From Halobacterium sp. KA-4 (GTDB taxonomy: Archaea; Halobacteriota; Halobacteria; Halobacteriales; Halobacteriaceae): DNA of 64,000 nt. The DNA lies in contig NZ_JAJJZG010000006.1 in assembly GCF_021028995.1 (NCBI RefSeq), positions 62,001-126,000 of the forward strand, given 5' to 3'. The notes below the pieces were generated by a model, which saw nothing but the letters and a program-made list of their open reading frames with translations, had not been told where the DNA came from and ran no database searches. The position numbers and the translations under genes were made by a program. Of the stretch, positions 1-64,000 are shown piece after piece (the stretch's first letter is position 1; every line of letters begins with the position of its first letter).

Positions 1-663
1 ACGACGCCGTACCCGCCTGGCGTGACGGCGGACGGCGTCTCGAACGCGTCCGCGCTTGTCGACGCGCACCGCGACCACGTCACCACGTACGGCGCTGTCG
101 TCACGTCGAACGGCACGACGACGGTGCGAATCGGCGGCGAACCACGGACAGTCGAGACGAACGCGACGGCTCGTTCGACGCCCAATCTGACTCGAATTCA
201 CGTTGTCTCGTGGGGCGTTCGCGTCAGTGGGAACGAGACCGCACCGGAGCGCTACGAGGTGTACGCCAACGAGACGACGGTGTTGGAGCGAATCGCGTAC
301 GAGAACGAGACCTCGGTCCGCGTTGAGCGCCGGGGCGACGCACCAATCGTCGTCGAGCGCGTGGTTCGCGCGCAGCCGCTCCGGGCTGCGCTCGAATCAC
401 TGGACTTCGAGGTCGTCGGGACCGAGCGACGGAACGGCCGGACCGTGACGACGCTGAGCGCTGACGAGACGACGCTAAGCGACGACGACCCCTCGCGGAA
501 CGCCGCGACGCTGGAGGTCGCAGCCAGCGGGCGCGTGCTCTCGCTGTCCACGGTTCGCGACCAGAACACGACGACGGCCGTCGGGCGGCGGACGCTCGAC
601 GTGACGTGGTCGAACGCGACGACTGTCGAGCCGCCCGCGTGGGTGCGAAACCGGAGTCAGTAG
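1..663 (+). CDS. Secreted haloarchaeal lipoprotein-type protein (DUF7537-like), 5' end missing
   Basis: The reading frame is open from the first base, so the start codon and any signal peptide lie outside the window; the GTG at 22 is probably internal. The visible 220 residues are rich in Asn, Thr and Asp with many possible N-glycosylation sequons (NAS, NAT, NET, NTT), as expected for a protein outside the cell. The opening Tyr-Pro-Pro-Gly-Val and the 'VDAHRD' stretch resemble the start of the mature part of haloarchaeal DUF7537 lipoproteins, of which a second, complete example lies at 44327-45097. The function is unknown. Its 3' end overlaps the convergent DUF420 gene by seven bases. Confidence 0.65.
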   Translation, partial: TTPYPPGVTADGVSNASALVDAHRDHVTTYGAVVTSNGTTTVRIGGEPRTVETNATARSTPNLTRIHVVSWGVRVSGNETAPERYEVYANETTVLERIAYENETSVRVERRGDAPIVVERVVRAQPLRAALESLDFEVVGTERRNGRTVTTLSADETTLSDDDPSRNAATLEVAASGRVLSLSTVRDQNTTTAVGRRTLDVTWSNATTVEPPAWVRNRSQ

Positions 664-1220
664 AGCACGTACAACAGGAGGTAGACGACGATGCCGAGCG
701 CGAACGACACCAGCCACAGCGACGCCGCGACGCGACCGACCTTCGCGTGCTTCGTCGCCGGAATCTCGTTCACCGGGCGGTTGCCCGCGAGCAACAGCGC
801 GTAGTAGACCAGCGGAATCGACACCATCGCCAGTCCCATGTGGACAATCAAAATCGGGAGGTAGACGTACGTGTAGATGACGTCCGGGCCCGCGAATCCC
901 GTCGTCCCCTCGACGACGATACGGTAGAGGTAGAACGCGAGGAACAGCACGAACAGCAGCGTCGACGTCAACATCGCGGCCTTGTGGCGCTTCACGTCCC
1001 CGTTCTGAATCGCACGCCAGCCGACGGCGATGGTGACGATAGCGGCCGCACTGAGCGCGGCGTTCACGGTCGGGAGCGCGTGCAGAACCGCGTCCGGCGC
1101 GTGCGGCACCGCGGACGCGGGGACGAACCCGCGGACGGCGGCGATTACGAGCGCGAGCGACGCCACCGAGAGCACCGCGGTCAGCGAGCGAACGTGCCGC
1201 CGCGCGAACCCGTCTGTCAT
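657..1220 (-). CDS. DUF420 membrane protein (CtaM/YozB-like)
   Basis: 187 residues with about five hydrophobic membrane segments and His residues near the membrane faces (in DVKRHK and LIVHMG). The family includes CtaM/YozB, which is needed for maturation of a heme-copper oxidase in some Firmicutes; a similar role here is inference. I chose the ATG at 1220 (MTDGFARR); an in-frame ATG at 1247 is possible. The frame stays open upstream through the tRNA-Leu gene, which cannot be coding. No oxidase gene is visible nearby. Confidence 0.8.
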   Translation of the reverse strand: MTDGFARRHVRSLTAVLSVASLALVIAAVRGFVPASAVPHAPDAVLHALPTVNAALSAAAIVTIAVGWRAIQNGDVKRHKAAMLTSTLLFVLFLAFYLYRIVVEGTTGFAGPDVIYTYVYLPILIVHMGLAMVSIPLVYYALLLAGNRPVNEIPATKHAKVGRVAASLWLVSFALGIVVYLLLYVLY

Positions 1221-1294
1221 GGTCGGCGGTTCGGACGCGCGCCCCATAGCGGTTTCCGTGTCGGCGACTCGCAGGGGACGGCCAAATCGTAGGG

Positions 1295-1303
1295 GTTTTA
1301 ATT
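1295..1303 (+). promoter_or_regulatory. Probable TATA element for tRNA-Leu
   Basis: A T/A-rich stretch (gttttaatt) in otherwise GC-rich sequence, about 43 bases upstream of the mature tRNA 5' end. This would give a precursor with a short leader. Placed by spacing only. Confidence 0.4.
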
Positions 1304-1341
1304 GGTCGGCGGGTACGGTGGATTGCAAACGCACGTAGCGA

Positions 1342-1426
<85 letters not shown>

Positions 1427-1433
1427 TCGCTAG

Positions 1434-1450
1434 GGTGGACAAAGTCCACC
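1434..1450 (+). terminator. Hairpin just downstream of tRNA-Leu
   Basis: A perfect 7-base inverted repeat with a 3-base loop (GGTGGAC-AAA-GTCCACC) eight bases after the tRNA 3' end. It could help 3' processing or termination, but there is no T run after it, and T runs are the usual archaeal signal. Confidence 0.35.
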
Positions 1451-1543
1451 GACGCCGAGACGGCTTCGTCGTCGAGGCAACGCGATGCACGGTGATATCC
1501 CCTCTGGGACATCACCCACGCAAAATTCTGCTGACCTAACACT

Positions 1544-1563
1544 CGACAGCAGCGCTGCTGTCG
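1544..1563. repeat. 20-base perfect palindrome
   Basis: CGACAGCAGCGCTGCTGTCG reads the same on both strands with no loop. It lies between tRNA-Leu and the 3' end of the small minus-strand gene at 1611. It could act as a bidirectional stop or as a binding site for a dimeric protein; no function is known. Confidence 0.8.
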
Positions 1564-1610
1564 TTGGCGTATACGCGAGTTGGCCAGCGCCGCGGCCGGC
1601 AGGAAGAGAG

Positions 1611-1817
1611 TCAGTTGTCGGTCTCGGGGTCGTCGATGGCGTCGTCAAGGCCGCTCTGCTGGGTGGCGTCGGCGACGTAGTCTGCGACGTCGCGTTCGTC
1701 CGCGGCTTCGACGCGCCGGGAGTCGGCGTCGCGCTGGGATTGCGTAATCGTCTCCGTGCCGGTGAGGTCGACGAACAACGACGCGAACCGACTGTGTCGG
1801 TCAGTCGTCTGCGACAT
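1611..1817 (-). CDS. Small acidic hypothetical protein
   Basis: 68 residues beginning MSQTTDRHSRFASLF, acidic, with no cysteines and no membrane segment. The start codon overlaps the 3' end of the upstream wHTH regulator by 17 bases, so translation is probably coupled and the two are in one operon. The N-terminal RFASLFVDLTG patch is the only hydrophobic part. I do not recognise the family. It could be a partner or accessory of the regulator, but that rests only on the overlap. Confidence 0.6.
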   Translation of the reverse strand: MSQTTDRHSRFASLFVDLTGTETITQSQRDADSRRVEAADERDVADYVADATQQSGLDDAIDDPETDN

Positions 1818-2223
1818 TCGTCTGGGTGGAGAGGGAGTTGGCGAACGTGGCGCTTGCGTCGGTGTCAACGTGGTCGACGGTGAGGGCGACGCCGCTCGCG
1901 TCGACGGAGAGCGTGACGTCCTCGACGCCGCAGTCGTACTCGCTGACGTGCTTGCCGGAGCGGCGCACGCGCAGCGACTCTTCGAGGAGGCCGGCGTCCG
2001 CGAGAATGTCGACCTTGCGGTAGGCTGTCGACTGGGGGAGGTCGCACTGTTCGGAGATTTCGCCGACGGTGAGCGTGGCGTCCCGGGTGGCTTCCAGAAT
2101 CGTCCGGCAGTCGGCGTCGTCAAGCGCGTCGAGAACGTTCTGGACGTCCTCGGTGTCCGTGTGCGTGGTGGGACCGTCGTCGCAGTCGGTGCGGATGCCG
2201 GCGGGCAGCTGACTCTGACTCAT
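1801..2223 (-). CDS. Winged-helix transcriptional regulator (ArsR-like fold)
   Basis: 140 residues. After about 30 acidic, disordered residues, a winged helix follows: 'LDALDDADCRTILEA', then EISEQCDLPQSTAYRKVDIL as the helix-turn-helix and a basic wing around LRVRRSGKHVSEY. The C-terminal 45 residues look like a small beta-rich sensing or dimerisation domain. Haloarchaea have many such proteins and the target is unknown. The ATG at 2223 is preferred because the residues upstream in the frame look non-coding. Confidence 0.78.
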   Translation of the reverse strand: MSQSQLPAGIRTDCDDGPTTHTDTEDVQNVLDALDDADCRTILEATRDATLTVGEISEQCDLPQSTAYRKVDILADAGLLEESLRVRRSGKHVSEYDCGVEDVTLSVDASGVALTVDHVDTDASATFANSLSTQTNVADD

Positions 2224-2326
2224 ATTTCGTAGAATGCACTCCGGGGGGAGGAGTGTACGACCCCGGTATCGAGGGGGGTTTAAGTAAGATGGGCGGAGCG
2301 GGCCGCTCGCAGCGTAACGAGGCCAG

Positions 2327-2974
2327 TCAGGAACCCTCTTCGAGCACGTCTGCGAAGAGCTTGCGCTGGGCGGCGGTGAGGTGCTCAGTGAGCGTCGACG
2401 GCGTGATGTCGAGTTCGTCGGCGACGTCCGTGGCGTTGGCTTCGCGGGGTTGGGCGAAGTAGCCCATGTCGTAGGCGGTCTGGAGGACTTCGAGTTGGCG
2501 TTCGGTGAGCTTTCCGCGGTCGACGAACACCGTATCGCGGGGCGCGCCGCCGGTGGGCGCGCGGACGAGGCGCTGGATGTCGACCTCGGGGTAGCGGTCG
2601 CGGAACTCGCCGACGATGGTCTGGAGCTGGTCGAAGCTCTCGGCGTGGAAGACGACTTCGAGGTCGCCCGAGTGCGCAAAAAAGCGGTCGACGGGCGTGT
2701 CGAACTCGCCCAAGCAGACGCAGGGGCAGTCGGCGTCGGTGTCGTGGGTGACGCGGTAGAGGTGGCGGTCGGCGTACTCGAAGACTGGGTCGTCGTAGTC
2801 CTCCGGGACGGCGTCGGCGTCGATGAGGAACTCCGTGACGCAGTCCGCGGAATCGGCGGCCGCGACGCTCGTGGAGACGTCGCTGATGGTGGTGCTGGCG
2901 CGCTCGGAGAGGTCGGCGATGGGGCAGACCGCCGGCGCGGGGAACTCGACGGTGACGCGAATCCCGCCAGACAT
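2327..2974 (-). CDS. Bat/HTH-10 family transcriptional activator
   Basis: 215 residues. The C-terminal ~55 residues (LTERQLEVLQTAYDMGYFAQPREANATDVADEL and on) match the HTH_10 domain found in bacterio-opsin activator Bat and DmsR-type regulators. The N-terminal ~150 residues form a sensor-like region with Cys pairs (CPCVC near residue 85, CP at 17) that could bind metal or sense redox; this is inference. It lies in tandem, same strand, between a flavin-type redox protein and a wHTH gene. Confidence 0.82.
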   Translation of the reverse strand: MSGGIRVTVEFPAPAVCPIADLSERASTTISDVSTSVAAADSADCVTEFLIDADAVPEDYDDPVFEYADRHLYRVTHDTDADCPCVCLGEFDTPVDRFFAHSGDLEVVFHAESFDQLQTIVGEFRDRYPEVDIQRLVRAPTGGAPRDTVFVDRGKLTERQLEVLQTAYDMGYFAQPREANATDVADELDITPSTLTEHLTAAQRKLFADVLEEGS

Positions 2975-3056
2975 TAGCAGCCCGTTGGCTGGCTCCGTAC
3001 TTGAGCGTGCGGGTCTATCGCGGCGGGAAAGCGTGGGTCCAGGAGAAGCAGCGCGG

Positions 3057-3521
3057 TCAGTCGTGGCGCTCGGAGAGTTCGATGTGGCGGCCGCTGATGG
3101 TGTCGGCGCGGAGTTCGTACAGTTTGATGTCGAGGTCGGGCTTGGCTTCGCCCCAGATTTCGAACAGGGGGCGCTTCGCTTCGCCGTACTGTTCGACGTG
3201 CTCGACGGTCATCTCGTCGCGGGAAATCTCGGTGAGCGTGCCGGTGACGACGACGCTCTTGTAGGTGGGTTCGTCCTCCTCGTAGACGACGAGGCGGGCG
3301 TCGGGGTTCGAGGAAAGGAACTCGCGTTTCTCGCTCTCCGGCGTGGAGACCAAGCGGAGGTAGAACGTGCGGTCGTCGGCGTCGTACCCGTAGGAGATGG
3401 GGATCGCGTACGGGTCGTCGTCGCGGGCGAGCGAGAGCACGCCGGTTTCGTGGCGGCCGAGGAGCGCGTCGGTGTCCGACTGCGTCATCTCGGTCTGCTT
3501 CTCCAGGGCCATCGTAGACAT
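3057..3521 (-). CDS. Pyridoxamine 5'-phosphate oxidase-like flavin protein
   Basis: 154 residues with the split-barrel FMN-binding pattern: ETGVLSLARDDDPYAIPISYGYD, a strand with TFYLRLVS, then KREFLSSNPDARLVVYEED and KSVVVTGTL. This is the haloarchaeal type of PPOX-family protein, which more often reduces or binds flavin/F420 substrates than makes vitamin B6. The exact substrate is not known. It starts about 25 bases after a clear TATA element, so the mRNA is probably leaderless. Confidence 0.82.
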   Translation of the reverse strand: MSTMALEKQTEMTQSDTDALLGRHETGVLSLARDDDPYAIPISYGYDADDRTFYLRLVSTPESEKREFLSSNPDARLVVYEEDEPTYKSVVVTGTLTEISRDEMTVEHVEQYGEAKRPLFEIWGEAKPDLDIKLYELRADTISGRHIELSERHD

Positions 3522-3539
3522 GTCGTGCTTGTTCGGCAG

Positions 3540-3551
3540 TATCTTTATACT
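3540..3551 (-). promoter_or_regulatory. TATA box of the PPOX-like gene
   Basis: On the minus strand the sequence reads GTATAAAGAT, centred about 25 bases from the ATG at 3521. This spacing is the classic arrangement for leaderless haloarchaeal transcripts. Confidence 0.65.
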
Positions 3552-3634
3552 TGCCTATCTGGAGTGCGGAAAACCCGGACACGCGCCGCGGGCGCGCGTA
3601 CTGCCAGCGAGGAGCGACCCGTCGAACGGAGTCG

Positions 3635-3793
3635 TTACTCGGGTGTGTCGACGGGGGAGAACGCCTCGGTGGTGACCGAAGCCCCGCAGACGACGCACCC
3701 GTTCTCGACGAGGGCGTCCCGCATCGCGGGGTTGACCTCCATGGACTCCCCGCAACTCGGGCAGACGAAGGTGAACTCCTCACTGGCGGTCAT
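3635..3793 (-). CDS. Small zinc-ribbon protein (DUF7560-like)
   Basis: 52 residues with two CxxC knuckles (CPSC near residue 11 and CVVC near 34), enough for one zinc ribbon. It has the pattern of haloarchaeal DUF7560 proteins, short orphan zinc ribbons that may bind nucleic acid or protein. The ATG at 3793 is chosen; residues further upstream in the frame look non-coding. It stands alone between two unrelated minus-strand genes. Confidence 0.7.
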   Translation of the reverse strand: MTASEEFTFVCPSCGESMEVNPAMRDALVENGCVVCGASVTTEAFSPVDTPE

Positions 3794-3878
3794 CGCTACC
3801 TGAGCGTATGCTCGCTCCGGGTAAATGAACCCCCCTGTTTCCAAACGTCTGAGAACAACTCCTTCGCGACCCAGTTCG

Positions 3879-5141
3879 TCAGCGGAATCGCCCAGTAAGT
3901 CCCGAGACACGGCGCTTCAGGCCGTCCAAGCGCTCTCCGAAGGAGGCTTCAGGACTCGACGGACCACCCCCGGACGCATCCGTCGAGCGCTCCGGGAGCA
4001 CCGCGCGGACGTGGTGGCGGACGACGACCAGCGCTGCGCTGACGACGAGCACCGGGAAGCCCGCGAGTGCGACGGTCGAGAGGGGTTCGACCGAGGGCGA
4101 CACCTGCACGCCGAGTCCGTACGCGACGTAGACGCAGCCGACGAGCACGGTGACGGTGGCGGCCGCGACGGCGAACCCGACCCGGCGCGTGCGGGCGGCA
4201 AGGTGCGTGCAGAACGCCTCGACTTTCCCCGCGACGTGTGTCGCGGCGTCCCCGTGGGATTCGCTGGTGCCCGCGCGCTGGACGGCCGCGGTCTGCTCGC
4301 GCGTGAACGCGGCGAGCCCGGGTCGTGGCGCGACGGCGGCGTGGACGGCCACGCCTGCCGCGATAGCCGTGCCGACGGCGACCGCAGCGACGCCGACGCT
4401 GACGGTGCCAGTGAGCACGATTCGGGAGCCGGTTGGCGGGCGGAAGACCGCGACGACCGCAAGCGTCGCGGCGAGCAGGAACGCCGTGAGGCCGAGCACG
4501 CGCCACGCGACGGCACGGACGCCGTCGAGTGCGTCGAGGTGGGCGTCGAGCAGCGTCTCGGTTCCGGTGACGGCCGACGTGCTCGCCTCGAACGGTTCGG
4601 GGTCGGGCCGGCGGTCCCCGGGCGTCCCGCCGGGCGGGACATCGAACGCAAGCGGGTCGGCGACCGCGTCCTCGACGAGGCGGGCGGGCGTCGTGTACTC
4701 CACGCGGAGGTCCGCGGCGACGGCCTCGGGCAGCCGGTAGAGTGAGTCGTCGCGGCGCGCGTCGTCCATCCCCAGCGAGAGCAACGACACGTGGTCGAGG
4801 GCGGGCTGGACGTTCGTGAGCGTGACGACGCCCCACTCGCCTGCGGGCTCCTCGATATCAGTATAGCGGGCGACCTCGCTGCTGTCTGCGGTTGTCGCCC
4901 ACACCTGACCGACGCAGCGCAGGCCGAACTCGTGGTGAAAGAAGACGTAGTCGCCGCGGTCGAGGGCCGTGAGGACGTCCGTGTTGCGGGTCGCCCACGC
5001 GTGCGTGTCGGCGAGGCTGCGGAGGAGGTCCGAGACCGCGGGCGGCTCCGCGGCGGTCGCGTACCCCTTCCCGAAGGCGTCGGTGAGGTCCTCGCTGGTC
5101 AGCGAGGCGAGGTAGACGCTGTCAGCGAAGTCGGCGGGCAT
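3879..5141 (-). CDS. Membrane protein with N-terminal PUA/EVE-like domain
   Basis: 420 residues. Residues 1-150 are soluble and contain ALDRGDYVFFHHEFGLRCVG followed by a beta-rich stretch and WGVVTLTNVQ, which resembles the PUA/EVE-like fold used to read modified bases. Residues ~205-260 hold two membrane segments, a cytosolic helix with EQTAAVQRAGTSESHGDA follows, then two more membrane segments at ~315-365. The tail is basic (LKRRVSGLTGRFR). A TATA-like element lies at 5161-5172. I do not know a named family with this layout; the PUA assignment is by eye. Confidence 0.6.
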   Translation of the reverse strand: MPADFADSVYLASLTSEDLTDAFGKGYATAAEPPAVSDLLRSLADTHAWATRNTDVLTALDRGDYVFFHHEFGLRCVGQVWATTADSSEVARYTDIEEPAGEWGVVTLTNVQPALDHVSLLSLGMDDARRDDSLYRLPEAVAADLRVEYTTPARLVEDAVADPLAFDVPPGGTPGDRRPDPEPFEASTSAVTGTETLLDAHLDALDGVRAVAWRVLGLTAFLLAATLAVVAVFRPPTGSRIVLTGTVSVGVAAVAVGTAIAAGVAVHAAVAPRPGLAAFTREQTAAVQRAGTSESHGDAATHVAGKVEAFCTHLAARTRRVGFAVAAATVTVLVGCVYVAYGLGVQVSPSVEPLSTVALAGFPVLVVSAALVVVRHHVRAVLPERSTDASGGGPSSPEASFGERLDGLKRRVSGLTGRFR

Positions 5142-5247
5142 ACGGGAGCGCTGACGCCGCGGGTACTTAACTGTCGCCCGCGAGATTTCTGGCGGTTACG
5201 GCCGGCAAGCGGGGTATTAAAATGTCGGCACCTCCATACGGCAGGGT

Positions 5248-5742
5248 ATGCCGAAGTATTCGACCGGCGGTGCCAGCGGCGGCGGGGGCGGACAGACCTG
5301 CGAGCTCTGCGGGTCGTCCGCCGACTCCCTCCATACCGCGGACGTCGCGGGGGCGGAGCTCACGGTCTGCCCCGACTGCGCGAGCAGCCACGACGAGAGC
5401 CCCGACCGGACTCCGGACGAGGACCAGGAACGCAAGAAGCAGGCCGCACAGAACACGGCCCGCGCGCTCGACCAGGCGACCGGCGACTCCAGTCACTGGG
5501 AGGAGAACGGCACCGACTACGAGCGCGACCAGCTCCCGTACCTCGTCTCGGACTACGGCGAGCGCGTCGTCCGCGCGCGCCAGGAGGCCGGCCTCCAGCG
5601 CGAGGAACTCGCCGAGGAACTCGACATCGACGAGTCAGACCTGCTCGCGGTCGAGCAGGCACGCGCGACGCAGGCGAGCGTCGGCGGGTCGGTCGTCGCG
5701 GCGCTCGAAGCGCGCCTAGACGTGGAACTCAGCGACGAGTAA
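5248..5742 (+). CDS. Multiprotein bridging factor 1 (aMBF1)
   Basis: 164 residues. A glycine-rich N-terminus leads into a zinc ribbon (CELC near residue 18, CPDC near 42), then a charged linker, and a Cro-like helix-turn-helix near residues 100-155 (RVVRARQEAGLQREELAEEL, IDESDLLAVEQ). This is the archaeal MBF1 architecture; archaeal MBF1 is linked to ribosome and transcription functions. A TATA element (tattaaaa, 5214-5222) sits about 30 bases before the ATG, implying a leaderless mRNA. Confidence 0.9.
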   Translation: MPKYSTGGASGGGGGQTCELCGSSADSLHTADVAGAELTVCPDCASSHDESPDRTPDEDQERKKQAAQNTARALDQATGDSSHWEENGTDYERDQLPYLVSDYGERVVRARQEAGLQREELAEELDIDESDLLAVEQARATQASVGGSVVAALEARLDVELSDE

Positions 5743-5815
5743 GCCGAACGCGGCCTGGTCGCGGCGGCGGCCGGGAATTAGTCATCTTTTTTCAGGCGAG
5801 ACGCGTTGGTGGCGT

Positions 5816-6940
5816 ATGGACCTCTCCGCCGAGCAGCGCCAGATTCGGGACGCCGTCCGGGACTTCGCGACCGAAGAGATTCGCCCGACGGCGGCCGACG
5901 CCGACCGCGAGCAAGAGTTCACCGAGGACGTCTGGGACGGCCTCGCCGAGATGGGGATGACCGCGATGACCGTTCCGGAGGCGTACGGCGGCCTGGACGT
6001 GGACAGCCTCACGTACAGCGTCGTCAACGAGGAGGTCGCGTACGGCGCACTGTCGGTGGCGACTGCGCTCTCCGTGCACTGCCTCGCGACGTCGTGCATC
6101 GCGGAGTTTGGCAGCGACGACCTCAAGTCGGAGTGGCTGCCGGAGATGGCCGACGGCCGGCCCGTCGGCGCGTTCGCGCTCTCGGAGCCCGACGCCGGCT
6201 CGAACCCCGCGCAGATGACCACCGAAGCCGTCCGCGACGGTGACGAGTACGTGCTGAACGGGAAGAAGCAGTGGATTACGAACGGCCAGCGCGCCGGCGT
6301 CGCCATCGTCTTCGCGAAGGTGGACGGCGACGACGACAAGATAACGCAGTTCCTCGTGCCCAAGGACACCGACGGCATCGAGGTCGGGAAGAAGGAGGAC
6401 AAACTCGGCCTGCGCGCCAGCGACACCACCGCGTTGCTGTTCGACGACTGCCGGATTCCCGCCGAATACCGGCTCACCGAGGAAGGCAAGGGGATGTCCG
6501 CGGCGCTGCACATCCTGACTGGTGGCCGCATCGGCATCGCGTCGCAGGCCGTCGGGCTCGCGCAGGCCGGCCTCGACGCTGCGCTCTCGTACGCCGACCA
6601 GCGCGAGCAGTTCGACCAGAAGCTCTCGGCGATTCAGACGATTCGACACAAACTCGCGGATATGGAGACGCAGACGCAGGCCGCGCGGCTGCTCGCGCGT
6701 GACGCCGCCCGGCGAGCCGACGCGGGCGAGGACCACCGGGACGCCGCGGCGAAGGCGAAGTACTTCGCCAGCGAGGCCGCCGTCGACGTCACCAACGAGG
6801 CCATCCAGATTCACGGCGGCTACGGCTACACCACCGACTTCGACGTCGAGCGGTTCTACCGCGACTCCAAAATTACGACCATCTACGAGGGGACCTCCGA
6901 GATTCAGAAGGAGGTCATCGCGCGCGGCCTACTGGACTGA
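5816..6940 (+). CDS. Acyl-CoA dehydrogenase
   Basis: 374 residues, the usual length. It oxidises acyl-CoA to enoyl-CoA with FAD. Visible motifs: LSEPDAGSNPAQM near residue 125 (FAD binding), KQWITNG, RIGIASQAVGLAQAGLDAAL, QIHGGYGYTTDFDVERFYRD, and the near-C-terminal IYEGTSEIQ whose Glu is the typical catalytic base. Chain-length specificity cannot be read. No other beta-oxidation gene is adjacent, so it stands alone. Confidence 0.93.
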   Translation: MDLSAEQRQIRDAVRDFATEEIRPTAADADREQEFTEDVWDGLAEMGMTAMTVPEAYGGLDVDSLTYSVVNEEVAYGALSVATALSVHCLATSCIAEFGSDDLKSEWLPEMADGRPVGAFALSEPDAGSNPAQMTTEAVRDGDEYVLNGKKQWITNGQRAGVAIVFAKVDGDDDKITQFLVPKDTDGIEVGKKEDKLGLRASDTTALLFDDCRIPAEYRLTEEGKGMSAALHILTGGRIGIASQAVGLAQAGLDAALSYADQREQFDQKLSAIQTIRHKLADMETQTQAARLLARDAARRADAGEDHRDAAAKAKYFASEAAVDVTNEAIQIHGGYGYTTDFDVERFYRDSKITTIYEGTSEIQKEVIARGLLD

Positions 6941-6982
6941 GCGGCCGCACCACCTTTGGGCGAGCGCGCCGACGCTCCGGAC

Positions 6983-7267
6983 ATGACCGACACCGAGGAC
7001 TGGCAGCGCGACGTCGTCGAACCCGTGTTGCGGGTGCTCCACCAGGCGGGCGTCGCCATCACCGCGGACGTGGTCTCAACGAACCTCGACGCCGTACTCG
7101 ACGACGCGCCGACCGCCGTCGAGGTAGACGCCGCACTCGCTGAACTGGACGAGGACAACTTCGTGCGGACGTTCGCTGACACCGACGACTACTACGTGAT
7201 TACGGACCGCGGCAGCGGCCACGTCAGCAACGAACTCGAAGAAGAGGGGTTCGGCTTCGTCGACTGA
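6983..7267 (+). CDS. Small acidic protein, possible winged helix
   Basis: 94 residues starting MTDTEDWQRDV. The pattern VLRVLHQAGVAITADVV followed by 'VEVDAALAELDEDNFVRTFAD' and a final 'YYVITDRG' looks like helix-helix-wing of a compact winged helix, but there is no obvious DNA-binding charge. I chose ATG 6983 over an in-frame ATG at 6956 because the extra residues are non-typical. Unknown function; it lies 43 bases after the acyl-CoA dehydrogenase gene. Confidence 0.65.
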   Translation: MTDTEDWQRDVVEPVLRVLHQAGVAITADVVSTNLDAVLDDAPTAVEVDAALAELDEDNFVRTFADTDDYYVITDRGSGHVSNELEEEGFGFVD

Positions 7268-7309
7268 CCCACCGAAGTTGCTAACCATCGGGACAGCCTA
7301 CGCGGAGTC

Positions 7310-7828
7310 GTGACTGACTACGAGGCAGTGGTCTACGACCTCGACGGAACGCTCGTCCGGCTCGCGGTCGACTGGGCGGTCGTCGAACGCGAGGTCGCCG
7401 CGCGGCTCCGCGAAGCGGGCGTCGACCCCAGCGCGTACGACATGTGGGAGATGCTGGACGCCGCCGAGGACGCGGGCATCGGGAGCGACGTCCACGACCT
7501 CATCGCGAGCCACGAGCGCGACGGCGCGACCCGCGCGGAGCGACTGCCGGGTGCGGACGAGCTCGCGGGCCTCGACGTGCCCGCGGCGGTCTGCTCGCTG
7601 AACGCAGAGGACGCGTGCCGCACCGCGCTGGAGCGCCACGACTTGCTGGACTCGTTCCGCGTGGTCGCGGGTCGCGACACGGTTCCCGCGCGAAAACCCG
7701 ACCCGCGGGCGCTGACGTGGGTGCTGGACGAACTCGGCGTTGCGCCCGAGAACGCGCTGTTCGTCGGTGACTCGGCCTCGGACGAAGTGACTGCCGAGCG
7801 CGCAGGCACGTCGTTCCGCTGGGCGTAG
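7310..7828 (+). CDS. HAD-family phosphatase
   Basis: 172 residues with a GTG start. Motif I YDLDGTLVRL (Asp10, Asp12), motif II in AVCSLN, motif III Lys in RKPDPRALTWVL, and motif IV VGDSASDEVTAERAG are all present, so it should be an active phosphatase or phosphoglycolate phosphatase-like enzyme. The cap is short and helical. The substrate is unknown. It converges with the DUF5822 gene with no gap. Confidence 0.85.
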   Translation: MTDYEAVVYDLDGTLVRLAVDWAVVEREVAARLREAGVDPSAYDMWEMLDAAEDAGIGSDVHDLIASHERDGATRAERLPGADELAGLDVPAAVCSLNAEDACRTALERHDLLDSFRVVAGRDTVPARKPDPRALTWVLDELGVAPENALFVGDSASDEVTAERAGTSFRWA

Positions 7829-8092
7829 CTACTCCTCGACGTTCCGGCGCGCGTACCAGTACGTCGCGAGCGCCGTCAACAGCCAGACGACCGCGCCGAC
7901 GCGTACCGCGAACGACACTCGCGCGGCCCACGTCGGTAGCGTGTAGAACAGCGACAGGGCGACCACTGTGGGTGCGCCGACCACGATAGTGAGCACGAAC
8001 GTCGTCTGCATCACCCAGCCGTAGTCGACGCCCTCCGGGTCGGTCTCTTCCTGTAGCTCCGGCACACGCGAGAGCACGGTGGCCCCCGGCAT
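7829..8092 (-). CDS. DUF5822 two-helix membrane protein
   Basis: 87 residues. The N-terminal 30 are soluble and acidic (LQEETDPEGVDYGWVMQ), followed by two membrane segments and a short C-terminal YARRNVEE. It matches the haloarchaeal DUF5822 family in size and pattern; function unknown. It is divergent from panB, with 63 bases between the starts. Confidence 0.7.
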   Translation of the reverse strand: MPGATVLSRVPELQEETDPEGVDYGWVMQTTFVLTIVVGAPTVVALSLFYTLPTWAARVSFAVRVGAVVWLLTALATYWYARRNVEE

Positions 8093-8121
8093 AACTTCCC
8101 CGTTGTGCGGCCCGGTTCGCG

Positions 8122-8132
8122 TACGTTTATCA
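8122..8132 (+). promoter_or_regulatory. TATA-like element of panB
   Basis: The sequence tacgtttatca is centred about 28 bases upstream of the panB ATG at 8156, fitting a leaderless transcript. Confidence 0.45.
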
Positions 8133-8155
8133 CGACGCCGGCGCGACCACGAAGT

Positions 8156-8968
8156 ATGCCGACCGTCCGAGACGTCCGCCGGAACGCGGGCGACGAGCCG
8201 ATAACGATGCTGACTGCGTACGACGCGCCGACCGCCAGCGTCGTCGACGACGCGCGCGTCGACGTGATTCTCGTCGGCGACAGTATGGGCAACGCGAAGC
8301 TCGGCTACGACACCACGGTGCCCGTGACCGTCGACGAAATCGCGAGCGCGACCGGCGCGGTGTCCCGCGTCACCGAGGACGCCGTGGTCGTCGCGGACAT
8401 GCCGTTCCTGAGCTTCGGCGCGGACGAAGCCGACAGCATCGAGCACTGCGGCCGCATGCTGAAGGAGGCGAACGCCGACGCGGTGAAACTTGAATCCGGC
8501 CCGCACACGGTCGAACTCACGGACCGGCTGACGGACCTCGGGATTCCCGTGATGGCCCACCTCGGGCTGACTCCCCAGCACGTCAACCAACTCGGCGGCT
8601 ACTTCCGGCAGGGAACCGACCAGAGCGCCGCCGAACGTATTCTCGATCTCGCGCGCGAGCACGAGGATGCGGGCGCGTTCTCGCTCGTGCTCGAACACGT
8701 CCCCGCGAACGTCGCCAGCGACGTCACGGACGCCCTCGACATCCCGACCATCGGCATCGGTGCCGGCCCAGGTACAGACGGCCAGGTGCTCGTCGTGGAC
8801 GACGCAATTGGGCTCTCCGAGCGCAGTCCGCCGTTCGCCGAACGGTTCGGGGACGTCAAAACGGAGATGGAGAATGCCGTCGAGGGCTACGTCGACGCCG
8901 TCGAGTCGGGGGAGTTCCCCGCCGAGGAGCACAGTCACGTCGAGGAGGACGTCGACGACCTGTACTGA
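8156..8968 (+). CDS. panB: 3-methyl-2-oxobutanoate hydroxymethyltransferase
   Basis: 270 residues. PanB transfers a hydroxymethyl group from methylene-tetrahydrofolate (or the archaeal pterin) to 2-oxoisovalerate to make ketopantoate for CoA. Family motifs are clear: LTAYDAPTA near residue 18, VDVILVGDSMGNAKLGYDTT with the metal-binding Asp, ADMPFLSF, VKLESG, VMAHLGLTPQ, LVLEHVP with the catalytic Glu, and IGIGAGPGTDGQVLV. The length is normal and the gene appears monocistronic. Confidence 0.95.
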   Translation: MPTVRDVRRNAGDEPITMLTAYDAPTASVVDDARVDVILVGDSMGNAKLGYDTTVPVTVDEIASATGAVSRVTEDAVVVADMPFLSFGADEADSIEHCGRMLKEANADAVKLESGPHTVELTDRLTDLGIPVMAHLGLTPQHVNQLGGYFRQGTDQSAAERILDLAREHEDAGAFSLVLEHVPANVASDVTDALDIPTIGIGAGPGTDGQVLVVDDAIGLSERSPPFAERFGDVKTEMENAVEGYVDAVESGEFPAEEHSHVEEDVDDLY

Positions 8969-8977
8969 CGCCCGCGG

Positions 8978-9466
8978 TCACGCTGCCTCGGACGTCCAGC
9001 ACTGCCTGGAGAGGACGCGGCCGCCGGCGACGCCGCGGCGCTCGCGCACCAGCCGGTTCTCGTACACGAGGTACCTCGCGCGGTACTCTGTGGCGTCCGC
9101 GGGGGCCTCCGTCCCCCTCGTCGCCAACTCGATTTCGACGTCGAGCGCGACTTCGTAGCGGCCGTCCGCCTGCTGGACGTCGGACGTCCGCGCGATGGTG
9201 GCGTCCTCGTACTCCTCGTTCTCGGCGACAGCGTACGTAGTCTCGAACTGTTCGACGTACGATGCGACGCTGTCGGCGGTCAGCGACTCGGGCCTGGCGG
9301 GCAGGCCTTCGACGTCCGGGAGCGGCTGGCAGTCTGGCGGAACCGCGTCCGTCGTCGGCGAGCCCGTGGTCGTTTCGTTCGCGGGGGCCGAGTTTCCGCC
9401 GAGACAACCCGCTAACGCGCCCGATCCGAGGACCGCAGCCGTGGCGAGGACCATTCGCCGCTTCAT
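8978..9466 (-). CDS. Secreted lipoprotein of unknown function
   Basis: 162 residues. The N-terminus MKRRMVLATAAVLGSGALAG ends in a lipobox with the lipid-bearing Cys at 21, and twin arginines at 3-4 fit Tat export. A Thr/Pro-rich spacer (NETTTGSPTTDAVPPDC) follows, then a compact alpha/beta domain of about 110 residues with Cys at 37 and near the C-terminus that could form a disulfide. The family is not recognised. It converges with panB, nine bases apart. Confidence 0.75.
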   Translation of the reverse strand: MKRRMVLATAAVLGSGALAGCLGGNSAPANETTTGSPTTDAVPPDCQPLPDVEGLPARPESLTADSVASYVEQFETTYAVAENEEYEDATIARTSDVQQADGRYEVALDVEIELATRGTEAPADATEYRARYLVYENRLVRERRGVAGGRVLSRQCWTSEAA

Positions 9467-9549
9467 GACGAGGAGTACCGCGACCAGCGTAAAGTGCCTT
9501 CAGGGGGACAGACGACACCAACCGCGCGCGGCCGCCGGGACGGCGCCAG

Positions 9550-10338
9550 TCAAAGCCCTCGCTCGTCGAGGAACGACGTGACTTCGTCGTTGAACGCTTC
9601 GGGCGCTTCCAGCATCGCGAGGTGGGCGGCGTCGTCGACGGTCGTCCACGCCCCGTCTTGCACGTGTTCTGCGACGTACTCGTGGTACTGTGGGGGCGTG
9701 AGGCGGTCGTACTCGCCCGTGAGCGCGAACACGGGCGTCTCGATTTCGTCGAGGCGGTCGCGGACGTCGAAGGTGTGACAGGACAGGAAGTCGCGTTCGA
9801 CGACCTCGCGGCCGGCTTCGCGCATCGCGTCCTTCGAGAAGGCGACTTCGCGCTCGCTGGGGTCGTGGAAGAGCATGTCCTCCCGGTGGAGGAATTCGAC
9901 GGCACGGTCGAAGCCGTCGCCCTCGCCGGCCAGCCAGTCCCGGAGTTCGTCGAGCACCGAGAGTTTCGCGCCGGAGCCCGCGAGCACGACGGCGTCGGCG
10001 TCGAACGCCGCGTCGAGGACGGCGGTGAGGGCGACAGCGCCGCCGAGGCTGTTCCCAACGAGCACGCCAGCGTCCACCTCGTCGGCAACCGCACGCACGT
10101 CCTCGACGTACGCGGCGAATGTCTCGGGGCCGGGCTCGGTGTCCACGTCGTCGCTCTCGCCGTGGCCGCTGAGGTCAAGGGCGGCGACTGGGCGCTCGCT
10201 CGACAGGCGTGCGAGTTGTGCCTTCCAGACTGCGTGCGTGCCGCCGCTGCCGTGGACGCAGAGTAGCGGCGTTCCGCTGCCCCCGCGGTCCTCGATACGG
10301 TAGGCGGTCGTACGGCCGTCATGGGTGACCGTCTGCAT
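9550..10338 (-). CDS. Alpha/beta-fold hydrolase
   Basis: 262 residues. LLCVHGSGGTHAVW gives the oxyanion-hole HG motif, ALDLSGHGESD the typical strand-4 turn, LVGNSLGGAVAL the nucleophile elbow with Ser, FALTGEYDRLTPP the acid Asp, and DDAAHLAMLEAPEAFND the catalytic His. It is therefore an active serine hydrolase of the esterase/carboxylesterase type with unknown substrate. The ATG at 10338 (MQTVTHDG) is preferred over an in-frame ATG nine codons upstream. Confidence 0.87.
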   Translation of the reverse strand: MQTVTHDGRTTAYRIEDRGGSGTPLLCVHGSGGTHAVWKAQLARLSSERPVAALDLSGHGESDDVDTEPGPETFAAYVEDVRAVADEVDAGVLVGNSLGGAVALTAVLDAAFDADAVVLAGSGAKLSVLDELRDWLAGEGDGFDRAVEFLHREDMLFHDPSEREVAFSKDAMREAGREVVERDFLSCHTFDVRDRLDEIETPVFALTGEYDRLTPPQYHEYVAEHVQDGAWTTVDDAAHLAMLEAPEAFNDEVTSFLDERGL

Positions 10339-10441
10339 GATTCCGGCGAGGGCGACCAGCGCCAAAACACCTACGGAGGTGTGAACCGCAATTCTACCTG
10401 TAGTACCATCGCCGAACCGTCCCCCACCGATCGCCGGTAAG

Positions 10442-10448
10442 TTTATAA
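10442..10448 (+). promoter_or_regulatory. TATA box of the DUF7127-CDC48 operon
   Basis: The sequence tttataa, centred 33 bases before the ATG at 10478, lies in a locally AT-rich strip and is the best TATA match in the gap. It would drive both overlapping genes. Confidence 0.6.
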
Positions 10449-10477
10449 GTGTGCACGGGTAACTTTACGTTAGTTAG

Positions 10478-10729
10478 ATGAACCCGAAATCCTTCACCGA
10501 GCAACTCGACGCGCCGGCACGACGGTTCGACTACGGCGACGAAACCGTCCTCGTCGCGGACCTCGGGGTCGCCGACGATGCGGTCTCGATCGACATCGTC
10601 GACGAAACGGTCATCCTCGTCGTCGAAACCGACGACGAGCCGCACCAACACGAATTCGACGTGCCCGCGGGCACGGTCGCGAAAGCGCTTATCAACAACG
10701 GCATCGTCACCGTCGAGGTGGAACGATGA
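10478..10729 (+). CDS. Small Hsp20-like protein (DUF7127-like)
   Basis: 83 residues, beta-rich, with an alpha-crystallin-like layout: [27 protein letters not shown], then [24 protein letters not shown], where 'NGIVTV' echoes the conserved NGVLTV end of Hsp20 domains. Its stop overlaps the start of the CDC48-type ATPase by four bases (ATGA), so the two are translationally coupled. A role as adaptor or co-chaperone of the ATPase is inference from this coupling. Confidence 0.72.
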
Positions 10730-12999
10730 AACTCACGGTCAAGCCGCTCAAGCAGAAGGACGCAGGCCGTGGACTGGCCGCCATCGACCGCGCGGCGATG
10801 GACGAACTCGACCTCGAGAACGGCGACTACGTCGTCCTCAGCAGCGACCAGGGTCGCGCCGTCGCTCGCGTCTGGCCGGGTTACCCCGAAGACGAAGGCG
10901 AGGGCATCGTCCGCATCGACGGTCGCCTCCGCCAGGAGGCCGACGTCGGCATCGACGACAACGTCGCCGTCGAACCCGCCGACATCAAGCCCGCGACCGC
11001 CGTCACGGTCGCGCTCCCGCAGAACCTCCGCGTGCGTGGTGACATCACGCCGATGGTGCGCGACCGCCTGAGCGGCCGCCCCGTCACCACCGGACAGACC
11101 ATCCCCATCTCCTTCGGTTTCGGTGGGATGAGCACGGTCTCCGGGCAACAGATTCCCGTCAAAATCGCTGACACGGACCCCGACGGCACGGTCGTCGTGA
11201 GCAACGACACCGAGATTCAGGTCTCCGAGCAGCCCGCCGAGGAAATCGCCGCGGGCGCTCCGGCCGGCGAAGGCGGCGACAGCACCCCGAACGTCGCCTA
11301 CGAGGACATCGGTGGCCTCGACCGCGAACTCGAACAGGTCCGCGAGATGATCGAACTACCGATGCGCCACCCCGAGCTGTTCCAGCAACTCGGCATCGAG
11401 CCGCCGAAAGGCGTGCTCCTCCACGGGCCGCCAGGTACCGGGAAGACGCTCATCGCGAAGGCCGTCGCCAACGAAATCGACGCGCACTTCCAGACCATCT
11501 CCGGCCCCGAAATCATGTCGAAGTACTACGGGGAGAGCGAGGAGAAGCTCCGCGAAGTCTTCGACGAGGCCGAGGAGAACGCCCCCGCTATCGTCTTCAT
11601 CGACGAGATCGACTCCATCGCGCCCAAGCGCGGCGAGACGCAGGGTGACGTCGAGCGCCGCGTCGTCGCCCAGCTGCTGAGCCTCATGGACGGGCTCGAA
11701 GAGCGCGGCGACGTCACGGTCATCGCGGCGACCAACCGTGTCGACGCCATCGACCCCGCACTCCGCCGCGGCGGCCGCTTCGACCGCGAAATCGAAATTG
11801 GCGTCCCGGACAAGGAGGGCCGCAAGGAGATTCTCCAGGTCCACACGCGCGGCATGCCCCTCGCCGAGGAGATCGACATCGACGCGTTCGCCGAATCCAC
11901 GCACGGCTTCGTCGGCGCGGACATCGAGAGCCTCGCGAAGGAAGCTGCGATGAACGCGCTCCGGCGCGTCCGTCCGGAAATCGACCTCGAAGCCGACGAA
12001 ATCGACGCCGAACTCCTCGAATCCATCCAGGTCACCGAGGACGACTTCAAGGCCGCGCTGAAGGGCATCGAACCCTCCGCGCTCCGCGAAGTGTTCGTCG
12101 AAGTCCCGGACGTTACCTGGGACCAGGTCGGCGGCCTCGAAGACACCAAAGAACGCCTCCGCGAGACCATCCAGTGGCCGCTCGACTACCCCGAGGTCTT
12201 CGAGTCCATGGACCTCCAGTCCGCGAAGGGCGTCCTGCTGTACGGCCCGCCGGGCACCGGGAAGACGCTGCTCGCGAAGGCAGTCGCCAACGAGGCCAAC
12301 TCGAACTTCATCTCCGTGAAGGGGCCCGAACTCCTCAACAAGTACGTCGGGGAGTCGGAGAAGGGCGTCCGCGAGGTCTTCGAGAAGGCACGCGCGAACG
12401 CCCCCACGGTGGTGTTCTTCGACGAGATCGACTCCATCGCCGGCGAACGTGGCTCCAACATGGGCGACTCCGGGGTCGGCGAACGCGTCGTCAGCCAGCT
12501 CCTCACGGAACTGGATGGCATCGAGGAACTGGAGGACGTGGTCGTCGTCGCGACGACGAACCGCCCCGACCTCATCGACAGCGCGCTGCTCCGTCCGGGC
12601 CGCCTGGACCGCCACGTCCACGTTCCCGTCCCGGACGAGGACGCACGCCGCGCCATCCTCGAAGTCCACACGCGGAACAAGCCGCTGGCCGACGACGTCG
12701 ACCTCGACTACCTCGCCAGCGAGACCGGGAACTTCGTCGGCGCGGACATCGAAGCGCTCGTCCGCGAAGCCACGATGAACGCCACCCGGGAGTTCATCAA
12801 CTCCGTCGACCCCGAGGAAGCCATCGAATCCGTCGGTAACGTCCGCATCACCGCCGAGCACTTCGAGGAAGCGCTCTCGGACATCACGCCGAGCGTCGAC
12901 GAAGACGTCCGCGAGCAGTACGAAGAACTCGAAGGAAAATTCGAGAAGGCAGCCACCCCCGAGGAAGAAGAACCCACGACCCCCGGGGCGTTCCAATAG
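10726..12999 (+). CDS. cdcH: CDC48/VCP-type AAA+ ATPase
   Basis: 757 residues with the full CDC48 plan: an N-terminal double-psi barrel domain ([19 protein letters not shown] and on), then two AAA modules. Each has Walker A (GPPGTGKT, near residues 234 and 508), Walker B (FIDEIDS / FFDEIDS), sensor ATNR/TTNR, and arginine fingers ([19 protein letters not shown]). It should form a hexamer that unfolds ubiquitin-like (SAMP) or tagged proteins, possibly feeding the proteasome. The symbol cdcH is the Halobacterium name for this gene. The upstream Hsp20-like gene overlaps it by four bases. Confidence 0.95.
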
Positions 13000-13003
13000 T
13001 ACC

Positions 13004-13084
13004 TTTTTGCAGCGCTCGGCGCGCGAAGCGCGCCACCGCTTGCAAAAATCTACGCTAAAAAAGCCCGCTCGCCGTAGCGAGCGG
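13004..13084. terminator. Nested inverted repeats downstream of the CDC48-type gene
   Basis: TTTTTGCA (13004-13011) and TGCAAAAA (13041-13048) enclose a second perfect repeat GGCGCGC-GAA-GCGCGCC (13018-13034), so the segment can form one long imperfect hairpin. A third hairpin, CCGCTCGC-CGTA-GCGAGCGG, follows at 13065-13084 just after an A6 run. The leading T5 run right after the stop codon suits archaeal termination, and the symmetry would serve both strands. Confidence 0.5.
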
Positions 13085-13212
13085 TGAAACGCGCAGCTCT
13101 GCCGCGCGTATGCTGCTGACTTACCCACTCCTTTGCTGTTCACCCCGCTTGAGCAGCCGCGACGCTATTCTCGATAGAATACAGTTTCGGCGCTAAGCCC
13201 GGCGAGCCGCTG

Positions 13213-14055
13213 TTAGTCCAGTTTCTCGGCGGCGTCCTTCTCGACGAGTGGCTTCGCGTTCTCCTCGGGGAGCGTCACGATGTCCTCGGCTTCGAGCGTG
13301 TACGGGCGTTCGTCCACGCCGAAAATCTCGCCGACGTCGTCGGTCACGCGCACCTTCGTCCGGGTCACGTCCTCGTCGGACTCCGTGTCCTCGACTGCCT
13401 CCTCGTCGTCGGCGACGCGTTGGAGGTTTTCGGCGATGGCTTCGGGTGGCTCCGGTTCGGCAGGCACGCGGTCTGATTCGGGTAAGTCCTCGCCAGCGTC
13501 CGGCTCGGGGGCTGGCTCCGCGTCCGCGTCGTCGAGTCCCCCACCCATCGCGGCCGCCGCAGACGAATCCTCGGCGGATTCGGGCGTCCGGTCTGTCGGC
13601 GTCTGGTCGGCGGCGTCGCCGAGCGGTCCCGTTTCGGAGCTCTCCGACTCGGTGCTCGTCGGTTCGGCGTCACCGGAGATGACGTCGAGCACGTGATTCT
13701 TGTTGGACTCGATACGCTCGACGAGGTCGCCGTACAGGGCGCGCTCCTCGTCGGTAAGCCCTTCTGCGTCGTCGGGCATCCCCGCAGCCGCGAGGCTCGC
13801 CTGCTTGACGAGCTTGCCCATGCGGCGCTCGTAGATGGCTTCCGCGACCTGCTCGGCAGTCTCGACCTTGTCCGTGAGCTCCTGGACCTCGGGGTCGCCG
13901 AACGGGTCGTCGGCCGCGCTCGCGGCGGCCTCCCGGCGGTCCTTGAGCTCCGCGATGTACTCCGCGACGTCGGCGTAGAACGAGTCCCGAAGCTCCTGGA
14001 GGCCGTCGGTCGCGCGCTCCCGAGTCTGGGCCGCCCGTAAGTCTTCGAGGTTCAT
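13213..14055 (-). CDS. GINS replication complex subunit (Gins51/Gins15-like)
   Basis: 280 residues. The N-terminal ~120 residues form the helical GINS A domain (MNLEDLRAAQTRERATDGLQ, then AEYIAELKDRREAAA). A long Asp/Glu/Ser/Pro-rich linker covers ~125-220. The C-terminal ~50 residues (KVRVTDDVGEIFGVDERPYT, then LEAEDIVTLPEENAKPLVEK) are the small B domain. GINS joins MCM and GAN/Cdc45-like protein in the replicative helicase. It overlaps the 3' end of priS by four bases, an arrangement typical of haloarchaea. Confidence 0.88.
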   Translation of the reverse strand: MNLEDLRAAQTRERATDGLQELRDSFYADVAEYIAELKDRREAAASAADDPFGDPEVQELTDKVETAEQVAEAIYERRMGKLVKQASLAAAGMPDDAEGLTDEERALYGDLVERIESNKNHVLDVISGDAEPTSTESESSETGPLGDAADQTPTDRTPESAEDSSAAAAMGGGLDDADAEPAPEPDAGEDLPESDRVPAEPEPPEAIAENLQRVADDEEAVEDTESDEDVTRTKVRVTDDVGEIFGVDERPYTLEAEDIVTLPEENAKPLVEKDAAEKLD

Positions 14056-15227
14056 TGCTTGGCTTTCTCCGCGGTGCCGCGGGCCATCAGGAAGACGCCC
14101 GCGTACTCTGGGACCGAGACGACGCCCGGTCGCACCGTAAGCGTTTCCCCGAGCAGTTCCAGCGTGCGCTCCTCCTGGACGTCGACGGTGATATCGTGGC
14201 CGACGAACGTCTCCGGGACGGCGTCCACCAGCGGGTCGAAGTCGTCCAGTTGCTCCCGTGTGAGCCGCTGGACCTCCAGGCCGCTCCCACCGTGCAGCGT
14301 CCCGGGCAGCCGAATCAGGCGATTCGTGTCCGTCGTCACGGGCTCGTCGATGGGCGCGTTCTCCGCCTCGACGGTCTCCGCGACGTACTTTCGCGCAACC
14401 TTCAGGAATGCCGGATGCACGTCGACGTTTCCCGCGCGCACCGCCTCGGTGTTATTCGCGACGGCGTTGTAGATAGCGCGCGCGGACTTCTCGCCGACGC
14501 CCTCCATTCCGGAGAGGTACTCGACGGCGTCGTCCTCGCCGCGCTCCAGTAGGTCGTCGGCGAACTCGCCGAGGCGCTCGGTGACCCGACGCCCCCAACC
14601 GCCGTCAGCGGGGAGCACGCGCTTGTTCGTCGGATTCTTCAATCCGAGTCCTTCGACGGTCTCCTCGCGCACGAGCGAGTCGAGTTCGAGTTCGTTCCCG
14701 CGCACGTAGTCCACGATTTCCCGGCGCTGCTCGCGTTCAAGGTCGTGAACGCCCTCGTCACGAACGTGTACGTGGTATCCCCGGCCGCCGGAAAACGTCA
14801 CCGTGAGGTCCTCGAAGCCGAAGTCGCGTTCGAGGAAATCCAACAGTCGGTAGAGCGCGTCCTTACACTTCGCGAGCATCTGCGCGTACGTGTCCTCGCC
14901 GAGCGTCACGCTCGGCAAGTGGTCGGCGTCCAGGTCGAAGACCAAATCGGACCCCAGCCAGTTCTTCTGCTCCATCGTCGACGCACCCGGCGTCTCGTAG
15001 AACCCCGCCGAGAAGTAGACGTGGCGGGGTCGCTCCCGTTCGAGGAACGCCGACGTGTTCCCCAAATCGAGCGTGGACTTGTGCCGAACCATCGTCGTGT
15101 CCGGCCCCGACGTCCACGGAATGTACCCCCACTCGCGGTCGTCGGCACGCGGCGGGAGCTGTACCTCCGAGCGGCGATAGAAGTCGCCGAAGCGCCCCCG
15201 GAGATACGCGCGGGTCCGTTCCTCCAT
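14052..15227 (-). CDS. priS: DNA primase small (catalytic) subunit
   Basis: 391 residues. PriS makes RNA/DNA primers together with PriL. Visible: the catalytic acidic triad in DLVFDLDAD (Asp98, Asp100), upstream PRHVYFSAGFYETPGAS, VTFSGGRGYHVHVRDEGV with the nucleotide-binding SGRGxHxH signature, and DTNRLIRLPGTLHGGSGLEV in the C-terminal half. The length is in the family range. It lies immediately upstream of and overlaps the GINS gene, so both replication proteins come from one mRNA. Confidence 0.95.
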   Translation of the reverse strand: MEERTRAYLRGRFGDFYRRSEVQLPPRADDREWGYIPWTSGPDTTMVRHKSTLDLGNTSAFLERERPRHVYFSAGFYETPGASTMEQKNWLGSDLVFDLDADHLPSVTLGEDTYAQMLAKCKDALYRLLDFLERDFGFEDLTVTFSGGRGYHVHVRDEGVHDLEREQRREIVDYVRGNELELDSLVREETVEGLGLKNPTNKRVLPADGGWGRRVTERLGEFADDLLERGEDDAVEYLSGMEGVGEKSARAIYNAVANNTEAVRAGNVDVHPAFLKVARKYVAETVEAENAPIDEPVTTDTNRLIRLPGTLHGGSGLEVQRLTREQLDDFDPLVDAVPETFVGHDITVDVQEERTLELLGETLTVRPGVVSVPEYAGVFLMARGTAEKAKQ

Positions 15228-15393
15228 AGCGGGAAACGCGTACGCCGACCGCGGGTAAATGCGTGTCGTCTCTCTCGTCTGTGTGATGATGCAGGACGTA
15301 GAGCGGACGTTATTTTCGACGCCCGAAAAGCCCCGACGTCGCTGTCGAAGCGGTAGCTACGCGAAAAGCGGGCTACACAGTCAGACGCGAGAA

Positions 15394-15873
15394 CTACCGT
15401 CCACGCAGCAGTTCAGAAATCCGATCCCGGATGCGGGCGCGGTCGCCGAGGCGGAGGTAGTAGGCACCCTCGCCGTCCTCGTAGTAGTTCGAGATGTCGC
15501 GTTCGACGCTGAAGCCGAGGTGTTCGTAGAACGAGACCGCGCTCTCGTTGCTCTGCCGGGCGTGACACGAGGCTTTCCCGGCGTCCTCCGTGACGCGCGC
15601 GACGAGTCGTTCGCCGTAGCCTTCGCCGCGGTACTCGGGGGCGACCGCGAGAAACAAGATATAGCCGTCCGAGCGCGCCGCCGCGAAGCCAACCATGTCG
15701 TCGCCGTCGAGGAAACAGTAGACCGTCGAGCGACGGTAGGCGTTCGCGAAGAACCCGCGTCGCTGCTTGAGGAGGCCTTCGTCCTCCCGGATGCGCTCTT
15801 TGAGGTCCCACGCTTCGTCGAGGTGCTGGTCGCGCCCCGGTGGAACCACGCGCTTGTCGACTGTGACGCTCAC
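15394..15873 (-). CDS. GNAT-family N-acetyltransferase
   Basis: 159 residues from a GTG start at 15873 (VSVTVDKRVV). The acetyl-CoA site is the 'LFLAVAPEYRGEGYGERL' strand-helix, followed by ARQSNESAVSFYEHLGFSVE, the usual C-terminal GNAT signature. It may be RimI-like or act on small molecules; this cannot be told apart here. The frame continues upstream, but those residues lie in the promoter region before a GTG that fits better. Confidence 0.8.
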   Translation of the reverse strand: MSVTVDKRVVPPGRDQHLDEAWDLKERIREDEGLLKQRRGFFANAYRRSTVYCFLDGDDMVGFAAARSDGYILFLAVAPEYRGEGYGERLVARVTEDAGKASCHARQSNESAVSFYEHLGFSVERDISNYYEDGEGAYYLRLGDRARIRDRISELLRGR

Positions 15874-15960
15874 TGAGAGGGGGTAGCAGGCCAGCGAATA
15901 TAATTCCACCGTCGGCGGACGCCGAAACCCTTTCACGCGTCGTCGGCGTCTCCGCGAACG

Positions 15961-16725
15961 ATGCTAGGCGGTAGCCGCCCCGACGGCGAGGCGATGCAGC
16001 GCGCCAGCGAGTCCGCGTACGACCGCGTCCGCGAGGCTGCGCTCACGGGCGTCACGGTGGTCGTACCGCTGCTCGTGACGCTGTACGTGCTCTCTATCGC
16101 CGTCGGCGTCGTCGACGACCTCCTCGAGCCGCTCGCACAGGTGCTGAACAGCACGAACGTCGCGCCGAACGCCTCCGAGATGATCGTCGACCTCGTCGGT
16201 GTGTTCGTGGTGGTCGCAATCACGGTTCTCGTCGGGTTCGCGGCGTCGTTCCGATCCGGAGAGCGCGTGCTCGCGTACTTCGACGCGGCGCTGGAACGCA
16301 TCCCGGGCGTAGGTGCCGTCTACAAGAGCTTCCGGCAGATGGGCGACGTGATGGTCGACGGCGAAGCGGACAACTTCCAGTCCGTGAAACTCGTGGAGTT
16401 CCCCCATCAGGACGCGTACACGCTCGGATTCCTGACGACAGAGACGCCGAGCGCCATCGAGGACGCCGCCGGCCACGAGGAGATGCTGACGCTGTTCCTG
16501 CCGCTCGCGCCGAACCCCGTGATGGGCGGCCACCTCACGCACGTCCCGGCCGAGCGCGTGATGGACGTCGACATGAGCGTCGAGGAGGGGATGCGCGCGG
16601 TCGTGACGATGGGCGTCGCGGTGTCCTCCGAGGCAGGCGCGACCGAGGGGCTCTCACGGGAGCGCCTCGAACGGCTGACTGGCGAGGAAATCGCGCCGAC
16701 GCAGACGCCGGAGGACGGCGAATGA
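15961..16725 (+). CDS. DUF502 membrane protein
   Basis: 254 residues. Two N-terminal membrane segments (around 20-50 and 70-95) precede a soluble domain with RIPGVGAVYKSFRQMGDV-type sequence, VKLVEFPHQDAYTLGFLTTE and a conserved LPLAPNPVMGGHLTHVPAERVMDVDMSVEEGM-like run. This matches DUF502. Function is unknown. Its stop overlaps the archease start by four bases (ATGA), so it heads a coupled pair. Confidence 0.85.
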   Translation: MLGGSRPDGEAMQRASESAYDRVREAALTGVTVVVPLLVTLYVLSIAVGVVDDLLEPLAQVLNSTNVAPNASEMIVDLVGVFVVVAITVLVGFAASFRSGERVLAYFDAALERIPGVGAVYKSFRQMGDVMVDGEADNFQSVKLVEFPHQDAYTLGFLTTETPSAIEDAAGHEEMLTLFLPLAPNPVMGGHLTHVPAERVMDVDMSVEEGMRAVVTMGVAVSSEAGATEGLSRERLERLTGEEIAPTQTPEDGE

Positions 16726-17138
16726 GCTACGAGCTCAGAGAACACACCGCCGACGTCGCCGTCGAAGCGACCGCGGACAGCCTCGGTAACGTGTTCGCGG
16801 CGGTCGCCGAGGGCATGGCGGCGGCGATGACCGAGGAGACGCCGGACACGGGGAGCCGGTTCACGTTCGAGGAGCGCGCCGAGAACCGTGAGGCGCTGTT
16901 GTTCGACTACCTCGACCGCCTCATCTACGAGCGCGACGTGCGCAACGTCCTCCCGGTCGACCACGACGCCACGGTCAGCAAGGAAGGCGGTGAGTGGGTC
17001 GTGGAGGCGAGTGCACTCGGCGTCCCGCTGAACGAGGTCCACGCCCGCGACCTCAAAGCCGTCACGTACTCCGAGATGGACCTCTCCGAGCGCGAGGAAG
17101 CAGGCGGGTGGCACGCGTACGTCGTCTTCGACGTTTAA
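16722..17138 (+). CDS. Archease
   Basis: 138 residues beginning MSYELREHTADVAVEATADS, the diagnostic archease start with His8 and Asp11 as metal ligands, and ending WHAYVVFDV. DYLDRLIYERDV and KAVTYSEM also fit. Archease accelerates and broadens RtcB, the tRNA-splicing and RNA-repair ligase, which is encoded 1.1 kb downstream on the same strand with only a DoxX gene between. Confidence 0.93.
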   Translation: MSYELREHTADVAVEATADSLGNVFAAVAEGMAAAMTEETPDTGSRFTFEERAENREALLFDYLDRLIYERDVRNVLPVDHDATVSKEGGEWVVEASALGVPLNEVHARDLKAVTYSEMDLSEREEAGGWHAYVVFDV

Positions 17139-17184
17139 TCCGGACTGGCCGACCTTTTTGCGTTCGCGACGCGTTGGCGACCGT

Positions 17185-18204
17185 ATGTTCACAGGCACAG
17201 GTCTCGGTCACGTCGACTACGTCGTCGAGGGCGCGCCGACGGTTCGCGCGGTGGAGTTCCTCGTGGAGGTGCTCTCGAACCCGTTGAACGCCGTGCTCCT
17301 GCTCGGTGGCGCGCTCTCGGTCGTCGCCGGCATGGTCGCGTACATCAAGTACAAGCCGGCAGCGGCGGACGTGCGCGCGCTCCGCAGCACGCTCGAGGAC
17401 TACCACGCGTTCCTGCCGTGGATGCTCCGACTCGCGGTCGGCCTGCCGCTGGTCGGCGCGGGGTTCGCGGGCTACTTCTTCTCACCGTCGGTCGAAGCGC
17501 CGACGCGCATCCTCCAGGTCCTCATCGGCTTCTTCCTCCTGTTCGGGCTGGCAACCCGCGCGGTCGCGCTCGTCGGCCTGCTGGCGTACCTCACGGGGCT
17601 CGTGCTCCGCCCCGAGCTCGTGCTCGCCAGCGAGTACATCGGCGGATTCCTCGGCGTGCTCCTGCTGGGCGCCGGCCGCCCCAGCGCCGACCACTTGCTC
17701 CAACAGGTCGCCGCCGCGAGAGGGACAATCTACGGTCGCTTCGACCCGCTGCATCCGCTCGTCGAGAAGTTTAACGATATTGTCGGTCCCTACGAGCAGT
17801 ACGCGCCGACGGTCATCCGGCTCGGTGTCGGCTTCAACTTCGCGCTGCTAGGGTTCTGGGAGAAACTCGCGAACCCCGGGATGGCGCTGGCCGTCGTCGA
17901 CAAGTACGATCTCACGGCGGTCGTCCCCGTCGACCCCGGTATGTGGGTCGTCGGCGCCGGCCTCACCGAACTCGCCGTCGGCATCTGCCTGTTCGTCGGG
18001 CTGTTCACGCGCGCGACTGCCGCGGTCGCGTTCGTCGTGTTGACGACGACGCTGTTCGGGCTGCCGGACGACCCCGTGCTCGCGCACATCACGCTGTTTG
18101 GGCTCTCCTCGGCCCTGTTCGTCACCGGCGGCGGCCCGCTCTCGCTGGACGAACGGCTCGCCGCGGTCTCGGAGTACTCGCCGCTGGCCACCTCGACGGA
18201 GTAG
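17185..18204 (+). CDS. DoxX-family membrane protein
   Basis: 339 residues with about eight membrane segments arranged as two similar halves. LRLAVGLPLVGAGFAGYFF and IRLGVGFNFALLGFWEKLANPGM-like sequence, the latter with the DoxX signature of an early 'GxxF...K', and VVGAGLTELAVGICLFVGLFTR fit the DoxX/DoxD family, which acts in membrane redox chemistry. It lies between archease and rtcB on the same strand, but a functional link is not established. ATG 17185 is preferred over one nine codons upstream. Confidence 0.82.
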   Translation: MFTGTGLGHVDYVVEGAPTVRAVEFLVEVLSNPLNAVLLLGGALSVVAGMVAYIKYKPAAADVRALRSTLEDYHAFLPWMLRLAVGLPLVGAGFAGYFFSPSVEAPTRILQVLIGFFLLFGLATRAVALVGLLAYLTGLVLRPELVLASEYIGGFLGVLLLGAGRPSADHLLQQVAAARGTIYGRFDPLHPLVEKFNDIVGPYEQYAPTVIRLGVGFNFALLGFWEKLANPGMALAVVDKYDLTAVVPVDPGMWVVGAGLTELAVGICLFVGLFTRATAAVAFVVLTTTLFGLPDDPVLAHITLFGLSSALFVTGGGPLSLDERLAAVSEYSPLATSTE

Positions 18205-18249
18205 CGCCCAGACGAAACGTATTCCCGGGCTCCGCGCCCATCGCCGAGT

Positions 18250-19749
18250 ATGAACACGTTCGACGCCGACGGCGTCACGCTCCGAGAAGTCGAGGACGAC
18301 GTCTGGGAGCTCGAACGCGACGACGAGATGCGGGTACCCGCGCGCATCTTCGCCAACGAGACGCTGCTCGAAGACATCCAGAACGACAAAACCCTCGAGC
18401 AACTCCGGAACGTCGCCTGCATGCCTGGCGTGGTCGCGCCCGCGCTCTGCATGCCCGACGGCCACCAGGGTTACGGCTTCCCGGTCGGCGGCGTCGCGGC
18501 CTTCGACGCCGAAGACGGCTACATCTCGCCCGGAGCCGTGGGCTTCGACATCAACTGCGGCGTCCGGATGGTGAAGACGAACCTCACCTACGAGGACGTC
18601 CGCGGCCGCGAGGAGGAACTCGTGGACGCGCTGTTCGACGCCGTCCCCTGCGGGCTCGGCGGCGGTGGCGTCCACGACGGCACGCACACCGACCTCGAAG
18701 CCGCGCTCGAACGCGGCGTCGACTGGTGTCTCGAAGAGGGCTACGCGGTGCGCGAGGACCTCCTGCACTGCGAAGACGAAGGCCGCCGCCCGGACGCGGA
18801 CCCTTCGGCCATCTCGAAGAAGGCCAAGGACCGCGGCGCGAGCCAGATGGGGTCGCTGGGCTCGGGCAACCATTTCCTTGAAATCCAGCGCGTCACCGAC
18901 GTCTACGACGACGAGACCGCCGACGCGTTCGGTCTCGACGAGGATCAGGTCGTCGTCCTGATTCACTGTGGCTCGCGCGGGCTCGGCCACCAAGTTTGCT
19001 CGGACTACCTCCGGCGCATCGAACAGGAGTATCCGGACTTCACCGACAACCTCCCGGACAAGGACCTCGCGGCGGCACCCGCGGGCTCCGAGCTCGCCGA
19101 CGACTACTACGGCGCGATGTGCGCCGCCATCAACTTCGCGTGGGTGAACCGCCAACTCATCACGCACGCCGTCCGCGAGACATTCGCGGACGTCTTCGAC
19201 ACCTCTTGGCAGGCCCTGGAGATGGACCTGCTGTACGACGTCGCGCACAACATCGCGAAGAAGGAGTCTCATGACGTGTACGTCACCGAGGACGGCTACA
19301 GCCTCAACGGCGACGGCGGCCGCGTCCAGCGCGACCTCTACGTCCACCGGAAGGGCGCGACGCGCGCGTTCCCCGCCGGCCACCCGGACGTGCCGAAGGC
19401 GTACCGCGACGTCGGCCAGCCCATCATCATCCCCGGCAGCATGGGCGCGGGCAGCTACATCCTGAAGGGCGGCGCGCAGTCGCTGTCGCGGTCGTTCGGC
19501 TCGACGGCACACGGCGCCGGCCGCCTGATGAGCCGGACGCAGGCCAAGCGCGAGTACGGCGGCGGCGAGGTGCAAGCGGACCTCCGCGAGCAGAACGAAA
19601 TCTACGTGAAAGCCGCCTCCGGCGAGACCATCGCCGAGGAAGCCCCCGGCGTCTACAAGGACGTCGACGAGGTCGTCGGCGTCTCCGACGCCCTCGACAT
19701 CGGCGACCTCGTCGTTCGCACGTTCCCTATCGCGAACATCAAGGGGTAG
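18250..19749 (+). CDS. rtcB: RtcB 3'-phosphate RNA ligase
   Basis: 499 residues, the usual archaeal size without an intein. RtcB joins RNA 2',3'-cyclic phosphate (or 3'-phosphate) to 5'-OH ends, for tRNA exon joining and RNA repair, using GTP and Mn. Visible: MPDGHQGYGFPVGGVAAFD, VGFDINCGVRM with metal ligands Asp100 and Cys103, LGSGNHFLEIQ, IHCGSRGLGHQV, and GSMGAGSYI plus STAHGAGR, where the His is the guanylated residue by family knowledge. Confidence 0.96.
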   Translation: MNTFDADGVTLREVEDDVWELERDDEMRVPARIFANETLLEDIQNDKTLEQLRNVACMPGVVAPALCMPDGHQGYGFPVGGVAAFDAEDGYISPGAVGFDINCGVRMVKTNLTYEDVRGREEELVDALFDAVPCGLGGGGVHDGTHTDLEAALERGVDWCLEEGYAVREDLLHCEDEGRRPDADPSAISKKAKDRGASQMGSLGSGNHFLEIQRVTDVYDDETADAFGLDEDQVVVLIHCGSRGLGHQVCSDYLRRIEQEYPDFTDNLPDKDLAAAPAGSELADDYYGAMCAAINFAWVNRQLITHAVRETFADVFDTSWQALEMDLLYDVAHNIAKKESHDVYVTEDGYSLNGDGGRVQRDLYVHRKGATRAFPAGHPDVPKAYRDVGQPIIIPGSMGAGSYILKGGAQSLSRSFGSTAHGAGRLMSRTQAKREYGGGEVQADLREQNEIYVKAASGETIAEEAPGVYKDVDEVVGVSDALDIGDLVVRTFPIANIKG

Positions 19750-20178
19750 TTACCGCGAGAATCCCGGGCCGTTCGGTCCCTGTGGCCCGCTCGGTGCCAT
19801 GCCTTCCGCCAACTGCACGTACTCGGATTCGGGTTGCCCGCTGACTTCCTCGCCATTCTCGTAGCGCACGAAGTTCAAGTAGAACGGCTCCCCGCAGCCC
19901 GGCTCGCCGTCCGCGTCTGACTCGGGTGGATGTGACCACGCCGCAGCGTCCGCCCCACAGACGAACTTCACGCCGTCAGCGTCATCGCTCTCGTACGCTC
20001 GCGGTTCGTCACCGCTCGCGGATTCCGCGAAACTACGTTCCGCGCCCTCGTCCGCGGGCGAGACGTACGTCCACCCCTCCAGCGGGAACGGCGTCACGGA
20101 CTTGTCCGCGAGGTAGGGGTCGCGGTCCAGCTCGGCGACGGCGCCACAGCGAGGACAGTAGTACGACACGTCGACCAT
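19750..20178 (-). CDS. Zinc-ribbon hypothetical protein
   Basis: 142 residues, acidic. It begins MVDVSYYCPRCGAVAELDRD with a CxxC pair near residues 8-11; further Cys residues at VCGAD and PGCGEP could complete a zinc site. The C-terminus ends GPQGPNGPGFSR, Gly/Pro-rich and unusual. Family unknown to me. Its stop abuts the rtcB stop codon convergently, with no space between. Confidence 0.7.
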   Translation of the reverse strand: MVDVSYYCPRCGAVAELDRDPYLADKSVTPFPLEGWTYVSPADEGAERSFAESASGDEPRAYESDDADGVKFVCGADAAAWSHPPESDADGEPGCGEPFYLNFVRYENGEEVSGQPESEYVQLAEGMAPSGPQGPNGPGFSR

Positions 20179-20378
20179 ACCCTGAGTTGGGCGGCCAGCG
20201 GTTTGAGTGTCGCGCCGTCGTGCGACGAGTGCGTTCCGTGGAAATCCACGAATACCGGCCTGGTGGACTGTGAGGGCGACGACGCCGCGAGCGGCGCGCA
20301 GCGCCGTTCGCGGGGGAGGAGGGCTTACGAGTGGCTTACTCCGGAAGACATTAGGACGGACCCACGGATGCATCGGGT

Positions 20379-21230
20379 ATGATAGACGAGACTGCCGAGG
20401 AGATTCGCGAGATGCGGACCCACTCCTCCTCGGTCGTCGCCGTGAAAGCCGCTCGCGCGCTCCGGGACCTCATCGACAACGACTACCCGACTGTCGAGGA
20501 GTACGTGCGGGCGCTGGAGCGAAACAGCAACGCGCTCCGGCGCGCAAACCCCTCGCACGCGTCGCTGGTGACGACCCAGCGAGACATCGTCGAGCGGGTG
20601 CGGGACGCGGAGCCGGCGTCGGTCGTGGAAGCGAAGGAACTCACGGCCGCGGCTATCGACGATGTCGTGGAGTCCGTCGAGCAGGCGAAACACGAGGCCG
20701 CGGCGACGCTGGCCGAGCGCGTCGAGGACGGCCAGACGCTGCTGACCCACGACTACTCCTCGACGGTGCTGGAGGCGCTGGAGACGGCCGCGCAGGACGG
20801 CAAGCACCTCGACGTGTACGTGACGGAGGCCCGACCCCGACACCTCGGCCGGAAGACCGCGCGGACGCTGGCGGCCATCGACCGCATCGAGCCGACGCTC
20901 ATCGTGGACGGTGCGTCGGGCTACTACCTCCCGGAGTGCGACCGGGTGCTGCTCGGAATGGACTGCATCGTCGACGACACGTACTACAACCGCGTCGGCA
21001 CGTACCCGCTGGCCGCAGCAGCTAACGATACGGGGACGCCCGTGACGGTCGCGGGGTCGAGCGCGAAGCTCGTCGACGAGGGGTTCCGCTTCGAGAACGA
21101 CTTCCGGGACGCCAGCGAGGTCATCCGCGAGCCGCCGGAGGGCTTCGACGTGAAGAACCCGGCCTACGACGCGACGCCGACGCGGCTGCTCGACTCGGTC
21201 GTGACTGACGAAGGCGTCCGCGAGTTTTAA
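20379..21230 (+). CDS. eIF2B alpha/beta/delta-family protein (possible ribose-1,5-bisphosphate isomerase)
   Basis: 283 residues. The N-terminal half is helical (EIREMRTHSSSVVAVKAARA) and the C-terminal half is a Rossmann-like domain with LLTHDYSSTVLEALE, VYVTEARPRHLGRKTARTLA, LLGMDCIVDDTYYNRVGTYP and TPVTVAGSSAKL. This is the eIF2B regulatory fold shared with methylthioribose-1-phosphate isomerase and archaeal ribose-1,5-bisphosphate isomerase of the AMP pathway. Which of these it is cannot be decided from sequence alone. Confidence 0.85.
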   Translation: MIDETAEEIREMRTHSSSVVAVKAARALRDLIDNDYPTVEEYVRALERNSNALRRANPSHASLVTTQRDIVERVRDAEPASVVEAKELTAAAIDDVVESVEQAKHEAAATLAERVEDGQTLLTHDYSSTVLEALETAAQDGKHLDVYVTEARPRHLGRKTARTLAAIDRIEPTLIVDGASGYYLPECDRVLLGMDCIVDDTYYNRVGTYPLAAAANDTGTPVTVAGSSAKLVDEGFRFENDFRDASEVIREPPEGFDVKNPAYDATPTRLLDSVVTDEGVREF

Positions 21231-21344
21231 TCGGAGTGGCTGGCCCGTTCCGCCACGCGACCCCGGCCGGGTGCGAGCGCACGAGCGGGCGCAGCGCGTG
21301 AGGCTTGCCGGAACGGCTAACGGCGTGGCAGCGAACGAATAGGT

Positions 21345-21830
21345 ATGCGGCATCTCGACGCCGACCGGGTCTGGAACCACCTCGCCGGTGACCGTCACCC
21401 CCGGCGACTCGTCGTTCTCTCCGCTATCACCCTCGTCAGCGTCGCGTCCGTCGCGTTTCTGCTCGGACTGAACGTCAGGTTCTACGAGTTCTCGGGTTGG
21501 CTCGTCATCGTCCCCGGGATTGCCGTCGCCGGCGGGATTCTCGGTGCCGGTCTCGTGCCGACCATCGGATCGCTGTGGCTCGTCGGCGTCTGGGGGTACG
21601 TCTTCCCGCCGCTGATCGGATACGTCGCCGGCGAGTGGACGGGCGGCGGTCGATACACCTCCCCGAGAATGCTGGGGTTCGCGTACGGGTCCGCCCGCGC
21701 CGAACTCCTCGGCGGCGTCAAGACAAGCCTCAACTTCGGGCTGGTGCTCGCGGTCCTCCTCGGCGTCCTCGGCTACGCCACGGGCTCCGCCGTCAGTTGG
21801 CTGGCGACGCACGTCCGGTCGTCCCAATAA
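21345..21830 (+). CDS. Hypothetical four-helix membrane protein
   Basis: 161 residues. Four hydrophobic segments: at ~20-43, ~49-70 rich in Gly (VPGIAVAGGILGAGLVPTIG), ~72-92 ending at EWTGGG, and ~125-150. A soluble loop RYTSPRMLGFAYGSARAE lies between the third and fourth. No family is recognised. It starts 114 bases after the eIF2B-like gene in the same direction and may have its own promoter. Confidence 0.62.
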   Translation: MRHLDADRVWNHLAGDRHPRRLVVLSAITLVSVASVAFLLGLNVRFYEFSGWLVIVPGIAVAGGILGAGLVPTIGSLWLVGVWGYVFPPLIGYVAGEWTGGGRYTSPRMLGFAYGSARAELLGGVKTSLNFGLVLAVLLGVLGYATGSAVSWLATHVRSSQ

Positions 21831-21859
21831 TGGGCCTCGTATCGCGAGAAAGCGAGGAT

Positions 21860-22057
21860 TCAGCGGCCGTACAGCGCGTACGAGAGCACGAGAAAGCAGA
21901 CGACGGCACCGCCGACGAATCCCACGAGCGCGCCGTAGGGCACATCGGCGTTCCCGAGAACTGCTGCGAGAATCCCGCCGGCGAGCGCCGACGCCAGCAG
22001 GAAGGCGGCACCTGTCTGCCAGCGCTCAACGAACGAGACGGTGGTCTCGTCTGTCAT
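21860..22057 (-). CDS. Small two-helix membrane protein
   Basis: 65 residues, mostly two hydrophobic helices separated by LGNADVPYG. The N-terminus MTDETTVSFVERWQTG is short and acidic. It resembles many small haloarchaeal DUF-type membrane proteins of unknown role. It lies downstream of the TrmB-type regulator on the same strand, with 60 bases between. Confidence 0.6.
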   Translation of the reverse strand: MTDETTVSFVERWQTGAAFLLASALAGGILAAVLGNADVPYGALVGFVGGAVVCFLVLSYALYGR

Positions 22058-22117
22058 AGACCAGAGTCTGGCTGACGTTCGCGTAAGTGTACCGACGAAT
22101 CTACGCGAACGAGAACG

Positions 22118-23176
22118 CTACTCCCGCGGCGGATTGTCGCGGGCGAGCGTGATTTCGTGGGCTTCAACGTCCTCGTAGGCGGCGACGCGACCGCCGATCT
22201 CGACGCGGCCCGCGTCGGTGTCGAGGACGAGCGTTGCAACTTCCTCGGTCTCCTCGAACTTCGTCTCGGCGACGCGGCCGCGGTCCGTGCGCGCGTCGCC
22301 GCTGAGCACGTCGCGGCCGTGGACGGTCGCGTACACGTCGCCGTCGAGCGTCCGGATGTCCTTCACGCAGCGCCGGATGGAGGCGTACGTCCGCGGGAGT
22401 TCGATGTCGGCGGCGTTGCTCTCGTAGAGGGTGTCGTTGGCGGTCGACCAGATGACGGTGCCGAAGAAGCCCGAGACGAGGAAGCCCAGCGCCGAGCGGT
22501 TGAAGATGACGCCGTACTTCTCGGGGTCATCGCGGACCGCGCCCTGTGTCGCGTAGACGGAGTACTGGCCGTCGGCGACGGCGACGACGGGCGTGGTGAC
22601 ACCACGCCGGCCGCGCGCGGTGGTGGCGATCTCACCGTAGTCGAAGTCGTCGGGGTCGGGGGCGTTGCGGACCGGCGTGACGACGAGGTCGACGCTGACG
22701 CCGCGGTCGCGGGCGGCCGCGAGGTCGTCCGCGAAGCGGTCGAGCAGCCCCGGCGTCAGCGAGCAGACCAGTTCGAACTCCGCGCTGTCGATGACGTCGC
22801 CGAAGTAGCGCAGAATCGTCGACCGGGACTTCACCAGCGACACCGCCTCCGTCTCGCGGGCGGGCGTGGTGTACGCCTCCTCGAGGGAGGCGACCATCTG
22901 TGCGAAGTTCGTCTGGAGGTCCGCGAACGCCTCCTCGGGGTCGATGGCGACCACCTTCATCGGCCGGGACTCGCGGAGCTCGACGAGCCCGCGGTCGCCG
23001 AGGCTCCGCACCGTGTCGTACACGCGCGGCTGGGGAATTTCGGTGCGGTCGGCGATTTCGCTGGCGGTGAGTTCGCCGTGCTGTAGCACCGTGAGGTACG
23101 CCTCGATTTCGTACTCGCCGAGGTCGAACCCCGCGCCGACTCGTTCGACCGTCTCGCGGAGGTCCTCGTCGCTCAT
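22118..23176 (-). CDS. trmB: TrmB-family global metabolic regulator
   Basis: 352 residues. The N-terminal winged helix ([39 protein letters not shown]) is followed by a long helix and an effector domain beginning [20 protein letters not shown] and ending in a beta-rich C-terminal part. The length and pattern match Halobacterium salinarum TrmB (VNG1451C), which represses or activates sugar and amino-acid metabolism genes at TACT-N7/8-GAGTA sites and responds to glucose. I found no such site directly upstream here. ATG 23176 is preferred over a GTG four codons upstream. Confidence 0.88.
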
Positions 23177-23256
23177 ACCGCCACCCACGGTGACCCCGCT
23201 CTTTTACCCTGCGGTCGGCGGTCGGTGACGCGACACGTTCGACCGGCGGCCCGCGC

Positions 23257-24018
23257 CTACATGTACATCCGGTCGTCGGGTTGCTCGTCGTCGTCGGCGC
23301 GTTGGACGCGCTCGCTCAACTCTTCGTAGTGCTGGGCGACTTCCGCCGCGAACGCTTCGAGGGGGGCGGTGTCCACGTCGAGGTCGTAGACGTCGCTGAC
23401 GGCGTCCACGAGTCGAATCGCGGCTTCGACGTCCGGCGCTTGCGCGTGGACCGGCGTCGTGTACACGCACGCCCGGCGGTCGCTGTCGATGCCGTGCGCG
23501 AGTAGTTCCGCGTTCACGCCGTCGAGGAAGCCGTTGCCCATCGGCGGCACGTCCGCGTCTTCGAGGCGGGCTTCCTGGTAGTCGTCGGTCGCGATGTAGA
23601 ACGTGCGGTGGCCGTCGGGGCCGTGGGCGACCGGAACGCCCGACAGCACCGCGGTCTCTTGGACGTCGTTGTCGTCCAACCACGTCCCGAGCGCGCTGCT
23701 GAACGCGCCCGACACGGAGACTGGCACGAACAGTTCGCCGACGAGCACGGTGACGTCGACGTCGGGCTTCGAGAAGAAGCGCGTGTGGTGGCGCGGCGTC
23801 CCGTTCTCGAACGGCGTAATCGCGGGGAGGCCCTCGACGGCGACGTGGCCGGTCTGTTCGAGTTCGAGGTGGTCCACGAGGAAGTCCGCGGCCGTCAGGC
23901 CGGCGAGCCCGAATTCGGAGAACCCACAGAGGAGTGCGTCGCTGGGCTTGGTGTCGTGCGTGAACTCGAACTCGGGCTCGCTCCGGGTGGGGGCGGTCCC
24001 CGTAGCGTCGTCTGCCAT
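23257..24018 (-). CDS. PAC2-family proteasome assembly chaperone-like protein
   Basis: 253 residues. LLCGFSEFGLAGLTAADFLVDHL near the start, 'VTVLVGELFVPV' and a late AQAPDVEAAIRLVDAVSDVY helix match the PAC2 family. Archaeal members are related to eukaryotic proteasome-assembling chaperones, though an assembly role in haloarchaea is not shown. The tail YEELSERVQRADDDEQPDDR is acidic and disordered. It starts 39 bases after the 5'-nucleotidase gene, so the two may share a transcript. Confidence 0.83.
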   Translation of the reverse strand: MADDATGTAPTRSEPEFEFTHDTKPSDALLCGFSEFGLAGLTAADFLVDHLELEQTGHVAVEGLPAITPFENGTPRHHTRFFSKPDVDVTVLVGELFVPVSVSGAFSSALGTWLDDNDVQETAVLSGVPVAHGPDGHRTFYIATDDYQEARLEDADVPPMGNGFLDGVNAELLAHGIDSDRRACVYTTPVHAQAPDVEAAIRLVDAVSDVYDLDVDTAPLEAFAAEVAQHYEELSERVQRADDDEQPDDRMYM

Positions 24019-24057
24019 ACCGGGACGACGGCAACCAACCCCTTATCCGTTGCCCGG

Positions 24058-25404
24058 TCAGTCGTCGGCGTGCATCGTGACGCGCCCCTCGATTTCGGGG
24101 TCGATGCCGTGTTCGCGGGCGTACTCCGCAAGCACCTGGTGTTGGATGCCGAGGCGGTCGACGCGGTGGGCTTCGTCGAGCGCGGGGAACTCGTCGTCCG
24201 TGTAGAAGAGGTAGTCGGTGGTCGCCAACGTGTACGTCGCGCCGGGGTCGACGGGCTCGCCGGCGACCCGGACTTCCAGCAGTTCGTCGGTGGTCTCGTC
24301 CCACGTGAGTTCCGCGCCGGAGACGTGAGCGTGCCACCAGTCGGGTTCCGCGAAGCCCAGCGACCCGCCCTTCGCGCCGCGGAACACGTCCAGCAGTTCC
24401 GCGCCCGTGAGTTCGGCGACGGAGACCGACTCCTCAAAGGGGACGACGCTGACGAGGTCCGCGACGGTCACGTCGCCCGCGATGGCGGGGCCGTCGCGGA
24501 CGCCGCCGGAGTTCTGGAGCGCGACGTCCGTGTCGGCGGCCCACCGGTAGGCGTCCGCGACGAAGTTCCCGATGCGGGACTCGCCGCGGAACAGCGTCGA
24601 CTCGGTGCGCTCCATCGGCTCCGCGACGTGGCCGACGGTGTCGTTCAGGCCAGTCTCGGCCATGCGCTCGCGGAGGCGCTCGGCGAGTGGTTCGTAGACG
24701 GGCGCGTCGGCGACGACGTGGCGCGTGACTTCGCCGGCTTCGAGGTCGACTTCGAGAACGACCTCCCCGCCGGAGCCGGGGCGCGTGAGCAGGGTGTCGT
24801 CGAGGCGTTCGACGCGCTCGGCGGGGATGTGGCCGCCCAGCACCGCGTCCACGTCCGTCGTAGCGGCGAGTTCCTCGTCGCCGCGGCCGAGGTGCGAGAG
24901 AGCGACTACGTAGTCCGCGCCCGCCTCGCGGAGCTGTTCGCTGGCCTCCCGCGTCGCCTCGATTGGGTCGGTGACGGTGAGGTCGCTCGCCATCGGGTTC
25001 AGCGACGGCGTGGCGTCGTCGAGCACGCCGAGGAAGCCGACGCGTGCGCCGTCGACCTCGACGATGGTCCACGGGTCGACGCCAGCGACGCGGTCGCCGT
25101 CCCGGTAGACGTTCGCGGACACCCACGTTTGCGGGGAGTCGGCGACGATTTCGCCGGTGACGTCGGCGCCGTAGTCGAAGTCGTGGTTGCCGAACGTCTC
25201 CACGTCGGGCTCGACGGCGTCGTAGAGGTCCAGTGCCTGCCGGCCCTCGGTCACCAGCGAGAGCACGCCCGGGGCCGTGTTGTCGCCCGAGCCCGCCGCA
25301 ATCGCACTGCCGCGGTCGCGCAGCACGGACGCGAGCTGGCCGGCCTTCGTGGGCGAGTCGTAGACGTTCTCCAAATCGGAGTAGTGGAAAATCCGGACCG
25401 CCAT
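24058..25404 (-). CDS. 5'-nucleotidase/metallophosphatase family enzyme
   Basis: 448 residues, no signal peptide, so it should act in the cytoplasm, unlike most relatives. The N-terminal metallophosphatase domain shows HYSDLENVYDSPTKAG (normally HTNDLHG), GSGDNTAPGVLS, TFGNHDFDYG and ALSHLGRGDEE. The C-terminal nucleotidase domain has ESRIGNFVADAYRWAADTDV, LQNSGGVRDG and YTLATTDYLFYTDD. The first motif departs from the usual Asp-Leu-His ligands (Asp-Leu-Glu), so metal use may differ. Confidence 0.86.
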   Translation of the reverse strand: MAVRIFHYSDLENVYDSPTKAGQLASVLRDRGSAIAAGSGDNTAPGVLSLVTEGRQALDLYDAVEPDVETFGNHDFDYGADVTGEIVADSPQTWVSANVYRDGDRVAGVDPWTIVEVDGARVGFLGVLDDATPSLNPMASDLTVTDPIEATREASEQLREAGADYVVALSHLGRGDEELAATTDVDAVLGGHIPAERVERLDDTLLTRPGSGGEVVLEVDLEAGEVTRHVVADAPVYEPLAERLRERMAETGLNDTVGHVAEPMERTESTLFRGESRIGNFVADAYRWAADTDVALQNSGGVRDGPAIAGDVTVADLVSVVPFEESVSVAELTGAELLDVFRGAKGGSLGFAEPDWWHAHVSGAELTWDETTDELLEVRVAGEPVDPGATYTLATTDYLFYTDDEFPALDEAHRVDRLGIQHQVLAEYAREHGIDPEIEGRVTMHADD

Positions 25405-25511
25405 TATCGAATTGAAGGCCCGCAGCGGGGAAGAGCGCTTCGATGAGCGGCACTCCCGCCGCGAGCGCGGGGACGGACAGGGCTAAATGCGGGAGCCGGC
25501 TACTGGTGAAT

Positions 25512-25748
25512 ATGCTTACGGTGGCGAGCGACGACGACACCCTGTACGTCGCGGAAGACGAGGGGCAGCGCGGTCAGGACGGCCCGTTCTACGTGGTCTA
25601 CCGGACAGAGGACCGCGAGGGCCGGTACGGCTTCTACTGCTCGAACTGCGAGTCAATCGACGTCGCAATGGACTCGATGCGCCGCATCAAGTGCAACGGC
25701 TGCGGGAACTTCACGAAGCCCGAGGAGTGGGACTCCGCCCACGAGTAG
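25512..25748 (+). CDS. DUF5816-like zinc-binding small protein
   Basis: 78 residues with two Cys pairs (FYCSNCESID near residue 46 and IKCNGCGNF near 64), which should form a single zinc ribbon. The central YVVYRTEDREGRYGFYCSNC run matches the haloarchaeal DUF5816 family. ATG 25512 (MLTVASDDD) is chosen; an in-frame ATG at 25443 would add 23 residues that overlap the likely promoter region of the divergent nucleotidase gene. Confidence 0.72.
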   Translation: MLTVASDDDTLYVAEDEGQRGQDGPFYVVYRTEDREGRYGFYCSNCESIDVAMDSMRRIKCNGCGNFTKPEEWDSAHE

Positions 25749-25791
25749 CCACAACCCGAGTTTTAACCACTGGGTCGGCGATTGCGCAGCC

Positions 25792-27168
25792 ATGAGCCGT
25801 AGCTGCACGCTCGACCCCGAGACCCGGGACGCCGTGGAGTCGTTCGTCGGCGAGTGGCTGATCGACGAGACCGTGCCGAGCGCGGGCGTCGCGCTCGTGG
25901 ACGGCGATGACGTGGTCTACGTGGACGGGTTCGGGGCGCGCGACCTGGAGTCGAACGCGCCCGCGACGCCGGACACGCTGTACGGGATCGCGTCCATCAC
26001 GAAGTCCGTGGCGGCGACGAGCGTCCTCCAACTCGTCGACGACGGCCACCTCTCGCTATCGGACCCAGTGACCGAACACCTCCCCTACTTCGAGGAATTA
26101 GCGGAGTCGCCGACGGTCCACGAACTGCTCTCGCACACGTCCGGGATGCCCAGCGACGGCGCGAGCGTCACCCTCATCGCCCGGCTACTCGGCGAGGGGA
26201 CCGAGACTGCGCCGTTGAGTTCGGACGCGGACTTCCGCCGCCACGTCCGGGAGTCGACGGACGAGCGCGCGGCCGGCGAGCGGTTCTTCTACTACAACAC
26301 GGGCTACACGGTGCTCGGGAAACTCGTCGAAGCAATCGACGGGCGCTCGTTCCCCGAGTACGCCCGCGAGGAGGTGCTGGCACCGCTCGGGATGGACCGC
26401 TCGGTCGTGCGCGGGGACCCAGAGGACTACGACGACGCGATGACGCCGTACCGCATCGAAGACGGCGAAGTGACGTGCGCCGACTACCCCGTGAAGGGCG
26501 TGGGTGCAGCGGGCGGCATGCTCAGCACGGCACGTGACTTCGCGACGTACCTCCAGTTTGCGATGCACGGCGACGAGTCCGTACTCCCGGACGCGCAGCG
26601 CGAACTGGCGCAGGCGGCGCAGGCGACGCGCACGGAGCGCCTCGACGGTCCGGACGAGCGATACGGCTACGGTTGGATGCGGCGACCGTTCCTTGACGAC
26701 GACCTCGTCGGCCACTCGGGGACGCTGACCGTGACCTCGGCCTACCTCGGCTTCCTCGAGGACCGCGAAGTCGGCGTCGCGGTCGCGTGCAACACGGCGC
26801 CGGACGTCCACCCGATGTACGTCGGGCCCGCGCTGCTCGCGCTCGTGGAGGGCGAGGACCCCGAGGACGTGGTGTCGTTCTACGCGCTCCGCGCGAAGTG
26901 CCGGCGTGTCGCGGGCACCTACAAGTCGTTCCGGAGCGCCGCGACCGCCGACGTCGAGCCGGCGGCTGGGAGCCTCGACGTGACGCTGTCGACGGCGCTC
27001 GGCGAGGAGACGCTGACCGCGTTCCCGGAGACGACCGCCCGCGACGACTACCAGTTCTACACCGTCTCGGCGGGCGGCGACCGCGTGCCACTGACGTTCG
27101 AACCGACCGATAACGGTGGGTTGGACTGCTACTACCAGCGGTGGCGGCTCCACGAAACTAGCGACTGA
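25792..27168 (+). CDS. Class C beta-lactamase-like serine hydrolase
   Basis: 458 residues without a signal peptide. Active-site motifs are intact: SITK at 68-71, LSHTSGMPSDG, YYNTGY (the Tyr-x-Asn motif) and GHSGT (the third His-x-Gly motif). Residues ~380-458 form a C-terminal beta-barrel often seen in these esterases (TYKSFRSAATADVEPAAGSL). In archaea the family usually acts as an esterase or D-amino peptidase, not as a drug-resistance enzyme. It is cytosolic as far as the sequence shows. Confidence 0.88.
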   Translation: MSRSCTLDPETRDAVESFVGEWLIDETVPSAGVALVDGDDVVYVDGFGARDLESNAPATPDTLYGIASITKSVAATSVLQLVDDGHLSLSDPVTEHLPYFEELAESPTVHELLSHTSGMPSDGASVTLIARLLGEGTETAPLSSDADFRRHVRESTDERAAGERFFYYNTGYTVLGKLVEAIDGRSFPEYAREEVLAPLGMDRSVVRGDPEDYDDAMTPYRIEDGEVTCADYPVKGVGAAGGMLSTARDFATYLQFAMHGDESVLPDAQRELAQAAQATRTERLDGPDERYGYGWMRRPFLDDDLVGHSGTLTVTSAYLGFLEDREVGVAVACNTAPDVHPMYVGPALLALVEGEDPEDVVSFYALRAKCRRVAGTYKSFRSAATADVEPAAGSLDVTLSTALGEETLTAFPETTARDDYQFYTVSAGGDRVPLTFEPTDNGGLDCYYQRWRLHETSD

Positions 27169-27214
27169 GACGCGCTGGCCTCGGCAATTCTGAACTGTTA
27201 CCATGCGGCAGGAA

Positions 27215-27223
27215 AACTTATTA
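27215..27223 (+). promoter_or_regulatory. TATA box of the DUF7116 gene
   Basis: The sequence aacttatta, about 30 bases upstream of the ATG at 27249, stands out in GC-rich surroundings and suits a leaderless transcript. Confidence 0.55.
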
Positions 27224-27248
27224 CCTAGTCCCCCAACGGTACGAGTGC

Positions 27249-27557
27249 ATGGGGACTGTTACCACCCCTCCCGACGAGCAGGCCCGGTCGATATTCGACG
27301 ACCTCGGGTACAGCCTCGCTGGAGACGGCGCGGAGTTCTCCGCCACGCGCGACTGGAAAGAGATACGCGTGACAGCCGTCACAGACCGAGTCGAGGCCGA
27401 CCACGACAGCGGTTATCGCTGTTTCGTGACGTGGGCCGAGAACACCGACGCGCTCGAACGACAGCTGCGTCGGCTCGACCCGCCCTACGAGTGGGCGGTG
27501 ATGGGTGTCGAGGAGGACGGTGACTACGAAGTAGCGCGCGCCCCGCCGGTCAGTTAG
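27249..27557 (+). CDS. DUF7116-like small protein
   Basis: 102 residues. The start 'MGTVTTPPDEQARSIFDDLG' followed by RCFVTWAENTDALERQLR and YEWAVMGVEEDGDYEVARAPP matches the haloarchaeal DUF7116 family, short acidic alpha/beta proteins of unknown function. The gene is monocistronic and converges with the aminotransferase gene. Confidence 0.75.
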   Translation: MGTVTTPPDEQARSIFDDLGYSLAGDGAEFSATRDWKEIRVTAVTDRVEADHDSGYRCFVTWAENTDALERQLRRLDPPYEWAVMGVEEDGDYEVARAPPVS

Positions 27558-27573
27558 GGGCGCGTCGGTTTTT

Positions 27574-28758
27574 CTATCGGAGCGCTTCCCGCGTAGCGGC
27601 GAGCCCGGCAGCCGCGTCCACGTCCGCGCCCAGCGCGTCGAAGGCGTCCGCGAGCGCGGCGACGACGAGTGTGACGTTCTCCGGGCGCGCGCCGTGGCCC
27701 ATACAGCCGATGCGGAACACGTCGCCCTCCAAGGCGCCGAGGCCGGACGCGATTTCGAGGTCGTAGTGGTCGAGCACGTAGTCGATGACCTCGCCGTCGT
27801 CGACGCCCTCCGGGACGCGCACGGCGTTCAGGCTCGGCAGCCAGTAGTCGTCCTCGGGGTTGAGGCCGAGGCCCATGGCTTCGACGCCGGCCTTCAGCGC
27901 GCCCGCGATTCGCTCGTGGCGCGCCCAGCGCTGTTCGATGCCCTCCTCGGCGACCAGTCGCAGCGCCTCGCGGAGCGCGTACACGTTCGAGACGGGCGCC
28001 GTGTGGTGGTACGCGCGCTCGTCGCCCCAGTACCCTTCCAGCAGCGAGAGGTCCAGATACCACGACCGCGGGTCCGCCTCGCGGGAGAGCACCTTGTCCA
28101 TGGCGTCGTCGTTCAGCGTCAGTGGGCTCGCGCCCGGCGGACAGGACAGGCACTTCTGCGGGCCGGAGTACGCCGCGTCGATGCCCCACTCGTCGACGCG
28201 GAGTTCGACGCCGCCGAGGCTCGTCACGGTGTCCGCAATAACGAGCGCGTCGTGCTCGTGAGCGATGTCCGTGAGTTCGGGGACGTTCGTCTGCTTCGCG
28301 CCGGTAGACGTCTCCGCGTGCACGAACCCGAAGACGTCTGGCTGGTGCTCGGCGAACGCGTCCGCGACGTCCGTGGGCTGGAGCGGCTCGCCCCACGGCG
28401 CGTCCACGCGCACGACCTCGCCGCCCGCGCGACGCGCCATTTCGGCCATGCGGTCGCCGAAGTAGCCGTTTGTCGGCGCGAGGAACGTGTCCCCGGGCTC
28501 GGTGAGGTTGCCGATGGCGGCTTCCATCGCGGCGGAACCGGTCCCCGAAACGGGAATCGTCCACTCGTTGTCCGTGCGGAACGTGTACCGCAGCAGTTCC
28601 TGGGTCTCGTCCATGATGTCCACGAACGACGGGTCGAGGTGGCCCACCAGCGGCGTACTCATCGCTTTCAGTACGCGCGGGTGGACCGGGCTCGGCCCCG
28701 GCCCCATCAGCGTTCGCTGCGGCGGCGACAACTCTCCGACGTCTGGCGCGTCAGTCAT
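27574..28758 (-). CDS. Alanine-glyoxylate/serine-pyruvate type aminotransferase
   Basis: 394 residues, class V PLP fold. LMGPGPSPVHPRVLKAMSTP is the substrate-cradle start, PVSGTGSAAMEAAIGNL the cofactor phosphate site, DTVTSLGGVELRVDEWGIDA holds the Asp that contacts the pyridine nitrogen, and YSGPQKCLSCPPG holds the PLP lysine. It may use alanine or serine with glyoxylate or pyruvate. ATG 28758 is preferred over one nine codons upstream. Confidence 0.9.
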   Translation of the reverse strand: MTDAPDVGELSPPQRTLMGPGPSPVHPRVLKAMSTPLVGHLDPSFVDIMDETQELLRYTFRTDNEWTIPVSGTGSAAMEAAIGNLTEPGDTFLAPTNGYFGDRMAEMARRAGGEVVRVDAPWGEPLQPTDVADAFAEHQPDVFGFVHAETSTGAKQTNVPELTDIAHEHDALVIADTVTSLGGVELRVDEWGIDAAYSGPQKCLSCPPGASPLTLNDDAMDKVLSREADPRSWYLDLSLLEGYWGDERAYHHTAPVSNVYALREALRLVAEEGIEQRWARHERIAGALKAGVEAMGLGLNPEDDYWLPSLNAVRVPEGVDDGEVIDYVLDHYDLEIASGLGALEGDVFRIGCMGHGARPENVTLVVAALADAFDALGADVDAAAGLAATREALR

Positions 28759-28858
28759 GTCCGAACCCCAGACGGGCGTTAGCAAGAAGGTTCGGGAATC
28801 GGCACCACGAGTCCCGTCCAGCGGCAGGAGTTACGTGCCCGGGCCGCGATGGGCCGGT

Positions 28859-29404
28859 ATGCAGCCAGAGTCGCCGTCGTCGCTGACCGACCTCCTGAAC
28901 AACACCGTCGACGAGTTCGTCGGCAACGTCGCTAGCGCGCTCCCGCGAGTTCTCACGGGGCTGGTCTTCCTCGTGCTCGCGGCGATTCTCATCCGCGTCA
29001 TCGCGACCGCTGTGCGCGTCGTCCTGCGACAGGTCTACCCGGACCAGCCGATTTACGTCCAACTCGGCGGCACGCTCGCCTCGGTCGTGCTGTGGTTCGG
29101 CGCGCTGCTCGGGTTCCTGTCGGCGGTCGGCCTCCCCGAAATCGCCGCGGCACTCGGCACCGCCTCCGGCTTCCTCGCGCTCGGTGTCTCGTACGCGCTC
29201 TCGGGGATGCTCGCGGACGCTGTCGCCGGCATCTACCTCCTGCGCGACCCCGACTTCAACCCCGGCGACACGGTCGTCGCCGGCGACGTGACCGGCGTCG
29301 TCACCGCCATCGAACTGCGGAAGACCCGCTTCCGGGTCGACGACGACACGGTCGTGCGTGCGAACGCCGACGTCGAGAAGAAGTGGACGAAGAAGGCGGA
29401 GTGA
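28859..29404 (+). CDS. Small MscS-like mechanosensitive channel protein
   Basis: 181 residues. An amphipathic N-terminal helix (LLNNTVDEFVGNVASAL) is followed by about three membrane segments; the third (IAAALGTASGFLALGVSYAL) is the Gly/Ala-rich pore helix. The C-terminus keeps only the MscS beta domain: LLRDPDFNPGDTVVAGDVTG, VVTAIELRKTRFRVDD. The alpha/beta cage of full MscS is absent, which makes it a short form. Expected role: osmotic or ion release. Confidence 0.82.
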   Translation: MQPESPSSLTDLLNNTVDEFVGNVASALPRVLTGLVFLVLAAILIRVIATAVRVVLRQVYPDQPIYVQLGGTLASVVLWFGALLGFLSAVGLPEIAAALGTASGFLALGVSYALSGMLADAVAGIYLLRDPDFNPGDTVVAGDVTGVVTAIELRKTRFRVDDDTVVRANADVEKKWTKKAE

Positions 29405-29469
29405 GGCGCGAACGCGGCGTGCTAGCGGGGCACCCGCGAGTTTATCCCGCTTCGTAGAGTACTTCGGGT

Positions 29470-30399
29470 ATGTTCGTAGGGCACGCGATGTTCGCGTTCG
29501 GCGTCGTCGCGCTCGCTGCCACCCGATTCGGGGCGTCCCGCGAGCGCGCGCTCGCCCTCGGCGTCGCCGCCGGCCTGTTCGCCGCCGTCCCCGATGTCGA
29601 CATGGCCTACGCCCTCGTCGGCCTCGTCGCCGTCGACCCGACGAGCCCCATGGCCGTCGCGCAGTCGTTCTGGGGCGCGTCGACGGTCGTCCATCGCGCA
29701 GTCACGCACTCGCTAGTCGTCGCCGTGCCCGCGGCCGCAGCGTTCGCGCTCGCGCCAACCCACCGCCGGATTGCCGCGGCCGCCCTCGCCGCGCTCGTCG
29801 GCGTCGTCGCCGCGTTCTCCGGCCCGCTCCCCGCGGTCATCGTCGGCCTGTTCGCGGCCGGCGGCTGGCTCGTCACGCGCGCCGCCCACGCCTACCGCGT
29901 CCGCGGTACCAGTCTGTTCGCGGTCGCACTCGTTGGTCTCCTCAGCCACCCGTTCGGCGACCTGTTCACCGGGGAACCGCCGGAGCTGCTCTACCCGCTC
30001 GACGTCACCGTCTTCGACGGCCGCGTCGCGCTGTCCGCCGACCCGACAGTCCACCTGCTGGGTGCGTTCGGCGTCGAACTGTTCGCCATCTGGCTGGGCG
30101 TCGCCGCGGCGCTCTGGCTCACCGGCCACCGCTTCACCGATCACGTGAACTCGCGGGCGGCGTTCGGCGCCGCGTACGCCCTCGCTGTACTCGTGCTGCC
30201 ACCGCCGACGATGGACACTTCCTACCACTTCGTGTTCAGCGTTGTCGCCGTGGGATTCGTCGGCGTCGTCCCCGCACCGAAACTCCGCCAGCGCTCGCTG
30301 ACGCTGCCGTCGCTGCCCACCGCGATAGTGACCGGGCTGGCAGCGGTCACGCTCGCCGCGCTCGCGTATGGCGTCGCGTACACCACGGGCCTCGCGTAA
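29470..30399 (+). CDS. Membrane-bound metal-dependent hydrolase family protein (DUF457-like)
   Basis: 309 residues with about eight membrane segments. MFVGHAMFAFGVV at the start, 'AVPDVDMAYA' and HRAVTHSL carry the conserved His and Asp residues of the YdjM/DUF457 family; a second HPFGDLFTGEPPELLYPLD motif lies near residue 160. Substrates are unknown. It starts 65 bases after the MscS-like gene, with a possible promoter gap. Confidence 0.78.
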   Translation: MFVGHAMFAFGVVALAATRFGASRERALALGVAAGLFAAVPDVDMAYALVGLVAVDPTSPMAVAQSFWGASTVVHRAVTHSLVVAVPAAAAFALAPTHRRIAAAALAALVGVVAAFSGPLPAVIVGLFAAGGWLVTRAAHAYRVRGTSLFAVALVGLLSHPFGDLFTGEPPELLYPLDVTVFDGRVALSADPTVHLLGAFGVELFAIWLGVAAALWLTGHRFTDHVNSRAAFGAAYALAVLVLPPPTMDTSYHFVFSVVAVGFVGVVPAPKLRQRSLTLPSLPTAIVTGLAAVTLAALAYGVAYTTGLA

Positions 30400-30451
30400 C
30401 TGTTCTCCAGCGGCCTCAGCACTTGTTAGGCGGGCGCCGAGATAGGTAATC

Positions 30452-31096
30452 GTGGCCCGCAACTCACGCCTCGCCGCGCTCGTCAGAGCCGAGCGCGCGA
30501 ACGCCGCGCTCTCGTGGCTGCTCGTCACGGTCGTCGCCGCGTCAGTCGTCGCGAGCGTGCCCAACGACCCCGTCTGGGTCGTGTTCGCGCTCGTCACCGC
30601 CACGGTCGCCGTCCTCCCACCAATGGCGTTCGAGGACGCCCGCGCGATGCTCCCGTGGGAAGTGCTCGCGCTCGCTGCACTCCCCACTGTCGGCCGGGCG
30701 CTCGCGGCCCCCGGGCTGACCAGCGACCTGTCGACCTACGTCGGGGTGGCCGCGCTTGCGCTCGTCGTCGCCGTCGAACTCGATGTCTTCACGCACGTCC
30801 GCCTCGCGAACTGGTTCTCGGTCGTCTTCGTCGTCGTCGCGACGATGGCGACGGCGGGCTTCCTCGCCGTGCTCGGCTGGCTCTCGGACCTCGCCGTCGG
30901 CACCGCGTTCGTCCTCCCTGCGGAGCCGCCGCTGACCGTCGCACAGGAACACGCCGCCGTGACCGCGCTCGTGAAGGATTTCATCGCGGCGACGGTCGCG
31001 GGCGTGCTCGCCGCGGTGGTGTTCGTCTGGTACTTCCGGCGGCGCGCGGACGCCAGCCTCCGGCTCCCCGCGGAACTGGAGGTGGTCGTTGAGTGA
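30452..31096 (+). CDS. Hypothetical membrane protein
   Basis: 214 residues from a GTG start, with about six membrane segments and a C-terminal YFRRRADASLRLPAELEVVVE. No named family is recognised. Its stop codon overlaps the next gene's GTG start by four bases (GTGA), so it is coupled to the DUF2238-like membrane protein and probably works with it. Confidence 0.68.
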   Translation: MARNSRLAALVRAERANAALSWLLVTVVAASVVASVPNDPVWVVFALVTATVAVLPPMAFEDARAMLPWEVLALAALPTVGRALAAPGLTSDLSTYVGVAALALVVAVELDVFTHVRLANWFSVVFVVVATMATAGFLAVLGWLSDLAVGTAFVLPAEPPLTVAQEHAAVTALVKDFIAATVAGVLAAVVFVWYFRRRADASLRLPAELEVVVE

Positions 31097-31758
31097 AACT
31101 CCGCGACCGCCTCGGCATCTCCGAGCGCCGCCAGCGACAGGCCACGCGCGGGATGCAACTCGCGCTCGCGGCGTTCACGGCCGTCGGCGTCCTCACGTGG
31201 AACGTCGCCGTCACCGTCAACGCGGCCGCCGCGCTCGCGGTCACACACCTCCCGGCGGTGCTCGAACGCGACTACAGCATCCCGATGGACGCCGGCCTCA
31301 CGCTGTGGATTACGACCGCGGTGTTCCTACACGTGCTCGGCACGCTCGGCGTCCCCGGCGTCACCGACCAGTTCTACGGCCCGAACCCGCCGCTCTGGTG
31401 GGACCACCTCACGCACTTCCTCTCCTCGACGGTGGTCGCTGCGGCCGGCTACGCCACCGTGCGCGCGATCGATGAACACCACGACGACGTCGCGTTCCCA
31501 CCGAACTTTACGTTCGTCTTCGTTGTCCTGTTCGTGATGGCGCTGGGCGTGCTCTGGGAGATACTGGAGTACGCTGCGTGGACGCTCGGCGATGCCGTCG
31601 GCGCGACCGTGCTCACCATCTACGGCGTCGACGACGTCACGCTCGACCTCGCGTTCAACACCATCGGCGCGGTCGTCGTCGGCGTCTGGGGGACCGCGTA
31701 CCTCGGCGACGTCACCGACGCCATCCGCGCCAACATCGAGGACGCCGCCAGCGAGTGA
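31093..31758 (+). CDS. DUF2238/YjdF-like membrane protein
   Basis: 221 residues from a GTG start. About five membrane segments carry the family marks WWDHLTHFLSSTVVAAAGYA and LWEILEYAAWTLGDAVG, where the His and Glu residues sit at membrane faces and may bind metal or lipid. Function unknown. Translationally coupled to the membrane protein before it. The dodecin promoter follows directly. Confidence 0.75.
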   Translation: MKLRDRLGISERRQRQATRGMQLALAAFTAVGVLTWNVAVTVNAAAALAVTHLPAVLERDYSIPMDAGLTLWITTAVFLHVLGTLGVPGVTDQFYGPNPPLWWDHLTHFLSSTVVAAAGYATVRAIDEHHDDVAFPPNFTFVFVVLFVMALGVLWEILEYAAWTLGDAVGATVLTIYGVDDVTLDLAFNTIGAVVVGVWGTAYLGDVTDAIRANIEDAASE

Positions 31759-31774
31759 CCTGTATCTAGCGAGT

Positions 31775-31782
31775 AACTTTAT
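31775..31782 (+). promoter_or_regulatory. TATA box of the dodecin gene
   Basis: The sequence aactttat lies about 30 bases before the dodecin ATG at 31809, again fitting a leaderless start. Confidence 0.5.
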
Positions 31783-31808
31783 CCGGTTCGCTGGAAAACT
31801 GTCGGGCG

Positions 31809-32009
31809 ATGGTATTCAAGAAGATTCGACTCATCGGGACCAGCGAGGAGAGCTTCGACGCCGCCGCGGAGGACGCAATCGACCGCGCGGAGGACACCCT
31901 GGACAACGTGAAGTGGGCGGAAGTCGTCGAACAGGGCGTCGAAATCGCCAGCGTCGAGAACCGACAGTACCAGGTCGAAGTGGAAATCGCCTTCGAGTTG
32001 GAGAACTAG
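31809..32009 (+). CDS. Dodecin (riboflavin-binding dodecamer)
   Basis: 66 residues, nearly the same as H. salinarum dodecin: [20 protein letters not shown], then [20 protein letters not shown] with the flavin-stacking Trp36, and [14 protein letters not shown] at the end. Dodecin stores riboflavin or lumichrome in a 12-mer shell and protects against flavin photochemistry. It converges with the HesB gene, overlapping it by four bases. Confidence 0.93.
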
Positions 32010-32371
32010 GTTCGGAAGGACTCGCCGCAGCCGCACTCACTCTCGACGTTCGGGTTCTGGACGTGGAAGCCAGCCCCCTGCAGGCCGCCCTCGAAGGCGA
32101 GTTGGCTGCCACCGACGTAGTTCAGGCTGGATTGGTCGACGAACAGTCGGATGCCGTTGCTCTCGAAAATCTGGTCCTCGGGCTCGGGCTCGGGTTCGAA
32201 GCGCATCCCGTAGGAGAGCCCCGCGCAGCCGCCCTGCTGGACGTACAGCCGCAGGCCGGCCTCCGAGACGTCCATGTCTTCGCCCTCCATGAGCTCGCGG
32301 GCCTGCTCGGCCGCGGGCTCCGTGGCGGTGACCACCGTGTCTCCGTCCCCGTTCTCGACGGTCGCGCTCAT
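32006..32371 (-). CDS. A-type iron-sulfur carrier (HesB/IscA/ErpA-like)
   Basis: 121 residues. [15 protein letters not shown]-type sequence holds the first conserved Cys and the C-terminal SECGCGES the CxC pair, the three Fe-S ligands of the family. It should deliver Fe-S clusters to target proteins. A disordered acidic N-terminus of about 18 residues precedes the fold. The gene appears to have its own promoter upstream of 32371. Confidence 0.9.
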
Positions 32372-32435
32372 GTCGAATACATTCGGGGGCCGCAGTCATA
32401 AGCGTGGTGCCACCCCACAGGGCCGCCGCGACCAG

Positions 32436-33716
32436 TTACTCGTCGTCCTCGAAGCGCGCGTCCACGCTGGCCGCGTGCGCATCGAGGCCTTCCGCCTCCG
32501 CGAGCGTCGTCACGGTCCCCCGGAGGTCCGCGAGCGCGCTCTCGTCGAGGCGCTGAACGGTCGTCGACCGGAGGAACGTGTCCACGGAGAGCCCGCCGGC
32601 GACCTTCGCCTTCCCATTCGTCGGGAGCACGTGATTTGTCCCGGTAGCGTAGTCGCCCGCCGCGACGGGCGCGTACGGCCCGAGGAACACCGAGCCCGCG
32701 GAGTCGATGCGGTCCAGGAGTTCCTCGTCGTTCGCCGCTTGAATCGAGAGGTGTTCGGCGGCGTACTCCTCGGCGAACAGCACGCCCTCGCTCATCGAGC
32801 GCGCGACGAACACGCCGCTGGCGTCGTTGTCGAGGGCGTCCCGAATCGTTTCCGTGCGCTCGCGGTCGTCGATGCGCGCCTCGATTTCCTCGCAGACCGC
32901 GTCGGCGGTCGCCTCGTCGTCGGTGACGACGACGACGCTGGAGTCGGGGTCGTGCTCGGCCTGCGCGAGCACGTCAGCGGCGACGTAGCCGGGGTCGGCG
33001 GTTTCGTCGGCGACCACCAGTAGTTCCGAGGGACCGGCGAGGAAGTCGATGTCCACGTCGCCCCGGACTTTGGCTTTCGCTGCGGTGACGAATTTGTTGC
33101 CCGGCCCGACGATTTTCTGCACGCGGTCCACGGTCTCGGTCCCGTACGCCAGCGCCGCGACGGCCTGCGCGCCACCGGAGGCGTACACGCGATCCGCGCC
33201 TGCGACGTGCATCGCCGCCATTGTCACCGGGTTCAGTTCCTCGGCGGGCGGCGTCGCGACCGCGACCTGTTCGACGCCCGCGACCTTCGCGGGAATCACG
33301 CCCATCAACACTGAGGAGGGGTACGCCGCGGTGCCGCCGGGCGCGTACACGCCGACGCGCTCGATGGGGCGGAACCGCCGCCCGAGTTCGCGGCCCTCGG
33401 AGAACTCGCGCCGCCAGTCCTCGGGCGTCTGTGCCTCGTGGAACTCCCGAACGTTCGCGGCGGCCGCCTCGATGGCCTCGCGGGTCTCGTCATCGAGTTC
33501 CTCGTACGCGCGCTCGGCTTCGTCCGTGACGTCGACGTTCCCCAGTTCCACGTCGTCGAACTCGCTGGCGTACTGGCGCAGCGCCACGTCGCCTTCCTCG
33601 CGGACGCGCTCAACGATGTCCCGGACCGTCGACCGGACCGACTCAACGCCGGCCATGCGCTCGAACAGCGCGCGGCGGCGGTCCGGCCCGAGGTCCGCAA
33701 CGGCTTCGTAGTCCAT
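32436..33716 (-). CDS. hisD: Histidinol dehydrogenase
   Basis: 426 residues, the normal length. HisD catalyses the last two steps of histidine synthesis (histidinol to histidine, NAD, zinc). Motifs: GVYAPGGTAAYPSSVLMGVI, VGPGNKFVTAAK, the active loop EHDPDSSVVVVTDDEA, AAEHLSIQAAN with zinc-site residues, TGTNHVLPT, and the C-terminal TLAEAEGLDAHAASV. No other his gene is nearby. ATG 33716 (MDYEAVADLGPD) is chosen; the open frame continues upstream but without typical composition. Confidence 0.94.
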   Translation of the reverse strand: MDYEAVADLGPDRRRALFERMAGVESVRSTVRDIVERVREEGDVALRQYASEFDDVELGNVDVTDEAERAYEELDDETREAIEAAAANVREFHEAQTPEDWRREFSEGRELGRRFRPIERVGVYAPGGTAAYPSSVLMGVIPAKVAGVEQVAVATPPAEELNPVTMAAMHVAGADRVYASGGAQAVAALAYGTETVDRVQKIVGPGNKFVTAAKAKVRGDVDIDFLAGPSELLVVADETADPGYVAADVLAQAEHDPDSSVVVVTDDEATADAVCEEIEARIDDRERTETIRDALDNDASGVFVARSMSEGVLFAEEYAAEHLSIQAANDEELLDRIDSAGSVFLGPYAPVAAGDYATGTNHVLPTNGKAKVAGGLSVDTFLRSTTVQRLDESALADLRGTVTTLAEAEGLDAHAASVDARFEDDE

Positions 33717-34064
33717 ACGCGCCGTAGGGGCGGCCGGCGAAAAGGCGTTTCCATCCCGTGAGTCCACGTGGCCGGGTGAATCACCGGAAGAGCGCGATAC
33801 ACCTTCGGGTTCGCTGGCCTCCGCGGGACGCACGAGAACGTCATCTATCGGTTGACGACGGGCTTCAAGTCCGCTTAAAACGACTGAGAGCGTACGCCGA
33901 CCTGTTCACCCTCGAACAAAGTTCAGAGTCGTCTAATCACGTGAGTACGCAATCGGAAAATGTGCGCCCGCGACACTACCGGGCAACAATCTACTAGTAG
34001 GCACAGTGAAGGTGGAGCAGGCCGCTTAACACGCGGAAGCTCCCGCTCGTAAGAGATGCGGCGA
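33717..34064. other. 348-base non-coding gap upstream of hisD
   Basis: No convincing gene on either strand. The first part should carry the hisD promoter. From about 33860 the sequence turns more AT-rich than its surroundings. It contains the left copy of a 21-base direct repeat (33958-33978) and a 10-base palindrome CTACTAGTAG shortly after it (33990-33999), close to the 3' end of the toxin gene. It may hold debris of earlier insertions. Confidence 0.5.
33958..33978. repeat. Left direct repeat flanking the toxin-antitoxin pair
   Basis: A 21-base sequence, aaatgt[g]cgcccgcgacacta with the bracketed base variable, recurs at 34869-34889 with a single mismatch (a there). The two copies bracket the PIN and UPF0175 genes, 911 bases apart from start to start. 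Similarity stops abruptly on the right side of both copies. Confidence 0.85.
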
Positions 34065-34556
34065 CTACTCGTCGGCCTCGGAGAGCACTTGTGCGTACAA
34101 ATCGTCGGAGATCCAGAACCCGGCTTCGCGGAGAGCGTCAAGTTCACTCTTCAAATCAACCTCACCGGTCTTCGATCCCCGGAGTAGGACTCCAATAACG
34201 CCAGTGATGTCCAAATCGTGTCTGCGGGCGACACGTCGACCGTCACGCTCGTCGAGCAAAACGAGGTCGGTATCGTGTTCGACCGCATAGCAGATTGCCG
34301 CTGTCTCCCCCAGATCGAGTTCGTGAAAAATCTCAACGAACAGATCTGAACGCTCCACTTCGACGATGCGCAGAACTCCGTCGTCTCGCAAACCTCGGAG
34401 GGCTTCCAAGCCGTCATCCCCTTCAGTGAGTTCACTCCAGACCTGCCGTGGAACCGTAACGCCGGAGAACTGCACTTCGAGGAGATCGAGCCGGTCGATG
34501 AGCGCGAGATTCAGGAGTGGGGAGGTATCCGAGACGACCAGCCCACTATTCGGCAT
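34065..34556 (-). CDS. PIN-domain toxin (DUF3368 family)
   Basis: 163 residues. The start VVSDTSPLLNLALIDRLDLL carries the first PIN acid (Asp9), 'DLGETAAICYAVEHDTDLVL' the central Glu and LLDERDGRRVARRHDLDITG the last acids, followed by a helical tail. DUF3368 proteins are PIN-type ribonucleases, here in the classic pair with a UPF0175 antitoxin whose gene overlaps by 11 bases upstream. The likely target is RNA. Confidence 0.87.
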   Translation of the reverse strand: MPNSGLVVSDTSPLLNLALIDRLDLLEVQFSGVTVPRQVWSELTEGDDGLEALRGLRDDGVLRIVEVERSDLFVEIFHELDLGETAAICYAVEHDTDLVLLDERDGRRVARRHDLDITGVIGVLLRGSKTGEVDLKSELDALREAGFWISDDLYAQVLSEADE

Positions 34557-34791
34557 AGTCGAGGTCTTCGCTGAGCTCTCGTTCGCCGTAGTGGCGCGGA
34601 ATCTCGCGTTCCCCGAGAATCTCGTGGAACTCCTGTTTTGACAGCTCCGCTAGCGCACGCGCTTTCCCGAAAGAGAGGACACCACGGGCGTACAGCGAGA
34701 CCGCCAACTCCCGCTTCATCGCGGACGGCCGCTCCCCCTCCGGAAGTTGCAACGCCTCGTAGACGTCATCATCGATCTCTATCGTCGCCAT
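34546..34791 (-). CDS. UPF0175 antitoxin
   Basis: 81 residues. MATIEIDDDVYEALQLPEGE is a ribbon-helix-helix-like start, then AVSLYARGVLSFGKARALAE and LSKQEFHEILGEREIPRHYG, the UPF0175 signature. The protein should bind the PIN toxin and its own promoter. ATG 34791 is preferred; the open frame extends to 34887 but would run through the direct repeat. An 11-base overlap with the toxin gene ties their translation. Confidence 0.85.
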   Translation of the reverse strand: MATIEIDDDVYEALQLPEGERPSAMKRELAVSLYARGVLSFGKARALAELSKQEFHEILGEREIPRHYGERELSEDLDYAE

Positions 34792-34868
34792 ACGTGAAAT
34801 AGGCGTACGCGAGTCTTGAGTGTTTGGCCAAGTTCCCGGGAGGACACAGCGCGCGCTACAGAAGGTCG

Positions 34869-34889
34869 AAATGTACGCCCGCGACACTA
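34869..34889. repeat. Right direct repeat flanking the toxin-antitoxin pair
   Basis: The second copy of the 21-base repeat (one mismatch with 33958-33978). It lies in the upstream region of the antitoxin gene, about 80 bases before its ATG, and directly precedes the hairpin array. Confidence 0.85.
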
Positions 34890-35229
34890 ACGACCGACCT
34901 CATCCGTGGGCGGCGTGCCCCGTTGGCCGGGAAACCCTCGTGGCGGGCGGGCGGCTTCTACGAAGCCGCCAATTGCCGAAGCGGCGATAGCCGCTGAGGC
35001 GGGAGTGCTCTACGAGCACTCCGAGTGTCGTGACGGCGTAAGCCGTCGATTGCTGAGCCGGCGTCAACCGGCTCGCTACGTGGTGTGTGACGCCACCAAC
35101 CGGGCAGCCGTCGGGCTGCCGGAGTGTCGCACGCCGGGGTTCTCCGAGCGGTCATCGCGTCCGCATGGACAGACTCGGCTGGGGACAAACGGCGCGCACA
35201 GAGTCGTAGGCGGCCGCGTAGAAAGAGGG
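34890..35229. other. Non-coding segment with an array of hairpins
   Basis: No convincing gene. Perfect hairpins follow one another: 34950-34970 (9-base stem, loop TAC), 34980-34995 (6-base stem, loop GATA), 35002-35022 (9-base stem, loop TAC), 35032-35047 (6-base stem, loop GTAA, a GNRA tetraloop), 35055-35074 (7-base stem), 35081-35098 (5-base stem) and 35103-35120 (7-base stem, loop GTCG). The stems differ in sequence, so this is not a simple repeat. A structured RNA on either strand, or the end of a decayed insertion element, are both possible. Confidence 0.6.
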
Positions 35230-35457
35230 TTACGCCTCTGCCGTCTCGGTGAGTGCGTACACCTGTTCTTTGGTCTCGCAGAGCCCGCAGACGCATTCGG
35301 CGAGGCCGGCGGCGTCGAGTTCCGCGAGCGCGTCCGCAGCGTCGGCTTCCGAGAGGCGTGCCTCCTCGGCCACTTCGGCCGGGGAGAGCGGGCCGCAGTT
35401 GTCGAGCACGACGCGCGCGAGTTTCGCCGCGCACGACAGTGCCTCGGACTCACTCAT
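35230..35457 (-). CDS. Small winged-helix-like protein
   Basis: 75 residues. LARVVLDNCGPLSPAEVAEE, ARLSEADAADALAELDAAGL and AECVCGLCETKEQVYALTE read as helix, helix-turn-helix and wing of a small MarR-like domain; the CVCGLC cysteines could bind metal or sense redox. ATG 35457 is chosen because residues upstream look non-coding. It is alone, divergent from the dehydrogenase gene at 35559. Confidence 0.68.
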   Translation of the reverse strand: MSESEALSCAAKLARVVLDNCGPLSPAEVAEEARLSEADAADALAELDAAGLAECVCGLCETKEQVYALTETAEA

Positions 35458-35558
35458 CACTTCCGCGTAGTTGACACGAGCCAAAAACCCTTCGTAAAGC
35501 GGCGAGTAGGGTCCCCGTCGCACAACGCTTAGGGTGGTCGCCGCCGACGAGCGAGGCG

Positions 35559-36506
35559 ATGCCAGACATCACAGTACTGCGGACGGGTGCCCATGGCACC
35601 CCGATGTCGGAGTACGCCGCCGCGTTGCGCGACCGCCTTCCCGAGCAGGACATCGCGCTCGCACGGACGCCGGCCGACGAGCGCGAACTCGTCGCGGACG
35701 CTCGCGTGGTGACGGGCTGCGACATCGACGAGGACCTGCTCGCGCGAGCCCAGGAACTGGAGTTGTTCGCTGGCGCGTACGCAGGCTACGAGCACCTGCC
35801 GCTGGACGCGTTCCAGTCCCGAGACATCGCCGTGACGAACGCCGCGGGCGTGCACGCGCCGAGCGCCGCCGAGCAAGTGCTCGGGTACGTGTTGACGTTC
35901 GCGCGCAGCCTCCACGAGGGGTGGCGACGCCAGCAGAACCGCGAGTTCCGCCACTATCAGGCGTACGAACTGAAGGATTCAACGGTGACCGTCGTCGGCC
36001 TCGGCGCCATCGGGCAGGGTATCGTCAAGCGCCTTCAGGGGTTCGACGTGGACACCATCGGCGTGCGATACACGCCCGAGAAGGGCGGACCCACGGATGA
36101 GGTCATCGGCTTCGACGACAAGGCTCTCCACGACGCGTTCGCGCGCACCGACTACCTCGTGCTGGCGTGCCCGCTCACAGACACCACACGAAACCTCGTC
36201 GACCGGGAAGCACTCGACACGCTACCGCCGGAGAGCGTGCTCGTGAACGTCGCGCGCGGCGGCGTCGCCGACACGGACGACCTCGTCTCTGCGCTTCGTT
36301 CGGAGGATATCCGCGGCGCCGCGCTCGACGTCACCGACCCCGAGCCGCTGCCTGAAGACCACCCGCTGTGGTCGCTCGAAAACGTCGTCGTGACGCCCCA
36401 CACGGCCGGCCAGACCCCCCAGTACTGGGACCGACTCGCGGACATTCTTGCGACGAACGTTCCGCGCCTCGGCACCGACGAGGAACTGCGCAACCGCGTC
36501 GCCTAA
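35559..36506 (+). CDS. D-isomer-specific 2-hydroxyacid dehydrogenase
   Basis: 315 residues. TVVGLGAIGQGIVKRLQGFD is the NAD(P) Rossmann signature; catalytic Arg is in VNVARGGVADTDDL, the Glu in DVTDPEPLPEDHPLW, and the His in VVTPHTAGQTPQYW. It should reduce or oxidise a 2-hydroxy acid such as glyoxylate or phosphoglycerate-type substrates; the exact one is unclear. It converges with the next gene, overlapping it by four bases. Confidence 0.9.
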   Translation: MPDITVLRTGAHGTPMSEYAAALRDRLPEQDIALARTPADERELVADARVVTGCDIDEDLLARAQELELFAGAYAGYEHLPLDAFQSRDIAVTNAAGVHAPSAAEQVLGYVLTFARSLHEGWRRQQNREFRHYQAYELKDSTVTVVGLGAIGQGIVKRLQGFDVDTIGVRYTPEKGGPTDEVIGFDDKALHDAFARTDYLVLACPLTDTTRNLVDREALDTLPPESVLVNVARGGVADTDDLVSALRSEDIRGAALDVTDPEPLPEDHPLWSLENVVVTPHTAGQTPQYWDRLADILATNVPRLGTDEELRNRVA

Positions 36507-37327
36507 CCCTCGACGTAGCCCAGCCAGACGAACAGCAGGCCGAAGAACCCCGCGAACACCGCGACATAGCCGCCGATTATCGTCGCGTCGCCGGATGCGG
36601 TGAGCGCGAAGTACGCGAACGCCGCGGCGAGCGCGAACGACCCCACGCCGAACGCGTACAGCGTCCGCGTAATCGTCGGGTTCCGGGAGTTCGTCGGCGG
36701 TTCCGCCTCGCTCGACTCGATGGCGGTCCGGATACGGTCGGCGTCCTCGCGGGGAACCGTGACGATTCGTGGGTCGGACGCGCTCGTGGCGCCGTCGTGA
36801 TAGCGAACGCGCAGCACCGAAACCGGCCCGATGTCGTACTGGCGGACGCCGTCGACAACTGCCAGTGACACCTCGCGGTCGTTCGCTTCGAAGACGCCCT
36901 CGGCTGTGTCCACGTAGCCATCGCTCCGGAGCGCCGCGGCGACTGGGAGACAGACGAAGACGGCGACGAGGATGCAGGCGTAGACGACCTGCGACGGGAC
37001 ATTGAGTGCGAGGAGGGCGCCGAGGAACGCGGCCCACCCGACGCTCGCAACGAGCAGTTCGCGTGCTGAGAAGAAGTCGTGGAGGCCACCATTCTCGCTG
37101 TGCGCGAGCGCGGTGTGGGTCGCCAGCCGGCGCGCGCCGAGCAGGCCGAACGCCAACAAGAGCGCGAGGATGGCGAACTCGCCCGCGAGCAGAGAACTTC
37201 CGACGACGAACACTGCGAGCGCGGCCACGAGCACGAACAGCCCGCCGATAGCACCGAACGCGGCGAGAGCGAGCGTGCGCAGCAGCCGGCTCGTCTCCGC
37301 GGTGTACGTCCACTCGACGTGCGTCAC
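36503..37327 (-). CDS. Membrane protein with internal PH-like domain
   Basis: 274 residues. Two pairs of membrane segments (~15-65 and ~90-130) are followed by a soluble beta-rich region (VFEANDREVSLAVVDGVRQY, DIGPVSVLRVRYHDG, RIVTVPREDADRIRTAI) that looks like a bacterial PH domain, then two more membrane segments near the C-terminus. No family name is certain. It lies between the dehydrogenase and asd, with its own start 46 bases after asd. Confidence 0.65.
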   Translation of the reverse strand: MTHVEWTYTAETSRLLRTLALAAFGAIGGLFVLVAALAVFVVGSSLLAGEFAILALLLAFGLLGARRLATHTALAHSENGGLHDFFSARELLVASVGWAAFLGALLALNVPSQVVYACILVAVFVCLPVAAALRSDGYVDTAEGVFEANDREVSLAVVDGVRQYDIGPVSVLRVRYHDGATSASDPRIVTVPREDADRIRTAIESSEAEPPTNSRNPTITRTLYAFGVGSFALAAAFAYFALTASGDATIIGGYVAVFAGFFGLLFVWLGYVEG

Positions 37328-37372
37328 GACCGAGGGTTCGCGCGAAGGGGAGTTAAAACGAGAGGTGGCGTC

Positions 37373-38404
37373 TCAGACCCAGCCTTCGCTGGCGAGCAGT
37401 TCGCCGTTGAGGAGGCTGGCGCCCGCAGCGCCACGGATCGTGTTGTGTGCGAGGCAGTTGTACTGGATGCCTGTGTCGGTCTCCTGGATGCCGCCGGCTG
37501 CGACCGCCATCCCGCCGCCGAGCATGCGGTCGAGGCGCGGCTGCGGGCGGTCGGGCTCCTCGAAGACGTGCACGAGCTGGTCGGGCGCGCTCGGCAGGTC
37601 CAGCGTTGGCGCGTTCTCGAACGCGTCGGCGACTTCCGCGGGCGTCGGCTCATCCCGGGTCTCCACGAAGACGTTCTCCAGGTGGCCGTCCAGCGTCGGG
37701 ATGCGGTTGCAAGAGGCTGAGACGCTGGCGTCGTGCCAGGAGACCTCGGTGTCCGTGAATTCGCCGAGGAGTTTGCGGGACTCAGTCTCCATCTTCGCTT
37801 CCTCGCCGCCGATGTGCGGGACCGCGTTGTCGATGATTTCCATCGACGTCACGCCCGAGTAGCCCGCGCCCGACACCGCCTGCAGCGTCGAGACGTGGAC
37901 GCGTTCGAGGCCGAACTGGCGCAGCGCGGCGAGCGTCGGCACCATCGTAATCGTCGAACAGTTCGGGTTCTTCACGAGCGCGCCGTCCCACCCACGTTCG
38001 TCGCGCTGCACGTCGATGAGGTCGAGGTGGTCGGCGTTCACTTCCGGAATCACGAGCGGCACGTCGTCGGCCGCCCGGTCGTTACTGGAGTTCGAGGAGA
38101 CGACAAAGCCGGCCTCGCAGAGCGCGGGTTCGACGCGCTCGCCGACGCTGGAGGGCAGCGCGGAGAACAGGAGGTCGGTGTCGTCGGGAATCTCCTCGGG
38201 GTCGGTGTCGTGGACCTCGACGTCCGCCACGTCCTCGGGAATCGGCGTGTCGAGTCGCCACTTCGCTGCTTCGCGGTATCGTTTCCCTGCGCTCTCCGGG
38301 CTCGCGGTGAGTACTGAGAGTTCGAACTCCGGGTGGCCGTCCAGCAACTGAATAAATCGCTGGCCGACCGCGCCAGTCGCTCCGAGTACGCCGACAGATG
38401 TCAT
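37373..38404 (-). CDS. asd: Aspartate-semialdehyde dehydrogenase
   Basis: 343 residues. Asd reduces aspartyl phosphate to the semialdehyde for Lys, Thr and Met synthesis. VGVLGATGAVGQRFIQLLDG is the NADP site, VKNPNCSTITM holds the catalytic Cys, QAVSGAGYSGV follows, and the His-Arg pair lies in SASCNRIPTLDGHLENVFVE. It is of the archaeal/fungal type. No aspartate kinase gene is nearby. Confidence 0.95.
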   Translation of the reverse strand: MTSVGVLGATGAVGQRFIQLLDGHPEFELSVLTASPESAGKRYREAAKWRLDTPIPEDVADVEVHDTDPEEIPDDTDLLFSALPSSVGERVEPALCEAGFVVSSNSSNDRAADDVPLVIPEVNADHLDLIDVQRDERGWDGALVKNPNCSTITMVPTLAALRQFGLERVHVSTLQAVSGAGYSGVTSMEIIDNAVPHIGGEEAKMETESRKLLGEFTDTEVSWHDASVSASCNRIPTLDGHLENVFVETRDEPTPAEVADAFENAPTLDLPSAPDQLVHVFEEPDRPQPRLDRMLGGGMAVAAGGIQETDTGIQYNCLAHNTIRGAAGASLLNGELLASEGWV

Positions 38405-38486
38405 ACCCTACTCTCAGAACCGGGTAGTGAAACCCCTTCGGGTCGTGGAAAATTCGGCACGTTCCCCGGCGCACGCCGCAGGAAAA

Positions 38487-38666
38487 CTACTCGCGCTTGT
38501 GCGTGATGTAGCCCGCGATGCGGTTGCGGACCGGCTTCGACTCGACGTTCGTGAGCTCGGTGACGGCTTCCTTGTTGTGCTCGAAGTCTTCGCGGCTGAA
38601 CGCGTCGGGGTATCGCTCCATGAGGATGTTCCCCGTCTTCTTGACGTAGTCGGGCTTGATGGCCAT
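38487..38666 (-). CDS. rps17e: 30S ribosomal protein S17e
   Basis: 59 residues starting [20 protein letters not shown] and ending AGYITHKRE. This is the short archaeal form of the eukaryotic-type ribosomal protein eS17, with the conserved [13 protein letters not shown] start, FEHNKEAV and [13 protein letters not shown]. It binds 16S rRNA in the small subunit. It lies just upstream of asd on the same strand. Its codon use is typical. Confidence 0.93.
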
Positions 38667-38767
38667 ACGGTCTGGTTCATTCGCCGTGCGTTAAAAGGAT
38701 TCGTTTCACGAGCACGACTCGGCTTCTGGAGGTGTGCCCTGAGTAAGGGATGTTACCGTCTTCGGCA

Positions 38768-39000
38768 CCTCGAAAGCCCCCGTGCTGTCGACTCCCAGGA
38801 CTCGCTGTGCTCCTCGGCCTACGGCCTGCGGTGCTTGGGTTCGTCAGCAGCATGGTCCCTTTCAGCCCACCAGTTACCGGCTGCCCAACCGGATACGGGC
38901 GGACTGAAAGGGATGGGTCGCTGAACCCGGTCCCGACGACGCAAGCACGGACTGGAGCTCATCGAGTCGCGGACGGTTCAGTGAGCCGGGGCTTTCGAGG
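38768..39000. ncRNA. Candidate structured RNA or MITE-like element
   Basis: The 365-base gap 38667-39031 between rps17e and the deoxyhypusine synthase gene has no good gene. A perfect 13-base inverted repeat, CCTCGAAAGCCCC at 38768-38780 and GGGGCTTTCGAGG at 38988-39000, closes 233 bases. Inside it GGGTTC (38837-38842)/GAACCC (38923-38928) and CCCTTTCAG (38857-38865)/CTGAAAGGG (38904-38912) form a second rod-like stem, and CCGTGCT (38780)/AGCACGG (38944) can also pair. A GGCC-TAC-GGCC hairpin sits at 38816-38826. The strand cannot be told. It lacks the conserved motifs I know for SRP RNA and RNase P RNA. Confidence 0.4.
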
Positions 39001-39031
39001 AGAACGAGCCGAAGAAATCAGTTATGGCGCG

Positions 39032-40015
39032 CTACTCCGAATCGTGCTCGAACGCACCGGCGACGAGCAGCGGGAAGACGAGCGTCGCTTCCGCCTCGAT
39101 CTGGGTATAGTTGGTCTCGGTTTCGTCCTTGATTTTCCCCCAGGAAACGGCTTCCTCGGGCGGGGCGCCCGACAACGAGCCGTCGCCCTCCATACCGGTG
39201 GAGATATAGACGGCGTACTCGGCGCCGCCGCGGAAGAGGTTCGTCATGATGGCGTGGTGTTTCGGGACGCCGTCGCCGACCGCGATGAGTCCCGTGGTGT
39301 CCGCGAGCAGCCCCTCCTCGATGAGGGAGTCGTAGTCGTCGACGATTTCGATGCCGACGTCGGAGTCGTACCCCTGCCGGTAGTAGTAGAGGAAGTTCCC
39401 GATTTCGGCGTCCGTGAGTGCCGGACAGAACACGGGGACGTCCTGGTCGGCTGCGTTCTTCAGGACGGAATCCTCGTCGTCTAAGGTCTCGCCGAGTTCC
39501 TTCGCGAATTCGGTGGGCGTGCGGACCTTCTCCTCGGCGAAGAAGTCCTCGAAGAAGTCGTAGAGGTACTCCTCGAGCCAAACGTAGCGGTCCGAGGGGA
39601 CGAAGATATTGCCGAGGCGGTTGATGCCCTCCTCGCGGAGCGCGGCCTCATCGGCGTCCCACTCGCCCATCTTGAACGGCTTCGCGGTCTTGATGACGTC
39701 CTCGGTCAGCGATCCGGAGGTGGTGATGATGACGTCGACGTGACCCTCGCGGACGAGGTGCGCGACGACTTCCCGGAGCCCCGAGGAAATGATGTTCGAC
39801 GTGAACGTCAGGTAGACGGTGGCGTCATCGTCCTGCATGTCCCGCACGATGTCGACGCCCTCAGCGAGATGTGTCGCCTGGAAGCCCGTTGTCGCGTACG
39901 CGTCCAGCATGTCGAAGAAGTCGAAGTCCCCGCGGAAGTCGTACCCGCGGACATCCTCGGTGTCCAGCTCGCCGTCCGAGCCCGGGAGGACGTTGTCGCG
40001 TGTCTCGTCGGTCAT
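39032..40015 (-). CDS. dys: Deoxyhypusine synthase
   Basis: 327 residues. The enzyme moves the aminobutyl group of spermidine (agmatine-based in some archaea) onto a lysine of initiation factor aIF5A. Motifs: TGFQATHLAEGVDIV, VYLTFTSNIISSGLREVVAH, TTSGSLTEDVIKT, FCPALTDAEIGNFLY, and GDGVPKHHAIMTNLFRGG with the catalytic lysine. The length is usual. The upstream gap contains the structured element on its 3' side. Confidence 0.93.
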   Translation of the reverse strand: MTDETRDNVLPGSDGELDTEDVRGYDFRGDFDFFDMLDAYATTGFQATHLAEGVDIVRDMQDDDATVYLTFTSNIISSGLREVVAHLVREGHVDVIITTSGSLTEDVIKTAKPFKMGEWDADEAALREEGINRLGNIFVPSDRYVWLEEYLYDFFEDFFAEEKVRTPTEFAKELGETLDDEDSVLKNAADQDVPVFCPALTDAEIGNFLYYYRQGYDSDVGIEIVDDYDSLIEEGLLADTTGLIAVGDGVPKHHAIMTNLFRGGAEYAVYISTGMEGDGSLSGAPPEEAVSWGKIKDETETNYTQIEAEATLVFPLLVAGAFEHDSE

Positions 40016-40066
40016 GCCACCGGCTAGTGGCCGCGCGAATTTGAACGTCCCGACATCGAATCAGGA

Positions 40067-40939
40067 CTACTCGGGCGCCACGAACCGGACCGTCTGTACG
40101 CGCTCGCCCTGCGTCCAGTCGAGGCGGTACTCGCCGTCGGATTCGCCGTCGCCGACGCTCTCCTCACCCGGCTCTCGGCCGTTGTCGTGTGTTATCTCCC
40201 AGGTGACCGTCTCGGTGGCGGGAATCTCGCGATTCTCGACGGCGACCGGCGCGTATGCCACCCGAATGTCGACGGCGTTGACGCCACCGACGAACCGCGT
40301 GTCGCGGTCACCGTCGTTCGTCACCTCGAACCCGATGGTGGACGTCCCAGCGGGCTGTTCCTCGGGAACCTGCCAGTCGAGGGAGAGTTCCGGCGCAGGG
40401 TTCTCGAGGCGGTCGCGGACGCGGTCCGCGACCGGCCACTCCTGGCTGCCCAGCGTCAGGCCGGTGTGCTCGGCGGCTATCTCGGCCGGCAACTCGAAGA
40501 CCAGCCAGCCGGCGCCCCGGTCGGCGGTGTACCGGTCGCTGGACTCGCTGGCGCGCCAGAGGGTCGCTCCCGACCCCGTCTCGACGCCCGGCGACACTAC
40601 CCGTCCGCCGTACCGGAACCCGAACGCCGACCGCTCCGGCGGGTCGCCGTCGGTGACCTCGACCTTGTAGAACACGTACTGATTGCCGTCGCCGACGATG
40701 CCGACGGAGTCGATGCCCATGAACGCGACGCCGGGCTGGATACGGTCGACGCTCGCGTCGACGGTGGCGTCGAAGACGGACGTCTGCTCGGTCGTCGATT
40801 CGTCGGTGGTCGGGTCAGTGGTCGTCTGGATAGGCGCGGAGCCAGTTCCAGCGTCGTCAGTGTCGCCGAGACAGCCGGCGAATCCCGCCGACAGGAGTCC
40901 AGCACCCGACGCGAGGAGGGCACGTCGTCGCATACCCAC
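40067..40939 (-). CDS. Secreted lipoprotein of unknown function
   Basis: 290 residues. The N-terminus MGMRRRALLASGAGLLSAGF ends in AGC with Cys23 as the lipid site; the arginine cluster fits Tat export. A Thr/Ser-rich spacer at ~30-55 follows, then a beta-rich domain with two immunoglobulin-like parts (ASVDRIQPGVAFMGID and IGFEVTNDGDRDTRFVGG). An in-frame ATG at 40933 is an alternative start. Function unknown. Confidence 0.75.
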   Translation of the reverse strand: MGMRRRALLASGAGLLSAGFAGCLGDTDDAGTGSAPIQTTTDPTTDESTTEQTSVFDATVDASVDRIQPGVAFMGIDSVGIVGDGNQYVFYKVEVTDGDPPERSAFGFRYGGRVVSPGVETGSGATLWRASESSDRYTADRGAGWLVFELPAEIAAEHTGLTLGSQEWPVADRVRDRLENPAPELSLDWQVPEEQPAGTSTIGFEVTNDGDRDTRFVGGVNAVDIRVAYAPVAVENREIPATETVTWEITHDNGREPGEESVGDGESDGEYRLDWTQGERVQTVRFVAPE

Positions 40940-40993
40940 AACTTTCGACGGCCCGGGTAAGTGCTTTGTCGACGTCGAACTGGGCCACCCGCA

Positions 40994-41623
40994 TCACCAC
41001 TCGCCGTCGACATGCTCGCGCACTCGCTGAATGGCCTCGCGTTCGCGCTCGCCGCCGCACTTGCGCGCGACGTCAGCGAAGAACCGCAGGCGCTCGCGCA
41101 GCGTCTCGGTGTCGTAAGCGGGCACGTCCAGCCGCGAGGCCGCCACCGTCGCCTCCACAACCGCGTTGAATCCGCGGTTTATCGTGGCCGGCGACGCCCG
41201 CACGACTTCGCTCTCGACGGGGCGGAGTTCCCAGTACTCGCGCTGCGTGCCGTCGTCCTCGTCCGTCCCGACGTGTTCGACTTCCACCTCGACCCACGCG
41301 TCCGCCGCGTCGAGCACGCGCTCGCGCTCCTCACGAATCGAGAGCGCAGCGTCCACGAACATGACGGGGTCGGAAACGAACTGGACGTAGCCGCCACCCT
41401 CGCGGTGGAAGTTACGGCGCGTGCGCGTGTTCCCCCACGTCGTTGCCGTCGCCGCACCTCCGTCCTCGGGCGCTGCTCGCGACTCACGAGCGTCGCCGCT
41501 CGCTCGTTCGGCGCCTGCGGACGCCTGCACCCCCAGCGCGGCGACGTTCCACAGGTCGTTGGGCCCGCGCGTCGTCACGACCGTCTCCGTCGTTCCGCGC
41601 AGCGCGACGGGCCACTCAGCCAT
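40994..41623 (-). CDS. DUF447 family protein
   Basis: 209 residues. It starts MAEWPVALRGTTETVVTTRG and shows PNDLWNVAALGVQ and YVQFVSDPVMFVDAALS, the split-barrel, flavin-binding-like fold of DUF447. In methylotrophs and methanogens, DUF447 genes belong to tetrahydromethanopterin synthesis gene sets. A 35-residue low-complexity insert (SAGAERASGDARESRAAPED) interrupts the domain after residue 35, as seen in halophile versions of many enzymes. The start overlaps the CitG-like gene's end by eight bases. Confidence 0.82.
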   Translation of the reverse strand: MAEWPVALRGTTETVVTTRGPNDLWNVAALGVQASAGAERASGDARESRAAPEDGGAATATTWGNTRTRRNFHREGGGYVQFVSDPVMFVDAALSIREERERVLDAADAWVEVEVEHVGTDEDDGTQREYWELRPVESEVVRASPATINRGFNAVVEATVAASRLDVPAYDTETLRERLRFFADVARKCGGEREREAIQRVREHVDGEW

Positions 41624-42452
41624 GGACGGATACCCCACGTTCGAGCGCGACGAACACCGCGGCGGCGGTGAGGTCCGCGGTCGTCCCGGGGTTGATACCT
41701 CGCTCCACGAGGTCGTCGGCGAACTCCCGGACTTCCTCGGTGTCGGCGCGCTGCAGGGAGAGCGCGCGCTCTTGGACCTCGCGAGCGACGCCCTCGTCGT
41801 GCTCGGTGACGACGAGCGTGTCGAGTTCCTCGGCCAGCAGCGTGAGGAATGCCGAGGCGGCGCGGTCGGTGAGCGGCCCGCGCTCGGCCTCGATGCGGGC
41901 GGCCGCGCGGAAGACGCGCGGGAAGCCCTGCAGCCACTCGCGTGCGTTGGCGTCGTGGTCGGTGCTGAGTTCCATCACGTCCTCGAGCGTGAGGTCGCGT
42001 TCACGGAGCGCGGGAATCGCGGCCGCGCCGCGGCGCGCGTCCAGCACGTCGATACCCTTGGGCGGGTCCGGTACCGCGACCTCGGCGTGCTCGAACGCGC
42101 GGTAGAACGCTTCGGCGTCCGCGACGGTCGTCGCCTCGACGACCTCGGTGACGCCGTCGGGCGAGAGGTCGTCGCGGCTCGCGGCGCGCACGAGCGGCGT
42201 CAACAACAGCAGGCAGCCGAACTGCGTGTTCGTGCTGCTGCCGTCGGCCATCCCAGCGACCGCCGTCTCGAACGCGTCGCCGACTGGGCCGTCCTCCGCG
42301 GCTTCGAGACCGTCGCGCGCGCCGACCGCGCCGGCGAGGAACTGCTCGAAGTGGAGGTCCGCGAGGTCACGCTCGCGGTCGACGTTCCCGGGTTTCGGCG
42401 TGCCCGCGACCTCCACGAGCAACGCGAGTTCGCCGTGCTCGGCTGGCGTCAC
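41616..42452 (-). CDS. CitG/MdcB-like triphosphoribosyl-dephospho-CoA synthase homologue
   Basis: 278 residues from a GTG start that overlaps the preceding stop (GTGA). LALLVEVAGTPKPGNVDRER is the CitG signature, followed by SSTNTQFGCLLLLTPLVRAA, GIDVLDARRGAAAIPALRER and the C-terminal GINPGTTADLTAAAVFVALE. No citrate or malonate decarboxylase gene is near, so the classical substrate is doubtful. The neighbours (cofD, a Dus-like barrel, DUF447) suggest pterin or deazaflavin metabolism. Confidence 0.85.
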   Translation of the reverse strand: MTPAEHGELALLVEVAGTPKPGNVDRERDLADLHFEQFLAGAVGARDGLEAAEDGPVGDAFETAVAGMADGSSTNTQFGCLLLLTPLVRAASRDDLSPDGVTEVVEATTVADAEAFYRAFEHAEVAVPDPPKGIDVLDARRGAAAIPALRERDLTLEDVMELSTDHDANAREWLQGFPRVFRAAARIEAERGPLTDRAASAFLTLLAEELDTLVVTEHDEGVAREVQERALSLQRADTEEVREFADDLVERGINPGTTADLTAAAVFVALERGVSVHG

Positions 42453-43180
42453 AGGAACCACTCCTTGACCGCAGCGTACACAGATTTGACTTTCTCGGGG
42501 TCGCGGCTCGGCCGGCCGACGCTGACCGCGTCCGCGCCGTACGCGAGGTACTCGAAGACGTCCTCCCGGTCGCGGACGCCGTTGTTCGCGACGACGAAGC
42601 AGTCCGTGGCCTCGGCGACGTCGCGGACGACGCGCCGCGAGTCCATCGCGTCCACGTGAATCGCGTCGGCGCCCGCGCGCTCGATGGCTTTCGCGAGCGT
42701 CGGCAAGTGGACGCCGTCGACTTCCGCGCGGACTTTCACGGACACCGCCGCGCCCGCGTCGCTTGCAGCCTCGACCTGCTCGCAGAGCCGGTTGGTGTCC
42801 CGGAGCAGCGCTTCGCCAGCGCCGACGTTGCACATCTCGTCCTGCCGGCAGTGCGCGTTCACTTCGAGTATCGCGTCGTGGTTAGCGCAGACCGTCGCAG
42901 CCTCGCGCAGCGGGTTGAGTTCGACCGCGCGAACGTTCATGCCAGCGCGCAGGAACGTGTCGTCGAGTTCGGCGAGCTGGTCGTCGACGAACGCGATTGG
43001 GTCCGCGGGGAGGAACTCCTCGCGGTCGCGTTCGACCATTTCGCGAGCGGCGTCGCGGGTCGGTTCGTCGATGGCGATGCCGCCGAGGAAGGCTGCGCCC
43101 GCGGGACGCGCGCAGGCTTCCGCCCACTCGGCGTCGGACTCGCCGCTCAGACTGGCGAGCGCGACGCGCGGCGCGAACAT
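42449..43180 (-). CDS. TIM-barrel protein related to tRNA-dihydrouridine synthase
   Basis: 243 residues. A TIM barrel with VELNPLREAATVCANHDAIL, EVNAHCRQDEMCNVGAGEAL (where Dus has its Cys), VSVKVRAEVDGVHLPTLAKA, ADAIHVDAMDSRR and ANNGVRDREDVFEYL plus GADAVSVGRPS, the FMN phosphate site. It is shorter than true Dus and belongs to an archaeal family of uncertain role. The start was originally joined to the cofD stop by TGATG; a 65-base tandem duplication now separates them. Confidence 0.8.
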   Translation of the reverse strand: MFAPRVALASLSGESDAEWAEACARPAGAAFLGGIAIDEPTRDAAREMVERDREEFLPADPIAFVDDQLAELDDTFLRAGMNVRAVELNPLREAATVCANHDAILEVNAHCRQDEMCNVGAGEALLRDTNRLCEQVEAASDAGAAVSVKVRAEVDGVHLPTLAKAIERAGADAIHVDAMDSRRVVRDVAEATDCFVVANNGVRDREDVFEYLAYGADAVSVGRPSRDPEKVKSVYAAVKEWFL

Positions 43181-43272
43181 CAGGCCACCTCCCCGTTCGC
43201 GCGCTCGCCGCTCAGACTGGCGAGCGCGACGCGCGGCGCGAACATCAGGCCACCTCCCCGTTCGCGCGCTCG
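43139..43272. repeat. 65-base tandem duplication at the cofD / Dus-like junction
   Basis: Two exact 65-base copies, 43141-43205 and 43206-43270, with two extra identical bases at each edge. The unit spans the last ~24 bases of cofD and the first ~40 of the Dus-like gene. The duplicate creates a 21-codon open frame (43245 down to 43180, minus strand) which starts in the TGATG after cofD and stops in the TGATG of the Dus-like start, so stop-start coupling is kept at both joints. Confidence 0.9.
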
Positions 43273-44252
43273 ACGGCCCGCTGGCACGCGCGAGCGACGC
43301 GCTCGGCGTCCGCTTCGTCATTCATCTCGGTGTCGGTGCGCACGACCGTCCGGTCGAGGCTCGTGCTGTCGGCGTCGTCGAGCACGAACGCGTCCGCGAA
43401 CGGGTAGGCGTCCGCGACGCCTGCTGTCGACGGCTCGTAGCCGACTGCGTCCATCAGTTTCGCCGCGGGCCCGGAGAACACCTCGTCCTCGACGAACGGC
43501 GAGACGGCGACCACTGTGGACTCCCGGAGCGCCTCGCGCACGCCGTCGAGGACGAGCATCGGTCCGATGCTCGTGACGGGATTCGAGGGGCCGATAATCA
43601 CGGGGCCGTCGCGGAGCGCGTCGAGGGCGGCGTCCGCGGGTGCGGCGTCCTCCGCGCCCCGGAACTCCACGTCCTCGACTGCGGGGTCACCGTTCTCCGC
43701 GACCCAGAACGCCTGGAAGTGCAGTTCGCGGTCGGGCGTGTGGACGATGGTCGCGACGGGGTCGTCGCTCATCGGCACGACGTCGGCCGTGAGGTCGAAC
43801 GCGTCCGCGAGCGTCCGCGTGACCTCGGTGAGAGAGTCGCCTTCGTCGAGGAGGCTGGTGCGGAGGACGTGGACTGCGCGGTCGCGGTCGCCGATGAACA
43901 TGAACTCCGAGGCCCCCGAAAAGCGCCGCCAGCGCGCGAGGTCGCGGCCCGCCGTCTGTCGGTCGTCGGGAAGGTAGCGCGGGCCGGGTTCGATGCCGGC
44001 GTTCCGCGAGATGTCCGTGAGGTAGTCGTGCGTCGTCGCGTCGTCGCCTTCAATGCCCCACCACGTCTCGCGGTCTAGTACGTCGCCGCCTTCGAAGAGC
44101 ACGGTGTCGACGTCGGGGCAGACGAGCAGGCCGCCGAGTTCCACGTCGTCGCCGGTGTTCGCGACGACCGTGAGTTCGGCGGGGTCGAAGACCTCGCGGC
44201 CGCCCGCGAGGAGTTTGGGGGTGCCCGTCCCCCCGGCGAGGAACGTCGTCAT
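43245..44252 (-). CDS. cofD: 2-phospho-L-lactate transferase (F420 biosynthesis)
   Basis: 335 residues. CofD joins the activated three-carbon acid to the deazaflavin Fo during coenzyme F420 synthesis. [50 protein letters not shown], and [20 protein letters not shown] are the family motifs. It should be the first gene of the coupled operon with the Dus-like, CitG-like and DUF447 genes. ATG 44252 fits the family start. Confidence 0.94.
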
Positions 44253-44326
44253 GGCTCGTCGTCGGAGCGCAGTCCGGTAAACCCTTGCGTCACCGGAGTA
44301 CGAACGCAGAAGTAGACCGGAGCGAA

Positions 44327-45097
44327 TCAGGCGGAGGTGTTCGCGCGCGCCTCGTCGAGCCACACGGGCTCGGAGACGGTCGTCGAGCCGACGTCGACGT
44401 ACTGCTGCTCGGTGGCGACGCTGGCCTCGCCGTTGCTCGTGGACACCGTCAGCGAGTAGCCGAACTGCTTCACGAGGCCGTCGTCGGTGACGTAGACCTG
44501 CGCGCTCATGCTCGTAACGTTCTCCGTGTCGAGGCTGGAGAAGCCGGGCGCGGACTGGTTGAGGTCCTCGACGCCGCTGGCCTCGTAGACGTAGGTCTCG
44601 GTGCCGTCGATAGTCTCAGTGCCCGTGTGGGAGAACGAGAACGCCCCGACGAACGAGGCGAGTTGGCTACCGGCCAACTGGGACGTGTTCGGGCTCTGCT
44701 GGGGGACCGTGTACTGGGTCTGGCCGGACGCCATCGAGATGCGCTGGTACGCCGTGCCGTTCCCGAAGCCGTACTGCTCGATGGTCTGCCCGCTGGCTTC
44801 CTGTCGGGAGAAGTACGCGGCCGTGGCGAGGTCGACCGCGGTCGAGGACTCGACGCCGAACGACTGGTTGCCCTGCGTCTGGTTCGACGTCGAGACGAGC
44901 GTGAACGAGCCGGCGTCGCGGACGACCGACTCGTGGGCCTGTGCGACCGTCTGGGCGTCCAGCGGCGAGTCGTACACTGGGTCGCCGCCGGCTGCTGTCG
45001 TCTCGGGCGCGGTCGTCGCGCCGCCGTTCCCGCCGGCGCTACAGCCGGCGAACACGAGGAGGGCTGCGACGGCGACAGCCGCAATCTGTTTTCGCAT
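44327..45097 (-). CDS. DUF7537-like lipoprotein
   Basis: 256 residues. Signal peptide [19 protein letters not shown] with lipid-bearing Cys19, then a Gly/Thr-rich spacer, and a mature part with [20 protein letters not shown] that matches the haloarchaeal DUF7537 type. Many sequons (NQT, NQS, NGT, NTS, NVT) suggest N-glycosylation. Function unknown; relatives occur in several copies per genome, including the partial gene at 1-663. Confidence 0.8.
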
Positions 45098-45220
45098 GCC
45101 ACCGGATTCGGCGGGCGAGCGGAAAACCCCTCCGAACGCGGCCACAGTAGCGGACGCAACCGTCAGCCCGCAGACGGCCGGGCCACGGGTTTTTAGGCGA
45201 GAACGTCGAACGCCCGCGTA

Positions 45221-46447
45221 ATGATGACCATCAAGGACAGCGTCCACGACCACATCGAGGTCGAGGGCGTCGCCGCGGACCTCCTCGACACGCCGCCGGT
45301 CCAGCGGCTCCGCCGCATCAAGCAGTTGGGCACTGTCGCGCTCGTCTATCCCTCCGCGAACCACACGCGCTTCGAGCACTCCCTGGGCGTCTTCCACCTC
45401 GCCGACCGCGCGCTCGACCACCTCGACATCGCCGGCCAGCGCGCGGACCGCGTGCGCGCCGCCGCCATTCTCCACGACGTCGGCCACAGCCCGTACAGCC
45501 ACAACATCGAGGGCGTCGTCGCCCGTCGTACCGGGAAAGAACACGACGACGTCGACGAACTCGTCACCGAGGGTCGCGTCGCCGCCGTCCTCGACAACCA
45601 CGACGTCGACCCCGAGGAGGTCACGGCGCTGATTCGCGGCGACGGCGAACTCGCCCAACTCGTCGCGGGAGAGTTGGACGTCGACCGGATGGACTACCTC
45701 GTGCGGGACGCCCACCATACCGGCGTCCCCTACGGCACTATCGACCACGGCCGCCTCGTCCGCGAGTTGACGTTCATCGACGGTGACCTTGTACTCGACG
45801 AGGGCAACGTCCAGAGTGCCGAATCCCTGCTGTTGGCGCGCGCGCTGATGAATCCGACCGTCTACAGCCACCACGTCGCCCGCATCAGCAAGTCGATGCT
45901 ACGGCGCGGCACCGAAGCCCTCCTCGGCACCGCGGAAATCGACGCCGAGCAGCTCCGGCGCATGGACGACCACGAGCTCTCCGTCGCGCTGCGCAGCCAC
46001 GAGCAGAGCCAACAGTTCGGCCGCCGGCTCGTCGAGCGCGACCTGTACAAGCGCGCCGTCTGGGCGGAGATGGGCGACGTTAGCGACGCCCTCCTCGACG
46101 CCGACCACGACGAAGTCCGCAACTTCGAGGAACAGGTCGCGGCGGACGCCAACGTCGATCCTGACGCCGTCGTCCTCGACGTGCCGGGAAGGCCGTCGAT
46201 GCGCGAATCTACGACAGGCGTGCTCGTCGGCGGCGAAGTCCGGCGGCTGGACGAACAGTCCACGCTCGTCCGCGCGCTCCAGGTGGCCCAGCGCGAACAG
46301 TGGCGTCTTGGCGTCTACGCTCCCGAATCGCACGTCGAAGCCGTCGGGCAGGCCGCCGAGCGCGTGCTCGGCCTCGAAACCGACGGCGCGCTCATCAGCG
46401 ACGTGAACACGCCCGGGCGGTACGCGTCGCTGGCAGAGTTCGAGTAG
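45221..46447 (+). CDS. HD-domain phosphohydrolase
   Basis: 408 residues. IKDSVHDHIEVEGVAADLLD starts the fold, PVQRLRRIKQLGTVALVYPS and RFEHSLGVFHLADRALDHL give the first His, and ILHDVGHSPYSHNIE gives the HD pair; VDRMDYLVRDAHHTG gives the last Asp. This is the dNTPase-like branch of HD proteins; substrates may be dNTPs or signalling nucleotides. A second ATG directly after the first is an equal start candidate. Confidence 0.9.
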   Translation: MMTIKDSVHDHIEVEGVAADLLDTPPVQRLRRIKQLGTVALVYPSANHTRFEHSLGVFHLADRALDHLDIAGQRADRVRAAAILHDVGHSPYSHNIEGVVARRTGKEHDDVDELVTEGRVAAVLDNHDVDPEEVTALIRGDGELAQLVAGELDVDRMDYLVRDAHHTGVPYGTIDHGRLVRELTFIDGDLVLDEGNVQSAESLLLARALMNPTVYSHHVARISKSMLRRGTEALLGTAEIDAEQLRRMDDHELSVALRSHEQSQQFGRRLVERDLYKRAVWAEMGDVSDALLDADHDEVRNFEEQVAADANVDPDAVVLDVPGRPSMRESTTGVLVGGEVRRLDEQSTLVRALQVAQREQWRLGVYAPESHVEAVGQAAERVLGLETDGALISDVNTPGRYASLAEFE

Positions 46448-46470
46448 CGTGGCGAGCGAAGCGAGCCACG
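46448..46470 (+). terminator. Hairpin after the HD-domain gene
   Basis: CGTGGC and GCCACG (46448-46453, 46465-46470) can pair right after the stop codon, with GAGCGAAGCGA between. No T run follows directly, so a termination role is only possible. Confidence 0.3.
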
Positions 46471-46563
46471 TTAACGCGAGCGGGGAGCGTAGCGACCCGC
46501 GAGCAGCGTGCCCGACCCGCCGCGTCGAGTAACCTTCACGGTACCAGAGGTGTACCTCCCGGT

Positions 46564-47595
46564 ATGGAACTCTCCGGTACCGTCCTCTGGGGCGAGGACT
46601 ACGAGCCCGTAGAGGGAACGCTCGTCGTCGAGGACGGCGAAGTCGTCCGACTGGACGAGGAGTTGACGGACTCCGAGGACATCGTGTTGCCGGCGTTCGT
46701 GAACGCACACACGCACCTCGGCGACTCCATCGCGAAGGAGGCGGGGCGCGGGCTCACGCTCGAAGAACTCGTCGCGCCGCCGGACGGCCTGAAGCACCAG
46801 TTGCTCCGCGAAGCGAGCCACGAGGAACTTGTCGCAGGGATGCGCCGCAGCCTCCAATTCATGCACCAGACGGGCACGACGCGCACGCTCGAATTCCGGG
46901 AGGGTGGCGTCGAGGGCGTGCACGCGCTCCGCGAGGCCGCCGAAGGGACTGGCGTCGACCCGTTCATCTTCGGCCGGGAAACCCCTGAAGTCCTCGACGT
47001 CGCGGACGGGTTCGGCGCGAGCGGCGCGGCGGACGGCGAGTTCGGGCGCGAGCGCAATGCCGCCCGGGACGCCGGGAAGCCGTTCGCCATCCACGCCGGC
47101 GAGGTGGACTCGCGGGACATCAACCCCGCTATCGACCTCGACCCGGACCTGCTTGTGCACATGGTGCACGCCGAGGAGCTGCACCTCGACCGCGTGGAGG
47201 ACAACCAGATTCCGGTCGCGGTGTGCCCGCGCTCGAATCTCGTGACGGACGTCGGCCTGCCGCCCGTCAGCGACCTGCTCGACCGCACGACGGTCGCGCT
47301 CGGCACGGACAACGTGATGACGAACAGCCCATCGATGTTCCGCGAGATGGCGTTCGCGTCGAAGCTCTTCGACGTCTCCGCCCCCGACGTGCTACGGATG
47401 GCAACCCGCGCGGGCGCCGAAGCAATCGGGGAGAACCACGGCGTCCTCGAAGCCGGCCGCGAAGCCCGACTACTCGTGCTCGACGGCGATTCGGACAACC
47501 TCACGGGCGTCCGCGACCCGGTCCGTGCGGTCGTGCGCCGCGCCGGCGCTAGCGACGTGAAGCGGGTCGTCACGCCCGAATCGCTAGCGGAGTAG
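46564..47595 (+). CDS. Amidohydrolase (cytosine deaminase / chlorohydrolase-like)
   Basis: 343 residues. PAFVNAHTHLGDSIAKEAG carries the HxH metal ligands, FAIHAGEVDSRDINPA the central His, LLVHMVHAEELHLDRV the next, and VALGTDNVMTNSPSMFREM the metal-binding Asp. The ends are the beta-sandwich with GTVLWGEDYEPVEG and LEAGREARLLVLDGDSDNL. The substrate could be a nucleobase or an aromatic amine; not settled. The ATG at 46564 fits the family start. Confidence 0.87.
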   Translation: MELSGTVLWGEDYEPVEGTLVVEDGEVVRLDEELTDSEDIVLPAFVNAHTHLGDSIAKEAGRGLTLEELVAPPDGLKHQLLREASHEELVAGMRRSLQFMHQTGTTRTLEFREGGVEGVHALREAAEGTGVDPFIFGRETPEVLDVADGFGASGAADGEFGRERNAARDAGKPFAIHAGEVDSRDINPAIDLDPDLLVHMVHAEELHLDRVEDNQIPVAVCPRSNLVTDVGLPPVSDLLDRTTVALGTDNVMTNSPSMFREMAFASKLFDVSAPDVLRMATRAGAEAIGENHGVLEAGREARLLVLDGDSDNLTGVRDPVRAVVRRAGASDVKRVVTPESLAE

Positions 47596-47653
47596 CCGCA
47601 AGTCGGGAATCCGCCCCGAAAGTTAAGCCACTCCCCGACAATCGCTAACACAC

Positions 47654-48100
47654 ATGGGCCGCTACGAGCGCATCCTCGTCCCGACCGATGGTAGCGAGGA
47701 GACACGGGAGGCGGTCGAGCACGCCATCGACCTCGCCGCCGAACACGACGCGACCATCCACGCGTTGTACGTCGTCAATTCCGCGAGCTTCTCCGGACTC
47801 CCGATGGAGTCCTCGTGGGAGAGCGTCGCCGCGATGATGAACGAAGAGGGGCTAGCCGCGCTCGACGAAGTCGAGGACATCGCCACCGACCGCGGCATCC
47901 CCGTCGAGCGCGCGCTCGTCGACGGCAACCCCAGCCGGGAAATCGTCCGGTACGCCGAGGACAAGGACTGCGATCTCGTCGTGATGGGGACGCACGGCCG
48001 CGGTGGCATCGACCGGCTGCTACTCGGAAGCGTCACGGAGAAAGTCGTCCGGTCGTCATCGGTGCCGGTGTTGACGGTGCGCGTCGACAGCGAGGACTAA
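47654..48100 (+). CDS. Universal stress protein
   Basis: 148 residues. ILVPTDGSEETREAVEHAID at the start and GTHGRGGIDRLLLGSVTEKV plus SSSVPVLTVR at the end form the ATP-binding UspA fold with the Gly-x2-Gly-x9-Gly-Ser motif. Its role is stress-related and target unknown. It converges with birA, overlapping it by four bases. Confidence 0.9.
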   Translation: MGRYERILVPTDGSEETREAVEHAIDLAAEHDATIHALYVVNSASFSGLPMESSWESVAAMMNEEGLAALDEVEDIATDRGIPVERALVDGNPSREIVRYAEDKDCDLVVMGTHGRGGIDRLLLGSVTEKVVRSSSVPVLTVRVDSED

Positions 48101-49047
48101 CCGCCGTCCGCGGGCCGGAGATGCTGGCAGTCCCCGGCGTGGACGACTTTTCTTCCATCCGCTGTTTCGACGACGAGTGCACCGTGCTCGGTCACGTCCA
48201 CGGCGTCGCCGACGACGTCGCCATTCGCGGTTTCGACGCGCACGCGCTGCCCGAGCGTCGCTGCGCGGTCCCGCCACGCATCGAGGACCGCGTCAGGGTC
48301 GTCGCGGACTTCGTGGAACCGTTCGAGGACGCGCTGGACGAACACGCGACGCTCCACGTCGCCTGCTTCGGCGCGCACGCTCGTCGCATCTGGTCCTAGT
48401 TCCTCGGGGTCGACGTTGACGTTCACGCCGACGCCGACGACCACCCACGAGACGCGACTGGCTTCGCCCTTCATCTCCGTAAGCACGCCAGCAAGCTTGT
48501 CACCGCCCCGTTCCGCATCCTCGCGTGGCACGATGCAGTCGTTTGGCCACTTGATAGCGGCGTCCACGCCAGCTTCGAGGGCGGCGTCGGTGACTGCAAC
48601 TGCGGCCGCGAGCGTCACCAGCGGAGCGCGCGCAGGTGGGACGTCCGGCCGGAGCACGAGACTCATCCAGACGCCGCCTGAGGGCGACGACCACTCGCGG
48701 CCGCGCCGCCCGCGCCCGCCGGTTTGCTGGTCCGCGAGCACCACGACGTCGCTGGCGCCCTCAATGGCGAGTTCCCGCGCGCGGTCGTTCGTGCTCGGGA
48801 GGTCGTCGTAGTACTCCACATCGAACGGCGCGTCCAGTCCGAATTCGACGGCTTCCGCGCCGTACTCGGGGACACCTGCAAGCGTGTACCCCTCGGATGC
48901 GCTCTCGACCTCGAAGCCAGCCTCGCGGAGCGCTTCGACATGCTTCCAGACTGCGGTCCGCGAGATGCCGTGGTCCTCGGCAAGCGCGGGACCCGTAACC
49001 GGACCGTCAGCGAGCGCGTCCAGAACCGCACGGCGCGTCTCATTCAT
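48097..49047 (-). CDS. birA: Biotin-protein ligase with HTH domain
   Basis: 316 residues. An N-terminal winged helix (MNETRRAVLDALADGPVTGP, then TAVWKHVEALREAGFEVES) precedes the ligase domain with GGRGRRGREWSSPSGGVWMS for biotinyl-AMP binding, IKWPNDCIV, and WVVVGVGVNVNVD. It should biotinylate the Lys of PccA and may repress genes of biotin use. It lies downstream of the carboxylase operon on the same strand, with the CHAT cassette inserted between. Confidence 0.93.
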   Translation of the reverse strand: MNETRRAVLDALADGPVTGPALAEDHGISRTAVWKHVEALREAGFEVESASEGYTLAGVPEYGAEAVEFGLDAPFDVEYYDDLPSTNDRARELAIEGASDVVVLADQQTGGRGRRGREWSSPSGGVWMSLVLRPDVPPARAPLVTLAAAVAVTDAALEAGVDAAIKWPNDCIVPREDAERGGDKLAGVLTEMKGEASRVSWVVVGVGVNVNVDPEELGPDATSVRAEAGDVERRVFVQRVLERFHEVRDDPDAVLDAWRDRAATLGQRVRVETANGDVVGDAVDVTEHGALVVETADGRKVVHAGDCQHLRPADGG

Positions 49048-49162
49048 CGCGGTGAGTTACCCGCTACGCCAGCAAAAGTCCCACCATTTGCGGGAAAGAC
49101 TGAAGAAACGGGCTTAGGGTGCTGAAACGGGTGTTCCGAGGAGGTTGTTGTCACCACTGAAT

Positions 49163-49175
49163 TTACTACGAGTAA
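49163..49175. promoter_or_regulatory. Palindrome upstream of the microprotein gene
   Basis: TTACTACGAGTAA is a 13-base inverted repeat (5-base arms, 3-base centre) in an AT-rich stretch, about 84 bases before the microprotein ATG. It could be an operator. It resembles half-sites of TrmB (TACT and GAGTA), but the spacer is two bases instead of seven or eight, so a TrmB site is unlikely. Confidence 0.4.
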
Positions 49176-49213
49176 TTTTCCTATATTTTATTTCTGTTAT
49201 CTTCAAATAAATT

Positions 49214-49222
49214 GAATATAAC
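49214..49222 (+). promoter_or_regulatory. TATA box of the microprotein gene
   Basis: The sequence gaatataac lies about 29 bases before the ATG at 49247. The 49150-49225 stretch is far more AT-rich than anything else in the window. Confidence 0.6.
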
Positions 49223-49246
49223 CCGGGAGTATGGTGTAGGTAGACG

Positions 49247-49381
49247 ATGACAGACAGTAAGTTCACGCAGTTCCTCAAGGACAACCCGCGAATGATCGGC
49301 GTGCTGTTCAGCCTGATGGTGTTCCTGTCAAGCACGGGGGCGGCCGCCGCGGCCCACGGAACCACGACGAGCGGCCCCTAA
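49247..49381 (+). CDS. 44-residue membrane microprotein (DUF7503-like)
   Basis: Starts MTDSKFTQFLKDNPRMIGVL and has one hydrophobic helix at ~17-36 (IGVLFSLMVFLSSTGAAAAA) that could be a membrane anchor or a cleavable signal, and ends HGTTTSGP. The TQFLKDNPRMIGVLF core matches the haloarchaeal DUF7503 family as I recall it, which I believe often accompanies CHAT-type protease genes. Its 3' end overlaps the convergent CHAT gene by four bases. Expected product: small, membrane-bound, possibly a protease substrate or trigger. Confidence 0.75.
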   Translation: MTDSKFTQFLKDNPRMIGVLFSLMVFLSSTGAAAAAHGTTTSGP

Positions 49382-51459
49382 TCGAGTTCGTTCTGCAGCA
49401 GTTCGTCACTCCATGTGAGTTCACCGTCGAACAGCACTGGGACCACGCCACGGTTGAAGAACTCCCGCAGGTCACTCACCGTCACGTCGAATGTATCGAT
49501 GACACCGGAGTTCAGGTACTGCTTTGTGTTCTTCTTGATGTGAGGGAGGTACAGCGACCCGATGGACGACCGGGGGGTTGGATAGCCCCGTATCGTGAAC
49601 TCGTAGCCCTCCGCGGTCCTCGTGAGTTCGGTCGAAACCGGCGTCCCATCCTTGCTCTGCACGAGCTGGAGGGTGCCGTCGCCGATGGTGATGTACTTGC
49701 TCCCGAACAGCGTCACGTTTCGTGCGACTGACAGCCCCGCTTGCAGTGTGAAGCCGTTGTTTAGTAAGCGGGCGAGAGCACGTCCGATACGAACCGCGGG
49801 GTCGTTGCTGATGTTCGCGAGCGTGACGATGCCGCCGTAGCTCCCACGTTCGACGAGTGCGTCACCCTGCTCGTAGGACTTGCAGGCGTTCAGCAGGAAC
49901 GCGTCAACGTTGACCGCTTCTAAAGTCCGCGCGTCGAACATCCCATCCGTGCACTGGAAGCCGCCCTTGTCGACGTGACCGATATAGTGTAGGAAATCCG
50001 TGTTTTTTCGGAGGACATCCGCGAACTGCTCGCCGGTGAGGTCGTAGTGGACGGTGATGTCAAACTCGAAGATGTCCCTTGTACCATAGAACTTCTCGAC
50101 GATGTCCTCCTCGTCCATCTCGTCCTCGTTGCAGACGATGTCAATACTGATGGAATCCTGCTCGCGGGCAGGCCGGTCGAGCCGGCGGAGGTATGATTCC
50201 ACTCGCGTCTTACTCGCGCCGAGCGGGAACTCCTCCGCAATCCACGCGTGCTCAATAGCGCCCGTCTCGTCGGGCTTGACAACGTTCGACCAGTCGGTCG
50301 CGGACTCCGTCTCCGAGGTACTCCGCACCGTCGCGCCGTCCGTGCGGTAGAACTCGGTCAGTTCCTCGGGTTCGTCGTGGACTTCCGGCTCCTCATCGTC
50401 CTCGGGGATGCGGACTGTCGCGAGTTCGTTCGCGACGAACGGCAGTGTCTCGACGTGGTCCGGGTCGGGATCGATGTCTGCGGTCAGCTTCCACTGGGGG
50501 ATGTTGGGGTCGGTGACGTCGTAGGGAACGTCGAGGTACGTGCGGATCCGCTCCGCAGAAGTCGCCTCGTAAACGGCCGCGAGGTCGATCGGGAGGTCGT
50601 CTTCGACCGCCGCGCGCTCGTGGAGGTCGACCTCGTAGAACCCCTCAGTTCGGGTGACACAGTCGAGGAAAAAGACGTGCTTGAGCAGCTTCGAGACTTC
50701 GGCCTCGAAGCCGCGCTCCGTGTCGAGGTCGTAGCGTTCGCCACCGGCGTCGAGGACGCGCTCGTCTCCAGGAACAACGTCGGCACCGAGGTAGTACGCT
50801 AGTGAACTTACGCGGAAGAGGTCGCCGTAGTCGCGTGGAATCTCGATGGTGACACCGGTCTCGGGGCGCTCGAATACGTCCGGCGCATCAAAGCCGTCGC
50901 CGCGCTCGATGAGCGGCGGGTGGCCGCGGAGCGTCGGGAAGGACCGCTCCGGCGACGTAGTCTTGAGCGCCGAACTGCTGAGCGCAACCGCGCGCATCGC
51001 ATCCTCGACGTCGTCGCCGATCGTAATCGACCCGGCGGGTGATTCGTGGAGTGAACGTACACCCAACTGGAACGTGGCCGCTTCGTCGAAGTCGACGTGC
51101 GTCGTGTTCTCCGACCAGTGGACAGAGAATCCGCTCTCGACCACGATTTGGAGTTTCATCGGCCCGAGCGGCAAGTCCAGCGAGTACCAGCCCGGGGGTC
51201 GTTCGGTGTCTCGCTGGTTCACGGACTCACTGACCATCGTCCCCGTGTCGTCCCACAGATAAACGTTCACCAGCCGCGGAATCTCCAGTTCTCCGGCTGT
51301 GACGGTGACGGCGTTGTCCACCGGGAGGACGAACTGTTCGGTGTCCGTCTCGACGGGGTCGACCACCCGGTCAGTGTACAGCTCGAACTGCGCGTTCTCG
51401 ATTGGGTCGCGCACGAGGAGGCCGTCCGGGTTGACCAGCGGCTCGAACTCCGGTCTCAT
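49378..51459 (-). CDS. CHAT-domain (caspase-like) cysteine protease
   Basis: 693 residues. Residues ~1-340 are beta-rich with no named fold that I recognise (VDNAVTVTAGELEIPRLVNV looks like a strand repeat). From ~435 comes a caspase/CHAT fold: SISIDIVCNEDEMDEEDIVE (beta strand), TDFLHYIGHVDKGGF with catalytic His495, and NVDAFLLNACKSYEQGDALV with catalytic Cys526, then RGSYGGIVTLANISNDPAVR. No membrane segment or signal is seen, so it is cytosolic. It lies between birA and pccA and overlaps a possible upstream coupled frame and the convergent microprotein gene. Confidence 0.87.
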   Translation of the reverse strand: MRPEFEPLVNPDGLLVRDPIENAQFELYTDRVVDPVETDTEQFVLPVDNAVTVTAGELEIPRLVNVYLWDDTGTMVSESVNQRDTERPPGWYSLDLPLGPMKLQIVVESGFSVHWSENTTHVDFDEAATFQLGVRSLHESPAGSITIGDDVEDAMRAVALSSSALKTTSPERSFPTLRGHPPLIERGDGFDAPDVFERPETGVTIEIPRDYGDLFRVSSLAYYLGADVVPGDERVLDAGGERYDLDTERGFEAEVSKLLKHVFFLDCVTRTEGFYEVDLHERAAVEDDLPIDLAAVYEATSAERIRTYLDVPYDVTDPNIPQWKLTADIDPDPDHVETLPFVANELATVRIPEDDEEPEVHDEPEELTEFYRTDGATVRSTSETESATDWSNVVKPDETGAIEHAWIAEEFPLGASKTRVESYLRRLDRPAREQDSISIDIVCNEDEMDEEDIVEKFYGTRDIFEFDITVHYDLTGEQFADVLRKNTDFLHYIGHVDKGGFQCTDGMFDARTLEAVNVDAFLLNACKSYEQGDALVERGSYGGIVTLANISNDPAVRIGRALARLLNNGFTLQAGLSVARNVTLFGSKYITIGDGTLQLVQSKDGTPVSTELTRTAEGYEFTIRGYPTPRSSIGSLYLPHIKKNTKQYLNSGVIDTFDVTVSDLREFFNRGVVPVLFDGELTWSDELLQNELD

Positions 51460-51755
51460 CGCTGCACCTGCTCGGGGCGTGGCCGACGTGGTTCGGTCAG
51501 GCGCTCGCTACACGAGCGCGCAGTCCGGGGCGTCGACCGAATCGGTTCGCGGCTGGGGGTGTCGTCTGCCATGGCACTGGTGTCGCGTCGCAGTACCGGA
51601 CTGTCGCAGGCGCGACGATTAGTCTGACCGGTGGCGAGAACCGTCGCCGCCGCGACGAACGATAGCGTGGCTCGCCGGCTTCGCCAACGATAGGCTGCTG
51701 ACAAATCAACGAGCGTCCACGGCTCGTCGCACGACGACGCCGCCACCCTCGGCAT
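51456..51755 (-). CDS. Possible 99-residue protein coupled to the CHAT gene
   Basis: A 99-codon frame whose TGA overlaps the ATG of the CHAT gene (ATGA) and whose ATG sits about 31 bases after a clear TATA element, so both promoter spacing and coupling support it. Against it, the product is Arg-rich and not acidic, unlike other proteins here. A shorter version from ATG 51572 (MADDTPSREPIRS) is also possible. Family unknown. It may be the first gene of the protease transcript or only its leader. Confidence 0.35.
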   Translation of the reverse strand: MPRVAASSCDEPWTLVDLSAAYRWRSRRATLSFVAAATVLATGQTNRRACDSPVLRRDTSAMADDTPSREPIRSTPRTARSCSERLTEPRRPRPEQVQR

Positions 51756-51780
51756 TATGTCACAGAGGGATAGAACAGGT

Positions 51781-51790
51781 AATAAAAATT
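51781..51790 (-). promoter_or_regulatory. TATA box of the CHAT transcript
   Basis: On the minus strand AATTTTTATT is centred about 31 bases before the ATG at 51755. It is the best TATA match in the 231 bases between pccA and the protease gene and implies independent transcription of the cassette. Confidence 0.55.
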
Positions 51791-51803
51791 CGGGCGTCGG
51801 TAG

Positions 51804-53633
51804 TTAGTCGATGACGACGAGCACGTCGCCCATGTCGACACTGTCGCCCTCCTCGACCGCCACCCGCGTGACGGTCCCCCCGTGGGAGGCCACCACGTCG
51901 TTCTCCATCTTCATCGCTTCCAGCACCACGAGCACGTCCCCTGGTTCGATCTCGTCGCCCTCCTCGACGTCCACTGAGAGAATCGTCCCCTGCATCTCGG
52001 ACTCGACGGTTTCGCCGCCGCCCTCGACGACCGTCTCGGACTCCTCGCCGCCACCCGCGGGCTCTGGTGGTCCGCCGGCACCGCTCTCGGCCCCGCCGAC
52101 GGCGAGTTGGGCTGCGCCGCGCTCCTCGAGTTCGACCTCGAAGCGCTTGCCGTTGACCTCGATGGTGAAGTCGCGCTCGACGACGTCCTCCTCGCGCTCG
52201 GCCCCCACTGGCTCCGTGCCCCACTGCTGTTGGGCCTCGTCGATGCGCTCGGGGTCGAGGTGCTCGTCGAGGTACTTCGTCGTGTGCGTGCCGCCGACGA
52301 ACGCGTTGTCGGTGAGCATTAGCCGGTGGAACGGCACGATGGTCGGGATGCCCTCGATGTCGTACTCGGCGAGCGCGCGCTGTGAGCGCGCGATACACTC
52401 CTCCCGGTCGCTCCCCGCTACGATGAGTTTCGCGACCATCGAGTCGTAGTCGGTGACCAACTCGTCACCCTGCCGGAGCGCGTCATCAACCCGCACGCCG
52501 ATGCCGCCCGGCGGGTCGTACGTCTCTAGGCTCCCGCCGGTCGCGGGCGCGAAGTCGTCCGCGGCGTTCTCGGCGTTGATGCGGTACTCAACGGCGTGCC
52601 CCTCGAGTTCGACGTCGGACTGCGCGAAGTCCAGTTCCTCGCCGGCCGCGACCCGGAGCTGGTACTTCACGATATCGATGCCCGTCAACGCTTCCGTGAC
52701 GGTGTGTTCGACCTGAATCCGGGTGTTCACTTCCAGAAAGTAGAACTCCGCATCCGCGTCGAGCAACTCGCCCGCCTCCCGCTCGGGGTCGTCCTCCACG
52801 AGGAACTCGAACGTCCCCGCGTTCGTGTAGCCCGCGGCGTCCGCGCCGCGGCGCGCGGCCTCCCCGATTTCCTCGCGGAGGTCGTCCGTGAGCGCGGGAC
52901 TCGGGCCCTCCTCGATGACCTTCTGGTGGCGGCGTTGCAGCGAGCAGTCCCGCTCCCCGAGGTGGCGGACGTTGCCCTGCTCGTCGGCGACGATTTGGAC
53001 CTCGATGTGGCGCGGGTTCTGCAGGTAGCGTTCGAGATAGACGTTGTCGTTGTCGAAGTACGCCTCACCCTCGCGCTTCGCGGACTCGAACTGCTCGTCG
53101 GCCTCGTCGGCGCTGTGGACGATTTTCATGCCACGGCCGCCGCCGCCGCCCTCCGCCTTGATGGCGACGGGATAGCCGTGCTCGTCACCGAACGCCTCGA
53201 CCTCCGCGGCGGACTCGGCAGGCTCGGTCGTACCGGGAACGATGGGAACGTCGGCCGCACGCATCGTCTGTCGGGCCTTCGTCTTCTCGCCGAGTTGTTC
53301 CATCGAGTCGGCCGACGGGCCGACCCACGTCACACCCTCCGTCGCTTCGACCTTCCCGGCGAAATCGGCGTTCTCCGCGAGGAAGCCGTAGCCGGGGTGG
53401 ATCGCGTCCGCGTCGGCCTGCTGGGCGGCGTCGATGATGGCCTCGTGGTCGAGGTACGAGTCCGCCGCGCGGGCGGGGCCGACGTTGTAGGCTTCGTCCG
53501 CGTACCGGACGTGACCCGAGTGCTTGTCGGCGTCGCTGTAGACGGCGACCGTCTCGATACCGAGTTCCTCGCACGCCCGCATCACGCGGACGGCGATTTC
53601 GCCGCGGTTCGCGACGAGAACCTTCTCGAACAT
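51804..53633 (-). CDS. pccA: Acetyl/propionyl-CoA carboxylase, biotin carboxylase plus biotin carrier
   Basis: 609 residues. Biotin carboxylase part: [60 protein letters not shown] (ATP grasp), [21 protein letters not shown] linker rich in Gly/Glu (~480-540) leads to the biotinyl domain with EAMKMEND, biotin lysine 575. It carboxylates biotin with ATP and bicarbonate for the PccB transferase. It is the last gene of the operon pccB-pccX-pccA. Confidence 0.94.
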
Positions 53634-53745
53634 TCTTGGGAGACCGTTCTGCGGACGCCCTACTGATACTGTCGGTTCTAAACCGTCCACTACGTGGCAC
53701 AGTCCGGTTTACAAACGGTCGCACTCGGAGAACGAGAACCTTGCC

Positions 53746-54003
53746 TCAGAACCGGTCCCTGCGGCCCGCTGCCGTCCACGGGTCCGTCGGCGCGCCGTCG
53801 GGCACGCGGTCGGCGTGCCCGTCGACGGCTTCGAGGCGGCCCGCGAACGTCCACTTCTCGCCGTCCCACGACTCCTCGCCGCCTTCAGCGGCCGCGGCTT
53901 CGGCTTCGAGGCGCGCGAGGTGCGCGCTCACAGCGGCCGCGATGGCGGCGGCCTCCGCCTCGGTCGCGTCGTCGGGGACGGAGATGTCGTAGTCAGCGGC
54001 CAT
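53746..54003 (-). CDS. pccX: Small acyl-CoA carboxylase accessory subunit (PccX-like)
   Basis: 85 residues. [20 protein letters not shown] is the core; the region [20 protein letters not shown] contains the WxxxxWxxAGR pattern of carboxylase epsilon subunits. In Haloferax mediterranei a similar small PccX is needed for propionyl-CoA carboxylase activity. Its ATG overlaps the pccB stop by one base, which ties the two together; pccA follows after 112 bases. Confidence 0.85.
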
Positions 54004-55553
54004 TACAGCGGGATGTTGCCGTGTTTCTTGTCGGGCGACTCCTCGCGCTTGCTCGCCAGCATCTCCAAGTCCTGAATCAACCGCGGCCGCGTCTCCGTCG
54101 GCTCGATGACGGCGTCGAGGTAGCCGCGGTCCGCGGCCGTGTACGGGTTGGCGAACTCCTCGCGGTACTCGTCGATGAGCTGGTCGCGGAGCTCGTCCGG
54201 ATTCTCCGCGTCGTCGAGCTCCTCCCGGTAGAGGACGTTCACCGCACCCTTCGGCCCCATCACCGCGATTTCGGCGGTCGGCCACGCATAGTTGACGTCC
54301 GCGCCGAGGTGCTTGGACGCCATCACGTCGTACGCGCCCCCGTAGGCCTTCCGCGTGATCACCGTCAAGAGGGGGACGCTGGCCTCCGAGTACGCGTAGA
54401 GGAGTTTCGCGCCGTGGCGGATGATGCCGTTGTGCTCCTGGTCGGTGCCCGGCATGAACCCGGGGACGTCGACGAACGTGACGATGGGGATGTTGAACGA
54501 GTCGCAGAATCGGACGAACCGGCTGGCCTTCTCGGAGGCCTGGATGTCGAGGGTGCCCGCGCTCACGCGGGGCTGGTTAGCGACCACGCCGACCGACCGG
54601 CCGTCCAGGCGCGCGAACCCGACGACCATGTTCTTCGCGTAGTTCTCCTGCACCTCGAAGAAGGAGTTCTCGTCCACGACGCTGCCCACCACGTCGGTCA
54701 TGTCGTAGGGCTTGCGGGGTTCGTCCGGGACGATCGTTTCGAGGGCGTCGTCGCGGCGCTCGGGGTCGTCGTAGGGTTCGACCCTAGGCGGGTCCTCGAC
54801 GTTGTTCTGGGGGAGATAGGAGAGTAGGCGCTTGATGTTGTCGAGGGCTTCCTCCTCGCTGTCGCAGGCGAAGTGCGCGACGCCGGACTCCGAGGAGTGG
54901 GTGGTCGCGCCGCCGAGTTCCTCGAAGCCGACCTGTTCGCCGGTGACCGTCTCGATGACGTCGGGGCCGGTGATGAACATGTGGCTGGTGTCTTTCACCA
55001 TGAAGATGAAGTCCGTAATCGCGGGACTGTAGACCGCGCCGCCCGCGCACGGCCCCATAATGGCCGAAATCTGGGGGACGACACCACTTGCTTTCTCGTT
55101 TCGCGTGAAGATTTCCGCGAACCCGCCGAGGGCGTCGACGCCCTCCTGGATGCGGGCGCCGGCGGAGTCGTTGAGCCCGATGACGGGCGCGCCGACCTCC
55201 ACGGCCTTGTCCATGACCTTCGTCACTTTCTCGGCGAACACCTCGCCGAGGCTGCCGCCGAAGACGGTGAAGTCGTGGGCGAACACGAAGACGGTGCGGC
55301 CGTTCACCTCGCCGTAGCCCGTGACCACGCCGTCCCCGGGGAGCTGTTTCTCCTCCATGCCGAAGTTGTGGCTGCGGTGGGTGCGCAGCTGGTCGAACTC
55401 GTTGAACGTGTCGTCGTCGAGGAAGTAGTCGATGCGCTCCCGGGCGGTCATCTTCCCCTTGTCGTGTTGGGACTCGATTCGGTCCTCGCCGCCGCCGAGG
55501 AGTGCGCGTTCGGTCTTCTCGCGCAGTTCCTCGATGCGCTCTTCCATCGTCAT
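54003..55553 (-). CDS. pccB: Propionyl/acetyl-CoA carboxylase carboxyltransferase subunit
   Basis: 516 residues. [60 protein letters not shown] (the first oxyanion-hole motif), [20 protein letters not shown] and [20 protein letters not shown] (second oxyanion-hole motif) are all typical of acyl-CoA carboxyltransferases. The alternatives propionyl- and acetyl-CoA cannot be separated by eye; haloarchaeal enzymes accept both. Confidence 0.93.
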
Positions 55554-55628
55554 CTGATTGTGCCTTCGTTTCCCCACCGGCGGCAAAAGGATTCCGAGAC
55601 GACCGCAACCCGCAGCGGCGGCGCTTGT

Positions 55629-57062
55629 TTACAGGACCGAGCGCGAGCGCCGCAGTCCGAGGAACGACGCGACGGCGACCGCCGCGGTGATTACGAGGAA
55701 CACGCGCGTCTGGTCGAAGGTGACCCCGAGCAGCGAGAGCGGGCCGACAGCGACGCCCAGCGCGCCCGCGAGCCCGGAGACGAACGTGAAGATGAGGAAC
55801 ACGGGGATGACGACGCCGACCGCGTACAGCCACGGCGTCGCCAGCGACCGCGCGAGCGAGCCAGCGCCGCGCTGGAGTTCGTCGACTGCGTCCGTGCCGA
55901 GCACCCAGCCCGCGAACAGCAGGAAGCCGACGAGTCCACCGGCCAATAGGAGGTCGACGACCGGGCCGGCGACGACGCCGAATATCTCGGCGTCGAGCGC
56001 GCAGACGCTCCCGGTGACGGCGAACAGGCCGGTGAGCGCGCCGACGGCGCGACGCCGCGAGACGCCGTACTCGTCGACGAGGAACGAGACCGGAATCTCC
56101 AGCATCGAAATCGACGAGGAGAGCGCGGCCAGCAACACGACGCCGAAGAACACGACGCCCACGACCTGTCCGTAGGGGAGCGCGCCGAACGCGCCCGCGA
56201 GGCTGATGAACAGCGCGCCCGGACCGCCGCCGCCCGCACCAGCGCCCAGCGCGAACAGGATGGGGAAGACGACGACGCCCGCGAGCACGCCGACGACCGT
56301 GTTGAGCACGGCGATGGCGGTGCCGTCAGTGACCAGCGAGCGGTCCTCGCCGAGGTAGGAGGCGTACGTCAGCATCGTGCCCGCGCCCAGCGAGAGCGTG
56401 AACAGCGCCTGGCCGGCGGCCTGCGGGAGGATGTCGAAGAAGTTCGCGCGCAGGAAGCCGATGTCCGGGGAGAGGAAGAACGCGACGCCCTCGGCTGCGC
56501 CGTCGAGTGTGACGCCCCACGCCGCGAGCGCGACGAGCAACACGACGATGGCCGGCATCATCAGTTTCGTCGCTCGCTCGATGCCACGTCGGACGCCACG
56601 GAGCACGACGAGCGCGGTGATGCCGAGGAAGAGGAGGTGGAACGCGACGGCGTCGAACCCGTAGCTGATTGCGCCGAAGTGTGCGCCGGGGTCGGCGAAG
56701 TACGCGCCCGTGAAGCTCTCCGCGAAGTAGCGCAGAATCCACCCGCCGACGACGCTGTAGAAGGAGAGGAGGACGATACCAGTGACGACGAAGACGTGGC
56801 CGAACCCCGACCAGTACTTCGAGTCGGAGAGGTCGGAGAGCGCGCCGACGGGGTTGCGTCGGGAGCGGCGGCCAATGACGAACTCCGCGAGCAACCCGGG
56901 GACGCCGACGAGCAGGACGATGCCGAGGTAGACGAGGAGGAACGCCGCGCCGCCGTTCTCGCTGGTCATCCACGGGAACCGCCAGAGGTTCCCGAGCCCC
57001 ACGGCCGAGCCGACGGCCGCGAGGATGAAGCCGATTCGTGTCTGCCAGGACTCGCGTGTCAT
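55629..57062 (-). CDS. Sodium-dependent symporter of the NSS family
   Basis: 477 residues with about eleven membrane segments. RIGFILAAVGSAVGLGNLWR is the NSS signature around the Na1/Na2 sites (helix 1), followed by FPWMTSENGGAAFLLVYLGI. The family imports amino acids or other amines with sodium. ATG 57062 (MTRESWQTR) is chosen; an upstream start would include the hairpin region. It is 140 bases downstream of a second NSS gene on the same strand. Confidence 0.9.
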   Translation of the reverse strand: MTRESWQTRIGFILAAVGSAVGLGNLWRFPWMTSENGGAAFLLVYLGIVLLVGVPGLLAEFVIGRRSRRNPVGALSDLSDSKYWSGFGHVFVVTGIVLLSFYSVVGGWILRYFAESFTGAYFADPGAHFGAISYGFDAVAFHLLFLGITALVVLRGVRRGIERATKLMMPAIVVLLVALAAWGVTLDGAAEGVAFFLSPDIGFLRANFFDILPQAAGQALFTLSLGAGTMLTYASYLGEDRSLVTDGTAIAVLNTVVGVLAGVVVFPILFALGAGAGGGGPGALFISLAGAFGALPYGQVVGVVFFGVVLLAALSSSISMLEIPVSFLVDEYGVSRRRAVGALTGLFAVTGSVCALDAEIFGVVAGPVVDLLLAGGLVGFLLFAGWVLGTDAVDELQRGAGSLARSLATPWLYAVGVVIPVFLIFTFVSGLAGALGVAVGPLSLLGVTFDQTRVFLVITAAVAVASFLGLRRSRSVL

Positions 57063-57075
57063 TAGGTACGCCGTA

Positions 57076-57100
57076 GCAACCCCCCGCATTTGAGGGTTGC
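57076..57100 (-). promoter_or_regulatory. Hairpin close to the NSS gene start
   Basis: GCAACCC (57076-57082) and GGGTTGC (57094-57100) form a perfect 7-base stem just 13 bases upstream of the ATG. With a TATA-like element near 57155 on the minus strand, it would lie in a leader of about 65 bases. It could affect translation or be a repressor site. Confidence 0.4.
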
Positions 57101-57202
57101 GACTGACGAACCGTCAAACCGTAGAAAACACCACGGAACGACGCTAAAAGACCGTTATAGAACTGTGGGTCCGCGCCATAATCGCCACGGCGGTGACGGT
57201 TC

Positions 57203-58546
57203 CTAGAGTCCCGGAATCGGCGGCGCAGCGTAGATGTCCGTGACGCCGAGGTAGAGGGTCACGAACACGCCCACGAGCACGTACGTCCGAATCGACCAGA
57301 GCCACGCGGTGGCGAACGTCTCACCGCCGCTGGTGCCCTTCTTGATTTCGTCGACGGCCTCGGGGCCGTACACCCAGCCGACGAAGATGACGCCGAGCAG
57401 CACCGACAGCGGGAGCAACACGCTGTACGCGAGCGTGTCGAACCAGCCGAGCCACGCGGTGTTCCACGCGGAGAGCGTGCCGAGGACGAACAGGCCGCCG
57501 GCGAACGCGAACGCGGTGCCGGGGCGGCTGTAGCTGTAGTTGTCCACGACGTAGGAGGTGACGACCTCCAGCAGGCTGATTGCCGAGGAGAGCGCGGCGA
57601 TGAGCACGACGAGGAAGAACACCGCGCCGAGCGCCTGCCCCGCGGCGCCGAGGTCGGCGAACACCTGCGCGACGGCGACGAACAGCGCACCGGGGCCGCC
57701 GCCCGCTGCGGCGTCCGGCACGCCGCCGAACTGCACGAACAGCAGCGGGATGACGACGAGGCCGGCGAGCAGGCCGACCGCGGTGTTCAGCACGACGACG
57801 AGGCTACCGTCCGCGGGGAGACTGTCGTCGTCACCGAGATAGGACGCGTACGTAATCATCGCGCCCATCCCCAGGGACAGCGAGAAGAACGCCTGGCTCA
57901 CCGCGAACGGGACGATGCTGCCGAGGTTGTTCGCGAGGTAGCCGAAGTCCGGGGAGAGGTAGTAGCTGTACGCGGCCGCGGAGCCGTCGAGGGTGAACGC
58001 GTAGACGGCGAGCGCGACGAGCATGACGACGATGGACGGCACCATCAGCTTCGTCGCCTTCTCGATGCCTTCCTCGACGCCGAACGCGACGATGCCCGCG
58101 GTGATGGCCATGAAGACGGCGTGGAAGGCGATGGCCTCCCAGCCTGCGGAGACGGACGCGAAGTAGCCGGCGGCGTCACCGAAGTACGCGCCGGTCGCGC
58201 TCCCGAAGACGTACCGGATGACCCAGCCGCCGACGACGCTGTAGTAGGAGAGAATCCACAGACCCGTGAGCAGGCCGATGGCGCCCACGACCGTCCACGC
58301 GGGGTGTTTCAGTCGGTCGAACGCTTCGACGGCGTTGATGTTCGCGCGCCGCCCGACGACGAACTCCCCGAGGATGGCGGGGAGCCCGATGAGCAGGGCG
58401 GCGAGCAGGTAGACGAAGACGAACGCCGCACCGCCGTTCGTCCCGGTCTTGAACGGGAACTGCCAGATGTTTCCGAGGCCGACCGCCGACCCGACGGCCG
58501 CGAGGATGAAGCCGAGTCTCGTGGCCCAGGTTTCTCGTTCTGTCAT
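57203..58546 (-). CDS. Sodium-dependent symporter of the NSS family, second copy
   Basis: 447 residues with about eleven membrane segments. RLGFILAAVGSAVGLGNIWQ followed by FPFKTGTNGGAAFVFVYLLA is the same helix-1 signature as the neighbouring gene, but the two sequences differ widely elsewhere, so this is an old duplication or two imports. Substrate unknown, probably an amino acid. ATG 58546 (MTERETWATR) gives the right start. Confidence 0.9.
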   Translation of the reverse strand: MTERETWATRLGFILAAVGSAVGLGNIWQFPFKTGTNGGAAFVFVYLLAALLIGLPAILGEFVVGRRANINAVEAFDRLKHPAWTVVGAIGLLTGLWILSYYSVVGGWVIRYVFGSATGAYFGDAAGYFASVSAGWEAIAFHAVFMAITAGIVAFGVEEGIEKATKLMVPSIVVMLVALAVYAFTLDGSAAAYSYYLSPDFGYLANNLGSIVPFAVSQAFFSLSLGMGAMITYASYLGDDDSLPADGSLVVVLNTAVGLLAGLVVIPLLFVQFGGVPDAAAGGGPGALFVAVAQVFADLGAAGQALGAVFFLVVLIAALSSAISLLEVVTSYVVDNYSYSRPGTAFAFAGGLFVLGTLSAWNTAWLGWFDTLAYSVLLPLSVLLGVIFVGWVYGPEAVDEIKKGTSGGETFATAWLWSIRTYVLVGVFVTLYLGVTDIYAAPPIPGL

Positions 58547-58630
58547 GTTGTACCACGCCGTACCCGCGCCGTCAGTTAAAAAGCGTACGGTTTGCGAGCG
58601 AAGCCCACGCCACAGCCCCGCGAACGAGCG

Positions 58631-59008
58631 TCAGCCCTCGTGGGTGGCCGCGCGGTACGTCAAGTCGGCCATCGCGAGGAAGAGGAGCGTGCCCGCGACG
58701 AACGCCAGCAAGTGCAGCGGCGGCATCGAGAGCCCTTCCGCGGCGACGACGCTCCCGGGGACAACCCACTGCCCGACGACGTAGAACCACTGGACGAGCG
58801 AGCGCTCCCGGCCCTGCAGGTCGTAGTGGTCGACGGCGAAGCCGACGACGACCGCGAGAATCGAGAGCACGCCGAGGTGAGCGTGCGCGCCGACCATCCA
58901 TCCCGGGAGGTTCGGCCCGCCGGGCATGACGAGGTAGGCGTTCTGCATCCCGTACAGCATCTGGACCGCGAGGCCGAGGAACCCCGACGTCTTCAGCACG
59001 CGTGTCAT
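58631..59008 (-). CDS. Four-helix membrane protein of unknown function
   Basis: 125 residues. Four membrane segments with conserved-looking VQMLYGMQNAYLVMPGGPNL, MVGAHAHLGVLSILAVVVGF (two His in the second helix) and WFYVVGQWVVPGSVVAAEGL. The His positions resemble heme or quinone sites of oxidase-like subunits, but no family is certain. A TATA-like element (59035-59050) lies about 30 bases before its ATG, so the mRNA would be leaderless. It is divergent from the SdpI-like gene. Confidence 0.68.
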   Translation of the reverse strand: MTRVLKTSGFLGLAVQMLYGMQNAYLVMPGGPNLPGWMVGAHAHLGVLSILAVVVGFAVDHYDLQGRERSLVQWFYVVGQWVVPGSVVAAEGLSMPPLHLLAFVAGTLLFLAMADLTYRAATHEG

Positions 59009-59123
59009 GGTTGTCGCATTTCAGGTAAGACAGATTAACCTTATTATCCGTTGTCATCACGTACACAAAACCACCGTGCGAGCGCCGCCCGCGTTTAAGT
59101 GGGAGAGCAGTCAACACCCGCTC

Positions 59124-59762
59124 ATGCCCTCCGACAGACGCCTGGTCGCGGGCGGCGTAGCGCTGGTCGCTCTCACCGCCGTCGTCAGCGCGCTCGCGTA
59201 CCCCGAGATGCCCGCGGAGATGGCGACCCACTGGAACGCCAGCGGCGACGTCAACGACACGATGCCGCGGGCGCTCGGACTCGTGCTGTTCCCAGTGCTG
59301 AACGCCGGCCTGTTCGCGCTGTTCGTCGCGCTCCCGCGCGTGGATCCACGAACCGACTACGAGTCGTTCCGGCCCGCGTACGACGCGCTCGCGCTCACGA
59401 CGCTCGGCTTGTTCGCGTACCTCGACGTCGTGGTCGTGCTCGCGAACCTCGGCTACGCATTCGAACTCCTCCAAGCGCTGGCACCCGCAATCGGCGCGGT
59501 CTACGTCGTCGCCGGCACCGTCACCCGCCACGCCGAACAGAACTGGTTCGTCGGCGTGCGCACGCCGTGGACGCTCGAAGACGAAGCCGTCTGGGAGCAG
59601 ACCAACCGCGTCGTCGGCCGCCTCTTTCAGGTGGGTGGCGTCGTCGCGGCGCTCGGGGTCTTCGTTCCCGCGTACGCGCTCGCGTTCATCCTCGCTCCCG
59701 CGCTCGTCGTCGCGGTCGTCTCGTTCGGCTACTCGTACTATCTGTACCGCCAGGGCGACTGA
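59124..59762 (+). CDS. SdpI/DUF1648-like membrane protein
   Basis: 212 residues with about six membrane segments. The N-terminal half has YPEMPAEMATHWNASGDVND, the DUF1648 signature, and the C-terminal half WFVGVRTPWTLEDEAVWEQT NRVVG, the SdpI signature. SdpI gives immunity to the SdpC toxin in Bacillus; in archaea no toxin partner is known. No toxin gene is visible beside it. A TATA-like element (tttaagt, ~59092-59098) suits a leaderless start. Confidence 0.85.
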   Translation: MPSDRRLVAGGVALVALTAVVSALAYPEMPAEMATHWNASGDVNDTMPRALGLVLFPVLNAGLFALFVALPRVDPRTDYESFRPAYDALALTTLGLFAYLDVVVVLANLGYAFELLQALAPAIGAVYVVAGTVTRHAEQNWFVGVRTPWTLEDEAVWEQTNRVVGRLFQVGGVVAALGVFVPAYALAFILAPALVVAVVSFGYSYYLYRQGD

Positions 59763-59890
59763 ACAGACCAGCAAAATCGCGGGGCAGCGTCCGTCCCGAA
59801 CTGTGTCCACGACCCGACCGCCGGAAAGCGGCAGGGGTGAGTGAGAAGGGTTGGCTTTATGCGAACCCGCGACAGCCTTCCGAGTGCAAA

Positions 59891-61039
59891 ATGAAGCTCC
59901 ACGAGTATCAGGCGAAGCAGGTCTTCGCCGAGGCGGGCATCCCGACCCCCGGGTCGACGCTCGCCACGTCCGTCGACGAGGTCGTTGAGGCCGCGAGTGA
60001 CCTCGGCTACCCCGTCGCGGTGAAGGCCCAGGTACACGTCGGCGGCCGCGGGAAGGCCGGCGGCATCAAACTCGCCGAGAACGAAACCGAAGCCCGCGAG
60101 GCCGCCGAGTCCATCCTCGGCATGGACCTCAAGGGGTACACGGTCGACAAGGTTCTCGTCGAGGAAGCAGTCGACTTCACGAACGAACTGTACGTCGGCG
60201 TCACCATGGATCGCGGCGAGGGCAAACCCGTCGTGATGGTCTCCGAGAAAGGTGGCGTCAACATCGAGGAAGTCGCGGAGGAAGACCCCGAGGCCATCGC
60301 CCGGGAGCACGTCGACCCCGCGTTCGGCCTCCACCCCTTCCAGGCGCGGAAGGTCGTCTACGACGCCGGCATCCCCCGCGAGGTCGCGGGCGACGTCGCA
60401 TCCATCCTGACGACCCTCTACGAACTCTACGAGGACCGCGACGGCAGCGACGTCGAGGTCAACCCGCTGATGGTCACCAGCGACGACGAAGTCATCGCGG
60501 CCGACGCCGTGATGAACATCGACGAGGACGCGCTGTTCCGTCAGCCGGAACTCGCGGAGATGGAAGACGAGGCCGCCGAGGACGAACTCGAAGCCAAGGC
60601 CAACGAGTACGGCTTCGACTACGTGCGCCTCGACGGCAACGTCGGCATCATCGGCAACGGCGCCGGACTCGTGATGACGACGCTGGACCTCGTGGACTAC
60701 TACGGCGGCAAGCCCGCGAATTTCCTGGACATCGGTGGCGGCGCGAAAGCCGAACGCGTCGCGAACGCCCTCGACATGGTGTTCAGCGACGAGAACGTCG
60801 ACAGCGTCGTGTTCAACATCTTCGGCGGCATCACGCGCGGCGACGAGGTCGCAAAGGGCATCAACAGCGCGCTCGAACAGTTCGACGAGATTCCCAAGCG
60901 CGTCGTGGTGCGCCTCGCCGGCACGAACGCCGAGGAGGGCCGCGAGATTCTCAACGACGAGCTGGTGACCGTCGAGGAAACGCTCGAAGGCGCCGTGCAG
61001 CGCGCCGTCGAATACGCTGACACGGAGGCAGAACAATGA
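59891..61039 (+). CDS. sucC: Succinate-CoA ligase (ADP-forming) beta subunit
   Basis: 382 residues. [20 protein letters not shown] starts the ATP-grasp fold; [20 protein letters not shown] binds nucleotide, [20 protein letters not shown] holds metal ligands, and [20 protein letters not shown] plus [18 protein letters not shown] bind CoA. With SucD it converts succinyl-CoA to succinate with ATP in the citric acid cycle. Its stop overlaps the sucD start by four bases. A TATA element (tttat near 59856) lies about 33 bases upstream. Confidence 0.96.
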
Positions 61040-61905
61040 GCATTCTAGTCGACGACGACACTCGCGTCGTGGTACAGGGTATCACCGGCGGGGAAGGAAA
61101 GTTCCACGCCGAACAGATGATCGATTACGGCACGAACGTCGTCGCGGGCGCGGTGCCGGGCAAGGGCGGCCAGGAGGTCGCCGGCGTCCCGGTGTACGAC
61201 ACCGTCCACGACGCCGTCGACGAGGAGGACGCCGACGCCTCGGTCATCTTCGTGCCGCCGGCGTTCGCCGCGGACGCAATCTTCGAGGCCCTCGACACGG
61301 ACCTCGACCTCGCCGTCGCCATCACCGAGGGCATCCCCACCCAGGACATGGCGAAGGTGAACAAGCGCCTGCAGGAGACCGACACGCGCCTGCAGGGGCC
61401 GAACTGCCCGGGTATCATCACGCCTGGCGAGGCGAAACTCGGCATCCTCCCCGGGAACATCTTCTCGGAGGGGAAGGTCGGGCTCGTCTCCCGCTCCGGC
61501 ACGCTGACCTACCAGGTCGTGGACTCGCTCACCCAGCGCGGCATCGGCCAGACCACCGCCATCGGCATCGGGGGCGACCCCATCATCGGGACGGACTTCA
61601 TCGACGCCCTCGAACTGTTCGAGGCCGATGAGGAGACCGAGGCCGTCGTGATGTGCGGCGAAATCGGCGGCGAGGACGAGGAGGAGGCCGCCGAGTACAT
61701 CGCGCAGAACATGGACACGCCGGTTGCCGGCTTCATCGCGGGCCGCACCGCGCCGCCGGGCAAGCGCATGGGCCACGCGGGTGCCATCGTCTCCGGCAGC
61801 GGCACCGGTACTGCCGAGTCCAAAATCAACGCGCTCAACGAGGCAGGCGTCCCCGTCGGCGACACCCCAGAGGAAGTCGCGGACGACATCGAAGACCTGC
61901 TGTAG
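61036..61905 (+). CDS. sucD: Succinate-CoA ligase alpha subunit
   Basis: 289 residues. [20 protein letters not shown] is the CoA-binding Rossmann start (where bacteria have GFTGxQG), [20 protein letters not shown] the family signature, [11 protein letters not shown] the phosphate loop, and [20 protein letters not shown] contains the phosphorylated active His. It overlaps sucC by four bases (ATGA). A T-rich run (cttttctttc) follows the stop and may end transcription. Confidence 0.96.
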
Positions 61906-62169
61906 CCGGCACGCGCCGCTTTTCTTTCGGAAACGAGCAGCCGGGAGCCGTGGCTGTGCGGTGAGAAACGTGAGGACGGAGCGCAGGTCGCTGCGGGCTC
62001 GGACACCCCTGGCCGAGCCACGCGACCGGCGTGTGAATACACACCACGCTGGTAGTTAGGTCCAACGGCCGCGGCCAGCAGTTCTGGTTCTCCCCTCGTG
62101 CCGCAGCAGCCCGTAAATCGTCGTTAATTCGGCTTAACCGTCCCAAAACGGCGGCCACTGTATCCCCGG

Positions 62170-62197
62170 TTTATACTCTAGCCGATTGACCAATCGG
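62170..62197 (+). promoter_or_regulatory. TATA box and inverted-repeat operator upstream of the zinc-ribbon gene
   Basis: TATA element tttatac (62170-62176) is followed by CCGATTG-AC-CAATCGG (62182-62197), a perfect 7-base inverted repeat, and the ATG comes at 62203. The repeat covers the expected transcription start, the place where a repressor would block. The remaining gap from 61906 holds no gene and only a T-rich stop after sucD. Confidence 0.55.
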
Positions 62198-62202
62198 ACA
62201 CG

Positions 62203-62400
62203 ATGACTACTACCGCCCCCGACTCGAACCTCCGGGAGTTCTGCCAGGACTGCGACCGAGCGACCCGCCACGCGGTCCGCATCGAGCTCCGCGTGGAGAA
62301 CCACGCCGTGGACAACCCCGGCTGCTCGCGGGAGCCCTACCGCGTGAGCCGGTGTCTGGTCTGTGACGCCACTGACGCGCGCCGCATGAGCGACGCCTGA
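62203..62400 (+). CDS. Small zinc-ribbon protein (DUF7835-like)
   Basis: 65 residues. Two Cys pairs, FCQDCDRATRHAV (near residue 14) and RCLVCDATDARRM (near 51), frame a short beta ribbon, as in the haloarchaeal DUF7835 zinc beta-ribbon family. Function unknown. Transcription seems leaderless from a TATA at 62170. It is 44 bases upstream of the DNA methyltransferase gene in the same direction and may be cotranscribed. Confidence 0.75.
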   Translation: MTTTAPDSNLREFCQDCDRATRHAVRIELRVENHAVDNPGCSREPYRVSRCLVCDATDARRMSDA

Positions 62401-62444
62401 CGCCAGCGAAACGCCTACGTGTGGGCGTGCGGACGACTGAGTGA

Positions 62445-63470
62445 ATGGAGACCACCCACCGCGTCCACGTCGGCGACGCCCGCGACCTCCCACTCGCCGA
62501 CGACTCCGTGGACCTCGTGGTCACGTCGCCGCCGTACCCGATGATCGAGATGTGGGACGACGTCTTCGCCGCCCTCGACTCCGCCGTCGGCGACGCGCTC
62601 GACGCCGGCGACGGCGACCGCGCCCACGACCTGATGCTCTCCGTGCTTGACGACGCGTGGGCGGAACTCGCGCGCGTGCTCGCCCCGGGTGGCATCGCCG
62701 TCGTCAACGTCGGTGACGCCACCCGCAACCTCGGCCGGTTCCGCGTCTACGACAACCACGCGCGCGTCACCGACGCCTTCCAGTCGCTGGGCTTCGACCC
62801 GCTCCCGGGCGTGCTCTGGCGCAAACCCACCAACTCCGCCGCGAAGTTCATGGGCAGCGGGATGGTGCCGCCGAACGCGTACGTCACGCTCGAACGCGAG
62901 CACGTCCTCGTCTTCCGGAACGGCCAGCGCCGCGAGTTCGAGCCGCGCGCCGACCGCCGCTACGAGGCCGCGTACTTCTGGGAGGAGCGCAACCGCTGGT
63001 TCTCGGACGTCTGGGACGACCTCAACGGTGAGCACCAGACGCTCGCCGACCCCGAGTTGCGGGAGCGCTCGGCGGCGTTCCCGCTGGAACTCCCCTACCG
63101 CCTCGTGAACATGTACTCCGTCTACGGCGACACCGTCCTCGACCCGTTCTGGGGGACCGGCACCACGAGCCTCGCCGCCGCAATCGCCGGCCGCCACTCC
63201 GTCGGCGTCGAACGCGACGACGGCCTCGCCGACGCCTTCGACGACCGCATCCGCGACGCCCCCGCGCTCTCTCGGGAGTTCGCCACCAGCCGCCTCGACG
63301 ACCACCGCGCGTTCGTCGACGACTCTGGAGACGACTTCGAGTATGCCGCCGACCACTACGACACGCGCGTCCGAACGAAACAAGAACAGGCGATTCGCTT
63401 CCACGAAGTCACGGACGTCGAACCGACACTGGACGGCTGGGAAGCGACGCACGAACCGTACGAGGAGTAG
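62445..63470 (+). CDS. DNA methyltransferase, probable orphan N4-cytosine type (Zim-like)
   Basis: 341 residues. VHVGDARDLPLADDSVDLVV, TSPPYPMIEMWDDVF (motif IV, SPPY as in amino-methyltransferases) and TVLDPFWGTGTTSLAAAIAG (motif I, after motif IV) show a circularly ordered class beta enzyme. No restriction gene is adjacent. The start and size resemble the CTAG-modifying enzyme Zim of haloarchaea, so CTAG m4C is my inferred target. The last 30 residues are a charged tail. Confidence 0.85.
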   Translation: METTHRVHVGDARDLPLADDSVDLVVTSPPYPMIEMWDDVFAALDSAVGDALDAGDGDRAHDLMLSVLDDAWAELARVLAPGGIAVVNVGDATRNLGRFRVYDNHARVTDAFQSLGFDPLPGVLWRKPTNSAAKFMGSGMVPPNAYVTLEREHVLVFRNGQRREFEPRADRRYEAAYFWEERNRWFSDVWDDLNGEHQTLADPELRERSAAFPLELPYRLVNMYSVYGDTVLDPFWGTGTTSLAAAIAGRHSVGVERDDGLADAFDDRIRDAPALSREFATSRLDDHRAFVDDSGDDFEYAADHYDTRVRTKQEQAIRFHEVTDVEPTLDGWEATHEPYEE

Positions 63471-63522
63471 GTGGATTCAAACCGGAAGAAGTCAGTCGAG
63501 GCGAATGGAAGCGGAGCGAGAC

Positions 63523-63542
63523 GGCCGGGGCGGAGTTGAACC
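63523..63542. repeat. Partial copy of the tRNA-Val 3' end
   Basis: 20 bases (ggccggggcggagttgaacc) match 63670-63689, the acceptor and T-loop end of tRNA-Val, with one mismatch. The rest of the tRNA is missing and the T stem is broken. Such copies mark old integration at a tRNA 3' end (attachment site) or a short duplication. The copies are 147 bases apart. Confidence 0.75.
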
Positions 63543-63667
63543 AGAGCAAGCCGTGCCCGCCCCGCTGCGCGCGACTTGCAGGGTTCAACCCCTTCCGACG
63601 CCATTCACGCAGTCACGACGCAGCCAGGGACACACGCGTCGCTGGCTGGCGTCGGTTCAAGGAGAAG

Positions 63668-63742
63668 TGGGTCGGGGCGGAGTTGAACCGCCGACCTGCT
63701 CCGTGTGAAGGAGCCGTCATAACCGGACTAGACCACCGACCC
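63668..63742 (-). tRNA. tRNA-Val (anticodon CAC)
   Basis: 75 bases. On the minus strand the acceptor strands GGGTCGG and CCGACCC pair fully, the anticodon stem GCTCC/GGAGC closes the loop TTCACAC with CAC, and the T arm is GGCGG-TTCAACT-CCGCC. The discriminator is A and CCA is not encoded. It reads GTG codons. Confidence 0.95.
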
Positions 63743-63850
63743 GCGCACCAGATAGTACCCGCAGGCCGCCATTAAGGCTTGCGTTTAGTCGACGCGCGGA
63801 GTGATGCACCGAACCACGCCCCGATGCCCGCCACCGATAGATTTTAGTCG

Positions 63851-63868
63851 TTTTGGGCAAACCTAAAA
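63851..63868. promoter_or_regulatory. Possible DtxR/Idr-type operator
   Basis: TTTTGGGCAAACCTAAAA is an imperfect inverted repeat (TTTTGGG against TTTTAGGT) similar in shape to the metal-dependent regulator boxes of archaea. A TATA-like run (gatttta) precedes it and a GTG follows at 63872, so it would overlap the transcription start. Whether an iron-responsive gene follows is outside the window. Confidence 0.35.
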
Positions 63869-63871
63869 CTC

Positions 63872-64000
63872 GTGCGGCGGACGCCGCCGGCCGTCCGTCC
63901 GCGTCTGTCCCAGCCTGTCACCCGTCGGCACCAACCGCGTCCCACACGGGACGAAGGCATCATCTCGTCCGCGCGCCGTCAGTACGACGGCGACTCCTCG
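63872..64000 (+). CDS. Possible start of a gene cut by the window end
   Basis: From GTG 63872 the frame is open for the remaining 43 codons. The TATA-like element about 30 bases upstream supports a leaderless start. The residues are Arg/Pro-rich (VRRTPPAVRPRLSQPVTRR) and give no family hint, so it may be non-coding. The minus strand shows no better frame. Confidence 0.25.
   Translation, partial: MRRTPPAVRPRLSQPVTRRHQPRPTRDEGIISSARRQYDGDSS

Follow-up and report, generated by a model that had tools for sequence, protein, structure and literature searches.

A convergent protease and microprotein gene pair

The locus lies in a 64,000-nucleotide stretch of Halobacterium sp. KA-4 DNA (contig NZ_JAJJZG010000006.1, positions 62,001 to 126,000), the whole of which is referred to as the window. 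Two genes, for a 693-residue and a 44-residue protein, converge here with stop codons overlapping by 4 bases; both open reading frames and their overlap lie where an initial annotation of the DNA had placed them. The features of the locus, in window coordinates, are as follows.

49166..49246, + strand: AT-rich promoter strip of the microprotein gene with a TTCAAATAAATTGAATAT-type element; low GC conserved
49247..49381, + strand: DUF7503 microprotein MTDSKFTQFLKDNPRMIGVLFSLMVFLSSTGAAAAAHGTTTSGP, 44 aa; Pfam PF24335, 71 bits
49283..49291, + strand: juxtamembrane motif N-P-R ([HN]P[RK] family-wide)
49292..49348, + strand: hydrophobic helix, signal-peptide-like, with A-x-A at its end
49373..49378, + strand: C-terminal Gly-Pro codons (GGC CCC), under the strongest constraint within the partner
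49378..51459, - strand: CHAT-type cysteine protease, 693 aa; AF2 pLDDT 85, Foldseek matches
49882..49884, - strand: codon of putative catalytic Cys526, invariant in 32 relatives
49975..49977, - strand: codon of putative catalytic His495, invariant in 32 relatives
51460..51803, - strand: 5' leader and promoter region of the CHAT gene; TATA-like strip at about 51780-51791

The AT-rich strip in front of the microprotein gene, already pointed out in the initial annotation, is real: the 75 bases preceding the start codon have about 30% GC in most relatives. The TTCAAATAAATTGAATAT element within it (about 49199-49216) has similar counterparts in many genera and could be a core promoter or an operator. 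On the other side of the locus, the CHAT promoter strip can be aligned in most of the Halobacterium relatives compared, and the leader is variable, with out-of-frame indels. A 99-codon open reading frame at 51456-51755, whose start coincides with the end of the interval first annotated (51755), was considered as a third gene and rejected because of out-of-frame indels among Halobacterium sister species. The region is probably the CHAT 5' leader, not a gene.

We assign the 693-residue protein to the CHAT-type cysteine proteases (separase/gingipain/caspase fold). It matched no profile in any library searched, Pfam CHAT PF12770 included, and a sequence search against solved structures returned nothing useful. 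The assignment follows from the invariant His495/Cys526 dyad, from the PDB matches of an AF2 model and from Pfam CHAT matches of related proteins: PF12770 matches 8 of 32 relatives (best E = 3e-5), and a paralog on contig C51 of the same genome matches over the cut-off. The dyad, which the initial annotation had proposed from sequence, occurs in HxxGH and (N)xC contexts and is invariant in all 32 relatives. The AF2 model (mean pLDDT 85) has the CHAT fold, with His495 following strand 487-493 and Cys526 following strand 518-523. When compared with the PDB by Foldseek, the model matched SAVED-CHAT (8tl0, E = 5e-7, the top match), separase (5fc2, E = 6e-6, matched by the protease part), gingipain, TPR-CHAT and procaspase-3. 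The N-terminal half, in which no fold had been recognized earlier, could not be assigned to one here either; in the model it has a beta-rich stretch (approximately residues 1-147) and an alpha/beta region (roughly 150-350), after which comes a disordered linker (355-389). No export signal was seen in the CHAT sequence. Fold and invariant dyad together suggest a cytosolic, catalytically active endopeptidase of the caspase/separase type.

Linkage of the two genes in haloarchaea

Among 292 haloarchaeal genomes, CHAT relatives were found in 271 and DUF7503 in 250. Both were present in 250 genomes, CHAT alone in 21, DUF7503 alone in 0 and neither in 21, a co-occurrence far beyond chance (Fisher p about 1e-20, shared ancestry not corrected for). 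The initial annotation had named DUF7503 proteins as neighbors of such genes; indeed, the microprotein is a member of PF24335, and in 31/31 DUF7503 loci examined the C terminus of a CHAT gene lies directly downstream on the opposite strand. Table coordinates for about 20 further genomes agree with the convergent order. Starting from the protease instead, each of the 29 top CHAT loci in relatives (L036-L064) has a convergent partner with a Gly-Pro end. In 80 named loci, the protein in the convergent slot ends in Gly-Pro in 74 cases and in Gly-Thr in 2 (L106 and L168); the loci lacking either kind of partner are L112, L173 and the tandem CHAT genes L123 and L124. As a control, a Gly-Pro open reading frame occupies the same slot for 36 of 1386 other open reading frames of at least 250 aa (2.6%). 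Since the loci taken for the genome survey and the named set were the best-scoring ones, these linkage fractions lean high.

The KA-4 protease groups with those of named Halobacterium species, which share the order birA-protease-pccA. Only in Halobacterium is the pair framed by birA and the pccA-like gene (they are close by in Halomicrococcus, L142); flanking genes differ between genera, and the pair thus stays together while its surroundings change. We conclude that the pairing of protease and microprotein reflects functional linkage, not chance. The refuting result named in the initial annotation, co-occurrence no better than chance, was thus not obtained. Outside the haloarchaeal class, distant CHAT relatives in four genomes had no comparable Gly-Pro partner, except for an overlapping open reading frame at L195 that is probably a chance occurrence.

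This distribution bears on the proposal, made in the initial annotation, that the protease cuts or is set off by a membrane peptide and thereby kills the cell as a suicide or antiviral module. Immune functions are known for other CHAT proteases (SAVED-CHAT, Craspase), whose fold matches the one found here, and caspase-like activity in haloarchaea is tied to stress (PMC3615174). However, with DUF7503 in 86% and CHAT in 93% of the haloarchaeal species sampled, the distribution is near-universal and not patchy, which weakens the case for such a module. Neither protein matched a PADLOC profile at E values up to 1, searches of phage records and IMG/VR contigs gave no relative at the sensitivity applied, and no CRISPR-like array occurs within 40-62 kb of the window among the repeat families shown. 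There was no match to gasdermins either, the partner being a DUF7503 protein of 44 aa compared with about 250 aa for the gasdermin type. Some partners, moreover, lack a hydrophobic helix altogether (see below), so that the general output of the pair cannot be a peptide acting on membranes. A suicide or antiviral role is therefore improbable. The family is also found on 25 haloarchaeal plasmids, all typed as non-mobilizable.

The KA-4 genome contains a single copy of DUF7503 and three further CHAT paralogs, all of them without DUF7503. The CHAT paralogs of Halobacterium, which in some species lie in tandem, include L002 and L003 (contig C22 of the KA-4 genome) and L202-L204; the dyad of L003 is intact where aligned. 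A second CHAT class adjoins TbsP-type regulators (L004, on contig C51 of the KA-4 genome, L070-L072, L074-L079, L082 and L083), with a Gly-Pro partner in between at L074, L079, L082 and L083; the others, the KA-4 copy included, are without one. No Gly-Pro partner was found at L002-L004 or L202-L204. One genome, G124 (L073, L084, L089, L092 and L094), has 12 CHAT matches, several of them accompanied by differing long-tailed partners that end in GP or a near variant, which suggests lineage-specific diversification.

The C-terminal Gly-Pro of the partners

The 44-residue protein belongs to DUF7503 (71 bits against a cut-off of 27, E = 6e-20), evolves with dN far below dS relative to its Halobacterium relatives, and contains a helix whose best 19-mer has a mean Kyte-Doolittle value of 1.85. 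In 133 unique helix-type partners, anchored on [HN]P[RKQW], we found the pattern Y-L-x-x-[HN]-P-[RK]-M-x-G-[VA]-L-F-T-x-x-L-L-L-[ST]-Q-A-G-x-[AV]-A-A and, after it, a variable tail of 9 mostly uncharged residues whose last two are G (100%) and P (98%). The proline of the juxtamembrane motif is present in 100% and its R/K in 98% of this anchored set, conservation that is partly due to selection of the sequences by the anchor. The 'TQFLKDNPRMIGVLF core' singled out in the initial annotation does open the family signature, but the most constrained element, the C-terminal Gly-Pro, had been missed. At these two positions pN is 0 and pS 0.61; relatives use all three stop codons and every possible codon for Gly and Pro, showing that selection acts on the amino acids. 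The same end occurs in partners of other CHAT classes, TbsP-linked ones included, that are too diverged for the DUF7503 model (L067, L068, L073, L074, L079, L082, L083, L089 and L092). Hence a Gly-Pro end is common to the partners and is kept even in highly diverged ones. Across relatives, the codons at 49298-49309 of the window (residues 18-21, G-V-L-F) show unusual conservation at synonymous sites (GGC 94% versus 45% expected, CTG 89% versus 29% expected); the microprotein mRNA has no conserved RNA fold that would explain this.

Tail and helix are separated in a Haloplanus group of loci (L050, L054, L060, L062, L065, L066, L121 and L144). The protein in their convergent slot has no hydrophobic helix and consists of tandem 13-residue units such as YTADGNGGGISGP, each with an ISGP end. 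The number of repeats varies between species. The units of L054 are under strong purifying selection (pS 0.59, pN 0.023). In a FastTree tree of the CHAT proteins, several deep forks are weak, but the nesting of the repeat group among proteases with helix-type partners (L063, L120) is well supported. The helix was therefore lost, and the Gly-Pro unit was kept and multiplied. This natural experiment parts the Gly-Pro tail from the membrane helix and indicates that what the partner cannot do without is the tail, not insertion into the membrane. The [HN]P[RK] motif is absent from the Haloplanus partners, and thus is no universal cleavage site.

We considered whether the link between the genes might lie in nucleic acid, with convergent transcription or antisense overlap controlling CHAT and Gly-Pro-stop serving translation termination. 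The two genes invariably converge, in many cases so closely that their stop codons overlap, and synonymous sites are conserved in part of the core. Yet the 4-base overlap is common but dispensable (22/76 named loci; the gap ranges from -20 to +126), the choice of terminal codons is free, the internal Gly-Pro repeats are maintained at the protein level, and the RNA fold is not conserved. Such a link appears highly improbable.

A different possibility is that the microprotein is the precursor of a secreted peptide signal, made of a Sec signal peptide, an A-x-A site and a 9-residue Gly-Pro peptide, with CHAT as cytosolic receptor or processing enzyme. Ahead of the tail, position -3 is [AV] and position -1 is A throughout the family, and A-x-A cleavage fits most partners. 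HP and the end are separated by a distance of 32 in 110/133 and of 31 in 16/133 partners, which fixes the tail at 9 (8) residues. The tail is variable, is free of K/R/D/E in 114/133 partners and evolves faster than the core; Haloplanus partners, as arrays of tail units, resemble multi-copy pheromone precursors. On the other hand, the Haloplanus arrays have no signal peptide, helix conservation exceeds the needs of a plain signal peptide, and the dN/dS of the tail is 0.28, not above 1 (pS near saturation). We regard this explanation as unlikely. Its fullest form, in which the Gly-Pro microproteins would be ribosomal archaeal peptide signals, multi-copy in Haloplanus, that are read intracellularly by a caspase-fold receptor/protease, seems quite unlikely; if true, it would amount to a peptide signaling or self-recognition system across haloarchaea.

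A possible recognition pair and its relation to known systems

The explanation we favor, tentatively and at slightly less than an even chance, is that CHAT and its partner are a pair based on direct recognition, with the partner as substrate or pseudosubstrate. The large gene would encode a cytosolic cysteine endopeptidase of caspase/separase fold and the small convergent gene its private partner. The protease is proposed to recognize the conserved C-terminal Gly-Pro, since membrane, long-tailed and helix-less repeat partners have no other element in common; the hydrophobic helix, where present, would put the partner at the membrane. Docked by its Gly-Pro end, the partner may be cut elsewhere, perhaps after [HN]P[RK] at the membrane face, in a step that would serve regulation or the stress response and not suicide. 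In its narrower form, with the partner solely a dedicated substrate, the proposal is the likeliest single version but, taken alone, doubtful.

The main difficulty of direct recognition is topology. Positive charge ahead of the helix predicts an N-in orientation, which would put the Gly-Pro tail on the outer side of the membrane and a cytosolic protease on the inner one. The CHAT paralogs that have no Gly-Pro partner (L002-L004, L202-L204) also speak against it.

The inhibitor half of the recognition pair deserves separate mention: the partner could be a pseudosubstrate inhibitor or anchor that holds CHAT inactive at the membrane, an uncuttable Gly-Pro filling the active site. Proline after the scissile position blocks cleavage, and would prevent cutting here. 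Separase is among the closest folds, with securin as a parallel, and tandem Gly-Pro units would give a multivalent inhibitor. The predicted outside location of the tail is as much a problem as before, however, and separate promoters give no guarantee of balanced inhibitor dosage, making inhibition rather unlikely.

In many species the recognition pair may be controlled by the product of an immediately upstream gene, the KaiC-fold protein DUF7504. A DUF7504 (PF24336) gene lies on the same strand, no more than 400 bases upstream of CHAT, in 36/79 named loci (for example L205:1727-2455 and L206:1807-2499); its AF2 model (pLDDT 90) matches KaiC. In Halobacterium, this locus included, no DUF7504 gene is next to CHAT, and the family is multi-copy, with 10-15 copies in most species. 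Its presence at part of the named loci and its absence beside CHAT in Halobacterium rule out DUF7504 as an obligatory component.

In Haloferax volcanii, caspase-like activity is reported to be the dominant, stress-linked proteolytic activity, in a study that did not identify the protein responsible (PMC3615174). Our DUF7503 search has matches in the H. volcanii control genome, and the pair is present in other Haloferax species. From sequence, the CHAT family described here could be a source of haloarchaeal caspase activity. A protease family with the right fold and dyad and a private partner, occurring in most haloarchaeal species, is a candidate "archaeal caspase", and the Gly-Pro tail provides a sharp, mutable handle on it.

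Taken together, these data suggest a widespread, unstudied protease-partner system in nearly all haloarchaea. A full-text literature search found no paper naming DUF7503 and none on the CHAT domain in haloarchaea. Pfam covers the microprotein as DUF7503 and the upstream gene of many species as DUF7504, both listed as of unknown function; the Haloplanus, TbsP-linked and other diverged partners fall outside Pfam DUF7503.

Phr/AimP-type pheromone precursors are short and signal-peptide-like and carry a C-terminal peptide that is variable except for its fixed end, a form that the microprotein shares. In contrast to them, its gene is convergent, not co-directional, its partner is a protease, and its export would be a candidate property. 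Separase and securin are similar to the haloarchaeal pair in protease fold and in the presence of a private partner protein, but the haloarchaeal partner is unrelated in sequence and there is no cohesin context. SAVED-CHAT is the closest PDB fold, although no SAVED domain was recognized here and no CBASS or CRISPR neighbor was seen. In type III-E CRISPR (Craspase), as in haloarchaea, a CHAT-fold protease, Csx29 (TPR-CHAT), has a dedicated neighbor protein, Csx30. The haloarchaeal pair differs from Craspase in having no CRISPR-like array nearby, in its 44-residue Gly-Pro-tailed partner and in being near-universal in its class. C-terminal residues of Csx30 are strictly required for its cleavage by Csx29, removal of the last 20 abolishing it, while the cut site lies elsewhere (PMC10028731). 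Csx29/Csx30 is the best precedent for docking of a CHAT substrate by its C terminus, as proposed for the Gly-Pro end of the haloarchaeal partner.
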